From assembly GCA_013154305.1 (NCBI GenBank), contig JAADCT010000035.1:1-47435 (forward strand): a stretch of 47,435 nt of DNA. The letters are read 5' to 3'. Below, in pieces: positions 1-47,435 of the stretch. Under the pieces are notes generated by a model. It was given only the letters and a program-made list of their open reading frames with translations. It ran no database searches and was not told where the DNA came from. The stretch comes from Aquificota bacterium (GTDB lineage: Bacteria > Aquificota > Aquificia > Aquificales > QOAS01). The first letter of the stretch is position 1. Every line of letters starts with the position of its first letter. The translations under genes and the position numbers were made by a program.

Positions 1-1
1 A

Positions 2-1123
2 CCCTTCATCGTTATGGAAATTCTCGAAAGGGCTAAGGAACTCGAAAGGGAGGGAAGGGATGTAATCCACATGGAGATAGGTGAGCCCGACCTTCCGCCC
101 TCGCCGAGGGTTTTGGAGGCCGTAGAGCGCTTTAAGGACAAAGCCCGCGGCTACACCCATTCTTTGGGTATTTGGGAACTCCGCGAGGCGGTTGCCGAGT
201 ATTACCTTCGAAGGTACGGGGTGGAAGTTGACCCCGAAAGGGTGGTAATTACGACCGGAACGAGCGGGGCCTTTTCCCTGATTTTTTCCGCCCTTTTTGA
301 GCCCGGGGAGGCGGTCGCCTTTACCGACCCCGGCTATCCCTGCTATCCCAACTTTGCAAAGATTTACTGCCTGAGACCGGCGGCGGTTCCGGTGGGACCC
401 GAAACGGATTACGAACTGCGGGCCGACCTCCTCGAGGAGGCGACAAAAAGGGAGAAAAACCTAAAAGGGTTCTTGGTCACTTCTCCCTCCAATCCGGTGG
501 GAAACGTTTATTCCGAAACCACTCTTAGGGAATTGGCCGAGTTTGCCCTCGAAAGGGACCTCGTTTTTATTTCCGACGAGATTTACCACGGTTTGGAATA
601 CGAAAAGAGGGCGTCCACGGCCTTGGAGTTTTCCGACCGGGCCGTCGTCGTGGGCGGTTTTTCAAAGTTTTTTTGCATGCCCGGCTACAGGCTCGGTTGG
701 GCGATAGTTCCTAAAGAGTGGGTTCGCCGGCTTCAGGTGGTGGCCCAAAACCTCTTTATCTCCCCGCCGACTTTGAGCCAGCTGGTTGCGGCCGAGGCGC
801 TTCGCGACGAAAGCCATCAAAACTTCGTTCGCGAAACTTTTAAAAAAAGGCGCGACTTTCTTTACGGCGAGCTCAAGGAGCTTTTCGAAGTTCCGGCCCG
901 GCCGGAGGGGGCCTTTTACGTATGGGCCGGGGTTGACCGATACGGTCTCGGCGGCTTCGAGTTTGCAAAAAGGCTTTTGGAGGAGGCGGGCGTTGCGGTA
1001 ACTCCGGGAGTGGACTTCGGCCGAAACGACACCGAGGGGTTCGTAAGGTTCGCCTACGCCTCTTCCCTCGAGAGGTTGAAAGAGGGCGTTGACCGGATAA
1101 AGGAGTTTCTGAAAAAACTCTAA
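2..1123 (+). CDS. Class I/II PLP-dependent aminotransferase (5' partial)
   Basis: Transfers an amino group between an amino acid and a 2-oxo acid using pyridoxal phosphate in the cytoplasm. Numbering from the Met at base 14, the PLP-binding lysine is K218 in GGFSKFFCMPGYRLGW, the cofactor-contacting Asp is in SDEIYHG (D188), the substrate-side Asn is in SPSNPVGN, and an Arg lies in GFVRFAYASS near the C-terminus. The frame stays open to the window edge and reads PFIV before that Met. Relatives in this family commonly have PFIVMEVLERA near the N-terminus, so the true start is probably upstream of the window. Substrate (aspartate, alanine or other) cannot be told. It converges on tadA, with 92 bases between them that hold weak stem-loops but no clear T-tract. 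Confidence 0.9.
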   Translation, partial: PFIVMEILERAKELEREGRDVIHMEIGEPDLPPSPRVLEAVERFKDKARGYTHSLGIWELREAVAEYYLRRYGVEVDPERVVITTGTSGAFSLIFSALFEPGEAVAFTDPGYPCYPNFAKIYCLRPAAVPVGPETDYELRADLLEEATKREKNLKGFLVTSPSNPVGNVYSETTLRELAEFALERDLVFISDEIYHGLEYEKRASTALEFSDRAVVVGGFSKFFCMPGYRLGWAIVPKEWVRRLQVVAQNLFISPPTLSQLVAAEALRDESHQNFVRETFKKRRDFLYGELKELFEVPARPEGAFYVWAGVDRYGLGGFEFAKRLLEEAGVAVTPGVDFGRNDTEGFVRFAYASSLERLKEGVDRIKEFLKKL

Positions 1124-1215
1124 ACCCTTTGCCGTTTTTCGCGGTCCCTTTCGCGGTAGCGGAAAGGGGGTGTCCCGTAAAGGGTGCGGCGGTCTTAGGC
1201 GCCGCGAAAGGTCCT

Positions 1216-1671
1216 TCAGTCTTTTTCGTCGTCCTCTCGGCGGAGTTTTCGAAAGAACTCCTTTAAAAGTTCGGAGCACTCCCCGCACCTGAGAAGTTCC
1301 CAAGGAATTTTGTACTCCTCGAGGAGGAAGAACTTGGTCAGGACCGCACCGTGTTTTTCGTTTTCGGTCCCGAAGTAGAGTTTTTTAAAGCCGGCCAGGG
1401 CCACGGCGCCGGCGCACATGGGGCAGGGCTCCAGCGTGACGAAAATTTCGCAATCCCGAAGGGCCTTTATTCCTAACTTCGATGCCGCTTCGCGGATGGC
1501 GAGAATTTCGGCGTGGGCGGTGGGGTCGGACAGTTCCTCGACGCGGTTGTGGGCCCGGGCCACCACCTTCCCGTTTTTGGCTATCACGCATCCGACGGGC
1601 ACCTCGCCCTTTTCGAAGGCCTTTTTGGCCTCCTCGAGGGCCTCCAGGAGAAGGCGTCTTTTTTCCTCCAT
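1216..1671 (-). CDS. tadA: tRNA-specific adenosine deaminase TadA
   Basis: Deaminates adenosine 34 of tRNA-Arg(ACG) to inosine. The 151-residue protein has the zinc deaminase signature: HAE at 53-55 (zinc His53 and proton-shuttling Glu55) and PCPMC with zinc ligands Cys83 and Cys86; Asn42 sits in the expected substrate-binding place. The frame runs open far upstream, but the Met at 1669-1671 gives the family's normal length and N-terminus (MEEKRRLLLEALEEAKKAFE). It is divergent from a GNAT gene whose start codon is only 27 bases away. No Shine-Dalgarno sequence is visible; an AT-rich box lies about 15 bases before the start. Confidence 0.93.
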   Translation of the reverse strand: MEEKRRLLLEALEEAKKAFEKGEVPVGCVIAKNGKVVARAHNRVEELSDPTAHAEILAIREAASKLGIKALRDCEIFVTLEPCPMCAGAVALAGFKKLYFGTENEKHGAVLTKFFLLEEYKIPWELLRCGECSELLKEFFRKLRREDDEKD

Positions 1672-1685
1672 CGGGAGCGGGGCCA

Positions 1686-1694
1686 ATTTTAAAA
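1686..1694. promoter_or_regulatory. Shared divergent -10-like box (ATTTTAAAA)
   Basis: This is the only AT-rich stretch in the 27 bases between the tadA and GNAT start codons. TTTTAAAA is its own reverse complement, so it can serve as a -10 element in both directions. It ends 4 bases before the GNAT start codon and about 15 before that of tadA. The same word appears between hldD and pilT and between the symporter and prmA. Promoter function is inferred. Confidence 0.5.
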
Positions 1695-1698
1695 CCTT

Positions 1699-2169
1699 AT
1701 GGCGGTAAAGGAGAAGGAGATTACCGTCGAAAGGTGGGAGAGGATGGAGGACTTCGGAAGTTTCTTTCCCATGCTTCGCGACATGTTGGGGGCCATTTAC
1801 GGTTCCCCCGAAAGGGGCCTGAAGATTTACCAGGAGCGCTACGACGCGGTTAACTACTACCGAAACTACGAGGCCTATCCGGGCTCTTTTCTTTTGGTGG
1901 CCAAAAACGAAAAGGGCGAGCCGGTCGGCTTTCTCTACGCCCGCAGGAAGAAAAACCACACCTACCTTTACGACGTTTTCGTAAAGCCGGAGTACAGGAA
2001 AAGGGGGGTGGCCCGCCGTTTGGTGGAGGAGCTCGAGAGGCTGGCGGGCGGGCCGATAAGGGCCGACACCCACGAGGGCGCGCTGGAGGCCTTCCGCCGC
2101 TTGGGCTTTAGGGTTTTAAAGGAGTACTTTGAGGACGGTATTCGCTGGTTTCTCGTCGAAAAGGACTAA
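1699..2169 (+). CDS. GNAT-family N-acetyltransferase
   Basis: Predicted acetyl-CoA-dependent N-acetyltransferase of about 156 residues; substrate unknown. The acetyl-CoA pyrophosphate-binding motif A is YDVFVKPEYRKRGVARRLVE around residues 91-110, with the RxxGxA core at 100-105. The C-terminal strand-helix pattern (AFRRLGFRVLKEYFE) is typical of the fold. The ATG at 1699 follows an AT-rich box by 4 bases with no ribosome-binding site, so it is probably leaderless. An internal Met at 1744 follows a purine-rich AGGTGGGAGAGG and could be an alternative start, but it would remove the first strand of the fold. Its stop overlaps by 4 bases the stop of the convergent lipoprotein gene. Confidence 0.85.
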   Translation: MAVKEKEITVERWERMEDFGSFFPMLRDMLGAIYGSPERGLKIYQERYDAVNYYRNYEAYPGSFLLVAKNEKGEPVGFLYARRKKNHTYLYDVFVKPEYRKRGVARRLVEELERLAGGPIRADTHEGALEAFRRLGFRVLKEYFEDGIRWFLVEKD

Positions 2170-2702
2170 AAGGTCGGAACCGAAAAGAGCAGTCTGCGGA
2201 GGTCCTTTTCGACCTCTACGAGCGTGCGGGCGCCCGCGCGGCGGTAGGTTGCCTTCGCGCACCCGTAGGGGTTGCAAACTTCGGCCTCCAGCGGCCGGGC
2301 CTCCCCGTCGGTAAGGAGCGAGACGGTCAAGTGGGGAAGGGGTTTTGATGTGAAGCGATAACCGCCGTCGGCGACCCGTTTGCGGCAGTCGGGTCCCAAA
2401 AGGCGGGCCGAAAGGAGCCTCCACAACTCGGTCGGGAAGGTCAGTTTTTCCCCTCCCAACCGCAGGGTCTTGTTTCGGTATTCGACGAAACCGACGAATG
2501 TAAGGGGAAAGACCATTCGGTCCTTCGAGGGGTAATACTTAAAGGGCACCTCAAAGGAACCGACCAGGAGTTTCCCCTCAAAGGGAGGGGGAACGGCGTT
2601 CCAGTCCAGTTTCGGAGGGGGGAGGCAGGTTTTGCCCCGCTTTGGAGGGGTGCAGGAAAGGGAAAGCAGGAGAAGGGGAAGGAGGAGTTTCGTCCTCGTC
2701 AT
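2166..2702 (-). CDS. Hypothetical lipoprotein
   Basis: A 178-residue protein I do not recognise. The N-terminus is a lipoprotein signal: basic MTRTK, then a Leu-rich core ending in the lipobox LSLSC at 13-17, so Cys17 would be lipidated. The rest is proline- and charge-rich, with cysteines near residues 26, 105, 142 and 148. Its start codon overlaps the rlmB stop by 4 bases (ATGA type), so it is translationally coupled to rlmB on one transcript. Likely an envelope protein; no enzymatic motif is visible. Confidence 0.75.
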   Translation of the reverse strand: MTRTKLLLPLLLLSLSCTPPKRGKTCLPPPKLDWNAVPPPFEGKLLVGSFEVPFKYYPSKDRMVFPLTFVGFVEYRNKTLRLGGEKLTFPTELWRLLSARLLGPDCRKRVADGGYRFTSKPLPHLTVSLLTDGEARPLEAEVCNPYGCAKATYRRAGARTLVEVEKDLRRLLFSVPTF

Positions 2703-3454
2703 GGAGTTTCTATTTTGGGTTCCACCTTGGGGAGGCGGTCGCGGTTAATCTCCCAGAGGGCGATGGCGGTCGCCGCCCCCACGTTGAGGGAGGGAACCTT
2801 TCCGACGGTGGGAATGGTCGCTATCAGGTCCGACTGCTCGAGGACGCTTTTGGAAATTCCCTCCCCTTCGGAGCCGACCACCACGGCCAGGGGAAAGGGA
2901 AAGTCCACCTCCCTTATGTCCTTGCCGCCGGTTTCGACGGCGGCGACCCACCCGCCCATTTTTTTAAACTGCCGGAGCGCCCGCTGGAGGGAGGGGACTT
3001 TCGCCACCTTGAGGTGGAAGATGGCGCCGGCGGAGGCCTTTACGACCGTTTCGTTTATCGGGCTGCTCCGGTCCTTGGGTAACAAAACGCCGACTCCGCC
3101 GAAGAGTTCGGTCGTTCGGATGATGTTTCCCACGTTTTGGGGGTCGGTTATGTGGTCGAGGACGACGAAAAACGAGTTTTTTTCTATCGCCTCTTTGAAG
3201 AGTTCCTCCTCGTCGACGTAGGATATCGGCGAAAGGAGGGCCACGACGCCCTGGGTCTTTTTGGTCCCGGCCAATTCCTCCACCCTTTTGCGGGGAACTT
3301 TTTGAACCTTAACGCCCCTTTCCTTGGCCAGTTTTAGAAGTTCGCGCGGGGGGTGGCTGTCGTGGGCGACGAAGATTTTTTCAATGCTTCGGCCCGCCCT
3401 CAGGGCCTCTATAACCGGATTTCTCCCCCAGACGGTAAACTTCTTTTTTTCCAT
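2699..3454 (-). CDS. rlmB: 23S rRNA (guanosine-2'-O)-methyltransferase RlmB-like (SpoU family)
   Basis: A 251-residue SPOUT methyltransferase expected to 2'-O-methylate G2251 in the ribosomal P loop. Residues 5-75 form the small N-terminal substrate-binding domain (WGRNPVIEAL). The trefoil-knot domain has motif 1 DHITDPQNVGNIIR at 100-113 with Asn107 and Arg113, motif 2 GSEGEGI at 194-200, and motif 3 IPTVGKVPSLNVGAA around 214-228. Motif 3 normally reads SLNVS; here the Ser is Gly. The start is preceded by TTTAAAC and 6 bases, with no Shine-Dalgarno. Other SpoU members such as TrmH are possible, but the N-terminal domain favours RlmB. Confidence 0.9.
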   Translation of the reverse strand: MEKKKFTVWGRNPVIEALRAGRSIEKIFVAHDSHPPRELLKLAKERGVKVQKVPRKRVEELAGTKKTQGVVALLSPISYVDEEELFKEAIEKNSFFVVLDHITDPQNVGNIIRTTELFGGVGVLLPKDRSSPINETVVKASAGAIFHLKVAKVPSLQRALRQFKKMGGWVAAVETGGKDIREVDFPFPLAVVVGSEGEGISKSVLEQSDLIATIPTVGKVPSLNVGAATAIALWEINRDRLPKVEPKIETP

Positions 3455-3493
3455 CGGTAGGTTTAAAAAGTTAGGACCTCCGTCGGTTAACGA

Positions 3494-3522
3494 TTGTCAA
3501 AACCGCCTTATTAACTTTAAAC
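3494..3522 (+). promoter_or_regulatory. Putative sigma70-type promoter
   Basis: TTGTCA at 3494-3499 is followed after 17 bases by TTAAAC at 3517-3522 (or TTTAAA after 16). It would start transcription around 3529, giving a short leader with GGAGG at 3543-3547, eight bases before the ATG at 3555. Confidence 0.45.
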
Positions 3523-3554
3523 TTAAGGAGAACTTCGAGGCGGAGGTTTTAAAG

Positions 3555-3983
3555 ATGGGTTCGGCCGGCGCCCTCGTTGCCTTCAGCAACGACAAGAACA
3601 TCCTCATCGTCCTAAAGGCCTGCGAAAACGCGGAGAAGCTTTTGGAGGACAGAAACCTCAAGGACTTCGTGAAGTTTTCCAACGAGCTTTTGGAGCACAT
3701 CGACGAACCTACCGACGTTCTCGACTACTACACCCACGCCAAGATGCTCTACAGGCTGATTAAAGAGAGGTTGGGGACCGAAAAGGTCGGCTTTTACGTC
3801 TACGACCTCGAGGTTTCCTATCCCATAAAGGGGAATACCCCGGAGGAGCTCGAGAGGGCGATAGAGAGCGAGGCGTTGATAGACAAGCCGATTTTGGCCT
3901 ATTCCAAGTGTTTCGAGGACGTTCCGATATTGGTGATTGTCGACCTCGACACCTACCGCACCTACGAGGTCAGAAAACCCTGA
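3555..3983 (+). CDS. Conserved-looking protein of unknown function
   Basis: A 142-residue soluble acidic protein I do not recognise. The frame is open further upstream into antisense rlmB, but the ATG at 3555 has a good ribosome-binding site (GGAGG, 8 bases) and an upstream promoter. The sequence alternates predicted helices (residues 22-75) and strands (VGFYVYDLEVSYP, ILVIVDLDTYRTYEV), with no signal peptide or membrane segment. Its TGA shares one base with the next ATG (TGATG), coupling it to the DUF167 gene. The C-terminal strand with DLDTYRTYEVRKP suggests a small alpha/beta domain; nothing visible supports an enzymatic role. Confidence 0.7.
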   Translation: MGSAGALVAFSNDKNILIVLKACENAEKLLEDRNLKDFVKFSNELLEHIDEPTDVLDYYTHAKMLYRLIKERLGTEKVGFYVYDLEVSYPIKGNTPEELERAIESEALIDKPILAYSKCFEDVPILVIVDLDTYRTYEVRKP

Positions 3984-4216
3984 TGCTGGTCCGGGTGAGG
4001 GCAAAACCCCGCTCCAAGAAGGAGGGCGTAAAAAGGCTTTCGGAGGACCTCCTTGAGGTCCGCGTTTCGGTCCCCCCCGAGGGGGGAAGGGCCAACGAGA
4101 GGATAAGGGAACTTTTGGCCTCCTTTTTCGGCGTTTCCAAGTCGAGGGTGAAACTCCTCAAGGGGGAAACCTCGAGGGAAAAGCTCTTTGAGGTCGACCT
4201 TCAGCCGGAGCGGTAG
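3983..4216 (+). CDS. DUF167 / YggU family protein
   Basis: A 77-residue member of the YggU (DUF167) family. These are small alpha/beta proteins of unknown role that are widespread in bacteria and archaea. The family pattern is clear: RVRAKPRSKKEGV near the start, VSVPPEGGRANERIRELLASF in the middle, and a C-terminal GETSREKLFEV. The start at 3983 overlaps the preceding stop in TGATG. The last 16 bases overlap the convergent phosphoribosyltransferase gene. Confidence 0.88.
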   Translation: MLVRVRAKPRSKKEGVKRLSEDLLEVRVSVPPEGGRANERIRELLASFFGVSKSRVKLLKGETSREKLFEVDLQPER

Positions 4217-4893
4217 GTGAGCGGATAGCTTTGGAGCATCCTCAGGACCTCTTCCTCGTCGAGGTCGCGCCACCGGCGGTAGGCGGCGGCTACGGCAAAG
4301 GGCAGGTTTCGGCGGTAGTTGGCGCAAACGAGGAGGTCCACCAGCGGGGCCAGGCGGGCAACCGAGCCGGCGCTGCAGGTGGGAACGGCGACGACCACTT
4401 TAGAGGGTTTCAGCCGTTTTACGGCCTCGAGGGCGGCCAGGAGGGTGTAGCCGGAGGCCAGGCCGTCGTCGACGATTATAGCGGTCTTTCCCTCGAGGGA
4501 GGGAAGACTTTGCGTTTGAAAGAGCTCGAGGCGGCGCCGGACGCTTTCGAGGGCCTTGGTCAGCTGGGTTTGAACCTCCTCGGCCGTCAGGCCGAGGCTT
4601 TCAACCGCCTCCTCGTTTAAAACGACGTCGCCGAACTGGTTGACGGCGCCAAAGCCGGCTTCGGTGTCCCAGGGCAGCTGGGCCTTCCTTACGACGAGGG
4701 GAACGAGGGGGGCGCCGAGGGCCTTGGCCACCTCAATTCCGACGGGAATGCCCCCGGAGGGAATGGCCAAAACGACGGGGTTTTCGAGGTTCAGCTCCTT
4801 TAAAAGGAGGGCGAGTTTCCTTCCGGCGTCGGTGCGGTCCTCGAAGACGAATTCCCTGTCCGTCAGGGTGGGGTCTATTAAAACTTCGCCCAT
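4201..4893 (-). CDS. Phosphoribosyltransferase-domain protein
   Basis: A 230-residue type I phosphoribosyltransferase-like protein. The PRPP-binding loop is TAIIVDDGLASGYTLLAA, with VDDGLASG at 141-148. It is preceded by the N-terminal AIPSGGIPVGIEVAKAL, which resembles the group often annotated 'predicted phosphoribosyltransferase' beside dienelactone hydrolases. There is no sign of a purine- or pyrimidine-specific hood, so the substrate is unknown. The start follows TAATTT by nine bases without a Shine-Dalgarno. It is divergent from dapA and overlaps the DUF167 gene tail-to-tail by 16 bases. Confidence 0.83.
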   Translation of the reverse strand: MGEVLIDPTLTDREFVFEDRTDAGRKLALLLKELNLENPVVLAIPSGGIPVGIEVAKALGAPLVPLVVRKAQLPWDTEAGFGAVNQFGDVVLNEEAVESLGLTAEEVQTQLTKALESVRRRLELFQTQSLPSLEGKTAIIVDDGLASGYTLLAALEAVKRLKPSKVVVAVPTCSAGSVARLAPLVDLLVCANYRRNLPFAVAAAYRRWRDLDEEEVLRMLQSYPLTYRSG

Positions 4894-4958
4894 GGGAGGG
4901 AAATTAGGAGTCTTTAACCGAAAAGGGTGATGCGGCGGGGAGGGCGGTCCCCGCGGGG

Positions 4959-4973
4959 TCGTTAAACTTTAAA
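4959..4973 (+). promoter_or_regulatory. dapA upstream element shared with leuC
   Basis: TCGTTAAACTTTAAA lies 21 bases before the dapA start. The same 15 bases occur in the orientation of leuC at 14780-14794. The tandem TTAAAC-TTTAAAC is a plausible -10 region followed by AAGGAGGAG, a strong ribosome-binding site. It may be a common promoter word or a shared regulator site. Confidence 0.4.
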
Positions 4974-4994
4974 CTTTGCAAGGAGGAGAGTCCG

Positions 4995-5900
4995 ATGGAC
5001 GGTTTTACCCTCAGGGGTTCGATTATCGCCCTGATTACGCCCTTTAAAAACGGCGGGAAAGAGGTCGACTACGAGGGTCTGGCCCGCCTCATCGACTATC
5101 AGATTGAGCAGGGCACCGACGCGATTTTGGTCTGCGGAACCACGGGCGAGAGCCCGACTTTGACTTACGACGAACACCGCAGCGTTATAGAGTTTGCGGT
5201 TAAGCACGCGGCCGGTCGCGTTCCGGTAATTGCGGGAACGGGTGCCAACTCCCTCCACGAGGCGGTGGAGCTGACGGGTTTTGCCAAGGAGGCGGGGGCC
5301 GACGCGGCCCTGGTGGTGGTTCCCTACTACAACAAACCCTCCCAGGAGGGTCTTTACCGCCACTACAAAACGCTGGCCAAGGAGGTCGACATTCCCATAA
5401 TCGTTTACAACATTCCGGGTAGGACCTGCAGGGAAATAGAGGTTTCGACGCTGGCGCGGCTGAGGGAGGAGTGTCCCAACATAGTCGGTTCGAAAGAGAG
5501 CGTTTCCGACATGGACCGCATTTCGGAAATGAGGCGCGTTCTCGGCGAGGACTTTTTAATCTACTCGGGCGACGACAGTCTGACCTTGCCGATGATGGCG
5601 CTGGGGGCCGACGGCGTCGTTTCGGTTGCCAACCACGTCCTTCCCAAAGAGGTTAAGGAGATGGTTCACTCGGCCCTCAAAGGGGACTTTGAAAGGGCGC
5701 GCAAGCTCCACTACGAGCTCTTTCCCCTCTTTAAGGCCCTCTTTATGGACACCAATCCGATTCCGGTAAAGACGGCGGTTTGGATGCTCGGCCTTATAGA
5801 GGAAAAGTCTTTCCGACTGCCTTTGTGCGAGATGCCGCCCGAAAAGGAGGAGCGGCTGAGGGAGGTTTTGCGCTCTTACGGTTTGAAGGTGGTGCGGTAG
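4995..5900 (+). CDS. dapA: 4-hydroxy-tetrahydrodipicolinate synthase
   Basis: Condenses pyruvate with aspartate semialdehyde, the first committed step of lysine and diaminopimelate synthesis. The 301-residue TIM barrel has the pyruvate Schiff-base lysine K167 in IVGSKESV, the catalytic tyrosine Y138 in YNIPGRT, and the GTTGE motif at 48-52 that supplies the catalytic Thr. Length and motifs match the family throughout. The start has a strong Shine-Dalgarno (AAGGAGGAG). No other lysine-pathway gene is adjacent. Confidence 0.97.
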   Translation: MDGFTLRGSIIALITPFKNGGKEVDYEGLARLIDYQIEQGTDAILVCGTTGESPTLTYDEHRSVIEFAVKHAAGRVPVIAGTGANSLHEAVELTGFAKEAGADAALVVVPYYNKPSQEGLYRHYKTLAKEVDIPIIVYNIPGRTCREIEVSTLARLREECPNIVGSKESVSDMDRISEMRRVLGEDFLIYSGDDSLTLPMMALGADGVVSVANHVLPKEVKEMVHSALKGDFERARKLHYELFPLFKALFMDTNPIPVKTAVWMLGLIEEKSFRLPLCEMPPEKEERLREVLRSYGLKVVR

Positions 5901-5943
5901 GTCCTTTCGGAGGGCGCCGGTTAAGCTATTAGTTTTTGACGCT

Positions 5944-6879
5944 ATGAACGGTCGAAATTTGGCCCTCTTTTTGTCCCTCCTTTTGGTCCTCTCTTGCGGC
6001 AAACCGACGGAGGAGGAGAGGGCCAAGAAGGCGGCCTCCGACTACGCCAAGGGCGTCGAGCTTTACAAAAAGGGTGACTACGGGGAGGCGGCCCGCCTTT
6101 TGAGGGAGGCCGAGGCGGGAATGGCCTACCTCACGCCGGAGCAAATTCGCGACCTGAAGTTCAAACTCGCCCTTTCCCTCTACAAGGCGGGAAAGTACGA
6201 GGACGCCATTTTGGAGTTGGAGGACTACGTAAGCTACTATCCGACGGCGCCGAACGTTGAGGAGGCCTACGTTTACCTCATCCGCGCCTACCTGAAAATT
6301 TCACCCGACCCCTGGCGCGACCAAACTTACGCCGAAAAGGCGTTGGCCCTGATAGAGGAGTTTCTCCGCCGATTTCCCGACAGCCGCTACCTGCCCCAGC
6401 TGGAGGAGCTCAAAAACGAGGCGCTGGCGCGGTTGGCCCGCCACCACCTGCTGGTTGCCGAGTTTTACGAAAACTACGGCCTTTACTATCCGGCGGCCCT
6501 GCGCTACGAGTTCCTGCTGTACAACTTTTCCGACCTCCTCGACGAGAGGGAACTCCTCTTTAGGTACGTTAAAAACCTCTACCTCGTTCCCCTTTACGCG
6601 GCAAAGAAAAAGGGCGAATTCCTGAAAAAGGCCGAGAAGCTGGAGGAGCAAATTAAGGAGGGCGAGGTAAAAGACAAGGAGGCGGCCAAAAGGCGGGTCG
6701 AATTCTTTAAGGAGCAGGCCCGCCGGTGGGACCGCATAGCCGCCGAGGCCCTGAAAAAGGCCGAAGAAAACCTGAAGCTCTACGAGCGGCGTTTCGGCCG
6801 CGACAAAAACTACGAAATACTTTTAAAGATTAAAAAAGGGCAAAGGGAAGAAAGGTCATGGATAGAAAGGATTTTGTAA
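5944..6879 (+). CDS. bamD: Outer-membrane assembly lipoprotein BamD-like
   Basis: A lipoprotein with TPR-like repeats, expected to be the BamD subunit that helps BamA insert beta-barrel proteins into the outer membrane. The signal peptide ends in lipobox LVLSC with Cys18. Repeats follow: AKGVELYKKGDYGEAARLL near 35-55, LALSLYKAGKYEDAILELE near 77-95, and FLRRFPDSRYLPQLEEL near 140-156. The C-terminal 80 residues are a charged, coiled-coil-like extension (KKAEKLEEQIKEGEVKDKE), making it longer (311 residues) than the usual ~240. It overlaps rsfS by 22 bases. The call rests on fold pattern; other TPR lipoproteins are possible. Confidence 0.78.
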   Translation: MNGRNLALFLSLLLVLSCGKPTEEERAKKAASDYAKGVELYKKGDYGEAARLLREAEAGMAYLTPEQIRDLKFKLALSLYKAGKYEDAILELEDYVSYYPTAPNVEEAYVYLIRAYLKISPDPWRDQTYAEKALALIEEFLRRFPDSRYLPQLEELKNEALARLARHHLLVAEFYENYGLYYPAALRYEFLLYNFSDLLDERELLFRYVKNLYLVPLYAAKKKGEFLKKAEKLEEQIKEGEVKDKEAAKRRVEFFKEQARRWDRIAAEALKKAEENLKLYERRFGRDKNYEILLKIKKGQREERSWIERIL

Positions 6880-7196
6880 AGGAAATCGTTTCGATTTTGG
6901 ACGACAAAAAGGGCGAAAACATCTCCGCCCTCGACGTTCGGGGTCTAACCTCTTTGACCGACTACTTCGTGATAGCGTCGGCCACCTCCGACACCCACGC
7001 CAAGGCTCTGGCCGACTACGTTGAGGAGGAGATTAAAAAGCGAAGGGGCGAACTGCCCCACCACGTCGAGGGCAGGGAGTGGAACCGCTGGATAGTCCTC
7101 GACTACGGCGACGTAATAGTCCACATAATGCTTCCCGAGGTTCGGGACTACTACGGTATCGACTGGCTCTGGTCCGACGCCAAAAGGGTCGAATGA
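6858..7196 (+). CDS. rsfS: Ribosomal silencing factor RsfS
   Basis: Binds ribosomal protein L14 and blocks joining of the subunits when nutrients are short. The 112-residue protein has the family's hallmarks: ALDVRGLTSLTDYFVIASA at 24-42 and HHVEGREWNRWIVLDYGDVIVHIM at 67-90, ending with the aromatic YYGIDWLW. The ATG lies inside the end of bamD (22-base overlap) and is preceded by GGGAAGAAAGG. The stop overlaps the comF start in ATGA, so bamD-rsfS-comF form one transcript. Confidence 0.95.
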   Translation: MDRKDFVKEIVSILDDKKGENISALDVRGLTSLTDYFVIASATSDTHAKALADYVEEEIKKRRGELPHHVEGREWNRWIVLDYGDVIVHIMLPEVRDYYGIDWLWSDAKRVE

Positions 7197-7828
7197 ACCT
7201 TTTGGAAAAGCTCCTCTTTGGCGAATTTTGCGCCCACTGCGAGAGGCGGGAGGTGGGCGCTTACGGCCTCGTTTGCGACCCTTGCCTCTATTCCCTTCGG
7301 CCCGAACCCTCCTTCAGGGAGGTTCCCTACGCCGACGGCGTTTTGGCGTTTGCCCCTTACAAAGGGGCGGCCAAAACCCTTTTAAACCTGATAAAGTTTC
7401 AGGGCGCAAAGAAACTCCTGGAACCTTTGGCCGAGGTTGCCAAACCCACCTTCGAAAGGTTTTTGAGGAAAGTGGACCCCGATTGGGTTTCGTTCGTGCC
7501 CACCCACCCCTTGAGGGTTTGGTTTTCGAGGGGCTTTGACCAAACGGAGGAACTTCTAAAAAGGCTCTATCCGGAGTACGCGAGGGTTTTTTCGCGGCGG
7601 TGGGTGCCGAGGCGGCCGCTGGCGCGGCTAAAGGGAAGGGAGCGCCGCTCGGCGATAAAGGGCGTTTTCGAACTTCGCCTGCCGCCTCCGGCGGTAAAGG
7701 GAAAGAGGTTTTTAATAGTCGACGACGTCGTTACCACCGGTTCGACGGCCGCCGAATTGGCCCTTTTGCTGAAGTCGGCCGGTGCCTCCGAGGTCTTCTT
7801 TTTTGCACTCTTTGACGGTTCGGCTTAA
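7193..7828 (+). CDS. ComF-family phosphoribosyltransferase-like protein
   Basis: A 211-residue ComF/GntX-type protein. It has an N-terminal zinc ribbon (Cys13 and Cys16, Cys28 and Cys31), a central PSFVPTHP-like strand (VSFVPTHPLRVWFSRGFDQTE), and a C-terminal PRPP loop FLIVDDVVTTGSTAAE at 173-188. Family members take part in natural transformation, acting on incoming single-stranded DNA; the precise activity is unsettled. The ATG at 7193 overlaps the rsfS stop by four bases. The longer open frame upstream is a shadow of rsfS. The pilT and pilC genes nearby would fit DNA uptake. Confidence 0.88.
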   Translation: MNLLEKLLFGEFCAHCERREVGAYGLVCDPCLYSLRPEPSFREVPYADGVLAFAPYKGAAKTLLNLIKFQGAKKLLEPLAEVAKPTFERFLRKVDPDWVSFVPTHPLRVWFSRGFDQTEELLKRLYPEYARVFSRRWVPRRPLARLKGRERRSAIKGVFELRLPPPAVKGKRFLIVDDVVTTGSTAAELALLLKSAGASEVFFFALFDGSA

Positions 7829-7840
7829 AAAACTTTTCCA

Positions 7841-9019
7841 ATGGGCGTTGAAGTCGCGTTTTATTCGCCGGTCGAGGTTACCTTTCCCTTCGACGAAAGG
7901 GCCGTTTTTGAAGCCCCTTTTACGCTCGAAAGGAGGGAGCTGATAGAGGCGGTCAAGGAGGGCCTCAAGCCGGTAAAGGAAAAGTTTGAAACGATGGTAG
8001 TTTGCGGAATGGGCGGCTCCTCCTTAGGGGCCAAAACCATAAACGCCTTCGCCGGGGCCTTCAACGAAACTCCGAGGAGGCTCGTCTTTTTGGACAACCT
8101 CGACCCCACCTTCGTCCGGCAAACCCTGGAGGGTCTTGACTGGAAAAGGACCGCCTTTTGTTTCGTGAGCAAGTCGGGAACGACTTTGGAAACGGTGGTT
8201 TTTCTAAACCTGGTTTTGGACGGACTGAAAAGGAGGGGCCTAAAGCCTTCGGAGCACCTCCTCTTTGTGGGCGACCGGGGCAAAAACTTCGAAAGGATGG
8301 CGCGGGCCCTGGAGGCGCCCTTTTTCGAAATTCCGGCCGAGGTCGACGGCCGCTTTTCGGTCCTGACCTCCACCGGACTGGTTCCCGCCCACTTCGTCGA
8401 CTTCGACGTCGACGAGCTTTGGGAGGGTGCGAAGGAGGCCCTCCGTCCCCGCGGGCCCGAATCGCCGGCCCTTCGGCTGGCCCAATTTAAGGTCGACCAC
8501 TACCTGGCCGGGAGAAACGTTTCGGTAATGTTCGCCTACGGGAACTTCGTCTACACTTTCGCCTTTTGGTACAGCCAGCTTTGGGCCGAAAGTTTGGGAA
8601 AGGACGGCAAGGGTCAAACGCCCCTTAAGGCCCTCGGAACGGTCGACCAGCATTCGCTGGTCCAGCTATTTATGGACGGCCCCGACGACAAGGTGTACCA
8701 GTTCGTCAAGGTGGGCGAGGTCCACTACGACCTCACGCTTCCGCCCGAGGTGCTTATTCACGACTACGTTGCCGGCAAGAAGGTTTCGGAGGTTTTCGAC
8801 GCCCTTTACGCGGGAACAAAGGAGGCCCTCCTCCGAAAGGGCCGCCCGCTGGTGGAGCTCCTGATAGACCGCTACAGCGCCTTCAACCTCGGATACCTGT
8901 TTATGCTCTACATGCTGGCGACGGTGGCGGCGGCCCAGGTGCTCGGCGTAAACCCCTTCGGCCAGCCCGGCGTCGAGCTCGGCAAAAAACTGGCCAAGGA
9001 AAAACTTTCAAACCCGTAA
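7841..9019 (+). CDS. pgi: Glucose-6-phosphate isomerase (short form)
   Basis: Interconverts glucose 6-phosphate and fructose 6-phosphate. At 392 residues it is shorter than the usual 450-550, like the compact isomerases of some epsilonproteobacteria and thermophiles. Visible signatures are GMGGSSLGA at 56-64, SKSGTTLET for phosphate binding, GRFSVLTSTG (PGI signature), QLWAESLGKDG with the catalytic-region Glu, and the C-terminal VNPFGQPGVELGK. The start follows the comF stop by 12 bases without a clear ribosome-binding site. Confidence 0.95.
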   Translation: MGVEVAFYSPVEVTFPFDERAVFEAPFTLERRELIEAVKEGLKPVKEKFETMVVCGMGGSSLGAKTINAFAGAFNETPRRLVFLDNLDPTFVRQTLEGLDWKRTAFCFVSKSGTTLETVVFLNLVLDGLKRRGLKPSEHLLFVGDRGKNFERMARALEAPFFEIPAEVDGRFSVLTSTGLVPAHFVDFDVDELWEGAKEALRPRGPESPALRLAQFKVDHYLAGRNVSVMFAYGNFVYTFAFWYSQLWAESLGKDGKGQTPLKALGTVDQHSLVQLFMDGPDDKVYQFVKVGEVHYDLTLPPEVLIHDYVAGKKVSEVFDALYAGTKEALLRKGRPLVELLIDRYSAFNLGYLFMLYMLATVAAAQVLGVNPFGQPGVELGKKLAKEKLSNP

Positions 9020-9026
9020 AGGGTTT

Positions 9027-9962
9027 TTAAATTTTTCCCTCCTCCCTCAGGAGTTTTACGTATTCCTCGACGCCCCTTTCGAGGGGCCACTCCGGTTCGT
9101 AACCCAAGAGGGTTTTCGAACGCGTTAGGTCCGCCTCGGTGTAGTTCTGGTAAAAGGGATAAGGGTTGTCGATGTATTCGGGCTCGAAGTCGGTTCCGAG
9201 AACGCGGTTTAGAATTTCCACCAATTCGTTGAAGCTGCGGCCTTTTCCGAAACCGACGTTGAAGATGCCCCTCACCTCCCTTTCGAAGGCGAGGAGGTTG
9301 GCCTTTACGACGTCCTTAACGTAGACGAAGTCCCGCCGCTGCTCTCCCCACTTAAAGAGGCGGGGCCTCTCGCCGCGGGCCATTTTAACGGCCAGCTGAT
9401 AGACCATGCTGGCAAAACGCCCTTTGTGGGCCTCCCCGGGCCCGTAGACGTTGAAGTAGCGCAGGCCGACTATTTGCGCCCGCGGAAACCTCCTGAGGTA
9501 GACCTCCGCCGTCCGGTCCATCATCAGTTTGGAAAAACCGTAGACGTTTTCCGGTTTGAGGCATCCGTCCTCGCGCATGGGAGCCGGGCAATTGCCGTAA
9601 ACGGCCGCCGAAGAGGCGTAAATTACCTTTGCCCCCCACCTCTTTACGGCAACTTCCAGCAGGTACTTAAAGGCGAGGGTGTTTACCTCCGTCATTCTCC
9701 TTTGGTCGGTAACGGTGGTGTCGGTTATCGCCGCCTGGTGAAAGACGGCGTCGAACTCGTAAAGGTCGGCGAGGTATTCCCAAAACCGACGGTCGGAAAC
9801 GTCCCCGGTTACGAGCTCCCCTTTAAAGTCGAGCAGGTTTTCAAAGGAAGCGCTGGAAAAGTCGTCGACGGCGACGATTTCGGCTTCGGGATAGCGGTTT
9901 TGGAGGGCTTTTACGAGGTTGGAGCCGATAAAACCGGCGGCCCCGGTAACCAGTATGCGCAT
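9027..9962 (-). CDS. hldD: ADP-L-glycero-D-manno-heptose 6-epimerase
   Basis: Epimerises ADP-heptose, the last step in making the heptose precursor of the lipopolysaccharide inner core. It is an extended short-chain dehydrogenase of about 311 residues: GAAGFIG nucleotide motif at 7-13, the catalytic YGFSK (Tyr-x-x-x-Lys), and the HldD-type RYFNVYGPGEAHKGRFAS and RDFVYVKDV. I place the start at the ATG ending at 9962 rather than the TTG three codons upstream. The ATG is nine bases from the box ATTTTAAAAT and gives MRILVTGAAG. The gene is evidence for lipopolysaccharide and hence an outer membrane. Confidence 0.92.
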   Translation of the reverse strand: MRILVTGAAGFIGSNLVKALQNRYPEAEIVAVDDFSSASFENLLDFKGELVTGDVSDRRFWEYLADLYEFDAVFHQAAITDTTVTDQRRMTEVNTLAFKYLLEVAVKRWGAKVIYASSAAVYGNCPAPMREDGCLKPENVYGFSKLMMDRTAEVYLRRFPRAQIVGLRYFNVYGPGEAHKGRFASMVYQLAVKMARGERPRLFKWGEQRRDFVYVKDVVKANLLAFEREVRGIFNVGFGKGRSFNELVEILNRVLGTDFEPEYIDNPYPFYQNYTEADLTRSKTLLGYEPEWPLERGVEEYVKLLREEGKI

Positions 9963-9971
9963 AGTCGGCAA

Positions 9972-9981
9972 ATTTTAAAAT
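9972..9981. promoter_or_regulatory. Palindromic divergent -10-like box ATTTTAAAAT
   Basis: A perfect 10-base palindrome between hldD and pilT. It lies 9 bases before the hldD ATG, which lacks a Shine-Dalgarno, and 33 bases before the pilT ATG, which has one (AAGGGGAGG). The identical palindrome lies between the symporter gene and prmA. Confidence 0.5.
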
Positions 9982-10014
9982 AGAGGTAAACCCCCCAAGG
10001 GGAGGCTTTTTTCT

Positions 10015-11121
10015 ATGTCCGTGGACGTTTACATAACCAACATCCTCGAAGAGGCGGTAAAGCAGGGGGCCTCCGACGTTCACATTACGGTCGGTTCGCC
10101 GCCGCGCATCCGCGTTGACGGTCAAATCAAACCCCTCGAGCAATTTCCCGTCGTTACCCCCGACATGTCCAAAAAGCTGATATTCGAAATAATGCGCGAG
10201 CGCTACCGCAAAACGCTGGAGGAAGAGGGGCAGGTCGACTTTTCCTTCGGCGTTCCCGGCATCGGTCGCTTTCGCGTAAACGCCTTCTATCAGCGCGGAA
10301 CGGTGGCCGGCGTCTTTCGGAGTCTTCCCGCCCGCATTCCCCACTACAAGGAACTGGGCCTTCCCGACCGAATAATAGACCTCTGCCACAAGTCGATGGG
10401 TCTGGTTTTGGTGACCGGACCGACCGGAAGCGGTAAGTCGACCACTTTGGCGGCGATGATAGACTACATTCTCGAAAACTTTCCCCACCACGTTCTGACG
10501 ATTGAGGACCCGATTGAGTACCTCTTCAAGCACAAAAAGGGCATCGTCAACCAGAGGGAAATAGGAACCGACGCGGCCAACTTCAACGACGCCCTGCGGG
10601 CGGCCCTGAGGGAGGACCCCGACGTCATCATGGTCGGTGAGATGCGCGACGCCGAGACCATAGAAACGGCCCTGCGGGCCGCCGAAACCGGTCACCTCGT
10701 TTTCGGAACCCTTCACACCAACACCGCCATATCGACCATAAACCGTATAGTCGACGTCTTTCCCCCCGAAAGGCAGGAGCAGATAAGAATTCAGCTTTCC
10801 TTTACCCTCGCCGGCGTAATTTCCCAGAGGCTCGTACCCAAAGTAGGGGGCGGAAGGGTTTTGGCCTACGAACTTTTAATACCCAACAAGGCCATTCGAA
10901 ACCTGATTAGGGAAAACAAACTCCAGCAGGTTTACGCCCTGATGCAAAGCGGCCAGGCCCAAACGGGCATGCAGACCATGAACCAGTCGCTGGCCAAGCT
11001 CTACAAAGAGGGCCTAATTACCCTCGAGGACGCCGTCCGCTACTCGCCCGACCCGGTCGAGCTGGCAAAACTTCTGGGCGTTCCCTACTCGCAGATTGCC
11101 CACCTGGCGGAGGAGGTTTAA
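10015..11121 (+). CDS. pilT: Type IV pilus retraction ATPase PilT
   Basis: Hexameric ATPase that powers retraction of type IV pili in twitching and DNA uptake. Of 368 residues, the Walker A is GPTGSGKST at 135-143, the Asp box lies in LTIEDPIEYLF, the Walker B region is VIMVGEMRDAET, and the His box is HLVFGTLHTNTA at 227-238. The PilT-specific AIRNLIRE is at 293-300, which separates it from PilB. The start follows AAGGGGAGG. It is followed after three bases by pilC, so motor and platform are co-transcribed. Confidence 0.96.
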   Translation: MSVDVYITNILEEAVKQGASDVHITVGSPPRIRVDGQIKPLEQFPVVTPDMSKKLIFEIMRERYRKTLEEEGQVDFSFGVPGIGRFRVNAFYQRGTVAGVFRSLPARIPHYKELGLPDRIIDLCHKSMGLVLVTGPTGSGKSTTLAAMIDYILENFPHHVLTIEDPIEYLFKHKKGIVNQREIGTDAANFNDALRAALREDPDVIMVGEMRDAETIETALRAAETGHLVFGTLHTNTAISTINRIVDVFPPERQEQIRIQLSFTLAGVISQRLVPKVGGGRVLAYELLIPNKAIRNLIRENKLQQVYALMQSGQAQTGMQTMNQSLAKLYKEGLITLEDAVRYSPDPVELAKLLGVPYSQIAHLAEEV

Positions 11122-11124
11122 AGG

Positions 11125-12372
11125 ATGCCGCTTTTTGAATACGAGGCCGTCGACGCCTCCGGAAAGCGCTACCGCGAGAGGATTGAAGCCGCCTCGCCGG
11201 TCGAGGTGGTGGCCAAACTCCGCGAGCTGAACCTGGTAGCCCTCGACGTTCGGCCCGTCCGCGCCCCCAAGGAGGAAAAAACCCAAAAAGGTCAGAGGCG
11301 AAGCATCTGGCAAATGGAGATTACCATCGGTAAAGGGGTCTCCTCCAAGGACCTTTCGGTGGTGGCCAAACAGCTGGGGGCGCTGGTTCAATCGGGAATA
11401 GGTATTGTCGACGCGCTGGAGCTCGTGGCCGATTCCATCGACAACCGCATTCTAAAGCGGGAGCTGGCGGCCATAGCGCAGGAAATCCGCGAGGGCGTTT
11501 CCCTCTCCAAAGCCCTCGAGCGGCGGAAAAAGATTTTCGGCGACTTTTTCGTCAGCATGGTTCAGGTGGGGGAGGAAACCGGTCAGCTCGACGTGGTCCT
11601 TTACAAGGTTTCCGACTACTACAAGCGCATCAGCGAAATCGTAAACAAAATAAAGTCGGCCTCCTTCTATCCCGCCTTCGTTTCGATAACGGCCGCCGTT
11701 ATCACCTTTGCAATCCTCTACTTTCTGGTGCCCACCTTCGCCCAGATTTACCGCTCCCTCGGCGGCGAATTGCCCGCCATGACGCAAATGCTGATTAAGG
11801 CCTCCAACTGGCTTCAGGAAAACGTTCTCTACTTTCTGGGCGGAACTTTGGCCTTCGCCGTCTTGTTTACCCTGCTATACAAAAAGGTTTACCCCTTCAA
11901 AAGGGCGGTCCACTACCTTCAGCTCAAACTTCCGCTTTTTGGGCCCCTCTTTGCGAAAGGTGCGCTGGCAAAGCTTTCGAGGACGTTTGCAACGCTCTTT
12001 GCCGCCGGCGTTTCGGTCGAAAGGGCCCTCGAACTTTCGGGTAAGGTGGCCGGAAACGCCATTTACGAAGAGGCTCTAAAGCGCGTCAAGGAGGACGTGG
12101 TCCACGGTGAGCCCCTTTGGCGGGCCTTCGAAAAGACCAAGCGTTTTCCCAAGATGTTCGTGGCGATGGTGAAAATCGGCGAGGAGACCGGTCAGCTCGA
12201 CAGCATGCTCGAGTCGCTGGCCGACTTTTACGAGGACGAGGTGAGGACCACCATCGACGGTCTCATATCGATGATAGAACCCCTGATGATGGTCGTTATA
12301 GGCGCCGTCGTCGGTCTCATTCTGATAGCGCTTTACCTGCCCATATTCAAAATGGGAGAGCTCATCCGTTGA
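11125..12372 (+). CDS. pilC: Type IV pilus inner-membrane platform protein PilC
   Basis: Inner-membrane platform on which the pilus motors act. The 415-residue protein has the duplicated T2SF domain: first copy around 80-200 (QLGALVQSGIGIVDAL, VGEETGQLDVVLYKV), second around 280-400 (TFATLFAAGVSVERAL, IGEETGQLDSMLESLADFYE). Three membrane segments are visible near 180-206, 233-252 and 386-408, and the N-terminal FEYEAVDASGKRYRERIEA is typical. Spacing from pilT is three bases, with AAAGG before the ATG. Confidence 0.95.
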   Translation: MPLFEYEAVDASGKRYRERIEAASPVEVVAKLRELNLVALDVRPVRAPKEEKTQKGQRRSIWQMEITIGKGVSSKDLSVVAKQLGALVQSGIGIVDALELVADSIDNRILKRELAAIAQEIREGVSLSKALERRKKIFGDFFVSMVQVGEETGQLDVVLYKVSDYYKRISEIVNKIKSASFYPAFVSITAAVITFAILYFLVPTFAQIYRSLGGELPAMTQMLIKASNWLQENVLYFLGGTLAFAVLFTLLYKKVYPFKRAVHYLQLKLPLFGPLFAKGALAKLSRTFATLFAAGVSVERALELSGKVAGNAIYEEALKRVKEDVVHGEPLWRAFEKTKRFPKMFVAMVKIGEETGQLDSMLESLADFYEDEVRTTIDGLISMIEPLMMVVIGAVVGLILIALYLPIFKMGELIR

Positions 12373-12409
12373 GCCTTTCCTCCCCTTACCGCTTTTAATA
12401 AGAACTTCT

Positions 12410-13438
12410 ATGAAGCGCTTTTGGTATTGGGCCGAACCCTTCGACAAAAAGGCGGTCACCACCGCCATAGAGAGCGGGGCCGACGCCGTGGTGGTTCCCT
12501 CCGCCGAACGCGTGAAGGAAGTAAAAAAGCTGGCAAAAGTGGAGGTCGTGGCGCCTTCCCCCGAGGCGGACAAAAGGCTCTGCTTTCCCCAAAAGGGGGA
12601 AAGCGTTTCCGACTGCGACGTTGCTTTCGTCAAAATAGAGGGTAAGGAGGACGAGGAGCTGGCGGCCAAGCTCCCCGTTCCGGTAATAGTGGAAACCACC
12701 GACTGGACCGTTATTCCGCTGGAAAACATACTGGCCCAAAAGAGGGACGTTTACATGGTCGTCAGGAACGCCGAGGAGGCCCAAACGGCCCTGACGACCC
12801 TCGAGGTGGGGGCCGCCGGAGTGGTTTTAAAAACCACCAACCTGAACGAGATAAAGCGGGTCGGTTCCGCCGTAAAGGAGTATTCGGAAAAGCTTCCGCT
12901 GGTGGAGGTCGAAATTACCAAAATCCTCCCCCTGGGGCTCGGCGACCGCGTTTGCGTCGACACGACGTCGCTCCTCAGGCGCGGGGAGGGGATGCTGGTC
13001 GGAAACTCCTCGGCCGGCATGTTTTTGGTCCACGCCGAAACGGAGGAAAACCCCTACGTGGCGGCCCGCCCCTTCAGGGTCAACGCCGGGGCCGTCCACA
13101 TGTACGTCCGCGTTCCGGAAAACAAAACGAAATACCTGTGCGAGGTGGAGGCCGGAATTCCCGTAATGGTTTACAACTACAAAGGTGAAGGGCGGCTGGT
13201 TTACGTAGGCCGCGCCAAGGTCGAGCGCCGCCCCATGCTACTGATTGAGGGAAAAACCAAAGAGGGTAAAAAGGTCAGCGCCGTCCTCCAAAACGCGGAA
13301 ACCATAAGGCTTACCAAACCCGACGGCGAACCGATTTCGGTCGTCGACCTCAAGCCGGGGGACAAGGTCCTCGGCTACGTCGAGGAGGCCGGTCGCCACT
13401 TCGGAATGAAAGTTAAGGAAACTATTATCGAAAAGTGA
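12410..13438 (+). CDS. 3-dehydroquinate synthase II (archaeal-type AroB')
   Basis: Converts 2-amino-3,7-dideoxy-D-threo-hept-6-ulosonate to 3-dehydroquinate by NAD-dependent oxidative deamination and cyclisation. This is the archaeal entry to the shikimate pathway, which bypasses DAHP synthase and classical AroB. The 342-residue protein matches the family from end to end: MKRFWYWAEPFDKKAVTTAI, a Rossmann-like middle (MVVRNAEEAQTALTTLEVGA), GMLVGNSSAGMFLVHAETEE, and YVAARPFRVNAGAVHMY. The start is ten bases after TTTTAAT, with no Shine-Dalgarno. The partner aldolase (AroA') is not in the window. Confidence 0.9.
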   Translation: MKRFWYWAEPFDKKAVTTAIESGADAVVVPSAERVKEVKKLAKVEVVAPSPEADKRLCFPQKGESVSDCDVAFVKIEGKEDEELAAKLPVPVIVETTDWTVIPLENILAQKRDVYMVVRNAEEAQTALTTLEVGAAGVVLKTTNLNEIKRVGSAVKEYSEKLPLVEVEITKILPLGLGDRVCVDTTSLLRRGEGMLVGNSSAGMFLVHAETEENPYVAARPFRVNAGAVHMYVRVPENKTKYLCEVEAGIPVMVYNYKGEGRLVYVGRAKVERRPMLLIEGKTKEGKKVSAVLQNAETIRLTKPDGEPISVVDLKPGDKVLGYVEEAGRHFGMKVKETIIEK

Positions 13439-13455
13439 ATTAAAGGGGGGAAAGT

Positions 13456-14742
13456 TCAAACCCCCACCGGTTCCTCCTTTCCGACTACCTCTTCGGGGTG
13501 GGCAATCCTTCCCAAAACGGCCGAGGCGGCGGCGACGGCCGGCGAGGCGAGGTAAACCTCCGCCGTCACGTGTCCCATCCTCCCGGGAAAGTTTCTGTTG
13601 GAGGTGGAAACGGCCCTTTCGCCGGGGGCCAGAATGCCCATGTGGCCGCCGAGGCAGGGTCCGCAGGTGCAGGGTCCTATTACGCAGCCCGCGTCTATCA
13701 GCGTTTGAATTATGCCCTCCTCGAGGGCCTTTTTGTACACGCCCGGCGTGGCCGGGATAACTATACAGCGGACGTAGGGGTGGACCTTTCGCCCTTTGAG
13801 GATTTCGGCGGCGATTTTTAGGTCCTCGAACTTTCCGTTGGTGCACGAGCCTATAAAGACCTGGTCTATCGTTATGTCGGTCGACTCCCAAACGCTCTTT
13901 ACGTTGTCGGGCGAAAAGGGATGGGCCACCACGGGTTCGAGGTCGCTGACGTCCCACTCGTAGACCGAGTGGTATTCGGCGTCGGGGTCCGAGTAGTAGA
14001 GCTCGAAGGGGGCGTCGGTCCTCTCCTTTACGTAGGCGACCGTCTTTTCGTCGGGGGCGATTATGCCGGCCTTTCCGCCCGCCTCTATGGCCATGTTGGC
14101 CATGGTCAGCCGGCTTTCGACCGAAAGGTTGCGGATAACCTCTCCGTCGAATTCCATAACGCGGTAGAGGGCCCCGTCGACGCCGATTTGGCCTATCGTG
14201 TAGAGAATGAGGTCCTTGGCGGTGGTCCAGCGTTTCAACCTTCCCCTGTAGACGAACTTCATGGTTTCGGGAACCTTTAGCCAGACCTCGCCGGTTGCCA
14301 TGGCAAAGGCGATGTCGGTCGAACCCATGCCGGTTGAAAAGGCGCCAAGGGCCCCGTAGGTGCAGGTGTGGCTGTCGGCGCCCACGACGAGCATTCCCGG
14401 CCTTACCAGCCCCTTTTCGGGGAGGAGGGTGTGCTCGATACCGACCTCTCCGCCCTCGTAGTAGTGCTTTATGCCGTGCTTTCTCGCAAACTCGCGGACG
14501 TACTTGACCTGGGTGGCCGCCTTTATGTCCTTGGGAGGGGTAAAGTGGTCCATTACGAGGGCTATCTTTTCGGGGTCAAACACCTTGTCGATGCCGTGCT
14601 CCTCGAGAACCTTTATGGCCAGGGGGGCGGTAATGTCGTTGGCCAAAACGAGGTCGACCTTTGCCATTACCATGTCGCCGGGAAAGACCTCCTTCTTTCC
14701 CGCGTGGGCCGCTATTATCTTCTCCGCTATGGTGTGTCCCAT
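13456..14742 (-). CDS. leuC: 3-isopropylmalate dehydratase large subunit
   Basis: Aconitase-family hydro-lyase of leucine biosynthesis; isomerises 2- to 3-isopropylmalate with a 4Fe-4S cluster. The 428-residue, archaeal/thermophile-length protein has cluster ligands Cys300 in FIGSCTNG and Cys360 and Cys363 in CTCGPCLGG. Substrate-side motifs such as GADSHTCTYGALGAFSTGMG and MANMAIEAGGK are also present. The ATG at 14740-14742 has CGGAGG seven bases upstream, so the longer open frame is not used. No leuD small subunit is adjacent. A homoaconitase-type role cannot be excluded from sequence alone. Confidence 0.9.
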   Translation of the reverse strand: MGHTIAEKIIAAHAGKKEVFPGDMVMAKVDLVLANDITAPLAIKVLEEHGIDKVFDPEKIALVMDHFTPPKDIKAATQVKYVREFARKHGIKHYYEGGEVGIEHTLLPEKGLVRPGMLVVGADSHTCTYGALGAFSTGMGSTDIAFAMATGEVWLKVPETMKFVYRGRLKRWTTAKDLILYTIGQIGVDGALYRVMEFDGEVIRNLSVESRLTMANMAIEAGGKAGIIAPDEKTVAYVKERTDAPFELYYSDPDAEYHSVYEWDVSDLEPVVAHPFSPDNVKSVWESTDITIDQVFIGSCTNGKFEDLKIAAEILKGRKVHPYVRCIVIPATPGVYKKALEEGIIQTLIDAGCVIGPCTCGPCLGGHMGILAPGERAVSTSNRNFPGRMGHVTAEVYLASPAVAAASAVLGRIAHPEEVVGKEEPVGV

Positions 14743-14779
14743 TTTTTTCCTCCGAAGGGATTTAAAGTTTGAGGGCACT

Positions 14780-14794
14780 TTTAAAGTTTAACGA
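14780..14794 (-). promoter_or_regulatory. leuC upstream element shared with dapA
   Basis: On the minus strand this reads TCGTTAAACTTTAAA, identical to 4959-4973 before dapA. A second TTTAAA lies 20 bases nearer the leuC start. It is a likely promoter component; any common control of leucine and lysine genes is speculation. Confidence 0.4.
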
Positions 14795-14870
14795 TAACCG
14801 CAGGCGGAAAGGGGCCTATCTGAGTAGAACCACTTTCGGGACCCGCCTTTGCGGTTATAACTACCTACTT

Positions 14871-15113
14871 ATGTTCAAGATAGAGTTTGCTACCTTCCCC
14901 GAGTGGGACATGTCGAGGTGGCTGCGCTTTATCGCCGGCTCGGTTCTTTTGCTGGTTACGGCGGTGGGCGTTTTGCCGGCCGACTGCGTCCACTGGCTCG
15001 TAAAGGCCTTTTTGCTGTTTATGGCGGTGAACCAAATTCAGTCGGCCTTTACAAACTGGTGTCCGGTCATGGACCTTCTCAGGGCGATGAAGGTAAAAGA
15101 GTGCAAGTGCTGA
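14871..15113 (+). CDS. DUF2892 (YgaP-like transmembrane) small membrane protein
   Basis: An 80-residue protein matching the DUF2892 family, the transmembrane half of YgaP-type proteins. It has two hydrophobic segments (about 18-37 and 42-60) and the family-ending NWCPVMDLLRAM, where the Cys is conserved. The C-terminus adds another Cys pair (ECKC). The ATG at 14871 follows TATAAC by ten bases. The longer frame upstream runs back across the leuC promoter and is not credible. It precedes folE by 22 bases. Confidence 0.8.
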   Translation: MFKIEFATFPEWDMSRWLRFIAGSVLLLVTAVGVLPADCVHWLVKAFLLFMAVNQIQSAFTNWCPVMDLLRAMKVKECKC

Positions 15114-15135
15114 GACCTTTCGGGGGGCTTTTCAA

Positions 15136-15765
15136 TTGGAAAAACTCATAAAGTCGTGGGAAAACCTCCCCCTCCCTCCGGAGGAGCTGGAGAGGAAGAG
15201 GGAGAAACTCCGAAGGCTTTTTGAGGAGGTTTTGACCGTTTTGGGGTACGACTGGAAAAACGACCCCAACATGGTCGACACCCCCCGCCGAATGGCGGGC
15301 ATGCTTTTGGAACTGGTCGAGGGAAACTTTTCGCCGATGCCGCCGATAACGACCTTCGACCTTTCGGCGATGGACGGCGCCCCGGTGCCCGTTCCCGTCT
15401 TCGTCGGACCTATAGAGATAAAGTCGCTCTGCTCCCATCACTTTCTGCCCGTGGTGGGCCGCGTTTACTTCGAATACCTGCCTTCGGAAAGGGTGTTGGG
15501 TCTTTCCAAAATTCCGCGGGTTATAAAGTGGCTGGCGCGCCGTCCGATGATACAGGAGCTTTTTACGCGGCAGGTGATAAAAACTTTTAAGGAGCTCCTT
15601 CCGGAGACGAAGGGCATGGCCGTTTACGTAAAGGCGAAGCACATGTGCATGACCGTCCGGGGCGTCAACGAGTCGGGCGCCTACATGGTGACCGAGGCCT
15701 TCGACGGCCTCTACGAAAAGGACGAAAACCTGCGGGCCAACTTCCTCAGGAAAGTCGGAGAATGA
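15136..15765 (+). CDS. folE: GTP cyclohydrolase I
   Basis: Converts GTP to dihydroneopterin triphosphate at the head of folate synthesis. The zinc and catalytic residues are in place: Cys99, His101 and His102 in SLCSHHFLP, His169 and Cys171 in KHMCMTVRGV. The family ending EAFDGLYEKDENLRANFL is intact. No ATG is near the N-terminus; TTG at 15136 gives the usual 209-residue length. The stop overlaps the next ATG in ATGA. folK lies 15 kb away in the same window. Confidence 0.95.
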   Translation: MEKLIKSWENLPLPPEELERKREKLRRLFEEVLTVLGYDWKNDPNMVDTPRRMAGMLLELVEGNFSPMPPITTFDLSAMDGAPVPVPVFVGPIEIKSLCSHHFLPVVGRVYFEYLPSERVLGLSKIPRVIKWLARRPMIQELFTRQVIKTFKELLPETKGMAVYVKAKHMCMTVRGVNESGAYMVTEAFDGLYEKDENLRANFLRKVGE

Positions 15766-15965
15766 GCCTTTACGAGAAGCTGAACTTTGCCGCCTTTTTC
15801 TTTATGGCGTTGCTTTTTCTCTTCGTCTACTTTTTGACGGTTCAAATAGCGTTCAAGGCGGGGCTTTACCGGACCGTTCGCAGGATTTTCCAAAGCAGGG
15901 TCGAGTTTTGGAACCGCCGCGACGCGCTGAGGTACTTTCGCCGCTTCGGAAACCGCGGCAAATAG
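15762..15965 (+). CDS. Small single-pass membrane protein, unknown
   Basis: A 67-residue protein with one hydrophobic segment (about 9-32, FAAFFFMALLFLFVYFLTV) and a strongly basic C-terminal tail (RRIFQSRVEFWNRRDALRYFRRF). It is translationally coupled to folE by a 4-base overlap. Nothing identifies its role; the basic tail is predicted to face the cytoplasm. Confidence 0.6.
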   Translation: MSLYEKLNFAAFFFMALLFLFVYFLTVQIAFKAGLYRTVRRIFQSRVEFWNRRDALRYFRRFGNRGK

Positions 15966-16029
15966 CCGTTTGGTCTTTTTCACCCTTTGTGGAATAATAA
16001 CCCATTTCGTTTTTTGGCGGTTTGGGGCC

Positions 16030-16965
16030 ATGGGAACCAGAATTGAGGGTTTGGGCGTTTACCTCCCTTCCGAGGTCCTGACCAACTTCGACCTCGAAAA
16101 GATGGTCGACACCTCCGACGAGTGGATAACCCAAAGGACGGGTATAAAGGAGCGCCGCATCGCCAGGAGCGAGAGCGTGGTCGACATGGCGACGGCGGCG
16201 GCCGAGGAGGCCATCAGAAACGCCGGCGTAAACAAGGAGGAGATAGAGCTGGTGGTTTTGGCCACTTTGAGCCCGGAGCTGGGTTTTCCCGCCACCGCCT
16301 GTTTGGTGCAGGAGCGGCTCGGTCTGCCCCCCTCGGCCATGGCCTTCGACGTTTCGGCCGCCTGCAGCGGCTTTTTGTACGCCCTCGACGTTGCCGACGC
16401 CTACTTAAAGAGCGGAAAAAAGAAACTGGCCCTGATAATAGGGGCCGAAAAGCTTTCCTCGATAGTCGACTGGAGCGACCGCTCGACGTGCGTGCTCTTT
16501 GGCGACGGGGCCGGGGCGGCCGTCGTGCGCTTTGACGAAAACTCCGAAAGCGACGTTTTGGCCTCCAAACTCTACGCCAAAGGGAGCGAGTGGAGGGCCC
16601 TCTACCGGGAAAACTGCGGATACCTCAAAATGGAAGGCCGGAAGGTCTTTAAGGAGGCGGTAAACGGCATGGCCCAGGCTTCGCTGGAGGCGCTCAGGGA
16701 GGCGGGCCTGCGGCCGGAGGACGTCGACCTGGTGGTTCCCCATCAGGCCAACCTGCGCATTATTAAGGCGGTGGCCGAAAGGCTCGGCATTCCGATGGAA
16801 AAAGTTTTCGTAAACGTCGACCGCTACGGAAACACCTCCGCCGCCTCGATACCGATAGCGCTCTACGAGGCCCTTAAGGAGGGGAAACTGAGGAGGGGAA
16901 TGACGGTTCTCCTGACGGCCATGGGCGGCGGCTTGACTTGGGGCGCAATGGTTTTGCGCTACTAG
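16030..16965 (+). CDS. fabH: 3-oxoacyl-ACP synthase III
   Basis: Starts fatty acid synthesis by condensing acetyl-CoA with malonyl-ACP. The catalytic triad is visible: Cys112 in AACSGFLYAL, His238 in VPHQANLRI, Asn268 in DRYGNTSAASIP. The ATG at 16030 yields MGTRIEGLGVYLP and exactly the classical Cys112 numbering, so the open frame 20 codons upstream is rejected. A -10-like TGGAATAATAA about 40 bases upstream may be its promoter. It ends sharing a CTAG with the convergent ribF stop. Confidence 0.97.
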   Translation: MGTRIEGLGVYLPSEVLTNFDLEKMVDTSDEWITQRTGIKERRIARSESVVDMATAAAEEAIRNAGVNKEEIELVVLATLSPELGFPATACLVQERLGLPPSAMAFDVSAACSGFLYALDVADAYLKSGKKKLALIIGAEKLSSIVDWSDRSTCVLFGDGAGAAVVRFDENSESDVLASKLYAKGSEWRALYRENCGYLKMEGRKVFKEAVNGMAQASLEALREAGLRPEDVDLVVPHQANLRIIKAVAERLGIPMEKVFVNVDRYGNTSAASIPIALYEALKEGKLRRGMTVLLTAMGGGLTWGAMVLRY

Positions 16966-17831
16966 TCGGTCCGGTGGACTTGGCGGGCGAGTTCGGCGTC
17001 GGCGGCGATTTGCTCGACGAGGTCCTCCGCCGTCTTAAAGACCCTTTCCTCCCTTAAAAAGCGCTTGAAGACTATCCTCGGCCGGTCGGAAACTTCAAAG
17101 GGCGTCTCGAGAACGTGGACCTCCAGCGTTCGTCGCTCCCCTTTTAGGGTGGGTGCGGTTCCGAGGTTGGCCACCGCCGGCAGACCGTCGATGCTAACGG
17201 CGTAAACGCCGTCGGGCAGGCAAAGTCCTTCCACCCGGCCGAAGTTGATGGTGGGAAAGCCGAGGCGTCTTCCGAGACCTTTACCTTTTACGGGTTTCCT
17301 CCTAATCCAGTAGGGGCGGCCGAGGTAGAGCGAGGCCTCCTTCAGTCGGGCCCGCCGCAGAAGGTCCCTTACGAGGGAGGAAGATACCGTCTTTCCCCCG
17401 ACGCGGTAGGGTCCGACGCGGACGACCTCGCACCCGAAGCTTTGGCAAAACTCCTTTGCGAGGTTGAAGTCGCCGGCCGCGTTTTTGCCAAAGCGCCAGT
17501 CGTAGCCCAAGACCAGCAGCCGGGCCCCGAGGCGCCGGAGCAGGTATTCCTTTAAAAATTCCTCCGGCCGAAGGCCGGCAAACTCCTCGGTAAAGGGTAA
17601 AACGACCGGTTCCACTCCGAGACTTTTTAAGACTTCGGCCTTTTCCTCGGCCGTCGACAGGCGACAAAAGCGGCGGTCGGGGGGACGCAAAACCTCCGCC
17701 GGGTGGGGGTCGAAGGTGACGACCACCGGCTTTAGGTTCCTCCTTCGGGCCTCCTCCTTAAGGCGGGAAAGGAGGTGAACGTGGCCGAGGTGAACGCCGT
17801 CGAAGTTTCCGACGGTAACGGCGGTTTCCAT
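16962..17831 (-). CDS. ribF: Bifunctional riboflavin kinase / FAD synthetase
   Basis: Phosphorylates riboflavin to FMN and adenylates FMN to FAD. The N-terminal nucleotidyltransferase half has GNFDGVHLGH (HIGH-like) at 8-17, FDPHP, LVLGYDWRFG and SSSLVRDLL. The C-terminal kinase half has KGLGRRLGFPTINF and the ATP/riboflavin motif PDGVYAV, with NLGTAPTLKG and LEVHVLE. The length of 289 is normal. The start follows a TATTAAC about 18 bases upstream and a weak AGGAA. Confidence 0.95.
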   Translation of the reverse strand: METAVTVGNFDGVHLGHVHLLSRLKEEARRRNLKPVVVTFDPHPAEVLRPPDRRFCRLSTAEEKAEVLKSLGVEPVVLPFTEEFAGLRPEEFLKEYLLRRLGARLLVLGYDWRFGKNAAGDFNLAKEFCQSFGCEVVRVGPYRVGGKTVSSSLVRDLLRRARLKEASLYLGRPYWIRRKPVKGKGLGRRLGFPTINFGRVEGLCLPDGVYAVSIDGLPAVANLGTAPTLKGERRTLEVHVLETPFEVSDRPRIVFKRFLREERVFKTAEDLVEQIAADAELARQVHRTD

Positions 17832-17928
17832 TTCCTACGAAAGGTAGTTAATAGTAAGGGTTTGGGGCCGCTTGCGGTTTAGGTCCGTTCCGTCCCCCCG
17901 GCGGGAAAACTAATTTATTGTCCGACCG

Positions 17929-19227
17929 ATGGGTCGAATTTCCCTTCTTCCCGAGGAGGTCAGAAAGGTTTTGGCCGCCGGGGAGGTGGTCGAGCGTCCC
18001 GCGTCGGTGGTCAAGGAGCTGGTCGAAAACGCCCTCGACGCCGGTGCGGGCCGCGTTGAGGTGGAGATTGTCGGTGCGGGCAAGAGGTTGATAAAGGTCC
18101 GCGACGACGGTGAGGGTATTTTAAGGGAGGACCTGCCGAAGGTCGTTTTGGAGGGGGCCACCTCGAAGGTCTCCTCGCTGGAGGACCTCTACTCGCTCAA
18201 AACCTACGGCTTTAGGGGCGAGGCCCTCCACTCGATAGCCCGCGTTTCCGACTTTTTGGTCCGCAGTCGCCACTTTTCCCAGGAAAGGGGTGCCGAGCTC
18301 TACGCGCCGGGGGCAGAGGTCCGCTACGTGAAGGAGCTGGCCCACCCGGTGGGCACCACCGTCGAGGTCCGAAACCTCTTTTTCAACCTGCCGGCGAGGC
18401 TGCGGTTTTTAAAGTCGCCGAGGACGGAAAGAAGACTCGTTTTCGAAACGGTGGCGGCCTACGCGCTGGCCCATCCGGAGCGTTCCTTTCGCCTCGAGGC
18501 CGAAGGGCGCGAGCTCTTTGACCTGAAACCCTCCTCGGTTGAGGAGAGGATGGCGGCGCTCTTTGACCTCGACTATCCGCCGGAGCATCGGGCGGCCGAG
18601 GGCGACGAGGGAAGGGCCGAGCTTTACTACTACCAAAACTACAAAAGCAACCGGTTTTTAATCTTTTTAAACGGGCGGCCGATAAAAAATCGGGAGCTTC
18701 AGACCTACCTCAAAAACCGTTTGGGTTACCGCGCCCTGGCGGTCCTCTTTTTGGAACTTCCGCCCCATCTGGTGGACTGGAACGTTCACCCCCGGAAGGA
18801 GGAGGTCCGCTTTTTGAAAGAGAGAAAGGTCCTCGGGCTGGTCGGCGCGCTCTTTGGCCGACCGAGGGTCGAGGACCCCCTTTCCTCCCTTTTGAGGAGA
18901 CCGACGGTCGTTTCCTACGGGAGCGGGTTGAAGTTTGAGGTGCTGGGCCAGGTGGAGGAAACGCTGATTTTGGCCTACCGCGACGGGTTTCTCTACTTTT
19001 TCGACCAACACCTTTTGGACGAGAGCGTTCGTTTCGCTCAAAGCGGCGACGCCGCTTCGGCCTGCCGCCGGGCTCTGAAGGCGGGCCGCGAACTGTCGAG
19101 GGAGGAAATGGAGGAGCTCGTCAGGCGCTGGTGCGAGGCGGGGGAGCCCCGGACCTGCCCCCACGGGCGGCCCGTCTTTTACAAGCTCCCCCTTTCGGAG
19201 GTCTACGCCAAGATAGACCGTCAGTAG
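17929..19227 (+). CDS. mutL: DNA mismatch repair protein MutL (compact, altered nuclease motif)
   Basis: Mismatch-repair GHKL ATPase. N-terminal motifs are intact: ELVENALDAGA at 30-40, RDDGEGI at 58-64, GATSK at 76-80, GFRGEAL at 94-100. The linker is nearly absent and the C-terminal domain is small, giving 432 residues, close to the compact MutL of Aquifex. The metal-binding motif DQHA-x2-E-x4-E reads DQHLLDESVRFA at 359-370: the first Glu is kept, the second is Ala, and the Ala and second His are changed. The downstream CPHGRP at 410-415 is intact. Start follows TAATTTATTG without a Shine-Dalgarno. Confidence 0.95.
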   Translation: MGRISLLPEEVRKVLAAGEVVERPASVVKELVENALDAGAGRVEVEIVGAGKRLIKVRDDGEGILREDLPKVVLEGATSKVSSLEDLYSLKTYGFRGEALHSIARVSDFLVRSRHFSQERGAELYAPGAEVRYVKELAHPVGTTVEVRNLFFNLPARLRFLKSPRTERRLVFETVAAYALAHPERSFRLEAEGRELFDLKPSSVEERMAALFDLDYPPEHRAAEGDEGRAELYYYQNYKSNRFLIFLNGRPIKNRELQTYLKNRLGYRALAVLFLELPPHLVDWNVHPRKEEVRFLKERKVLGLVGALFGRPRVEDPLSSLLRRPTVVSYGSGLKFEVLGQVEETLILAYRDGFLYFFDQHLLDESVRFAQSGDAASACRRALKAGRELSREEMEELVRRWCEAGEPRTCPHGRPVFYKLPLSEVYAKIDRQ

Positions 19228-19982
19228 ATGAGGGCGCTGAGAAAGTAGTCGACTATCAGTATCAGCATCGAGGAGGTTACGACCGAGGCGGTGGTGGCCC
19301 TTCCGACGCCCTCGGCGCCCCCGCGGGTGGCAAAGCCGAAGTAGCAGCTGACGGCCGCTATGATGAGACCGAAGACGGCCGCCTTTATCAGGCCCCCCAG
19401 AAAGTCGTAAAACTCGACGATGTCCCGCATCTTCTGCCAAAAGAGGTATTCGTTGACGCCAAAGAGCTTTACGGCGACGAACCAACCGCCGAAGATGCCG
19501 ACCACGTCGGCCACAATAGTCAGCAGGGGAAGCGAAACGACGGCGGCGAAAATCCGCGGGCTCACCAGGTAGCGGACGGGATTGACGGCCAAAACGCGCA
19601 GGGCGTCGATTTGCTCCGTTATTTTCATCGTTCCGATTTGGGCCGTCATCGCCGAGCCGACCCGCGCCACCACCATCAGGGCCGTCAGGACGGGGCCCAG
19701 TTCCCTCGCCATCGAGATGGCCACGACCGCCCCCAGCAGGTATTCGGCGCTGAAGCGGTGGAAGGTCGAATAGGTTTCCACCACTATGACGCCGCCGGAA
19801 AAGAAGGAGGTGACCAGGACGACGGGCAGGGTTTCGGCGCCGACGTAAGAGAGCTGTTTTATCAGGTGTTCGGCCTTCGGCGGTTTTCGGAGGAGAAACC
19901 AAATCGCCCGCAGGGTAAGAAGGGTCGCCTCCCCCACGGCGGTAAAGAAGCGAACGAGTCTTTCCCTAAAGGCGGACAACAT
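19221..19982 (-). CDS. mlaE: MlaE-family ABC transporter permease
   Basis: Membrane permease of the MlaE/YrbE family, which moves phospholipids between inner and outer membranes. Of 253 residues, five or so membrane segments are visible, with the family core AISMARELGPVLTALMVVAR followed by GSAMTAQIGTMKITEQIDAL. The start is the ATG at 19980-19982, preceded by TATTTTTTG. No ATPase (MlaF) or substrate-binding (MlaD) gene is next to it, unlike most mla operons. It follows the shortened leuS gene on the same strand and overlaps mutL tail-to-tail by 7 bases. Confidence 0.88.
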   Translation of the reverse strand: MLSAFRERLVRFFTAVGEATLLTLRAIWFLLRKPPKAEHLIKQLSYVGAETLPVVLVTSFFSGGVIVVETYSTFHRFSAEYLLGAVVAISMARELGPVLTALMVVARVGSAMTAQIGTMKITEQIDALRVLAVNPVRYLVSPRIFAAVVSLPLLTIVADVVGIFGGWFVAVKLFGVNEYLFWQKMRDIVEFYDFLGGLIKAAVFGLIIAAVSCYFGFATRGGAEGVGRATTASVVTSSMLILIVDYFLSALIY

Positions 19983-20046
19983 CAAAAAATAGTTTCTCCC
20001 CGCCGACGGAAAGGGCGGGAAAAAGGACCGCGGGCGTAAAAGTTTT

Positions 20047-20067
20047 AAAAAAGACCGCCGAAGGAGG
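20047..20067 (-). terminator. Possible intrinsic terminator after leuS
   Basis: On the minus strand, CCTCCTTCGGCGG (five-base arms around TTC, one mismatch) is followed by TCTTTTTT, shortly after the leuS TGA. The stem is short, so this is only moderately convincing. If real, it shows that the shortened leuS has a proper gene end. Confidence 0.4.
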
Positions 20068-20072
20068 GAGGT

Positions 20073-21182
20073 TCAGTCCCCCCCTTCGGGGGAAACGACG
20101 ACCCTTATCGGCAGGCCGTACTTTCGGGCAAACTCGTAGTCCCTCTCGTCGTGGGCGGGAACGGCCATTATGGCGCCCGTTCCGTATTCGGCCAAAACGT
20201 AGTTGGCGGTCCAAATCGGTATCAGGTCCCCCGTCAGGGGGTGGATGGCGTACCTGCCCGTAAAGACGCCTTCCTTTTCTTTGACCCTGCGGCGTTCCTC
20301 GACCGGCGTCTTCTTTATCCTCTCGAGAAACTCCTTTACCTTCTCCTCCTGCGGGGTTCCCTCGGCGAGTTTTTCCGTCAGGGGGTGTTCGGGCGCCAGG
20401 ACGAGGAAGGTGACGCCAAAGAGCGTGTCGGGACGGGTGGTAAAGACGACGATTTCGTCGCCGGTATCTTCGACCTTAAAAACTATTTCGGCGCCCTCGG
20501 AGCGCCCAATCCAATTCCTCTGCTGGGCGATGACCCTCTCGGGCCACTTGCCTTCGAGCTTTTTCAGGTCCTCCAAAAGTCGGTCGGCGTAGGCGGTAAT
20601 CTTCAGATACCAGGAGGGGATTTCCCTTTGGACCACCTCGCTGTCGCAGCGCCAGCAGCGGCCCTCTATCACCTGTTCGTTGGCCAAAACGGTTTCGCAG
20701 GAGGGGCACCAGTTTACTACGGCGCTCTTTCGGTAGGCGATGCCCCTTTCGAGCATCTTTAGAAATATCCACTGGTTCCACTTGTAGTATTCGGGGTCGC
20801 AGGTGGCTATCTCGCGGTCCCAGTCGTAGGACAGGCCGAGCCGCTTTAGCTGGCGGCGCATGTTTTCGATGTTCTTTTCGGTCCACTCGGCGGGGTGGAT
20901 TTTGTGCTTTATCGCCGCATTTTCGGCCGGCAGGCCGAAGGCGTCCCAACCCATCGGGTGGAGGACGTTTTTGCCCTTCATTCGGAGGTATCGGGCAATC
21001 GCGTCGCCTATGGTGTAGTTTCTAACGTGACCCATGTGGATGTTTCCCGAAGGGTAGGGAAACATTTCGAGGACGTACTGCTTCGCGTCCCGCGGCCGGT
21101 CCTCGGAGGCCTTAAAGGCCTTTTCCTCCTCCCATATTCGTTGCCACTTCTTTTCCACCTTTCGGGGGTCGTAGCGCTCCAT
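20073..21182 (-). CDS. leuS: Leucyl-tRNA synthetase, N-terminal half only (split or truncated)
   Basis: Bacterial-type LeuRS covering residues 1-369 of a protein usually over 800 long. Present and intact: the HMGH motif at 49-52 in [11 protein letters not shown], zinc cysteines 159/162 and 176/179, and the CP1 editing domain with [10 protein letters not shown] (247-256) and [15 protein letters not shown] (334-348), whose D345 has the same number as the universal editing Asp. The frame then stops (TGA) after [19 protein letters not shown]. Missing are the rest of CP1, the KMSKS loop and the anticodon and C-terminal domains. The next 87 bases hold no LeuRS remnant and lead into the permease. 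The start follows TATTAC by 7 bases. Either a two-gene LeuRS or a disrupted gene. Confidence 0.93.
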
Positions 21183-21221
21183 CGCAAGGGTAATATTTTG
21201 GCACCGCCGCCCCGCGGCCCC

Positions 21222-22076
21222 TCAGAGCTCCAGCCTCCAGTTGTCTATCAGCCTCGCCGACGGCATCCTAACGGCCACCAGTATGCGCTCGCCGCCCTTA
21301 ATCTCCCGGGCCGGCTCCAGCGTTTCGGGGTCGACCACCGCAACGTAGTCGACCTTTTCTATCAGCGGGAAGGACTTTAGAAACTCCAGCAGGCGCCTTT
21401 CCAGCTCCCGCGGGTCGCGCAGGCCCTCCTCGACCAGCCTTTGGGCCAGCTGAAAGCTCCGGTAGAGGGCCGTCGCCTGCCTTCTCTCCTCGGGGGAGAG
21501 GTAGGCGTTTCGCGAGCTCATGGCCAGACCGTCGGGCTCGCGCACGGTGGGGCAGGGAACGACTTGAGTCTCCAAGTCGAGGTCGCGGACCATCCTTTCG
21601 ACCACCTTCAGCTGTTGGTAGTCCTTTTCCCCGAAGTAGGCCCGGTCGGGTCTGACCAGGTTGAGGAGTTTGGTCACCACCGTGCAAACGCCCCTAAAGT
21701 GGCCGGGCCGAAATTCCCCCTCCCACCTTTTGGACAGTTCGGTCTCCTCGACGAAGGTGGAAAAGTTTTTCGGATACATCTCCTCCGCCGAAGGGGCGAA
21801 GACGGCGTCGACGCCCTCCCTTTCGAGGAGCCGAAGGTCCCTTTCGAGGTCCCTCGGATAGCGCTCGAAGTCCTCGCCGGGACCGAACTGGGTCGGATTT
21901 ACGAATATCGAAACCACCACCAGGTCGTTTTCCCCCCTCGCCCTCCTTACGAGGGAAAGGTGCCCCTCGTGCAGGTATCCCATCGTGGGAACGAAACCGA
22001 CCGTCTTTCCCCCCTTTCTGGCCTCCCTCAGGAAAGAGCGCAGCTCCTCTTTTGTCCTAAAAAGCCTTACCGCCAT
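21222..22076 (-). CDS. panC: Pantothenate synthetase
   Basis: Joins pantoate and beta-alanine with ATP to make pantothenate for coenzyme A. The 284-residue protein carries [15 protein letters not shown] (HIGH-type ATP motif) at 29-43, [25 protein letters not shown] and the KMSKS-like [14 protein letters not shown]. The start is preceded by TAATTC 12 bases upstream and no obvious Shine-Dalgarno. leuS follows on the same strand after 39 bases, which contain a separate TATTAC box. Confidence 0.96.
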
Positions 22077-22130
22077 CGGTAGAAAGAATTAGTTTGTTAA
22101 GACTCCCGCCGCCTCCGGCGACGGGCTTTA

Positions 22131-23027
22131 TTAACCAAAAAGAACTTCGGAAACTTTTAGCCAAAGGGGCACCGTCAGCGGTAGCAGCAAGAGACCCAGG
22201 TTTGCCGCCGCCAGGGAGAGGTCGGGGTTCAGCCGATACTTTTCGCTCAAAATTACGGCCATGACAAAGGGCGGCATCGAGCTCTGAAGCAGGGCGACGG
22301 CGGCCGCCTCGTGGGAGAGCCTCAGCGGCTCCTTCAAAAGGAGCAAAAGGAGCAAAACCAAAAGGGGCGAAACCAGCTGGCGCCAGAGGACGGCCAAGAG
22401 GGCGAGGGGGAGGTTTTTGAGGGCCGCCCGCGGCTCAAACCGCAGGCCGAGGGCAAAGACGACGGTCGGAACGAGCGAGGCCTTGGCGGCGGCAAAAAAC
22501 CCCTTCAGGGGCTCCAGCGACGCCCCCTTGAGGGCGAAGGCGGCCAAAAGGGCGCCGGCGGGCGGAAAGCGGTAAAAGAGCCGCCAGTCGGGCCTTTGGC
22601 CGATAAGGGCCACGGCCAGGGTAACCACCAAAAGGAAGTTTCCGACAACATCGTAGACTATCGCGTAGGCCAGTCCCTCCTCGCCAAAGAGCGAGTAGGC
22701 TATCGGGTAGCCGGCGAAGGCGGTGTTTCCGAAGGTGGCGCTCAGAAAGAGGGACTTGAGGCTCGCGCGGTCGGCCACCAGCTTGGAAAAGAGGAAAAAG
22801 GAAACGAGGGTCGAAACGGCGGCCGAGGTCCAGGCGACGGCCACGACGGCGGCCAAGTCGGCCGAAAGCTCCAAATCCTTAAAGACGGCAAAGACCGTCA
22901 GCGGAAGGGCGAAGTAGACGACGAAGTTGACGAAGACGGCGGTGTCCTCCGTCTTGAAGACGCCGAGCCGCTTCAGCAGGTAACCCGACCCCAGCAGGAG
23001 GTAAAAGGTCAGGAGGGTTTCGACCAT
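22131..23027 (-). CDS. Auxin efflux carrier (AEC) family transporter
   Basis: A 298-residue membrane protein with about ten hydrophobic segments. The AEC pattern is recognisable: an N-terminal GSGYLLKRLGVFKTEDTAVFVNFVVYFALPL and a C-terminal QSSMPPFVMAVILSEKYRL. Bacterial members export organic acids such as malate or malonate; the substrate here is unknown. Its start codon is only 26 bases from that of the divergent globin/PsiE gene, so both must use overlapping promoters. Confidence 0.82.
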   Translation of the reverse strand: MVETLLTFYLLLGSGYLLKRLGVFKTEDTAVFVNFVVYFALPLTVFAVFKDLELSADLAAVVAVAWTSAAVSTLVSFFLFSKLVADRASLKSLFLSATFGNTAFAGYPIAYSLFGEEGLAYAIVYDVVGNFLLVVTLAVALIGQRPDWRLFYRFPPAGALLAAFALKGASLEPLKGFFAAAKASLVPTVVFALGLRFEPRAALKNLPLALLAVLWRQLVSPLLVLLLLLLLKEPLRLSHEAAAVALLQSSMPPFVMAVILSEKYRLNPDLSLAAANLGLLLLPLTVPLWLKVSEVLFG

Positions 23028-23040
23028 CGGAGGTTTTCAA

Positions 23041-23049
23041 AAATTTAAC
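23041..23049. promoter_or_regulatory. Overlapping divergent promoter box (AAATTTAAC)
   Basis: The only AT-rich region in the 26 bases between two divergent start codons. TTTAAC at 23044-23049 lies four bases before the plus-strand ATG. On the minus strand the same bases read GTTAAATTT, 13 bases from the other ATG. Neither start has a Shine-Dalgarno sequence. Confidence 0.45.
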
Positions 23050-23053
23050 ACCT

Positions 23054-24741
<1,688 letters not shown>

Positions 24742-24743
24742 TC

Positions 24744-25520
24744 ATGGAAAACTTAGGCCGAGCGTGGCGCCGCCTCCTCGAGCGGCGCGAAACGGCCGGC
24801 CTCCTGGTCGGCGTTTTGACTTTGGCCGCCGCCGTCTTGCCCCCGCCCCTCTTTGCCGCCGCTTTGACCCTCTTTGCCTACGGCCTCGGTTGGGAGCTGG
24901 GGCGGATAACCGGCCGTTCCTTTTTGGCACCCGTTTCCGCCCTGACGCTCTTTGCCGCCCTCCTTTCGCCCTTTTTCGGACTGCTGACGGCCCTTTCGGC
25001 CGCCCTGGCCGCCGGCTACGCCTCGGTCCGGCGAAAGGGCTACTACGGAAACGAAACCCTTTTGACCTTTTTATTGACCCTCTTGACCGGCGTTTACGCC
25101 GGGCTGGTCCCTTACGCCCTCTTTGAGGTAAAACTCGAGGGTTCTAACCTCCTCCTCGCCCTGATTTTTACGGTCTGGGCCGCCGACACGGCCGCCTACT
25201 ACGCCGGCAAAAACTTCGGTCGGAGAAAACTCGTTCCCCTCCTCTCGCCGGGAAAAACCTGGGAGGGCCTGCTGGCGGGCCTGTTGGCCGGAACCCTCGT
25301 CGGGACCCTGTCGTCCGCCCTCCTCCAAACGGGCCTTTCAAGTCCGCCGATTTGGCTCTTTGCCGCCGCCGCGGCCGCCGCCGGCGACCTCTTTGAAAGC
25401 TTCCTAAAGCGCTCTTTCGGCAAAAAGGACAGCTCCGACCTCCTCGGAAGCCACGGCGGCCTGCTCGACCGCTTTGACGGCCTCCTCTTTGCGGCCCTCG
25501 CCGTCGCCTCCTTCGTTTAA
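24744..25520 (+). CDS. cdsA: Phosphatidate cytidylyltransferase
   Basis: Makes CDP-diacylglycerol for phospholipid synthesis in the inner membrane. The 258-residue protein has seven or so membrane segments, and the C-terminal family signature is present: FLKRSFGKKDSSDLLGSHGG then LLDRFDGLLFA. The usual PGHGG reads GSHGG. AADTAAYYAGKNFG and LSPGKTWEG are also typical. The ATG is four bases after GTAAT, with no ribosome-binding site. Its stop codon is embedded in the T-tract of the terminator for hisIE on the other strand. Confidence 0.94.
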   Translation: MENLGRAWRRLLERRETAGLLVGVLTLAAAVLPPPLFAAALTLFAYGLGWELGRITGRSFLAPVSALTLFAALLSPFFGLLTALSAALAAGYASVRRKGYYGNETLLTFLLTLLTGVYAGLVPYALFEVKLEGSNLLLALIFTVWAADTAAYYAGKNFGRRKLVPLLSPGKTWEGLLAGLLAGTLVGTLSSALLQTGLSSPPIWLFAAAAAAAGDLFESFLKRSFGKKDSSDLLGSHGGLLDRFDGLLFAALAVASFV

Positions 25521-25548
25521 AAAAAAAGCCCGCGCCTTTCGGCGCGGG
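25519..25548 (-). terminator. Intrinsic terminator of hisIE
   Basis: On the minus strand, CCCGCGCC-GAAA-GGCGCGGG forms a perfect 8-bp stem with a GNRA loop, followed by CTTTTTTTTT. It lies six bases past the hisIE stop codon and overlaps the end of cdsA. Confidence 0.9.
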
Positions 25549-25554
25549 AAGTCC

Positions 25555-26211
25555 CTAGCCCTCCTTTTTCGGGCGGCGGCCAAAGCGCGAGGCCAGCTCC
25601 TCCAAAACCTCCGTCAGGTCCACGCCCAGATAAGTCAGCGCCAAAAGCCAATGGTAAAGGAGGTCGGCGCTCTCGTAGACGATTTTTTCCTTGTCGCGGT
25701 TCATCAGCGCTATCAGCGTTTCGACCGCCTCCTCCCCCGCCTTTTGGACTATGCGGTCGAAACCCGCCTTTACGAGCTCGGTGGTGTAGGAACCCTCCGG
25801 CAACCGCTCCAGCCGGTCCCTCAGGACCTCCTGGAGGCGGGCCAGGACCTCAAACGGCAAAGGTTTGTCGAGGGCGTAGCTTCCGTCGAGGTTTCGGTAA
25901 AAGCAGTTTCTCTCCCCCGTGTGGCAGGCGCGATTTTTCTCCTGCTCTATCAGGTAGAGGACCGCGTCCCCGTCGCAGTCGACGCGAACCTCCCTGACCC
26001 TTTGGAGTTCCCCGCTCGTTTCGCCCTTTTTCCAGAGCCTTTTTCGCGAGCGCGAGTAGTAGTGGGCGTAGCCGGTTTCGAGGGTCTTTTCTATCGCCTC
26101 GCGGTTGGCGTAGGCGAGCATTCGGACCTCGCCCGTTCGGTAGTCCTGAACCACCACCGGGACGAGGCCCCGCTCGTCGAACCTAATCAGGTCCAAAATC
26201 CCCTTTTCCAT
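25555..26211 (-). CDS. hisIE: Bifunctional phosphoribosyl-AMP cyclohydrolase / phosphoribosyl-ATP pyrophosphatase
   Basis: Catalyses the second and third steps of histidine biosynthesis. The N-terminal HisI half (about 1-112) has [43 protein letters not shown] and [11 protein letters not shown], which supply the metal-binding Asp and Cys residues. The C-terminal HisE half has [20 protein letters not shown] and [29 protein letters not shown] with the acidic metal site. It follows the symporter gene by nine bases. No other histidine gene is adjacent. Confidence 0.95.
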
Positions 26212-26220
26212 AACGCGGAA

Positions 26221-27477
26221 TTAATTTTCCACCGCCCCCGAGGGAGTTTTCGCGGCCTTTTTCCCCATCAGGCGGTCGATAATCTTGGCCCCCACCAGGT
26301 CACCCCAAACGTTAACCGCCGTCCTCAGCATGTCCAGAAAGCGGTCGACCGCCAAAATGAGGGCGATACCCTCCAGCGGCAGACCGACGGCCGTAAAGAC
26401 CAGCGTCATCGTAACCAGTCCGGCGCTGGGAATGCCCGCCGCGCCGATGGCCGCCAGCGTCGCCGTTATCAAAATAATCAGCTGCTGCTCCAGCGAAAGC
26501 TCGATGCCGTAGACCGACGCGACGAACATCGCCGCAACCGCCTCGTAGAGGGCCGTTCCGTCCATGTTAACGGTGGCCCCGAGGGGCAAGACGAAACCGG
26601 CCACCCGGCGGTCGATGCCCGCCTTCTTTTGGGCCACCTCCAGCGAAACGGGCAAGGTGGCCGAGGAGGAGGCCGTCGAAAAGGCCACCAAAACGGCCTC
26701 CCTCACTTTGGCAAAGTACTCCCAAGGTCTGAAGCGCCCAAACAGGTACCCGATGAGGCCGAGGTTGACCGTCGCGTGCCAAAGCAGACCCACGACGACC
26801 GCCAGCGCGTACTTCCAAAGCTCCAAAAAGGCCTCAAAGCCGTGGACGGCCACGGTGTAGTAGACGATGGCAAAGACGCCAACCGGCGTCAGCTTAATAA
26901 TCCAGCCGGCCATCTTCAAAAGGGCGTCGTTGACGCCCGAAAAGAAGCTGACGACCGTCCCTTTGGCCCTTTCGTTGGCAATCGCCAAAACCCCGAGGGC
27001 AAAAAGGAGCGTAAAGACGATGATTTGAATAACCTTTCCCTCCGCCAGCGCGGCGAAAACGTTGTCGGGAAAGAAGCTTACGAAAAAGTCCGAGAGGGAA
27101 ACCTCTTTGGGCTCAAAGTCGGCCGCCGGTTTGGCCTCCAGCTCCGGCGCGCCCGTCAGCCCGAAAAAGAGGTTTACGACCACCAAACCGGTCAGGACGG
27201 CCAAAAAGGTGGTTGAAGCGTAGTAAAGGAGCGCCTTCAGTCCCAGCTCCTTTAGCTCCCTCAAAGAACCCAGGGAAACGATGCTGACGAAAATCGAGGC
27301 CATTACCAGCGGAACCGCTATCGCCTTTAGGAGTCTCAAAAAGGCGTCTCCTATCGGCTTTAGGAATTCGGCCGCCTGCGGCGCCAGCGCGCCCAAAAGC
27401 AGGGCCGCCACCACCGCGTAGAGGGTTTGATTTTCGAGCTTTCGGTAGTCCAAAAGGCCCTTCAGAAGGGAAACCAT
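26221..27477 (-). CDS. Dicarboxylate/amino acid:cation symporter (DAACS family)
   Basis: A 418-residue secondary transporter of the glutamate/aspartate/C4-dicarboxylate family. Hallmarks: the Ser-rich hairpin AFSTASSSATLPVSL, the substrate and cation site ATVNMDGTALYEAV, and the second hairpin AAIGAAGIPSAGLVTM. About eight membrane segments are visible, with a less conserved extracellular loop near 110-130 (APELEAKPAADFEPKE). The Met at 27475-27477 gives the family N-terminus and lies 11 bases from the ATTTTAAAAT box. Substrate (glutamate, aspartate, succinate or fumarate) cannot be decided. Confidence 0.92.
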   Translation of the reverse strand: MVSLLKGLLDYRKLENQTLYAVVAALLLGALAPQAAEFLKPIGDAFLRLLKAIAVPLVMASIFVSIVSLGSLRELKELGLKALLYYASTTFLAVLTGLVVVNLFFGLTGAPELEAKPAADFEPKEVSLSDFFVSFFPDNVFAALAEGKVIQIIVFTLLFALGVLAIANERAKGTVVSFFSGVNDALLKMAGWIIKLTPVGVFAIVYYTVAVHGFEAFLELWKYALAVVVGLLWHATVNLGLIGYLFGRFRPWEYFAKVREAVLVAFSTASSSATLPVSLEVAQKKAGIDRRVAGFVLPLGATVNMDGTALYEAVAAMFVASVYGIELSLEQQLIILITATLAAIGAAGIPSAGLVTMTLVFTAVGLPLEGIALILAVDRFLDMLRTAVNVWGDLVGAKIIDRLMGKKAAKTPSGAVEN

Positions 27478-27488
27478 AGCGGAGCGAT

Positions 27489-27498
27489 ATTTTAAAAT
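27489..27498. promoter_or_regulatory. Palindromic divergent -10-like box ATTTTAAAAT
   Basis: A perfect palindrome in the 40 bases between the symporter gene and prmA, identical to the one between hldD and pilT. It lies 11 bases from the symporter start and 19 from the prmA start; neither start has a recognisable Shine-Dalgarno. Confidence 0.5.
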
Positions 27499-27517
27499 TG
27501 GTAAACGCCGGCAAAAG

Positions 27518-28291
27518 ATGTTCAGGTTCGTCCTGCACCTCAAACCGGAGGACCTCCTAAAGGCCTACGAGACCTACCCCGGGGGGTTTGAGGTCGTCCG
27601 AACCTACCCCGACGGGTCGCTCGACATAGCCGTCTACTCCGAAGAGAGGCCCCAAAGTTTCCCCTTCCCCCTCGTGGCCGAGGAGGAGGTAAGGACCAAG
27701 GACTGGAGGGAGTTTTACAAACCCGTCGAGGTCGGAAGGGAGACTTTGATAGTTCCGCCGTGGGAAACCCGCCGACCCGAGGACAAAACCGTCGTGGTGA
27801 TAAAACCGGGAAAGGCCTTCGGAACGGGCCTCCACGAGAGCACCCAGCTGTGCCTGGAGCTGATGGAGGAGCTCGACCTTAAGGAAAAGACGGTCCTCGA
27901 CGTCGGTTCCGGGAGCGGAATACTCTCGATTTTTGCCCTCAAAAGGGGCGCAAAAAAGGCGGTGGCCGTCGACGTGGACCCCCTGGCGGTCGAGGAGACG
28001 CTCGAAAACGCGGTCCTAAACGGCGTTGCCGACCGCATCGAGGTCCTTCAGGGAGGACCCTCGGCGGTCAAGGGAATTTTCGACCTCGTTTTGGCCAACC
28101 TCGAGCTCAAAATCTTCAAAAGGTTTTTGGACCAAATAGCTCCCAAGGTGGGGAAAGAGGCCGTCTTTTCCGGCCTCTACGGTGAGAGGGAGCTGGAGGA
28201 TATGCTCCGCCTTTTGGAAAGGTTTAACCTTGAGCCCCTAAAGGTGGCCTCCAAAAACGACTGGCACGCCCTTTTAGTCCGAAGGGGGTAA
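27518..28291 (+). CDS. prmA: Ribosomal protein L11 methyltransferase
   Basis: Trimethylates lysines of ribosomal protein L11. The 257-residue protein has the PrmA pre-motif KPGKAFGTGLHESTQLCLELM near 91-111, the SAM-binding VLDVGSGSGILSI near 126-138, VAVDVDPLAVEETLENA, and the amino-accepting LVLANLELKIF motif (NPPY-like slot, here NLEL). The N-terminal ~70 residues are the small L11-recognition domain. It is followed after four bases by the QueD-like gene. Confidence 0.93.
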   Translation: MFRFVLHLKPEDLLKAYETYPGGFEVVRTYPDGSLDIAVYSEERPQSFPFPLVAEEEVRTKDWREFYKPVEVGRETLIVPPWETRRPEDKTVVVIKPGKAFGTGLHESTQLCLELMEELDLKEKTVLDVGSGSGILSIFALKRGAKKAVAVDVDPLAVEETLENAVLNGVADRIEVLQGGPSAVKGIFDLVLANLELKIFKRFLDQIAPKVGKEAVFSGLYGERELEDMLRLLERFNLEPLKVASKNDWHALLVRRG

Positions 28292-28295
28292 AGGT

Positions 28296-28649
28296 ATGCC
28301 GTGGCGCGTTCGCGTTCGAAAGAAGTTTGAGGCGGCCCACTACCTCACCGACTATCCCGAGAGGGGACAAAGGGAGCCCCTTCACGGCCACAGCTGGACG
28401 GTGGAGGCCGTCTTTCGGGTCGAAAGGCTCAAACCTTCGGGAATAGACCTCGACTTCGTCGAGGTGGAAAGGTTCCTGGACGAGGTCCTGCCCCACTACA
28501 GGCTCCTGAACGAGGTTTACGACTTTTCCCCCAGCGCGGAAAACCTCGCCCGCCACCTCTACGGGGAACTCAAGAGGCGCTTTCCCCAGCTGGAGAGGGT
28601 GATAGTCTGGGAGACCGAAAACGGCGGCGCCGAATATTGGGAGGACTGA
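28296..28649 (+). CDS. 6-pyruvoyltetrahydropterin synthase/QueD-like protein with atypical active site
   Basis: A 117-residue tunnel-fold protein of the PTPS/QueD family. Zinc ligands are in place: His15 in FEAAHYL, His30 and His32 in LHGHSW. The catalytic Cys normally four residues before HGH is Arg26 (sequence REPLHGH), followed by Glu27. The usual Asp-His pair (LDHHYLN in E. coli QueD) reads LPHYRLLN, losing the Asp. The pterin-binding Glu near the end (VWETENGGAEYW) is kept. It may be an atypical QueD or a PTPS-III-type enzyme substituting for dihydroneopterin aldolase; folE and folK in the window make a folate role possible. Confidence 0.82.
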   Translation: MPWRVRVRKKFEAAHYLTDYPERGQREPLHGHSWTVEAVFRVERLKPSGIDLDFVEVERFLDEVLPHYRLLNEVYDFSPSAENLARHLYGELKRRFPQLERVIVWETENGGAEYWED

Positions 28650-28690
28650 TGCTGGTATAACCCTATTTAGAAGACCCTTCGGAGGACGAA

Positions 28691-29791
28691 ATGTCTTGGA
28701 AACCTTTGAGGATAGGAAAGTGGGAGGTCCCCGTTCCCATAATTCAGGGGGGAATGGGGGTGGGCCTCTCTTGGGAGAGACTGGCCGGTAGCGTGGCCCG
28801 CGAGGGCGCCGTCGGCGTCGTTTCGGCCGTCGGAACGGGCTACCGCTTTCCCGAGCTGGTCAAGCGCGACCGCTTCGGCCGCCCCATCGGCGAGCACAGC
28901 ACCAACTCGCCCGAGGCCCTCAAGAAGATAATCCGAATGGCCTACGACCTGGCCGGCTCCGACGACGCCGTAATCGGCGTAAACGTCCTCTACGCCATAA
29001 CCAACTACGGCGAGGTCGTGAGGGCCGCCTGCGAGGCCGGCGCCAAGCTGATAATAACCGGCGCGGGCCTGCCGCTCAAGCTCCCCGAATACACCAAAGA
29101 CTTTCCCGACGTGGCGCTCGTTCCCATAGTCTCCTCGGCCAGGGCCCTCCGCCTCATAGCCAAGACCTGGAAAAAGCGCTACGGGCGCCTGCCCGACGCC
29201 GTCATTTTGGAAGGACCCCTCAGCGGCGGCCACCAGGGTTTTAAGTACGAGGACTGTTTCAAACCCGAAAATCAGCTCGAAAACCTCCTGCCCTCGGTGC
29301 TCGAGGAGGCAAGGCGCTGGGGCGACATTCCGGTAATAGTGGCCGGCGGCGTTTGGGACAAAAACGACATCGACCGCTTTATGAAAATGGGCGCCGCCGG
29401 CGTTCAGATAGCCACCCGCTTCATAGCCACCCACGAGTGCGACGCACCCGAGGTTTACAAGAGGCTCCTCCTTAACGCCGAAAAGGACGACATAATCCTC
29501 CTGAAGTCGCCCGTCGGCTTTCCCCTGAGGGTGGTAAGGACCCCCTTCGTCGAAAGGCTTCTGAGCGGCTACAACGGTTGGAAGGGGTGCGTTTCCAACT
29601 GCGTGGTTCCCTGCAACCGCGGCGAGGAGGCCAAAAAGGTCGGCTTTTGCATCGCCGACCGCCTCGGGGCGGCCTACCTGGGCGACCTGGAGGAGGGCAT
29701 CTTCATAAGCGGCGCCAACGGCTACCGCCTCAAGGAGCAGGGAATAATTCCGGTCAAAGAGCTCATCGAGCGCCTGACGAGGGGCGAGTAG
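28691..29791 (+). CDS. Nitronate monooxygenase / 2-nitropropane dioxygenase-like flavoprotein
   Basis: A 366-residue FMN-binding TIM-barrel protein. Seen: PIIQGGMGVGLSWERLAGSV near 17-36, GVNVLYAITNY, KLIITGAGLP, ILEGPLSGGHQG with the family His, PVIVAGGVWDKNDI, and GAAGVQIATRFIATHECDA. A C-terminal cysteine cluster (GCVSNCVVPCN, then GFCIADRLG) is extra relative to the simplest members and is often seen in anaerobe homologues; it might bind iron-sulfur. The true substrate is uncertain, and the name is a family label. The start has a good Shine-Dalgarno (CGGAGG, 5 bases). Confidence 0.85.
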   Translation: MSWKPLRIGKWEVPVPIIQGGMGVGLSWERLAGSVAREGAVGVVSAVGTGYRFPELVKRDRFGRPIGEHSTNSPEALKKIIRMAYDLAGSDDAVIGVNVLYAITNYGEVVRAACEAGAKLIITGAGLPLKLPEYTKDFPDVALVPIVSSARALRLIAKTWKKRYGRLPDAVILEGPLSGGHQGFKYEDCFKPENQLENLLPSVLEEARRWGDIPVIVAGGVWDKNDIDRFMKMGAAGVQIATRFIATHECDAPEVYKRLLLNAEKDDIILLKSPVGFPLRVVRTPFVERLLSGYNGWKGCVSNCVVPCNRGEEAKKVGFCIADRLGAAYLGDLEEGIFISGANGYRLKEQGIIPVKELIERLTRGE

Positions 29792-29793
29792 CC

Positions 29794-30030
29794 TCAACCG
29801 CCTCCGACGGGCGGAATTACGGCGACGGTGTCGCCGTCTTTCAATTCTCCCTCGTAGTATTCCCCGTTAACCGCGAAGCGGCTCACGCTTAACACCTTCT
29901 CCAGGGCGGGATACTTGTGGGCCAACAGGGTGCGGAGGTCTTCGGTCGTCTTGCCGGTAAAGCGGATGGTTTCGGCCTCCTTTCCCACCAGTTCCCTCGC
30001 CTGGGCGAAGTAAAGAACTTTTACCTCCAT
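29794..30030 (-). CDS. moaD: Molybdopterin synthase sulfur carrier subunit MoaD
   Basis: A 78-residue ubiquitin-fold protein ending in PPVGGG, whose C-terminal diglycine is thiocarboxylated to deliver sulfur to molybdopterin precursor. MEVKVLYFAQARELVGKEAE at the N-terminus and KDGDTVAVIPPVGGG at the C-terminus are characteristic. The Met at 30028-30030 gives a normal length; the open frame upstream runs into the folK promoter. No other moa gene is nearby, so a role in another sulfur transfer cannot be excluded. Confidence 0.88.
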   Translation of the reverse strand: MEVKVLYFAQARELVGKEAETIRFTGKTTEDLRTLLAHKYPALEKVLSVSRFAVNGEYYEGELKDGDTVAVIPPVGGG

Positions 30031-30082
30031 AAGGTTTTTAGGGATACACCGACTGGGAGGGTTTAAGCTTTTAAACCTTCCG

Positions 30083-30571
30083 ATGGGCAAAAGCCGCCGT
30101 CCCGCCCTCGTGGTGGTGGCCTACGGTTGCAACCGGGGCGACTGCCCCTCCCAAATAGAGCGGGCCCTCCTTTCGGTTCGGAGGGAGGTTTTCGTCCGCG
30201 GGGTCTCAAAACCGGTCGTTTCCGAGCCCTACGGGGTGAAAAATCAGCCCCCCTTTTTAAACGGGGTCCTCTTCGGCTACACCCGCCTGGCCCCCTTTGC
30301 CCTCCTGAGGTTTCTGAAGGCCGTCGAAAGGGAGGTGGGAAGAAAGCCGCGCTGCCGCTGGTGCGAGCGCGAAATCGACCTCGACCTGATTTACTACGAC
30401 GACCTCGTCTTGGAGTTTGAGGAGCTTAAAGTTCCCCACCCCGACCGTCTCAACCGCCCCTTCGTCCTCGGGCCGCTGGCCGAGCTCCTTCCCACTTTTG
30501 TCGACCCGCTGGTCCGAAAGACCGTCCGCCAACTCTACGGGGAGCTGAAGGAAAAGGGCAAAGCCCTCTGA
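30083..30571 (+). CDS. folK: 2-amino-4-hydroxy-6-hydroxymethyldihydropteridine pyrophosphokinase
   Basis: Pyrophosphorylates 6-hydroxymethyl-dihydropterin in folate synthesis. The family motifs are clear in 162 residues: AYGCNRGDCPSQIERAL for the variant GSN(L/M)GD start, SEPYGVKNQPPFLNGV, REIDLDLIYYDDLVL (metal-binding Asp pair) and VPHPDRLNRPFVLGPLAEL. The start follows TTTTAAACCTTCCG without a ribosome-binding site. It converges closely with hisS. Confidence 0.94.
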   Translation: MGKSRRPALVVVAYGCNRGDCPSQIERALLSVRREVFVRGVSKPVVSEPYGVKNQPPFLNGVLFGYTRLAPFALLRFLKAVEREVGRKPRCRWCEREIDLDLIYYDDLVLEFEELKVPHPDRLNRPFVLGPLAELLPTFVDPLVRKTVRQLYGELKEKGKAL

Positions 30572-30577
30572 GGGATT

Positions 30578-31825
30578 TTAGGAGGAGGCCTCCTTCAGCC
30601 TCCGAACGACCTCCTCGAAGGGAAGCCTCTCCTGCTCCCTGCGCCGCAGGTCCTTAAGGGTGTAGAGGCCGCTCTTTAGCTCGTCCTCGCCCACCACCAG
30701 GGCAAAGTCGGCCCCTATCTTGTCGGCAAACTCAAACTGCTTCTTGATTTTGCCCTCGCGGTAGGAGAGCTCGGTGCGAACGCCCTCCTTACGCAGCAGC
30801 CGGGCCACCTTTAGGGCCTCCCTTTTTACCTCCTCGCCGCCGAAGGGGATTACGACCACCAGCGGGGGCCGCGGCGGAAGCTCTTTGAGCAAAAGCATGA
30901 GGCGCTCGACGCCGGCGGCAAAGCCGAGGGCGGGCGTGGGGGGGCCGCCCAGCTCCTCAACCAGGTAGTCGTAACGGCCGCCGGCCAAAACGGTCTTTCC
31001 CAATTCGGGGGAAACGAATTCGAAAACCGTTTTGGTGTAGTAGTCGAGACCGCGAACCAGGTAGGGATTTTCGGTAAACTCCACCCCGAGGGCGGAGAGG
31101 TACTCTTTGACCTTTTCGTGGTGGGTTTTACACTCCTCGCACAGGTAGTCGGTAATTTTGGGCGCCTCTTGGGCCACCCTCCGACAACCCTCCACCTTAC
31201 AGTCCAAAACGCGGAGGGGGTTTCTTTCGAGCCGCCTGCGGCAGTCTTCGCAGAGTTCCTCCTCGTGTTCCCTCAGGTATCGCAAAAGGGCCTCCCGGTA
31301 GCGGGGACGGCACTTTTTGCACCCGAGGGAGTTAATCTCGAGCCTCGCCTCCACGCCGAGGGTTTTTAAAATCTCGTCGGCGAGGCCCACGAGCTCGGCG
31401 TCGGCGACCGGGTTGGCGGTTCCGAAGACCTCGGCCCCTATCTGGTGAAATTCGCGGTAGCGCCCCCTTTGGGGCCTCTCGTGGCGAAACATGGGACCCT
31501 CGTAAAAGAGCTTTTTGTAGGTCCCGTCGGCGTAGAGCTTGTTTTCGATAAAGGCGCGGACGGCACCGGCCGTTCCCTCCGGCCGGAGGGCCACCTCCCT
31601 TCCCCCCTTGTCGGTAAAGACGAACATCTCCTTTTCGACGACGTCGGTGGCCTCCCCAATCGAACGGGCAAAGAGCTTGGCGTATTCGACCGTCGGGAGA
31701 ATGACCTCCTCGAAGTTGTACCTTTCGAGGACCTTGCGGGCCGTGTCGACCACGAAGCGGTACTTTCGGGCCTCCTCCCCGACGAGGTCCCTAAAACCGC
31801 GGACGGTCTTTACCTTCTCGGCCAT
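30578..31825 (-). CDS. hisS: Histidyl-tRNA synthetase
   Basis: Class II aminoacyl-tRNA synthetase charging tRNA-His. The 415-residue protein has VRGFRDLVGEEARKY at the start, RPEGTAGAVRAF (motif 2 side), FYEGPMFRHERPQRGRYREF (motif 2), GLDYYTKTVFEFV (histidine-binding), and GFAAGVERLMLLL (motif 3). A cysteine-rich insertion near 170-245 (LGCKKCR, LCEDC, LDCKVEGC, YLCEEC) is likely a zinc-binding element common in this subfamily. The C-terminal ~95 residues form the anticodon-binding domain. The start lies downstream of CTAAACTTTTACC, with no clear Shine-Dalgarno. Confidence 0.97.
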   Translation of the reverse strand: MAEKVKTVRGFRDLVGEEARKYRFVVDTARKVLERYNFEEVILPTVEYAKLFARSIGEATDVVEKEMFVFTDKGGREVALRPEGTAGAVRAFIENKLYADGTYKKLFYEGPMFRHERPQRGRYREFHQIGAEVFGTANPVADAELVGLADEILKTLGVEARLEINSLGCKKCRPRYREALLRYLREHEEELCEDCRRRLERNPLRVLDCKVEGCRRVAQEAPKITDYLCEECKTHHEKVKEYLSALGVEFTENPYLVRGLDYYTKTVFEFVSPELGKTVLAGGRYDYLVEELGGPPTPALGFAAGVERLMLLLKELPPRPPLVVVIPFGGEEVKREALKVARLLRKEGVRTELSYREGKIKKQFEFADKIGADFALVVGEDELKSGLYTLKDLRRREQERLPFEEVVRRLKEASS

Positions 31826-31847
31826 CGGTAAAGGTAAAAGTTTAGCC

Positions 31848-31876
31848 TTGCTTCGGGCCGCCTATTTTGGTATATT
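31848..31876 (+). promoter_or_regulatory. Sigma70-type promoter of the tRNA-Pro gene
   Basis: TTGCTT at 31848-31853, a 17-base spacer, then TATATT at 31871-31876. This would start transcription about eight bases before the mature tRNA 5' end at 31891. Confidence 0.75.
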
Positions 31877-31890
31877 TATCTTTTTGTCCA

Positions 31891-31965
31891 CGGGGCGTAG
31901 CTCAGAGGCAGAGCGCTGGCATGGGGGGCCAGAGGTCGCCGGTTCGATCCCGGCCGCCCCGACCA
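31891..31965 (+). tRNA. tRNA-Pro (anticodon GGG)
   Basis: All arms fold: the acceptor CGGGGCG pairs with CGCCCCG; the D stem GCTC/GAGC closes a 7-base loop; the anticodon stem CTGGC/GCCAG closes loop ATGGGGG with anticodon GGG; the variable loop is AGGTC; the T stem GCCGG/CCGGC closes TTCGATC. The discriminator is A73 and CCA is encoded. The C1-G72 pair and A73 are typical bacterial tRNA-Pro identity features. The total is 75 bases. Confidence 0.96.
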
Positions 31966-32036
31966 TCCTGAGTTAAAAACCTTACCTTTCCCTCCGTCGG
32001 TCTTAAAAAACCTTTCCCCGTCGGGAAAAAGGAGCG

Positions 32037-32053
32037 CTTCCGTTCGGCGGAAG
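32037..32053 (+). other. Stem-loop between tRNA-Pro and dxs
   Basis: CTTCCG-TTCGG-CGGAAG, a 6-bp stem, lies 60 bases before the dxs start. A second stem (TTTCCC-CGTC-GGGAAA) lies about 20 bases further upstream. No T-tract follows either, so they are poor terminators. I see no known riboswitch in the 148 bases between tRNA and dxs. Confidence 0.35.
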
Positions 32054-32113
32054 AAATTTCTGGTCGGCGGTCCCCTCCTCGGCGACACTTTTTCTATTTT
32101 GGAGGTGTTGCCC

Positions 32114-34009
32114 TTGCTCGAGAGGTACGAGCTTTTAAAGGAATACAGGTCGCCCGAGGACCTAAAGAGGTGGGACTACGAAAAGCTTAAGAAACTGGCC
32201 GAGGAGGTTCGCGACTACATAATCCGCGTAACGGCCAAAACGGGCGGCCACGTTGGACCCTCCTTGGGAACGGTCGAACTGACCATAGCCCTCCTGAGGG
32301 TCTTTAATCCCCCCGACGACGCCGTCGTTTGGGACGTGGGCCACCAGGCCTACGCCTGGAAGATACTGACCGACCGGAAGGAGGCCTTCCAAACCCTGCG
32401 CCAATACGGGGGAATTTCCGGTTTCGTAAAGAGGGGGGAAAGCCCCTACGACGCCTTTACGGTGGGCCACAGCTCCACCTCCATATCGGCGGCCCTCGGC
32501 ATCCGAAAGGGAAAGGACCTGACCGGTAGACAAAAGGACTTCGTGGTGGCGGTTATAGGCGACGGGGCCCTGACGGGCGGCGAGGCTTGGGAGGGCCTCA
32601 ACAACGCCGGACAGCTCAGGCCCGACCGCTTTCTGGTAATCCTCAACGACAACGAGATGTCGATTTCACCCAACGTGGGCGCCGTGTCCAACTACCTGAA
32701 CAAGGTCTACAGCGGTAAGGTCGTCCAGGAGCTGAGGCAAAAAATCAAACGGCTTTTGGAAAACAACTTCAAGCCGGGCCTGCGGCTGATGAAGCTCCTC
32801 GAGGAATTTATGAAGGGTCTCATCTCGCCGGGCATCCTTTTCGAGGAGTTGGGGTTTAACTACATAGGCGTCATCGACGGCCACGACCTCCCCCTTTTGG
32901 TCCAAACGCTGGAAAACACCAAACACATCGAGGGTCCGGTCCTGCTTCACGTTAGGACCGTCAAGGGGAAGGGCTACCGGCCGGCCGAGGAAAACCCGGT
33001 AAAGTGGCACGGCGTCGGACCCTACAAGGTGGAAACGGGCGAGAGCCTCAAAAAGGGGACCAAAAGCTGGTCCAAGGCCTTCGGCGAAGCCCTGGTGGAA
33101 CTGGCCGAGCGCGACGAGAGGATAGTGGCGATAACGCCGGCCATGAAGGAGGGCTCGGGTCTGGCCGAATTTGCCGAGCGCTTTCCCGACCGCTTTTTCG
33201 ACGTGGGGATTGCGGAGCAGCACGCGGCCACCTTCGCGGCCGGCCTGGCCACCCAAGGCCTCAGGCCCGTCTTGGCCTACTACTCGACCTTTATGCAGCG
33301 GGCCTACGACCAGATAATCCACGACATAGCCCTCCAAAAGCTTCCGGTGGTTTTGGCCGTCGACCGCGCCGGCTTGGTGGGCGAGGACGGACCGACCCAC
33401 CACGGGGCCTTCGACCTCTCTTACCTGAGGGTCGTTCCCGGCGCGGTAGTGGCCGCCCCCAAGGACGAGGTCGAGCTGAGGAACCTCCTCTACACGGCCC
33501 TGAAGTGGGAGGGCGGACCCTTTGCGATAAGGTATCCGCGCGGGGCGGTCGTCGAGAGCCTGAGCGGCCGTCCCCCCGAGGGCTTCGAGGAAATAGAGGT
33601 GGGCTCTTGGGAGGTCCTGCGGAGGGGAAGCCTCCCGGTGGCCCTTTTGGGCGTCGGCGTTGCGGTCTCGTGGTGTCTGGAGGCGGCCCGCCTGGTCGAA
33701 AGGGAGCTGGGCGAGGCGCCGACGGTCGTAAACGCCCGCTTCGTCAAACCCCTCGATTCGGAGCTTTTAAAAACCCTCGCCCTCAAAAAGGAGTTTCTGA
33801 TAACCGTTGAGGAAAACGCCCTCAAAGGGGGATTCGGTTCGGCAGTTTTGGAGGAGCTTTCCGACGCCGGACTCTCGAAGGAGGTTTCCGTCGTTCGGAT
33901 AGGACTTCCCGACCGCTTTATCGAACACGGTCCCCAAAAGGTCCTGAGGGAAAAGTTGGGCCTGACGCCGGAGGCGATTGCCAAAAGGGTCCTCTCGTTG
34001 GTCGCCTGA
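32114..34009 (+). CDS. dxs: 1-deoxy-D-xylulose-5-phosphate synthase
   Basis: Condenses pyruvate and glyceraldehyde 3-phosphate with thiamine diphosphate, opening the MEP isoprenoid pathway. TPP-binding GDGALTGGEAWEGLNNAG, the catalytic His region TGGHVGPSLGTVELTIAL, VGHSSTSISAALGI, and the transketolase-type DRAGLVGEDGPTHHGAFD are visible. No ATG begins the frame. TTG at 32114, eight bases after GGAGG, gives a family-like N-terminus (LERYELLKEYRSPEDLKRW) and 631 residues; TTG at 32099 is the longest alternative. C-terminal transketolase domains are complete. Confidence 0.96.
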   Translation: MLERYELLKEYRSPEDLKRWDYEKLKKLAEEVRDYIIRVTAKTGGHVGPSLGTVELTIALLRVFNPPDDAVVWDVGHQAYAWKILTDRKEAFQTLRQYGGISGFVKRGESPYDAFTVGHSSTSISAALGIRKGKDLTGRQKDFVVAVIGDGALTGGEAWEGLNNAGQLRPDRFLVILNDNEMSISPNVGAVSNYLNKVYSGKVVQELRQKIKRLLENNFKPGLRLMKLLEEFMKGLISPGILFEELGFNYIGVIDGHDLPLLVQTLENTKHIEGPVLLHVRTVKGKGYRPAEENPVKWHGVGPYKVETGESLKKGTKSWSKAFGEALVELAERDERIVAITPAMKEGSGLAEFAERFPDRFFDVGIAEQHAATFAAGLATQGLRPVLAYYSTFMQRAYDQIIHDIALQKLPVVLAVDRAGLVGEDGPTHHGAFDLSYLRVVPGAVVAAPKDEVELRNLLYTALKWEGGPFAIRYPRGAVVESLSGRPPEGFEEIEVGSWEVLRRGSLPVALLGVGVAVSWCLEAARLVERELGEAPTVVNARFVKPLDSELLKTLALKKEFLITVEENALKGGFGSAVLEELSDAGLSKEVSVVRIGLPDRFIEHGPQKVLREKLGLTPEAIAKRVLSLVA

Positions 34010-34059
34010 AGTTCGGCTTCACCTTTTGCCGGCCTTAAGTTTTTAATTTCCGTTTGGGG

Positions 34060-35811
34060 ATGGGTTTTACCTACGTGACCGAAGAGGGGACCCTCGGGGA
34101 AGTTCTAAAAAGGTTGGAAAGGGCGCGGTTCGTCTACCTCGACATCGAAACCACCGCCTCCGAAGACTTTAGAAAGAGTAAAGTTCGGTTGCTGCAGCTG
34201 GGCGACGACGAGGAGACTTTCGTCGTCGACCTCTTCGAGTGCCCCTCCTGCGCCCAAAGGCTGAAGGAGGTTTTGAACAAAAAGGCCTGGGTCGGGCACA
34301 ACCTGCGCTTTGACGTAAAACACCTTTACTACCACTTCGGAATGCAGCCGCTGACCACCTTCGACACCTACATAGCCTCCCTCCTTTTGGGAAACGAGAG
34401 AAACAGCCTCCAGGCGGTGGTCGAAAAGTACTTGGGCGAATACCTGGACAAGACGGAGCAAACTTCCAACTGGGGGGCCTCGGTCCTCTCGCGCCAACAA
34501 ATCGAATACGCGGCCAAGGACGTCGAAATTCTGCGGCGCCTCTTTCCCATCCTGCTTAAGGAGCTGAACGCCGCCACCTCCCAAAGAAGGCCCGAACTTT
34601 TGAAAACTCAGGTGGCCGAGATTTTCGGTCTCGAAAACCCGGTTGCGATTGTTGAGATGGCGGCGGTAAAGCACGTGGCCAAACTCGAGGCCCACGGCTT
34701 TGCCCTCGACGTTGAGGTTTTGAAAAAACTCCTGAAGGAGCTCAAGCTCAAACTCCAAAAGGCGCAAATCGACTTCATCACCCGGTACGGGAAAATCGAC
34801 GTCTTTTCCTCTAAACAGGTGGCCCAGTTTCTGACCAAAAGGCTCGGTCTCTCCCTACCCTCGACCAAAAAGGGGAACGTTTCGACCGACGACAAGGCGC
34901 TTTCGGAGTACCTGGAGGTTCCCGCCGTTGCCGAAATCGTCAAAATCCGCAAGATGAAGAAAACCTACGACAAGATTCGCGAACTGGCGGGCTACGTCAA
35001 GGAGGACGGCCGCGTCTATCCCGAATTTAAGCAAATCGGCGCCAAAACGGGTCGGATGTCCTCCAGTGAGCCCAACGTCCAAAACATTCCCCGCGACCTT
35101 AGGAAAATCTTTAAGGCGCCCGAGGGCCGCCTGCTGGTCATCGCCGACTTTTCCCAAATCGAGCTGCGGATAGCGGCCGAGTTCGTAAACGAGGAGCGGA
35201 TGATAGAGGCCTTTAGGAGGGGCGAGGACATGCACGTTTTGACCGCCTCCCTCGTTTTGGGAAAGCAAAAGGACGAGGTTACCAAGGAGGAGAGGCAGCT
35301 GGCCAAGGCGATGAACTACGGTCTCATTTACGGTATATCGCCGAGGGGTTTGATGGAATACGCCAAGTTCGGTTACGGCGTCGACGTTTCGCTCGAGGAG
35401 GCAAAGGAGCTGATTAAAAAGTTCTTCAGGGCCTTTCCGCGCTTTTACGAGTGGCACAAAAGCCTGCGCGAAACGCTGCGCGACAAGGGCCGCGTCGAGG
35501 GCGAAACGCTTTTGGGCCGCCGCTTCGTGGCCGAGACGTTTCAAGACGCGGCCAACTATCCCATTCAGGGAACGGGTGCCGACATTTTAAAGCTCGCCGT
35601 CGACATTTTCGGCTATCAGTGCGAGGTCCAGGGTCTGGAGGCCCGGTTGGTAAATCTGGTCCACGACGAGATTGTCTGCGAGGTTCCCGCCGAAAAAGCG
35701 GGGGAGGTGGCCGAACTGCTCAAAGAGAGCATGGAGTTTGCCGGGAGCCTCGTTCTCAAGAAGGTTCCCGTCGAGGTGGAAACGGCCGTTTCCGAAAGGT
35801 GGGAAAAGTGA
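34060..35811 (+). CDS. polA: DNA polymerase I, Aquifex type (3'-5' exonuclease and polymerase)
   Basis: Family A DNA polymerase without the 5'-nuclease domain. The exonuclease domain has YLDIETT (Exo I), GHNLRFDVKHLYYH (Exo II) and IEYAAKDVEILRRL (Exo III). The polymerase has motif A ADFSQIELRIAAEF, motif B RQLAKAMNYGLIYGIS, and motif C LVHDEIVCEV, all with catalytic residues in place. At about 583 residues it matches the polymerases shared by Aquificota, a group of thermophile phages and the apicoplast replication enzyme. ATG at 34060 is preferred; an in-frame TTG lies two codons before it. TTTTTAATTT lies about ten bases upstream. Confidence 0.94.
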   Translation: MGFTYVTEEGTLGEVLKRLERARFVYLDIETTASEDFRKSKVRLLQLGDDEETFVVDLFECPSCAQRLKEVLNKKAWVGHNLRFDVKHLYYHFGMQPLTTFDTYIASLLLGNERNSLQAVVEKYLGEYLDKTEQTSNWGASVLSRQQIEYAAKDVEILRRLFPILLKELNAATSQRRPELLKTQVAEIFGLENPVAIVEMAAVKHVAKLEAHGFALDVEVLKKLLKELKLKLQKAQIDFITRYGKIDVFSSKQVAQFLTKRLGLSLPSTKKGNVSTDDKALSEYLEVPAVAEIVKIRKMKKTYDKIRELAGYVKEDGRVYPEFKQIGAKTGRMSSSEPNVQNIPRDLRKIFKAPEGRLLVIADFSQIELRIAAEFVNEERMIEAFRRGEDMHVLTASLVLGKQKDEVTKEERQLAKAMNYGLIYGISPRGLMEYAKFGYGVDVSLEEAKELIKKFFRAFPRFYEWHKSLRETLRDKGRVEGETLLGRRFVAETFQDAANYPIQGTGADILKLAVDIFGYQCEVQGLEARLVNLVHDEIVCEVPAEKAGEVAELLKESMEFAGSLVLKKVPVEVETAVSERWEK

Positions 35812-35814
35812 GGG

Positions 35815-36168
35815 CTACTCCAGGCCGAGGATGCCCTTTAGCCTCCTCTTTACCTTCGTCAGGCCAAGCTTCATGCCGGCGTAGCTCATTATTCGGGCCA
35901 TTTGTTTGTACTTTTCCCGCTCGTAGCAGGGGTCGGGACACTTGCGGCAGCGGGGTTTGGGGTCGTGGGGACACTCGGTCAGCCGCTCGACGGCGTAGGC
36001 AAAGAGGGCGTGGCATTCGGGGCAAAGGGCCACCTCGAAGACGAACTCCCTGCCCTTGTAAGTTACCGAATAGCTCCTCGTCTCCTGCCCCGAGTGCTTG
36101 TCGGCGCAGTAGACGGGAAACATCCTTATTAGGGTCCTTAGCTCCTTTTCGAAGTCCTCTACCTTCAC
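35815..36168 (-). CDS. YgbA-like protein (nitrous oxide-stimulated promoter family)
   Basis: A 117-residue Cys-rich protein resembling the YgbA_NO family, whose E. coli member is induced by nitrosative stress. The pattern includes Cys21 and His25 (VYCADKHSG), Cys49 and Cys52 (CPECHALFAYAVERL), Cys66 and His68 (ECPHD), and Cys74, Cys77 and Cys81 (PRCRKCPDPCY). These are followed by ARIMSYAGMKLGL, the family's R-x-VMxYSGPRM region. The cysteines suggest a metal or iron-sulfur site. The start is GTG at 36166-36168, downstream of TTTAAC. It is divergent from the peroxiredoxin gene, 159 bases away. Confidence 0.72.
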   Translation of the reverse strand: MKVEDFEKELRTLIRMFPVYCADKHSGQETRSYSVTYKGREFVFEVALCPECHALFAYAVERLTECPHDPKPRCRKCPDPCYEREKYKQMARIMSYAGMKLGLTKVKRRLKGILGLE

Positions 36169-36251
36169 GGTAAGGTAAAGTTAAAGCTCGGCGCCGCCCC
36201 CTTTCCTTGACCGCGGACAAGAAGGGCGTTGGCGTTCGCTAAAATGTGAGA

Positions 36252-36271
36252 TAACTCCTATTGACAAGTTA
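36252..36271. promoter_or_regulatory. Inverted repeat overlapping the peroxiredoxin -35
   Basis: TAACT, ten bases, AGTTA. The repeat brackets and partly overlaps the TTGACA hexamer, a position expected for a repressor operator. The arms are short, so this is only a candidate. Confidence 0.3.
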
Positions 36272-36288
36272 AAACGGCGCAATATATT
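36261..36288 (+). promoter_or_regulatory. Near-consensus sigma70 promoter of the peroxiredoxin gene
   Basis: TTGACA at 36261-36266, a 16-base spacer, and TATATT at 36283-36288. This is the strongest promoter match in the window and suits an abundant peroxidase. The leader of about 33 bases carries AAGGAGG, in contrast with the leaderless-looking starts elsewhere. Confidence 0.85.
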
Positions 36289-36327
36289 AAGGTTGGTGAA
36301 AAAAATTTGCAACAAGGAGGTAGGGCG

Positions 36328-36996
36328 ATGAGCCTGCTGCTGCAAAAGTTTCCCGAAATGGAAGTGGTTACCACCCACGGAAGGATTAAGCTCCCCGACC
36401 ACTTTACCGGTCAAGGAAAGGGCTTTATCCTCTTTTCCCACCCGGCGGACTTTACCCCCGTGTGCACCACCGAGTTCGTCGAGTTTCAAAGGCGCCAGGA
36501 GGAATTCAGGAAAGAGGGCTTTGAACTAATCGGTCTGTCGGTGGACCAGGTCTTTTCCCACATCAAGTGGATGGACTGGATTAGGGAAAAGCTCGGCGTT
36601 GAGATTCAGTTCCCCATCATCGCCGACGACACCGGTGAGGTGGCCCGCGCCCTCGACATGATTCCCGAGGGCAAGACCAAAACCGTAAGGAGCGTCTACG
36701 TCGTCGACAAAAACGGCATCGTCCAGGCCATCATCACCTATCCCTACGACGTCGGCCGTAACATCGACGAAATTCTGAGGTACGTTAAGGCCCTAAACGT
36801 TTCGCAGGCAAACGGCGTGGCCATGCCCGCCAACTGGGGCGTCGACATGGTCGAGTGGAGGCCCAACTCCCTCATCGGTAACAAGGTGATTATTCCCCCC
36901 GCCGCCGACGTCGAAACGGCCAGAAAGCGCCTCGAGGCCGCCGAAAGGGGCGAAATCGAGTGCTTCGACTGGTGGTTCTGCTGCAAGTCCCTCTAA
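36328..36996 (+). CDS. Peroxiredoxin (archaeal/Prx6-type AhpC-TSA)
   Basis: Thiol peroxidase reducing hydrogen peroxide and organic peroxides. The 222-residue protein has peroxidatic Cys46 in [15 protein letters not shown]-terminal cysteine cluster ([13 protein letters not shown]) corresponds to the resolving and extra cysteines of the decameric thermophile enzymes such as the Aeropyrum peroxiredoxin. The conserved Arg in [10 protein letters not shown] is present. The start at 36328 has AAGGAGG seven bases upstream. It ends before a strong terminator. Confidence 0.95.
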
Positions 36997-37011
36997 TCCT
37001 TTAAAAACCTC

Positions 37012-37039
37012 CCCGCGGCCCTTAGGCCGCGGGCTTTTT
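37012..37039 (+). terminator. Strong intrinsic terminator, possibly bidirectional
   Basis: A perfect 9-bp stem CCCGCGGCC/GGCCGCGGG with loop CTTA is followed by CTTTTT and a second T-run. On the minus strand the stem is followed by GAGGTTTTTAAAGG, so it may also stop the convergent gene at 37047-37541. The palindrome recurs in opposite orientation at 38934-38956. Confidence 0.9.
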
Positions 37040-37046
37040 CCCCTTT

Positions 37047-37541
37047 TTAAAATCCGCAGTCGGTAAATTCGACCTCCAGCTCCAGCCTGTAGGGGCCGAG
37101 GGATAGGCTCCAGCGTTTGGGAACGAAAGTCCAGGTTTTTCCCTGCGGGGTTTCCTTAAAAACGCACCGGGGAAAGGTGTCCCTTGCGACCGTCCCGTCG
37201 GGGGTCTTGAAGAACATCAGTCGGCCTCCGCGGTACCAAAGTTCGAGCGACACCTCCTTTCGGACCTCCGGCCTCCGGAGTTCCACCTCGAGGACGCCGA
37301 AGAGTTTTTGTTCCCGAACCTCGCCGCCGCCTCTGAACTCCATCTCGAGGCGGTAAAGGTTTTCGCCCACGGGCCTAACGCGGTAGCGCTCGAGCCGCAG
37401 CCTTCCCTCGGGTCCGACGAGGTAGGAAGCGCCGGGTCGGAGGAAAAAGTCCACCTTCGGGTCGGGAAAGAGGGAGGGGACCTCCGACAGGTCGAGGGCA
37501 AGGACGAGGACCGGCAGGAGGGGAAAAAGTTTTTTGACCAT
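37047..37541 (-). CDS. Hypothetical exported protein
   Basis: A 164-residue protein with an N-terminal signal-like segment (MVKKLFPLLPVLVLALDLSE), then a beta-rich body of alternating charged and hydrophobic residues (LRLERYRVRPVGENLYRLEM, ELEVEFTDCGF). Two cysteines near the end (PRCVF and TDCGF) could pair in the periplasm. I do not recognise the family. The start is the ATG at 37539-37541, four bases after TTAACC. It is divergent from the flavoprotein gene, 42 bases away. Confidence 0.65.
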   Translation of the reverse strand: MVKKLFPLLPVLVLALDLSEVPSLFPDPKVDFFLRPGASYLVGPEGRLRLERYRVRPVGENLYRLEMEFRGGGEVREQKLFGVLEVELRRPEVRKEVSLELWYRGGRLMFFKTPDGTVARDTFPRCVFKETPQGKTWTFVPKRWSLSLGPYRLELEVEFTDCGF

Positions 37542-37583
37542 CAAAGGTTAAGAATTTGGACCCGTTTACCATAGAGGGTCTTG

Positions 37584-38918
37584 ATGGAGTTTGACCTGGT
37601 GGTGCTGGGCTGCGGAAGCGCCGGAACCGAGGCGGTGAAGGAGGCCCTCCGCTACACCAAAAGGATTTTGTGCGTCGACCGCTCGCCCGAGGCCGTTGGC
37701 GGAACCTGCCTAAACCGCGGCTGCGTTCCCGCCAAGTTTCTCCGAAAGGGCGCCCTCCTTTCGGAGGAGGTGAAAAGGGCCTCCTTTTACGGCCTTTCGG
37801 CCTCTTTAGGCGAAACTTCCTTCGCCGGGGCCGTCGATTCGGTCCGGCGCAGCGTAATAACCCCGATAAGGGAGGGTCTTTTAAAGTTTTTTAAGGCCAA
37901 GGGGGTAAAACTCCTCTTTTCCCCGCAGGTGAGGGTTTTGGGTCCAAACCTCCTGGAGGTCGGGGGCAAAAGGGTTTCTTTCCGATTTTTACTCGTTGCG
38001 ACGGGCTCGTCGCCGTCGGCCCTGCCCGGTCTCGTTAGTGACGGAAGGTTCGTCCTCGACACCGACTCCCTTTGGGACCTTACCGAACTTCCCCGCCGGC
38101 TTTTGATAGTGGGAGGGGGCGTTTCGGGCGTCGAGTTTGCCTACTCGCTAAAGCTCTACGGCGCCGAGGAGGTCTACCTCGTCGAACTGGAAAAGGGTCT
38201 TTTGCCGACGGCGGGCTTTCCTCCCGATGCGGTCCGCAGGCTCGAGAGGGCCCTCAAGGGCCTCGGGGTAAAGGTTTTCACCGGCCGGTCGGTCGCCGAA
38301 GTCGACGCCGCGCGCAGAAGGGTCCTCCTTTCGGACGGAACCGTTTTGGAGGTCGACGCCGTTCTCCTGACCGTCGGAAGGAGGCCCAACACCTCGGACC
38401 TCGGACTGGAGGAGGTCGGCGTCGAGCTAGACCCCAAGGGTTTCGTAAAGACCAAAAAGGGCTACCGCACTTCGGTGGAGACGATATTCGCCGCCGGCGA
38501 CGTTTTGCCGACGCCCGCCCTGGCCCACGCGGCCGAGGGGGAAGCCCGACTGGCGGTCCGAAACGCCTTCGAAAACCGCTTCGAGGAACTCGACTACGAC
38601 CGCCTCCCCTCGGTGGTCTACTCCTACTACGAACTGGGAAGGTTCGGAAAGACCGAGACCGACCTGAGGAGGGAAAAGGTCCCCTTCGAGGTAAAGCTCC
38701 TTAACTTCCGCTCCGTAGCCCGCGCCCTGGCCGAGGGCGAAGAGGGCCTCGTCAAGGTCTACGCCTCCCCCGAGGGAAGGATTTTGGGTGCGGTGGTTTT
38801 GAGCCGAAAGAGCACCGACTCGCTCCTTCACCTCCTGCTCGAGGCCGAAAACCTCGGACGCCTCAAAGGGCTCGTCTTCGCCCACCCGACGGTCGAGGAG
38901 GTCCTCAAAAACCTTTAA
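37584..38918 (+). CDS. Dihydrolipoamide dehydrogenase-like pyridine nucleotide-disulfide oxidoreductase
   Basis: A 444-residue class I flavoprotein disulfide reductase. FAD-binding GCGSAG at 9-14, redox disulfide Cys42/Cys47 in GGTCLNRGCVPAK, NAD(P)-binding GGGVSGVEFA, second FAD motif IFAAGDV, and the C-terminal HPTVEEVL with the His-Glu pair. The latter is typical of lipoamide dehydrogenase. No 2-oxoacid dehydrogenase or glycine-cleavage gene is adjacent, so the substrate (lipoamide, mercuric ion, other disulfides) is open. The ATG at 37584 follows an in-frame TTG directly. Confidence 0.9.
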   Translation: MEFDLVVLGCGSAGTEAVKEALRYTKRILCVDRSPEAVGGTCLNRGCVPAKFLRKGALLSEEVKRASFYGLSASLGETSFAGAVDSVRRSVITPIREGLLKFFKAKGVKLLFSPQVRVLGPNLLEVGGKRVSFRFLLVATGSSPSALPGLVSDGRFVLDTDSLWDLTELPRRLLIVGGGVSGVEFAYSLKLYGAEEVYLVELEKGLLPTAGFPPDAVRRLERALKGLGVKVFTGRSVAEVDAARRRVLLSDGTVLEVDAVLLTVGRRPNTSDLGLEEVGVELDPKGFVKTKKGYRTSVETIFAAGDVLPTPALAHAAEGEARLAVRNAFENRFEELDYDRLPSVVYSYYELGRFGKTETDLRREKVPFEVKLLNFRSVARALAEGEEGLVKVYASPEGRILGAVVLSRKSTDSLLHLLLEAENLGRLKGLVFAHPTVEEVLKNL

Positions 38919-38933
38919 CCCCTTTCGGAAAGG

Positions 38934-38956
38934 GCCCGCGGCCTAAGGGCCGCGGG
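38934..38956. repeat. Second copy of the 23-bp palindrome, reversed (terminator-like hairpin)
   Basis: The stem CCCGCGGCC/GGCCGCGGG with loop TAAG is the exact reverse complement of the sequence at 37012-37034. It follows the flavoprotein gene but is trailed only by ATTTC, a poor T-tract. The two copies enclose the exported-protein and flavoprotein genes. Confidence 0.7.
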
Positions 38957-39008
38957 ATTTCAAACTCTTTAACTAATTTACAATTGTCTTCTTCGAAAGG
39001 AGGTTGTA

Positions 39009-39797
39009 ATGCCCGCCAAAGTTTTCGTCGTTACCTCGGGCAAGGGAGGCGTCGGAAAGTCGACGACCACGGCCAACGTTGCCACCGCCTTGGCCAAGCT
39101 GGGCAAAAAGGTTTTGGCCATCGACGCCGACATAGGCCTCAGGAACCTCGACATGCTTTTGGGTCTCGAAAACCGCATCGTCTACGACATACTCGACGTG
39201 GTCGAGGGCCGCACGACGCCCGAAAAGGCCTTCATCCGCGACAAGAGGGGATTGCCGCTGTACCTTTTGGCGGCCAACCAGACCAAGAACAAGGACGCCA
39301 TAAGCGAGGAGCAGATGGTCGAGCTAGTCAAAAACCTGAAGGAGAACTACGACTTTGACTACATACTGATAGACTCGCCCGCCGGCATAGAGCAGGGCTT
39401 TAAAAACGCCGCCGCCCCGGCCGACGCCGCCCTAGTCGTCGTAAACCCGGAGGTGGCCTCCGTCCGCGACGCCGACCGCGTCATAGGCCTCCTCGAAAAC
39501 ATGGGCAAGGAGGAAATCCACCTCATCATCAACCGCATCGACTGGAAGAAGGTCAAGAAGGGGGAAATGATGTCGGTCGAGGACATCGAGGAGCTCCTCA
39601 AAACGCCCGTAATAGGGGTGGTCCCTTACGAGGACAAACTGGTCGACTTTACCAACCGCGGGGTTCCCATAGTTCTCGAAGAGAAGTACGACTCGGCCAA
39701 GGCCTTTATGGACATCGCCCGCCGCATAACCGGCGAGCAGGTTCCGCTCAAGTTCTACGGCCAAAGGAAGGGCCTTTTGGGCTTTCTCTTCGGCTAA
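39009..39797 (+). CDS. minD: Septum site-determining ATPase MinD
   Basis: Membrane-associated ATPase that, with MinE, keeps the division septum at mid-cell. The deviant Walker A GKGGVGKST is at 11-19 (signature Lys12 and Lys17). DADIGLRNLDMLLGLENRI, ILIDSPAGIEQGF and PVIGVVPYEDKL are family features. The C-terminal KFYGQRKGLLGFLFG is the amphipathic membrane-targeting helix. It has a strong Shine-Dalgarno (AAAGGAGG) and is followed by minE after 15 bases. No minC is in the window. Confidence 0.97.
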   Translation: MPAKVFVVTSGKGGVGKSTTTANVATALAKLGKKVLAIDADIGLRNLDMLLGLENRIVYDILDVVEGRTTPEKAFIRDKRGLPLYLLAANQTKNKDAISEEQMVELVKNLKENYDFDYILIDSPAGIEQGFKNAAAPADAALVVVNPEVASVRDADRVIGLLENMGKEEIHLIINRIDWKKVKKGEMMSVEDIEELLKTPVIGVVPYEDKLVDFTNRGVPIVLEEKYDSAKAFMDIARRITGEQVPLKFYGQRKGLLGFLFG

Positions 39798-39812
39798 GGG
39801 GAGGGTGAAAAA

Positions 39813-40064
39813 ATGGGCATTTTCGACTTCTTTTTCCGCAGGCGGGGCGGCAGCGCCAAGGAGGCCAAGGAGCGCCTTATGGTCGTTTTGGGCTACGACC
39901 GCAAAAAGCTTCCCCCCAACTTCGCCGAAAGGCTCAAAGAGGACCTGATAAAGGTCTTTTCCCAATACGAGCAGTTCGACATAAGGAGCATCGAGGTGGA
40001 GATGAAGGAGTCGGCCGACGGTAAGATGGCCGAACTCTGGATTTCCATACCTTTTAAGGAATAG
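39813..40064 (+). CDS. minE: Cell division topological specificity factor MinE
   Basis: Stimulates MinD ATPase and drives its release from the membrane. The 83-residue protein has the N-terminal membrane-binding MGIFDFFFRRR, the MinD-binding helix KERLMVVLGYDRKKLPPNF, and a C-terminal dimerisation domain (IRSIEVEMKESADGKMAEL). The start has AAGGGGAGGG upstream. The next gene starts on the base directly after its stop codon. Confidence 0.93.
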   Translation: MGIFDFFFRRRGGSAKEAKERLMVVLGYDRKKLPPNFAERLKEDLIKVFSQYEQFDIRSIEVEMKESADGKMAELWISIPFKE

Positions 40065-41033
40065 ATGGTTTACTTTTTGCTGCGGCGCCTGCTTCAGGGC
40101 TTTTTCGTGCTCTTTGGCGTCTCGCTCCTGAGCTTTTTGATTATTAAGCTTTCGCCCGGCAGCGTTCTCGACCAGCTGAAGCTCAACCCCGCCGTATCGC
40201 CCGAGACGCTGCGGCGCCTCGAGGAGGCCTACGGCCTCAACGAAAACGCCCTCGTTCAGTTCTTCAAGTGGTTTTGGAACGCGCTGCGCTTTGACTTCGG
40301 CTACTCGCTCCAGTACCACGCGCCCGTTTCCCAGCTCCTTTGGGAGAGACTTCCCAACACCCTCGCCCTGACGGCGGGCGCGGCCCTCTTTGCGTGGCTT
40401 TTGGCCTTCCCGCTGGGCATCCTGGCCGCCCTCAAAAGGGGCTCCCTTTTGGACCGCCTCCTTTTGGCCTTTTCCTACCTGTTTATGTCGGTTCCCTCCT
40501 TTTTCCTGGCCTTTTTGGCCGTCTTTTTCGCGGTAAAGACCGGCCTCTTTCCCGTCGGGGGAACCCACTCGCCGAATTACGCCGACCTTTCGACGCCGGA
40601 AAGGGTTTTGGACTACCTCCACCACCTGGCCCTTCCGGTTCTCGTTTTGGGCCTCGGGGGGCTGGCCGGGCTTTTGAGGCTGGTAAGGAGCTCGGCCCTC
40701 GAGGTCCTAAACTCGCCCCTGATGGTCTACCTGGAGGCCAAGGGCGCCCCCTTCAGGGTAAAGCTCAAACACCTTTTGAGGAACATGCTAAACCCCTTTA
40801 TTACCCTTTTGGGGTTTGAGATAGCGTCGCTCGTTTCGGGGGCCGCGCTGGTGGAGATAGTCCTCGGCTGGCCGGGCCTGGGGAGCCTGATGCTGGAAGC
40901 GGTTCTGGCCAAGGACGTTTTCCTCGTAATGGGTTCGCTCTTTGTCGGAACGCTCCTTTTGGTGGTCGGAAACCTGATTGCCGACCTCCTTTTGGCCCTC
41001 AACGACCCCCGCGTACGCGAAAAGGGCTTTTGA
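40065..41033 (+). CDS. ABC transporter permease, DppB/OppB type (orphan)
   Basis: Inner-membrane permease of the peptide/nickel/oligopeptide ABC family, 322 residues with six membrane segments. The N-terminal YFLLRRLLQGFFVLFGVSLLSF, a periplasmic loop with EAYGLNENALVQFFKWF, and the EAA-type cytoplasmic loop VYLEAKGAPFRVKLKHLLRN are characteristic. A DppC partner, ATPase and binding protein would be expected, but none is present; lon follows. It is directly abutted to minE, so it is co-transcribed with minDE. The substrate is unknown. Confidence 0.9.
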   Translation: MVYFLLRRLLQGFFVLFGVSLLSFLIIKLSPGSVLDQLKLNPAVSPETLRRLEEAYGLNENALVQFFKWFWNALRFDFGYSLQYHAPVSQLLWERLPNTLALTAGAALFAWLLAFPLGILAALKRGSLLDRLLLAFSYLFMSVPSFFLAFLAVFFAVKTGLFPVGGTHSPNYADLSTPERVLDYLHHLALPVLVLGLGGLAGLLRLVRSSALEVLNSPLMVYLEAKGAPFRVKLKHLLRNMLNPFITLLGFEIASLVSGAALVEIVLGWPGLGSLMLEAVLAKDVFLVMGSLFVGTLLLVVGNLIADLLLALNDPRVREKGF

Positions 41034-41044
41034 GGGCCCGTCCC

Positions 41045-41060
41045 TATATTTAACTCTTTG
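41045..41060 (+). promoter_or_regulatory. lon promoter -10 element next to the start codon
   Basis: TATATT at 41045-41050 is followed by TAACTCTTTG and the ATG. Transcription would begin about three or four bases before the start codon, leaving no room for a ribosome-binding site. A heat-shock operator (CIRCE-like) is not visible. Confidence 0.55.
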
Positions 41061-43400
41061 ATGGTAGAGCAACCTTTCGGAGCACCTCCCCAGCTTCCCG
41101 ACGAGCTGGTCCTTCAAACCGTTCCCCTGAGGGACCTAGTCGTCTTTCCCAACGTCGTTACCCCCCTCTTTATCGGGCGGCCCTTTTCGATAGAGGCGGT
41201 GAGGCGGGCGTGGGAGGGAAACCGCCTCCTCTTTCTGCCCGTTCAATACGACAAGGAGAAGGAGGAGGTCGGGCCCGAAGACGTTTCCAAGTTCGGAACG
41301 GTTGCCCGTTTGCTCCGCATAGCCACCATCGAGGACAACCGCCTCAAGGTTTTGGTCCAAGGCCTTGCCCGCGGCGAGGCCGAGGAATACCGCTTCGGCG
41401 ACACCATAACCGCCAAGGTGAAGGTCCACAAGGAGAAAAGGCCGGAGCTCTCGCTCGAGGACCGGGCCCTGATGCAGGAAATTAAGGAGCTTTTGGAAAA
41501 GGCCGTTGCCCTCGGGAAGAAGGTCATTCCCGACATGCTCTACCTGATAAAGAACCTCGAGGACCCGGTCAAGTTTACCGACCTGGTGGCCTCGGTCCTC
41601 GACCTCAAAACCGAGGAGGCCCTAAAGCTCCTGGAAACGACCGACGTGAGGGAGCGGCTGCGGCTCGTTTACGAGCTTCTCAACCGCGAGGTGGGCCTGC
41701 TCGAAATTCAGCAAAAGATACGGGAGCAGGCCCGAAAGACTATGGAAAAGGAACAAAAAGAGTACTTCCTGCGCCACCAGCTCAAGGCGATACAGGAGGA
41801 GCTTGGCGTCGGTAAAAACCCGGAGGTCGAGGAATACCGCAAGAAGCTCAAGGCCCTGAAGCTCCCCAAGGAGGTCCGCGAGCAAATCGAAAAGGAGATA
41901 GACCGGCTGGAGAAGCTTCACCCCGACAGCGCCGAGGCCGGCGTTCTCAGGACTTGGCTCGACTGGGTTTTGAACCTGCCCTGGAACAAGAAAACGCGCG
42001 ACCGCTACGACCTAAAGAGGGCCCGCGAGATTCTCGACCGCGACCACTACGACCTGGAAAAGATTAAGGAACGCATAGTCGAATACCTGGCCGTTCGAAA
42101 GCTTACCCGGGGAAAGACCAAGGGTCCGATTTTGCTCTTCGTGGGACCGCCGGGCGTCGGTAAAACCTCCCTCGGAAAGTCGATAGCCAAGTCGCTCGGA
42201 AGGAAGTTCGTCCGCATCTCGCTGGGCGGCGTCCGCGACGAGGCCGAAATCCGCGGCCACCGCCGCACTTACGTGGGCGCCATGCCGGGCAAAATTATGC
42301 AGGCGATAAAGCGCGCCGGCGTCAAGAACCCGGTCCTGATGCTGGACGAGATAGACAAAATGGCCGTCTCGTTCCAGGGCGACCCGGCGGCGGCACTGCT
42401 GGAGGTCCTCGACCCGGAGCAGAACAAAAACTTCGTCGACCACTACATAAACCTCCCCTTTGACCTCTCGGAGGTCATCTTCATCTGCACGGCCAACCGC
42501 CTCGACACCATTCCGCTGCCGCTTTTGGACCGGATGGAGGTTTTGCGCCTTTCGGGCTACTCGGAGGAGGAAAAGCTCGAAATCGCCAAGCGCCACCTCG
42601 TTCCCAAACTGGTTCCCGAACACGGCTTTAAGCCGGAGGAGGTCCGGTTCACCGACGAGGCCCTGCTGGAGATAATTCGGCGCTACACCCACGAGGCGGG
42701 CGTTAGGAACCTCCAGCGCCAAATTTCGGCCGTTTTGCGCAAGCTGGCGGTCAAAAAACTCGAGGGCGAAAAGCCACCCTTTGTCGTTACGGCGGAGCTG
42801 GTTCGCAAGCTTTTGGGAACGCCGCGCTTTTTGCCCTCCAAGAAGGAGAAACCGGAAGTCGGCGTCGTTACGGGGCTGGCGTGGACCGAGCTGGGCGGGG
42901 AGATTATGTTCATCGAGGCCCTGCGGATGCCGGGTAAGGGTAACCTGATTTTGACCGGAAAGCTCGGCGAGGTTATGAAAGAGAGCGCAAAGACCGCCCT
43001 ATCCTACATTCGGTCCAACGCCGAGCGCTACGGCGTCGACGCCTCCCTCTTTGAAAAGAGCGACGTGCACATCCACGTTCCGGAGGCGGCCATTCCCAAG
43101 GACGGACCTTCGGCGGGCGTTGCGATAGCCACGGCCCTCCTTTCGGTCTTTACCGAAACGCCGGTCAGAAACGACGTCGCCATGACGGGTGAGATTACCT
43201 TAACGGGCGACGTTTTGCCCGTCGGGGGGATAAAGGAAAAGATTTTGGCCGCCAAGAGGGCCGGCATTTACGAGGTCATCCTTCCCAAGGAGAACGAGAA
43301 GGAGGTTACGGAGGACCTTCCGGAGTTCGTCCGCGACAAGATGAAGTTCCACTTCGTGAAAAAGGTCGACGAGGTTTTCGACCTGGCGTTGGTAAAGTAG
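41061..43400 (+). CDS. lon: ATP-dependent protease Lon
   Basis: Degrades damaged and regulatory proteins. The 779-residue LonA has the N-terminal substrate domain ([19 protein letters not shown]), a coiled-coil region near 230-300, and the AAA+ module with Walker A GPPGVGKT at 362-369 and Walker [11 protein letters not shown]. The protease domain has catalytic Ser684 in KDGPSAG and Lys727 in GGIKEK. The ATG at 41061 is preceded directly by an in-frame TTG. No Shine-Dalgarno is present. It ends before a terminator. Confidence 0.97.
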
Positions 43401-43428
43401 TCTCCCTTCCCCTTTCGGTCCTTCCTCT

Positions 43429-43447
43429 CCCGCGGAGCGGGCTTTTT
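43429..43447 (+). terminator. Intrinsic terminator of lon
   Basis: CCCGC-GGA-GCGGG, a 5-bp GC stem, is followed by CTTTTT, 29 bases past the lon stop codon. Confidence 0.75.
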
Positions 43448-43538
43448 CCTTAAGTTAAAAAACTTTCAAACCGTTTTCCTAAGCCGATAACGGCCGCGCC
43501 GCCGACGATTTCTTTTGTGGGAAAATAAATGGGCACCA

Positions 43539-44390
43539 ATGGCCTCCCCTCTGCTCGAAAGGCAGTCGGTAAACCTCTACTACCTCGGTTCGAGAACGGC
43601 CTTTGCCTTTTTGCTCCTAACGGTGGCCCTCTTTAAAAACGCCTTTACCTTCGAAAGGTCCTTTACGACCTTTTTACTCCTGTCGTATGCGACTTTAAAC
43701 CTTCTGCTCTTTTTGAGGGGTGAGGGTTTTCTTTCGGCAAGGTGGGTCCGCTACCTGGACTACGGTTTGGCCCTTTTGTTTCTCTCGGCGGCGGTGAACT
43801 TTTACGGAGTGGTTCCCTTCGGGGTGGTGGTGGTCCTCTACTCGGTCCTCTTTTGGGGGGAGGTTACGCTCCTTACCGCCGCCGGTTCGGTCCTCCTGTT
43901 GGTTTGGAGCCTGCTGGGGAGGTTTCCCTTCGACGACTTTTTGGTCTCCTTCGTTTACCTGACGGCGATGGGGTTGGTGGCCACCAAGTGGAACCTCCTC
44001 CGGTTCGTAAAGTTGGAGAGGGAGAGCATCCGCTCCCTCAAGGCGCTGGTCGAGCGGCTTTCGCGCGAAAACGCTCTAAAGAGTGCCGAGCTTCAGGTCT
44101 ACGAGGAGGTCCGGGCGGTGGTAAACCGCCTGGCCGAGACCCGGCGAACGGAGGAGGTTCCAAAGGTTTTGGCCAACTTTTTGGCGGCCGAGGAGGTGGA
44201 AATTGCGCCCTTTCGGGGTAAAACCGCCCTGCGGCGCGACGCGGTTACGGTCCGCGCCGGCCGCGTTCTCCTGACCGTGAGGCCGAAACACCGCTTCCTC
44301 CTAAAGGACAAGCGCTACCGCCAAAAGGTGGCCGTTTTGGTTCAGCTGATTCGCCCCTACTTGGAGAGCTTTTTGGCAAAGAGCAGGTAA
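43539..44390 (+). CDS. Membrane protein with cytoplasmic coiled-coil domain, unknown
   Basis: A 283-residue protein I do not recognise. Five or six hydrophobic segments occupy residues 15-150. They are followed by a coiled-coil-like linker (FVKLERESIRSLKALVERLS) and a C-terminal soluble domain of about 110 residues with strands (EEVEIAPFRGKTALRRDAVT, GRVLLTVRPK) suggestive of a GAF- or PAS-like sensor. No kinase or cyclase domain follows. The ATG at 43539 lies ten bases after AAAATAAA; a TTG eight codons earlier is the alternative. Its end overlaps trmI by 34 bases, the largest convergent overlap here. Confidence 0.7.
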   Translation: MASPLLERQSVNLYYLGSRTAFAFLLLTVALFKNAFTFERSFTTFLLLSYATLNLLLFLRGEGFLSARWVRYLDYGLALLFLSAAVNFYGVVPFGVVVVLYSVLFWGEVTLLTAAGSVLLLVWSLLGRFPFDDFLVSFVYLTAMGLVATKWNLLRFVKLERESIRSLKALVERLSRENALKSAELQVYEEVRAVVNRLAETRRTEEVPKVLANFLAAEEVEIAPFRGKTALRRDAVTVRAGRVLLTVRPKHRFLLKDKRYRQKVAVLVQLIRPYLESFLAKSR

Positions 44391-45112
44391 GCGGTGTGGG
44401 CCACCATCTGGTCCTCGGGTCTGAAGCGGTCGGGGTTGGGCTTGTAGGGTCTCGTCAGGATTTCGACGACCTCAACGTCGCCGAAAAAGGGCCTCAGGTG
44501 CCTCAGAAGTTCCTGAACCTGGTTGGCCGTGGGCAGTAAAAAGCCGACCGGCGCCGAGGGCTTTAGAACGCTCCAAACGGCCTCGACGAAGGGCCAGGGT
44601 TCGCGAACGTCGACGAAGGCGGCGTCAAACTCGACCTCCCCGACCCTTTCGGGTGAAAAGGGTTCGTTGAAGAGAACGACGTTGTCGTAGGGGGCAAACC
44701 TTTCGAGGTTTTTTTTGGCGACCCGGTAGATTCGCTCCTCCCTTTCGAAGGTGTAGACCTTGCCGGAGGGTCCCACGGCGGAGGAAAAGACGAGGGCGGT
44801 GGCCCCGCTGCCGGTTCCGAATTCGAGGACCTTCTTTCCCTCCCTCAGGTCGAGTTTGTGGGCCGCGTAGAAGGTGTCCTTGGGGTAAACGATTTGGGTC
44901 TCGCGGCGGATACCGTAGAGGATTATCTCCTCCAGGGTGGGTTTGAAGATTTGAAGCTCGCCGACGGTAATTCCGAAGGGTTTTCCCACGAGGTCCTTGT
45001 AGTGGAGGACCCCGCCTTTGTAGGAGAAGTTCTTGTCCGACTCGACCCTCTTTAGGTACCGCCGGTCCTTAAAGCGTATCAGAACGAGGTCGCCCTCCTT
45101 GATGGTTTCCAT
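44357..45112 (-). CDS. trmI: tRNA (adenine-58-N1)-methyltransferase TrmI
   Basis: Methylates A58 in the T loop of tRNAs, a modification that stabilises tRNA at high temperature. The 251-residue protein has the small N-terminal beta-domain (IKEGDLVLIRFKDRRYLKRV), RRETQIVYPKDTFYA, the SAM motif VLEFGTGSGATALVF, and the TrmI ending YKPNPDRFRPEDQMVAHTAYLLFA. It is divergent from plsX, with 44 bases between. Start signals are AT-rich boxes only. Confidence 0.93.
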   Translation of the reverse strand: METIKEGDLVLIRFKDRRYLKRVESDKNFSYKGGVLHYKDLVGKPFGITVGELQIFKPTLEEIILYGIRRETQIVYPKDTFYAAHKLDLREGKKVLEFGTGSGATALVFSSAVGPSGKVYTFEREERIYRVAKKNLERFAPYDNVVLFNEPFSPERVGEVEFDAAFVDVREPWPFVEAVWSVLKPSAPVGFLLPTANQVQELLRHLRPFFGDVEVVEILTRPYKPNPDRFRPEDQMVAHTAYLLFAKKLSK

Positions 45113-45156
45113 TAGAGGAATAGGTATTGTAGGCTCGTGGAAAAATCTAATTACTT

Positions 45157-46200
45157 ATGTTCCGTTTGGCCCTCGACGCCATGGGGGGTGACTACGCCCC
45201 CCTCCAAATCGTAAGGGGCGGACTTCAGGCCCTCAAGGAGTTTCCCAACCTCTTCGTCTACTTCGTCGGGAGGAAGGAGGAGGTTTTACCCCTTTTGGGG
45301 AAGGAGGCCGAACCCTACAGGGACAGGTTTGAGGTCGTCGACGCCCCCGACGTGGTCGGCATGCAGGAGGCCCCCTCTAGGGTATTAAAGAAAAAGAATT
45401 CCTCCCTCTTCGTGGCGGCGAAACTCGTTCGCGAGGGGGCGGCCGACGCGCTGGTTTCGGCCGGAAACACCGGCGCGGTTTTGACGGTTGGCAAGTTCGT
45501 AATCGGCGCCATCGAGGAGCTGGAGAGGCCCTCAATCGGCGTGGCCTTTCCCAACCCGCGGGGAAAGACGGTTCTCCTCGACGTGGGGGCCAACGTCGAC
45601 GTAAAACCCCGCCACCTGGTCCAGTTTGCCGTAATCGGCCACACCTACGCGGAGGAGATTTTGGGCATTAAAAACCCGCGCGTGGGCATCCTCTCCATCG
45701 GCGAGGAGGAGGGAAAGGGCAACGAACTGGTGAAGGAAACCTATCCCCTCCTCAAGGAGACCAAACTGAACTTTTTGGGGAACGCGGAGGGTCGGGACAT
45801 TTTCGCCGGCACCTTCGACGTCATCGTTTGCGACGGTTTCGTCGGCAACGTGGTCCTGAAGGCCTCCGAGGCCCTCGGCTTTGCCGTCATAAACATGATT
45901 AAGGAGGAGGTGAAAAAGAGCTTTTGGGCAAAGGTCGGGGCCTTTTTCATGCGAAAGGCCTTCAGGGCGCTCAAGCAAAAGGCCGACTTTGCCGAATACG
46001 GCGGCATACCCCTCCTGGGGGCCAAGGCGCCGGTAATAATCACCCACGGGAGGGCCAACGCCAAGGCCATAAGAAACGCCGTAAGGGCGGCCATGGAGTT
46101 TTACGACCACCACTTTAACGAGGTTTTGAAAAACAATCTGAAAAACCTCGCCGGTGAGGTCCTGGCCAAAACCCGCGCGGGGAACTCAAACAATTCCTAA
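45157..46200 (+). CDS. plsX: Phosphate acyltransferase PlsX
   Basis: Makes acyl-phosphate from acyl-ACP for phospholipid synthesis. The 347-residue protein has LALDAMGGDYAP at 4-15, GMQEAPSRVLKKKNSSLFVA, ALVSAGNTGAVL, VLLDVGANVDVKPRHLVQFA, and VCDGFVGNVVLKASEA. The start follows TAATTACTT with no ribosome-binding site. In many bacteria fabH is next to plsX; here fabH is 28 kb away. The last 15 bases overlap the archaemetzincin gene. Confidence 0.96.
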   Translation: MFRLALDAMGGDYAPLQIVRGGLQALKEFPNLFVYFVGRKEEVLPLLGKEAEPYRDRFEVVDAPDVVGMQEAPSRVLKKKNSSLFVAAKLVREGAADALVSAGNTGAVLTVGKFVIGAIEELERPSIGVAFPNPRGKTVLLDVGANVDVKPRHLVQFAVIGHTYAEEILGIKNPRVGILSIGEEEGKGNELVKETYPLLKETKLNFLGNAEGRDIFAGTFDVIVCDGFVGNVVLKASEALGFAVINMIKEEVKKSFWAKVGAFFMRKAFRALKQKADFAEYGGIPLLGAKAPVIITHGRANAKAIRNAVRAAMEFYDHHFNEVLKNNLKNLAGEVLAKTRAGNSNNS

Positions 46201-46716
46201 CTCCTTCAGCCTCTTTTCCAACTTTTTCCTGCAGGAGGGACAAAAGTCCTCGCCCTTTAGGTCGACCTCGTAAAGGGAGTTGGAAAAGTTCATCACGCAC
46301 CCGGGAGTAGGGCAGTGCTCCAGTCCGAAAACGTGACCCATTTCGTGGGTAACCTCCTTACGGACGCGGGAGCGAAAGAGGTCCCCGTCGGGGTCGACCA
46401 GCCGGGCGTAGGACACCACCGCCGCCCCGTGGAGCGGCGACGCCAGCCCGAAAACGAAGTTCAGCCCGTTTGAGTAAAGGTCGTGGGGAGTCAGTCCCAG
46501 GGCGGCGACCGCCTGCGGCGGTTTTACCTTCACCAGGTGGTACAAAAGGGCGTCGGCCAGAAGCTGTCCGTCCCTGGCCCCCATCAGCGGCGGCCTGAGG
46601 TCCCCGCCGTATTCCAACCTCAGGTTGAACTTTTCCCTCAAAACCCTTTCGGTTTCGGTCAAAACCGTTCCCGTAAGCCCGTCGACGCCGAAGGTGTAAA
46701 CCGCGCAAGGTTTCAT
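46186..46716 (-). CDS. amzA: Archaemetzincin (AmzA-type zinc metalloprotease)
   Basis: A predicted zinc protease of 176 residues. The extended metzincin motif HEMGHVFGLEHC is at 124-135, with zinc ligands His124, His128 and His134 and catalytic Glu125. The family's extra cysteines follow: C135, C140 in CVMNF (Met-turn M142), and C159/C162 in FCPSC, forming a second zinc site. I chose the ATG at 46714-46716 over the upstream TTG. The family is common in archaea and scattered in bacteria; physiological substrates are poorly known. Confidence 0.92.
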   Translation of the reverse strand: MKPCAVYTFGVDGLTGTVLTETERVLREKFNLRLEYGGDLRPPLMGARDGQLLADALLYHLVKVKPPQAVAALGLTPHDLYSNGLNFVFGLASPLHGAAVVSYARLVDPDGDLFRSRVRKEVTHEMGHVFGLEHCPTPGCVMNFSNSLYEVDLKGEDFCPSCRKKLEKRLKELGIV

Positions 46717-46829
46717 AAAACTCAAAAACTTAGAAGGAAAACCCTTTCCCGTCCTTTCGAAGTTTTACGGAGGCCTCCGGAAAAACCCCCGTAGGAATGG
46801 AGTTTGAGAAACCCAAAAAGGGGAGCTTT

Positions 46830-47435
46830 TTAACCCTTTAAGGTTCCCAGGGGTTTTAGTCTCAAAATCGGTTTGGCGATGCCGAGGCCGGCCACGACCT
46901 TGACGACCTCCGAAACGTCCTTGTAAGCCTCCGGGATTTCCTCCATTATCGTGCCCTTGCCGCGGGCGACCACCTTTAGGCCCCTCTCCCTTACGTACTT
47001 TTCGACGCCGCCGGCCGCCCTCACGAGCTTCTTGGCCTTGGCGCGCGACAGAACCCTGCCGGCGCCGTGGCACGTGGTTCCGTAACTCTTTTCCATCGAC
47101 GCCGGCTGGCCCACCAGGAGGTAGGAGTACCTTCCCATGTCGCCGGGAATAATTACCGGCTGGCCGTATTCGCGGTAAGCCGGCGGCACCTCCGGATGGC
47201 CGGGGGGGAAGGCCCTGGTTGCGCCCTTTCGGTGGACGAGGACGGTTTTTTCCTTACCGCCCACCCTGTGGGCCTCCAGCTTTCCTATGTTGTGGGCGTG
47301 GTCGTAAACGACCCGATAGCCCACCTCTTCAATCGTCAGGCCGAGGGCCTTGGCGACCGCCGACGTCGAAATCCAGCCCAAAATTTGCCGGTTGGCAAAG
47401 GCGTAGTTGGCGGCGGCGTTCATCGCCCCCCAATA
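46830..47435 (-). CDS. rtcB: RNA-splicing ligase RtcB, C-terminal part (gene runs off the window)
   Basis: GTP-dependent ligase joining RNA 2',3'-cyclic phosphate and 5'-OH ends. The visible part has AMNAAANYAFANRQ, VYDHAHNIGKLEAHRV, LVHRKGATRAFPPGHPEVP, VIIPGDMGRYSYLLVG and TTCHGAGRVLSR with the guanylated His. It ends in the family's KPLGTLKG. The frame continues (YWGA) to the window edge, so the N-terminal half lies beyond it and the internal Met is not the start. After the stop, about 100 bases contain a CGGAGGCCTCCG palindrome and no other gene. Confidence 0.95.
   Translation of the reverse strand, partial: YWGAMNAAANYAFANRQILGWISTSAVAKALGLTIEEVGYRVVYDHAHNIGKLEAHRVGGKEKTVLVHRKGATRAFPPGHPEVPPAYREYGQPVIIPGDMGRYSYLLVGQPASMEKSYGTTCHGAGRVLSRAKAKKLVRAAGGVEKYVRERGLKVVARGKGTIMEEIPEAYKDVSEVVKVVAGLGIAKPILRLKPLGTLKG

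Follow-up and report, generated by a model that had tools for sequence, protein, structure and literature searches.

The lon gene (endopeptidase La; TIGR00763, 967.7 bits) occupies positions 41061..43400 of the forward strand and opens with an ATG at 41061 that has no Shine-Dalgarno (SD) sequence; 10 nt before this ATG lies a −10 box, TATATT (41045..41050), identical to the box found in tRNA promoters. The window, by which we mean the whole 47,435-nucleotide stretch of DNA analysed, is contig 49 of a 1.15 Mb genome bin that is 94% complete. A search for 16S within this metagenome-assembled genome (MAG) found none; the anti-SD is listed as intact ACCUCCUU for the class Aquificae (PMC10783764). 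A named Aquificota MAG has a lon with 89% identity to the one in the window, and six genus-mates were compared. Within the order, the family of the window is labelled f1 and two others f2 and f3. A Hydrogenobaculum MAG was closest to the f2 genus g11 (80.6% nucleotide identity around lon), and f2 was therefore taken as the Aquificaceae side; we infer that f3 corresponds to Hydrogenothermaceae.

AT-rich boxes beside the start codons of lon and five other genes

The first-pass annotation of this DNA had singled out six genes in which an AT-rich box stands a few bases before the start codon; all six arrangements are present, each without an SD, and the gene identities were confirmed. At lon, where TATATTTAAC is followed by six bases and the ATG (41045-41063, forward strand), it had taken TTTAAC as the box, and here conservation points instead to TATATT with a gap of 10. 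This hexamer is kept at a gap of 9-11 in every one of the five genus-mates whose sequence was read through the start (six genus genomes were read in all; a sixth lon locus, that of the named MAG, is identical over this stretch to one of the five). The position of the lon start codon differs by up to 4 codons among the genus-mates, and TATATT moves along with it. TTTAAC as the element itself was rejected, being unspecific, with 17 copies in the window. Among the lon genes read in f2 and f3, most lack the TATATT box and several carry an AGGAGGT-type SD.

The other five boxes vary in quality. Upstream of the DUF2892/YgaP-like gene (PF11127; forward strand, start 14871) the box TATAAC (14856-14861) is present as described, with a spacing of 9 bases rather than the 10 first reported, and its relatives have TATATT at a gap of 8-10 in four of five cases and a TAAGAT-type box in the fifth. 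The rlmB gene (TIGR00186; reverse strand, start 3454) has TTTAAAC followed by six bases (3467-3455), and its AT box is TAACTTTTTAAAC (3461..3473). Three of the six boxes are weak or variable: TATTAC with a gap of 7 before the leuS N-terminal gene (21195-21183, box 21190..21195, reverse strand, start 21182), TTAACC with a gap of 4 before the gene starting at 37541 (37551-37542, box 37546..37551, reverse strand), for which a single comparable orthologue start was found (35-36% identity), and TTTAAC with a gap of 4 before the protoglobin-PsiE gene (23044-23053, forward strand, start 23054). AT-rich but variable boxes are found in the orthologues of the globin, rlmB and leuS genes. The protoglobin-PsiE gene (23054-24007) joins a protoglobin domain and a PsiE membrane domain in a single protein, as it does in seven of seven genomes of the genus. 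The window also encodes a MutL of only 432 aa.

The genes cited as a contrast do carry SDs, namely dapA (AAGGAGG), pilT (GGGGAGG), leuC (GGAGG), minD (AAAGGAGG), minE (GGGGAGG) and the peroxiredoxin gene (AAGGAGG). The minD SD, GGAGG, lies at 38999..39003 ahead of a start at 39009 on the forward strand (TIGR01968), and that of dxs, GGAGGT at 32101-32106, stands ahead of an in-frame TTG at 32114.

Leucyl-tRNA synthetase (LeuRS) is encoded in three separate pieces on three contigs (window 20073-21182, reverse strand; L158 1148-1885, forward; L280 about 1393-2277, forward) that cover model positions 1-363, 360-569 and 591-843, and all three pieces have AT-boxed, SD-less starts as judged by eye. 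The three-way split recurs in the genus, with all three pieces in G001, G004, G005 and G006; LeuRS is in two pieces in f2 and is a single gene of ~900 aa in most f3 genomes searched. Other class I synthetase-like open frames are much shorter in f1 (about 460-700 aa; in the window genome, G000, on C29, C40, C26, C72 and C77) than in f2 and f3 (about 920-1180 aa), a hint that f1 may have split valS/ileS-type genes as well.

Two classes of start in the genome sample

Starts in a 420 kb sample of the MAG were called with a home-made caller that uses coding potential only and is blind to upstream signals, operon status in the MAG and its relatives was judged by orientation and spacing alone, and several of the comparisons were picked once the data had been seen. 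An unsupervised EM two-motif model separated GGAGGT from TAAAATT, the first T of the latter falling at −21 to −13, and this check for two populations bears out the earlier proposal that two initiation classes coexist. TANNNT was found within −21..−12 of 87 of 152 divergent starts (57%) versus 16 of 479 in-frame internal ATGs (3%; Fisher p 6e-48). A shuffle preserving the base composition at each position gave 57.9 expected occurrences against 94 observed (z 6.8), with z 2.1 for the reverse orientation; for divergent pairs of more than 60 bp the values were 4.0 and 0.6, indicating that the signal is directional. Both signals rarely coincide, as 82 of the 152 divergent starts of G000 had the TA box only and 5 had both the box and an SD. 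In G005 the excess of TANNNT over positional composition was modest (71 vs 58.6). Close same-strand starts also had some TANNNT (40 vs 24.8 expected), of which upstream stop codons or internal promoters may be the source. Statistical support thus falls on TANNNT/TAWWWT, and TATATT at lon is a good example of it.

The SD had the opposite distribution in two of the families. In f1 it preceded 67 of 346 divergent starts (19%) versus 92 of 202 close same-strand starts (46%; Fisher p 1e-10), and in f2 28 of 130 (22%) versus 163 of 312 (52%; p 1e-9); the f3 figures were 69 of 110 (63%) and 167 of 268 (62%; p 1). TANNNT near the start, the lack of an SD in the same genes and, in f1 and f2, a preference for single or operon-first genes, three of the features by which a leaderless class is recognized, were found. 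Genes with a divergent neighbour upstream made up 39% of the callable genes in the sample from the MAG itself and 8-29% in those from f2 and f3, which suggests unusually fragmented operons in this genome. Its SD-less genes also have strongly non-random bases before the start (CCG, CTT, TTTG) and G at +4 in 156 of 278 cases.

These data bear on two simpler explanations. It could be argued that six-base AT-rich boxes near an ATG are frequent enough for six examples to arise by chance, as the copy number of TTTAAC and the lack of one consensus among the six quoted hexamers would allow; the difference between divergent starts and internal ATGs and the conservation of the lon box make this scarcely credible. 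Alternatively, the start codons may have been miscalled by a caller that sees coding potential only, the true starts being further downstream, after normal SD-bearing leaders. Only 8 of 172 TA-class genes of f1 had, within 30 codons, an alternative start preceded by an SD, versus 7 of 72 SD-class genes, orthologue starts coincided in 92 of 127 cases, and the lon box and ATG move together, all of which render miscalling very improbable. Both explanations were rejected, on the rarity of SD-preceded alternatives and on the genome-sample statistics together with conservation.

The box as a probable −10 promoter element

Transfer RNA genes provided a translation-independent control. A −10 matrix (TATAAT/TATATT) was built from 28 lead tRNA genes of three genus members, some of which have, by eye, a TTGAC-like −35 about 17 bp upstream of the −10. 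The tRNA-Pro gene of the window (31891-31965, forward strand) has TATATT at 31871..31876, and the flank of this box (TATATTTATCTTTTTG), like that at tRNA-Ala (TATATTTACCTCTTTG), nearly equals the one at lon (TATATTTAACTCTTTG). Matches to the tRNA-derived matrix were enriched at −24..−9 of divergent starts in G000 (49 vs 24.6) and in G011 (29 vs 12.8; column shuffle); in f3 they were found at −48..−33 instead (50-68% of starts), where the starts have SDs. In f2, TTGACA-like −35 hexamers peaked at the canonical 17-bp spacer (12 vs about 4). In −10-aligned profiles, a −35 was not detectable in f1, and no purine peak marked a start site downstream of the box. The upstream box, a directional TANNNT with the same sequence as tRNA promoters, acts like a −10 element of the sigma-70 type, as the first-pass annotation had assumed.

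A third explanation is that the AT-rich stretch acts as a translational enhancer, an unstructured or S1-binding U/A-rich leader, in leadered mRNAs and is no promoter. A U/A excess near −10 has been described in non-SD genes of Aquificae, with the choice between promoter and S1 site left open for bacteria in general (Nakagawa et al. 2017, PMC5397173), and a positional AT excess is seen in our sample too. However, tRNA promoters are never translated and yet have the same directional TANNNT, which argues for a promoter over an S1 site; in addition, the −35 lies at 17 bp in f2, and in f3 the matrix matches shift upstream and SDs return. We consider an enhancer an unlikely source of the signal.

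If the box is a −10 element, its distance from the start codon predicts the length of the leader. The box-to-start gap is 7-15 nt in f1 and 6-12 nt in f2, and the first T of the box has its mode at about −17 in G000, −14/−15 in G005 and G001 and −13/−14 in G011. The usual discriminator between a −10 box and the start site is 6 nt, so that leaders of about 0-9 nt are predicted. The strict leaderless spacing of Deinococcus-Thermus, with the first T at ~12 bp, was not seen; the G000 mode would imply roughly 5-nt leaders, unlike the position of about −12 in fully leaderless genes. Strict leaderlessness, as first proposed, hence gives way to predicted leaders of near zero rather than exactly zero length, and in this near-leaderless form the leaderless reading is very likely. 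The G+C content is 56.5% in the window genome versus 41.8% in two genus-mates (G005 and G001), and the box of the window genome lies ~2-3 bp further upstream.

Overall, the sequence signals make it highly probable that, in this heat-loving lineage, these starts are members of a (near-)leaderless class found across the genome, in which the start codon follows a sigma-70/sigma-A-type −10 element, TANNNT or at lon TATATT, at a distance of 6-15 bp. Transcription by RNA polymerase would start on the AUG or about 0-9 nt ahead of it, which would leave no room for an SD, and the ribosome would be expected to choose the 5'-proximal AUG directly. The ordinary GGAGGT would be used by genes that lie close behind a same-strand neighbour and by a minority of first genes. 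Judged by these signals, the class is confined to f1 and the Hydrogenobaculum-like f2, two of the three families of the order, and is absent from f3.

Divergent genes that share a box

Four short divergent intergenic regions of the window are examples. The auxin-efflux-family gene (start 23027, reverse strand) and the protoglobin-PsiE gene (start 23054, forward) are separated by 26 bp (23028..23053) with one central AT-rich box that reads TTTAAC forward and TAAATT in reverse. A 23-bp region (24721..24743; reverse box TACAAT) belongs to the shortest credible class in the sample, a 27-bp region (1672..1698) has a single TTTTAAAA box (reverse box TAAAAT), and a 40-bp region (27478..27517) has the box ATATTTTAAAAT (reverse box TAAAAT). 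On contig L280, ~26 bp (1367-1392) separate the C-terminal piece of LeuRS from a divergent gene that by eye is hisB-like, and the two seem to have a symmetric ATACTAT box in common, another candidate two-way leaderless promoter.

Across the families, divergent start-to-start gaps go down to 15-23 bp in f1 and f2, and gaps below 35 bp were found in 34 of 238 pairs of f1 and f2 versus none of 55 in f3 (p 0.0008). In a divergent-pair sample of 43 short pairs, overlapping forward and reverse TANNNT boxes were present in 15-40 bp pairs at 10 of 27 in f1 (expected 3.2) and 11 of 14 in f2 (expected 1.6), the expectations coming from mononucleotide shuffles that ignore AT clustering. Of 27 two-box pairs, 13 have predicted start sites exactly 18 bp apart, although 18 bp is also the cheapest overlap for a TANNNT motif. 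The symmetric form TANNNTA was commoner in short pairs (f1, p 0.009; f2, p 0.12, not significant). A genome-wide count of CCAT-box-ATGG pairs gave 104 in f1 and f2 versus 62 in a same-composition control, and 78 versus 82 in f3 (p 0.014), which is weak support since many matches may fall in coding DNA.

Closely spaced divergent genes thus often share what looks like one symmetric −10 box, from which transcription is predicted in both directions. We see about an even chance that in f1 and f2 one such box would serve two divergent (near-)leaderless protein genes, so that an intergenic region of 15-40 bp would hold both promoter cores and both translation starts, the minimum spacing (15-23 bp) would be set by an 18-bp bidirectional geometry with zero-length leaders (17 bp expected), and f3 would be without the arrangement.

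Discussion

With two families of one order whose starts appear to abut the promoter and one that appears to have ordinary leaders, it becomes possible to locate on the tree where leaderless initiation was gained or lost, and to test this in cultured relatives. In such genomes, SD-oriented start prediction can misplace starts, and a very short divergent intergenic region in which both genes use one −10 box would make an unusually compact promoter for two directions. Among the papers accessible to the literature search, none links leaderless genes in bacteria to bidirectional boxes that two genes share, which does not in itself prove that none exists. What appears new here, at the level of predicted promoters, is that divergent genes 15-40 bp apart often share a symmetric −10 box, the start sites being predicted to lie mostly 18 bp from each other.

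The arrangement is of the Deinococcus-Thermus type that the first-pass annotation had likened it to, and resembles leaderless genes of that phylum and of Actinobacteria in having a −10 next to the start codon with SD genes alongside. The difference is that here the box is set back by a few bp more and its spacing is broader, so that for many genes the prediction is a leader of 0-9 nt instead of an AUG at the very 5' end.

The annotation had also known of no such description in Aquificota. That claim of novelty fails, because Zheng et al. (2011, PMC3160421) predicted leaderless genes in silico for two of five Aquificae genomes (20.7-32.4% of genes), with Aquifex aeolicus shown in the figures. 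As in the TA-led genes of that study, which include those of Aquifex aeolicus VF5, TANNNT stands just upstream of non-SD starts, and a further shared trait is that only operon-proximal genes can be leaderless. The box of Zheng et al. is ~12 bp upstream; here the first T falls at −13/−14 in one f2 genome and at −14 to −20 in f1. The within-order split and the tRNA-promoter control are given here and have no counterpart in the available passages of that study. Our motifs are also like those reported for the same order, Aquificales, by Lechner et al. (2014, PMC4227106), an SD of GGAGG and a degenerate Pribnow box; the available passages of that paper make no mention of leaderless genes or of the box-to-start distance.

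Finally, the bidirectional promoters described in the introduction of PMC10268837 have symmetric −10 elements and start sites usually 18 bp apart, which the overlap of forward and reverse TANNNT and the predicted 18-bp separation resemble. The divergent RNA of those promoters is described as often antisense and non-coding; here both outputs would be protein genes, with start codons ~5-15 bp from the shared box.
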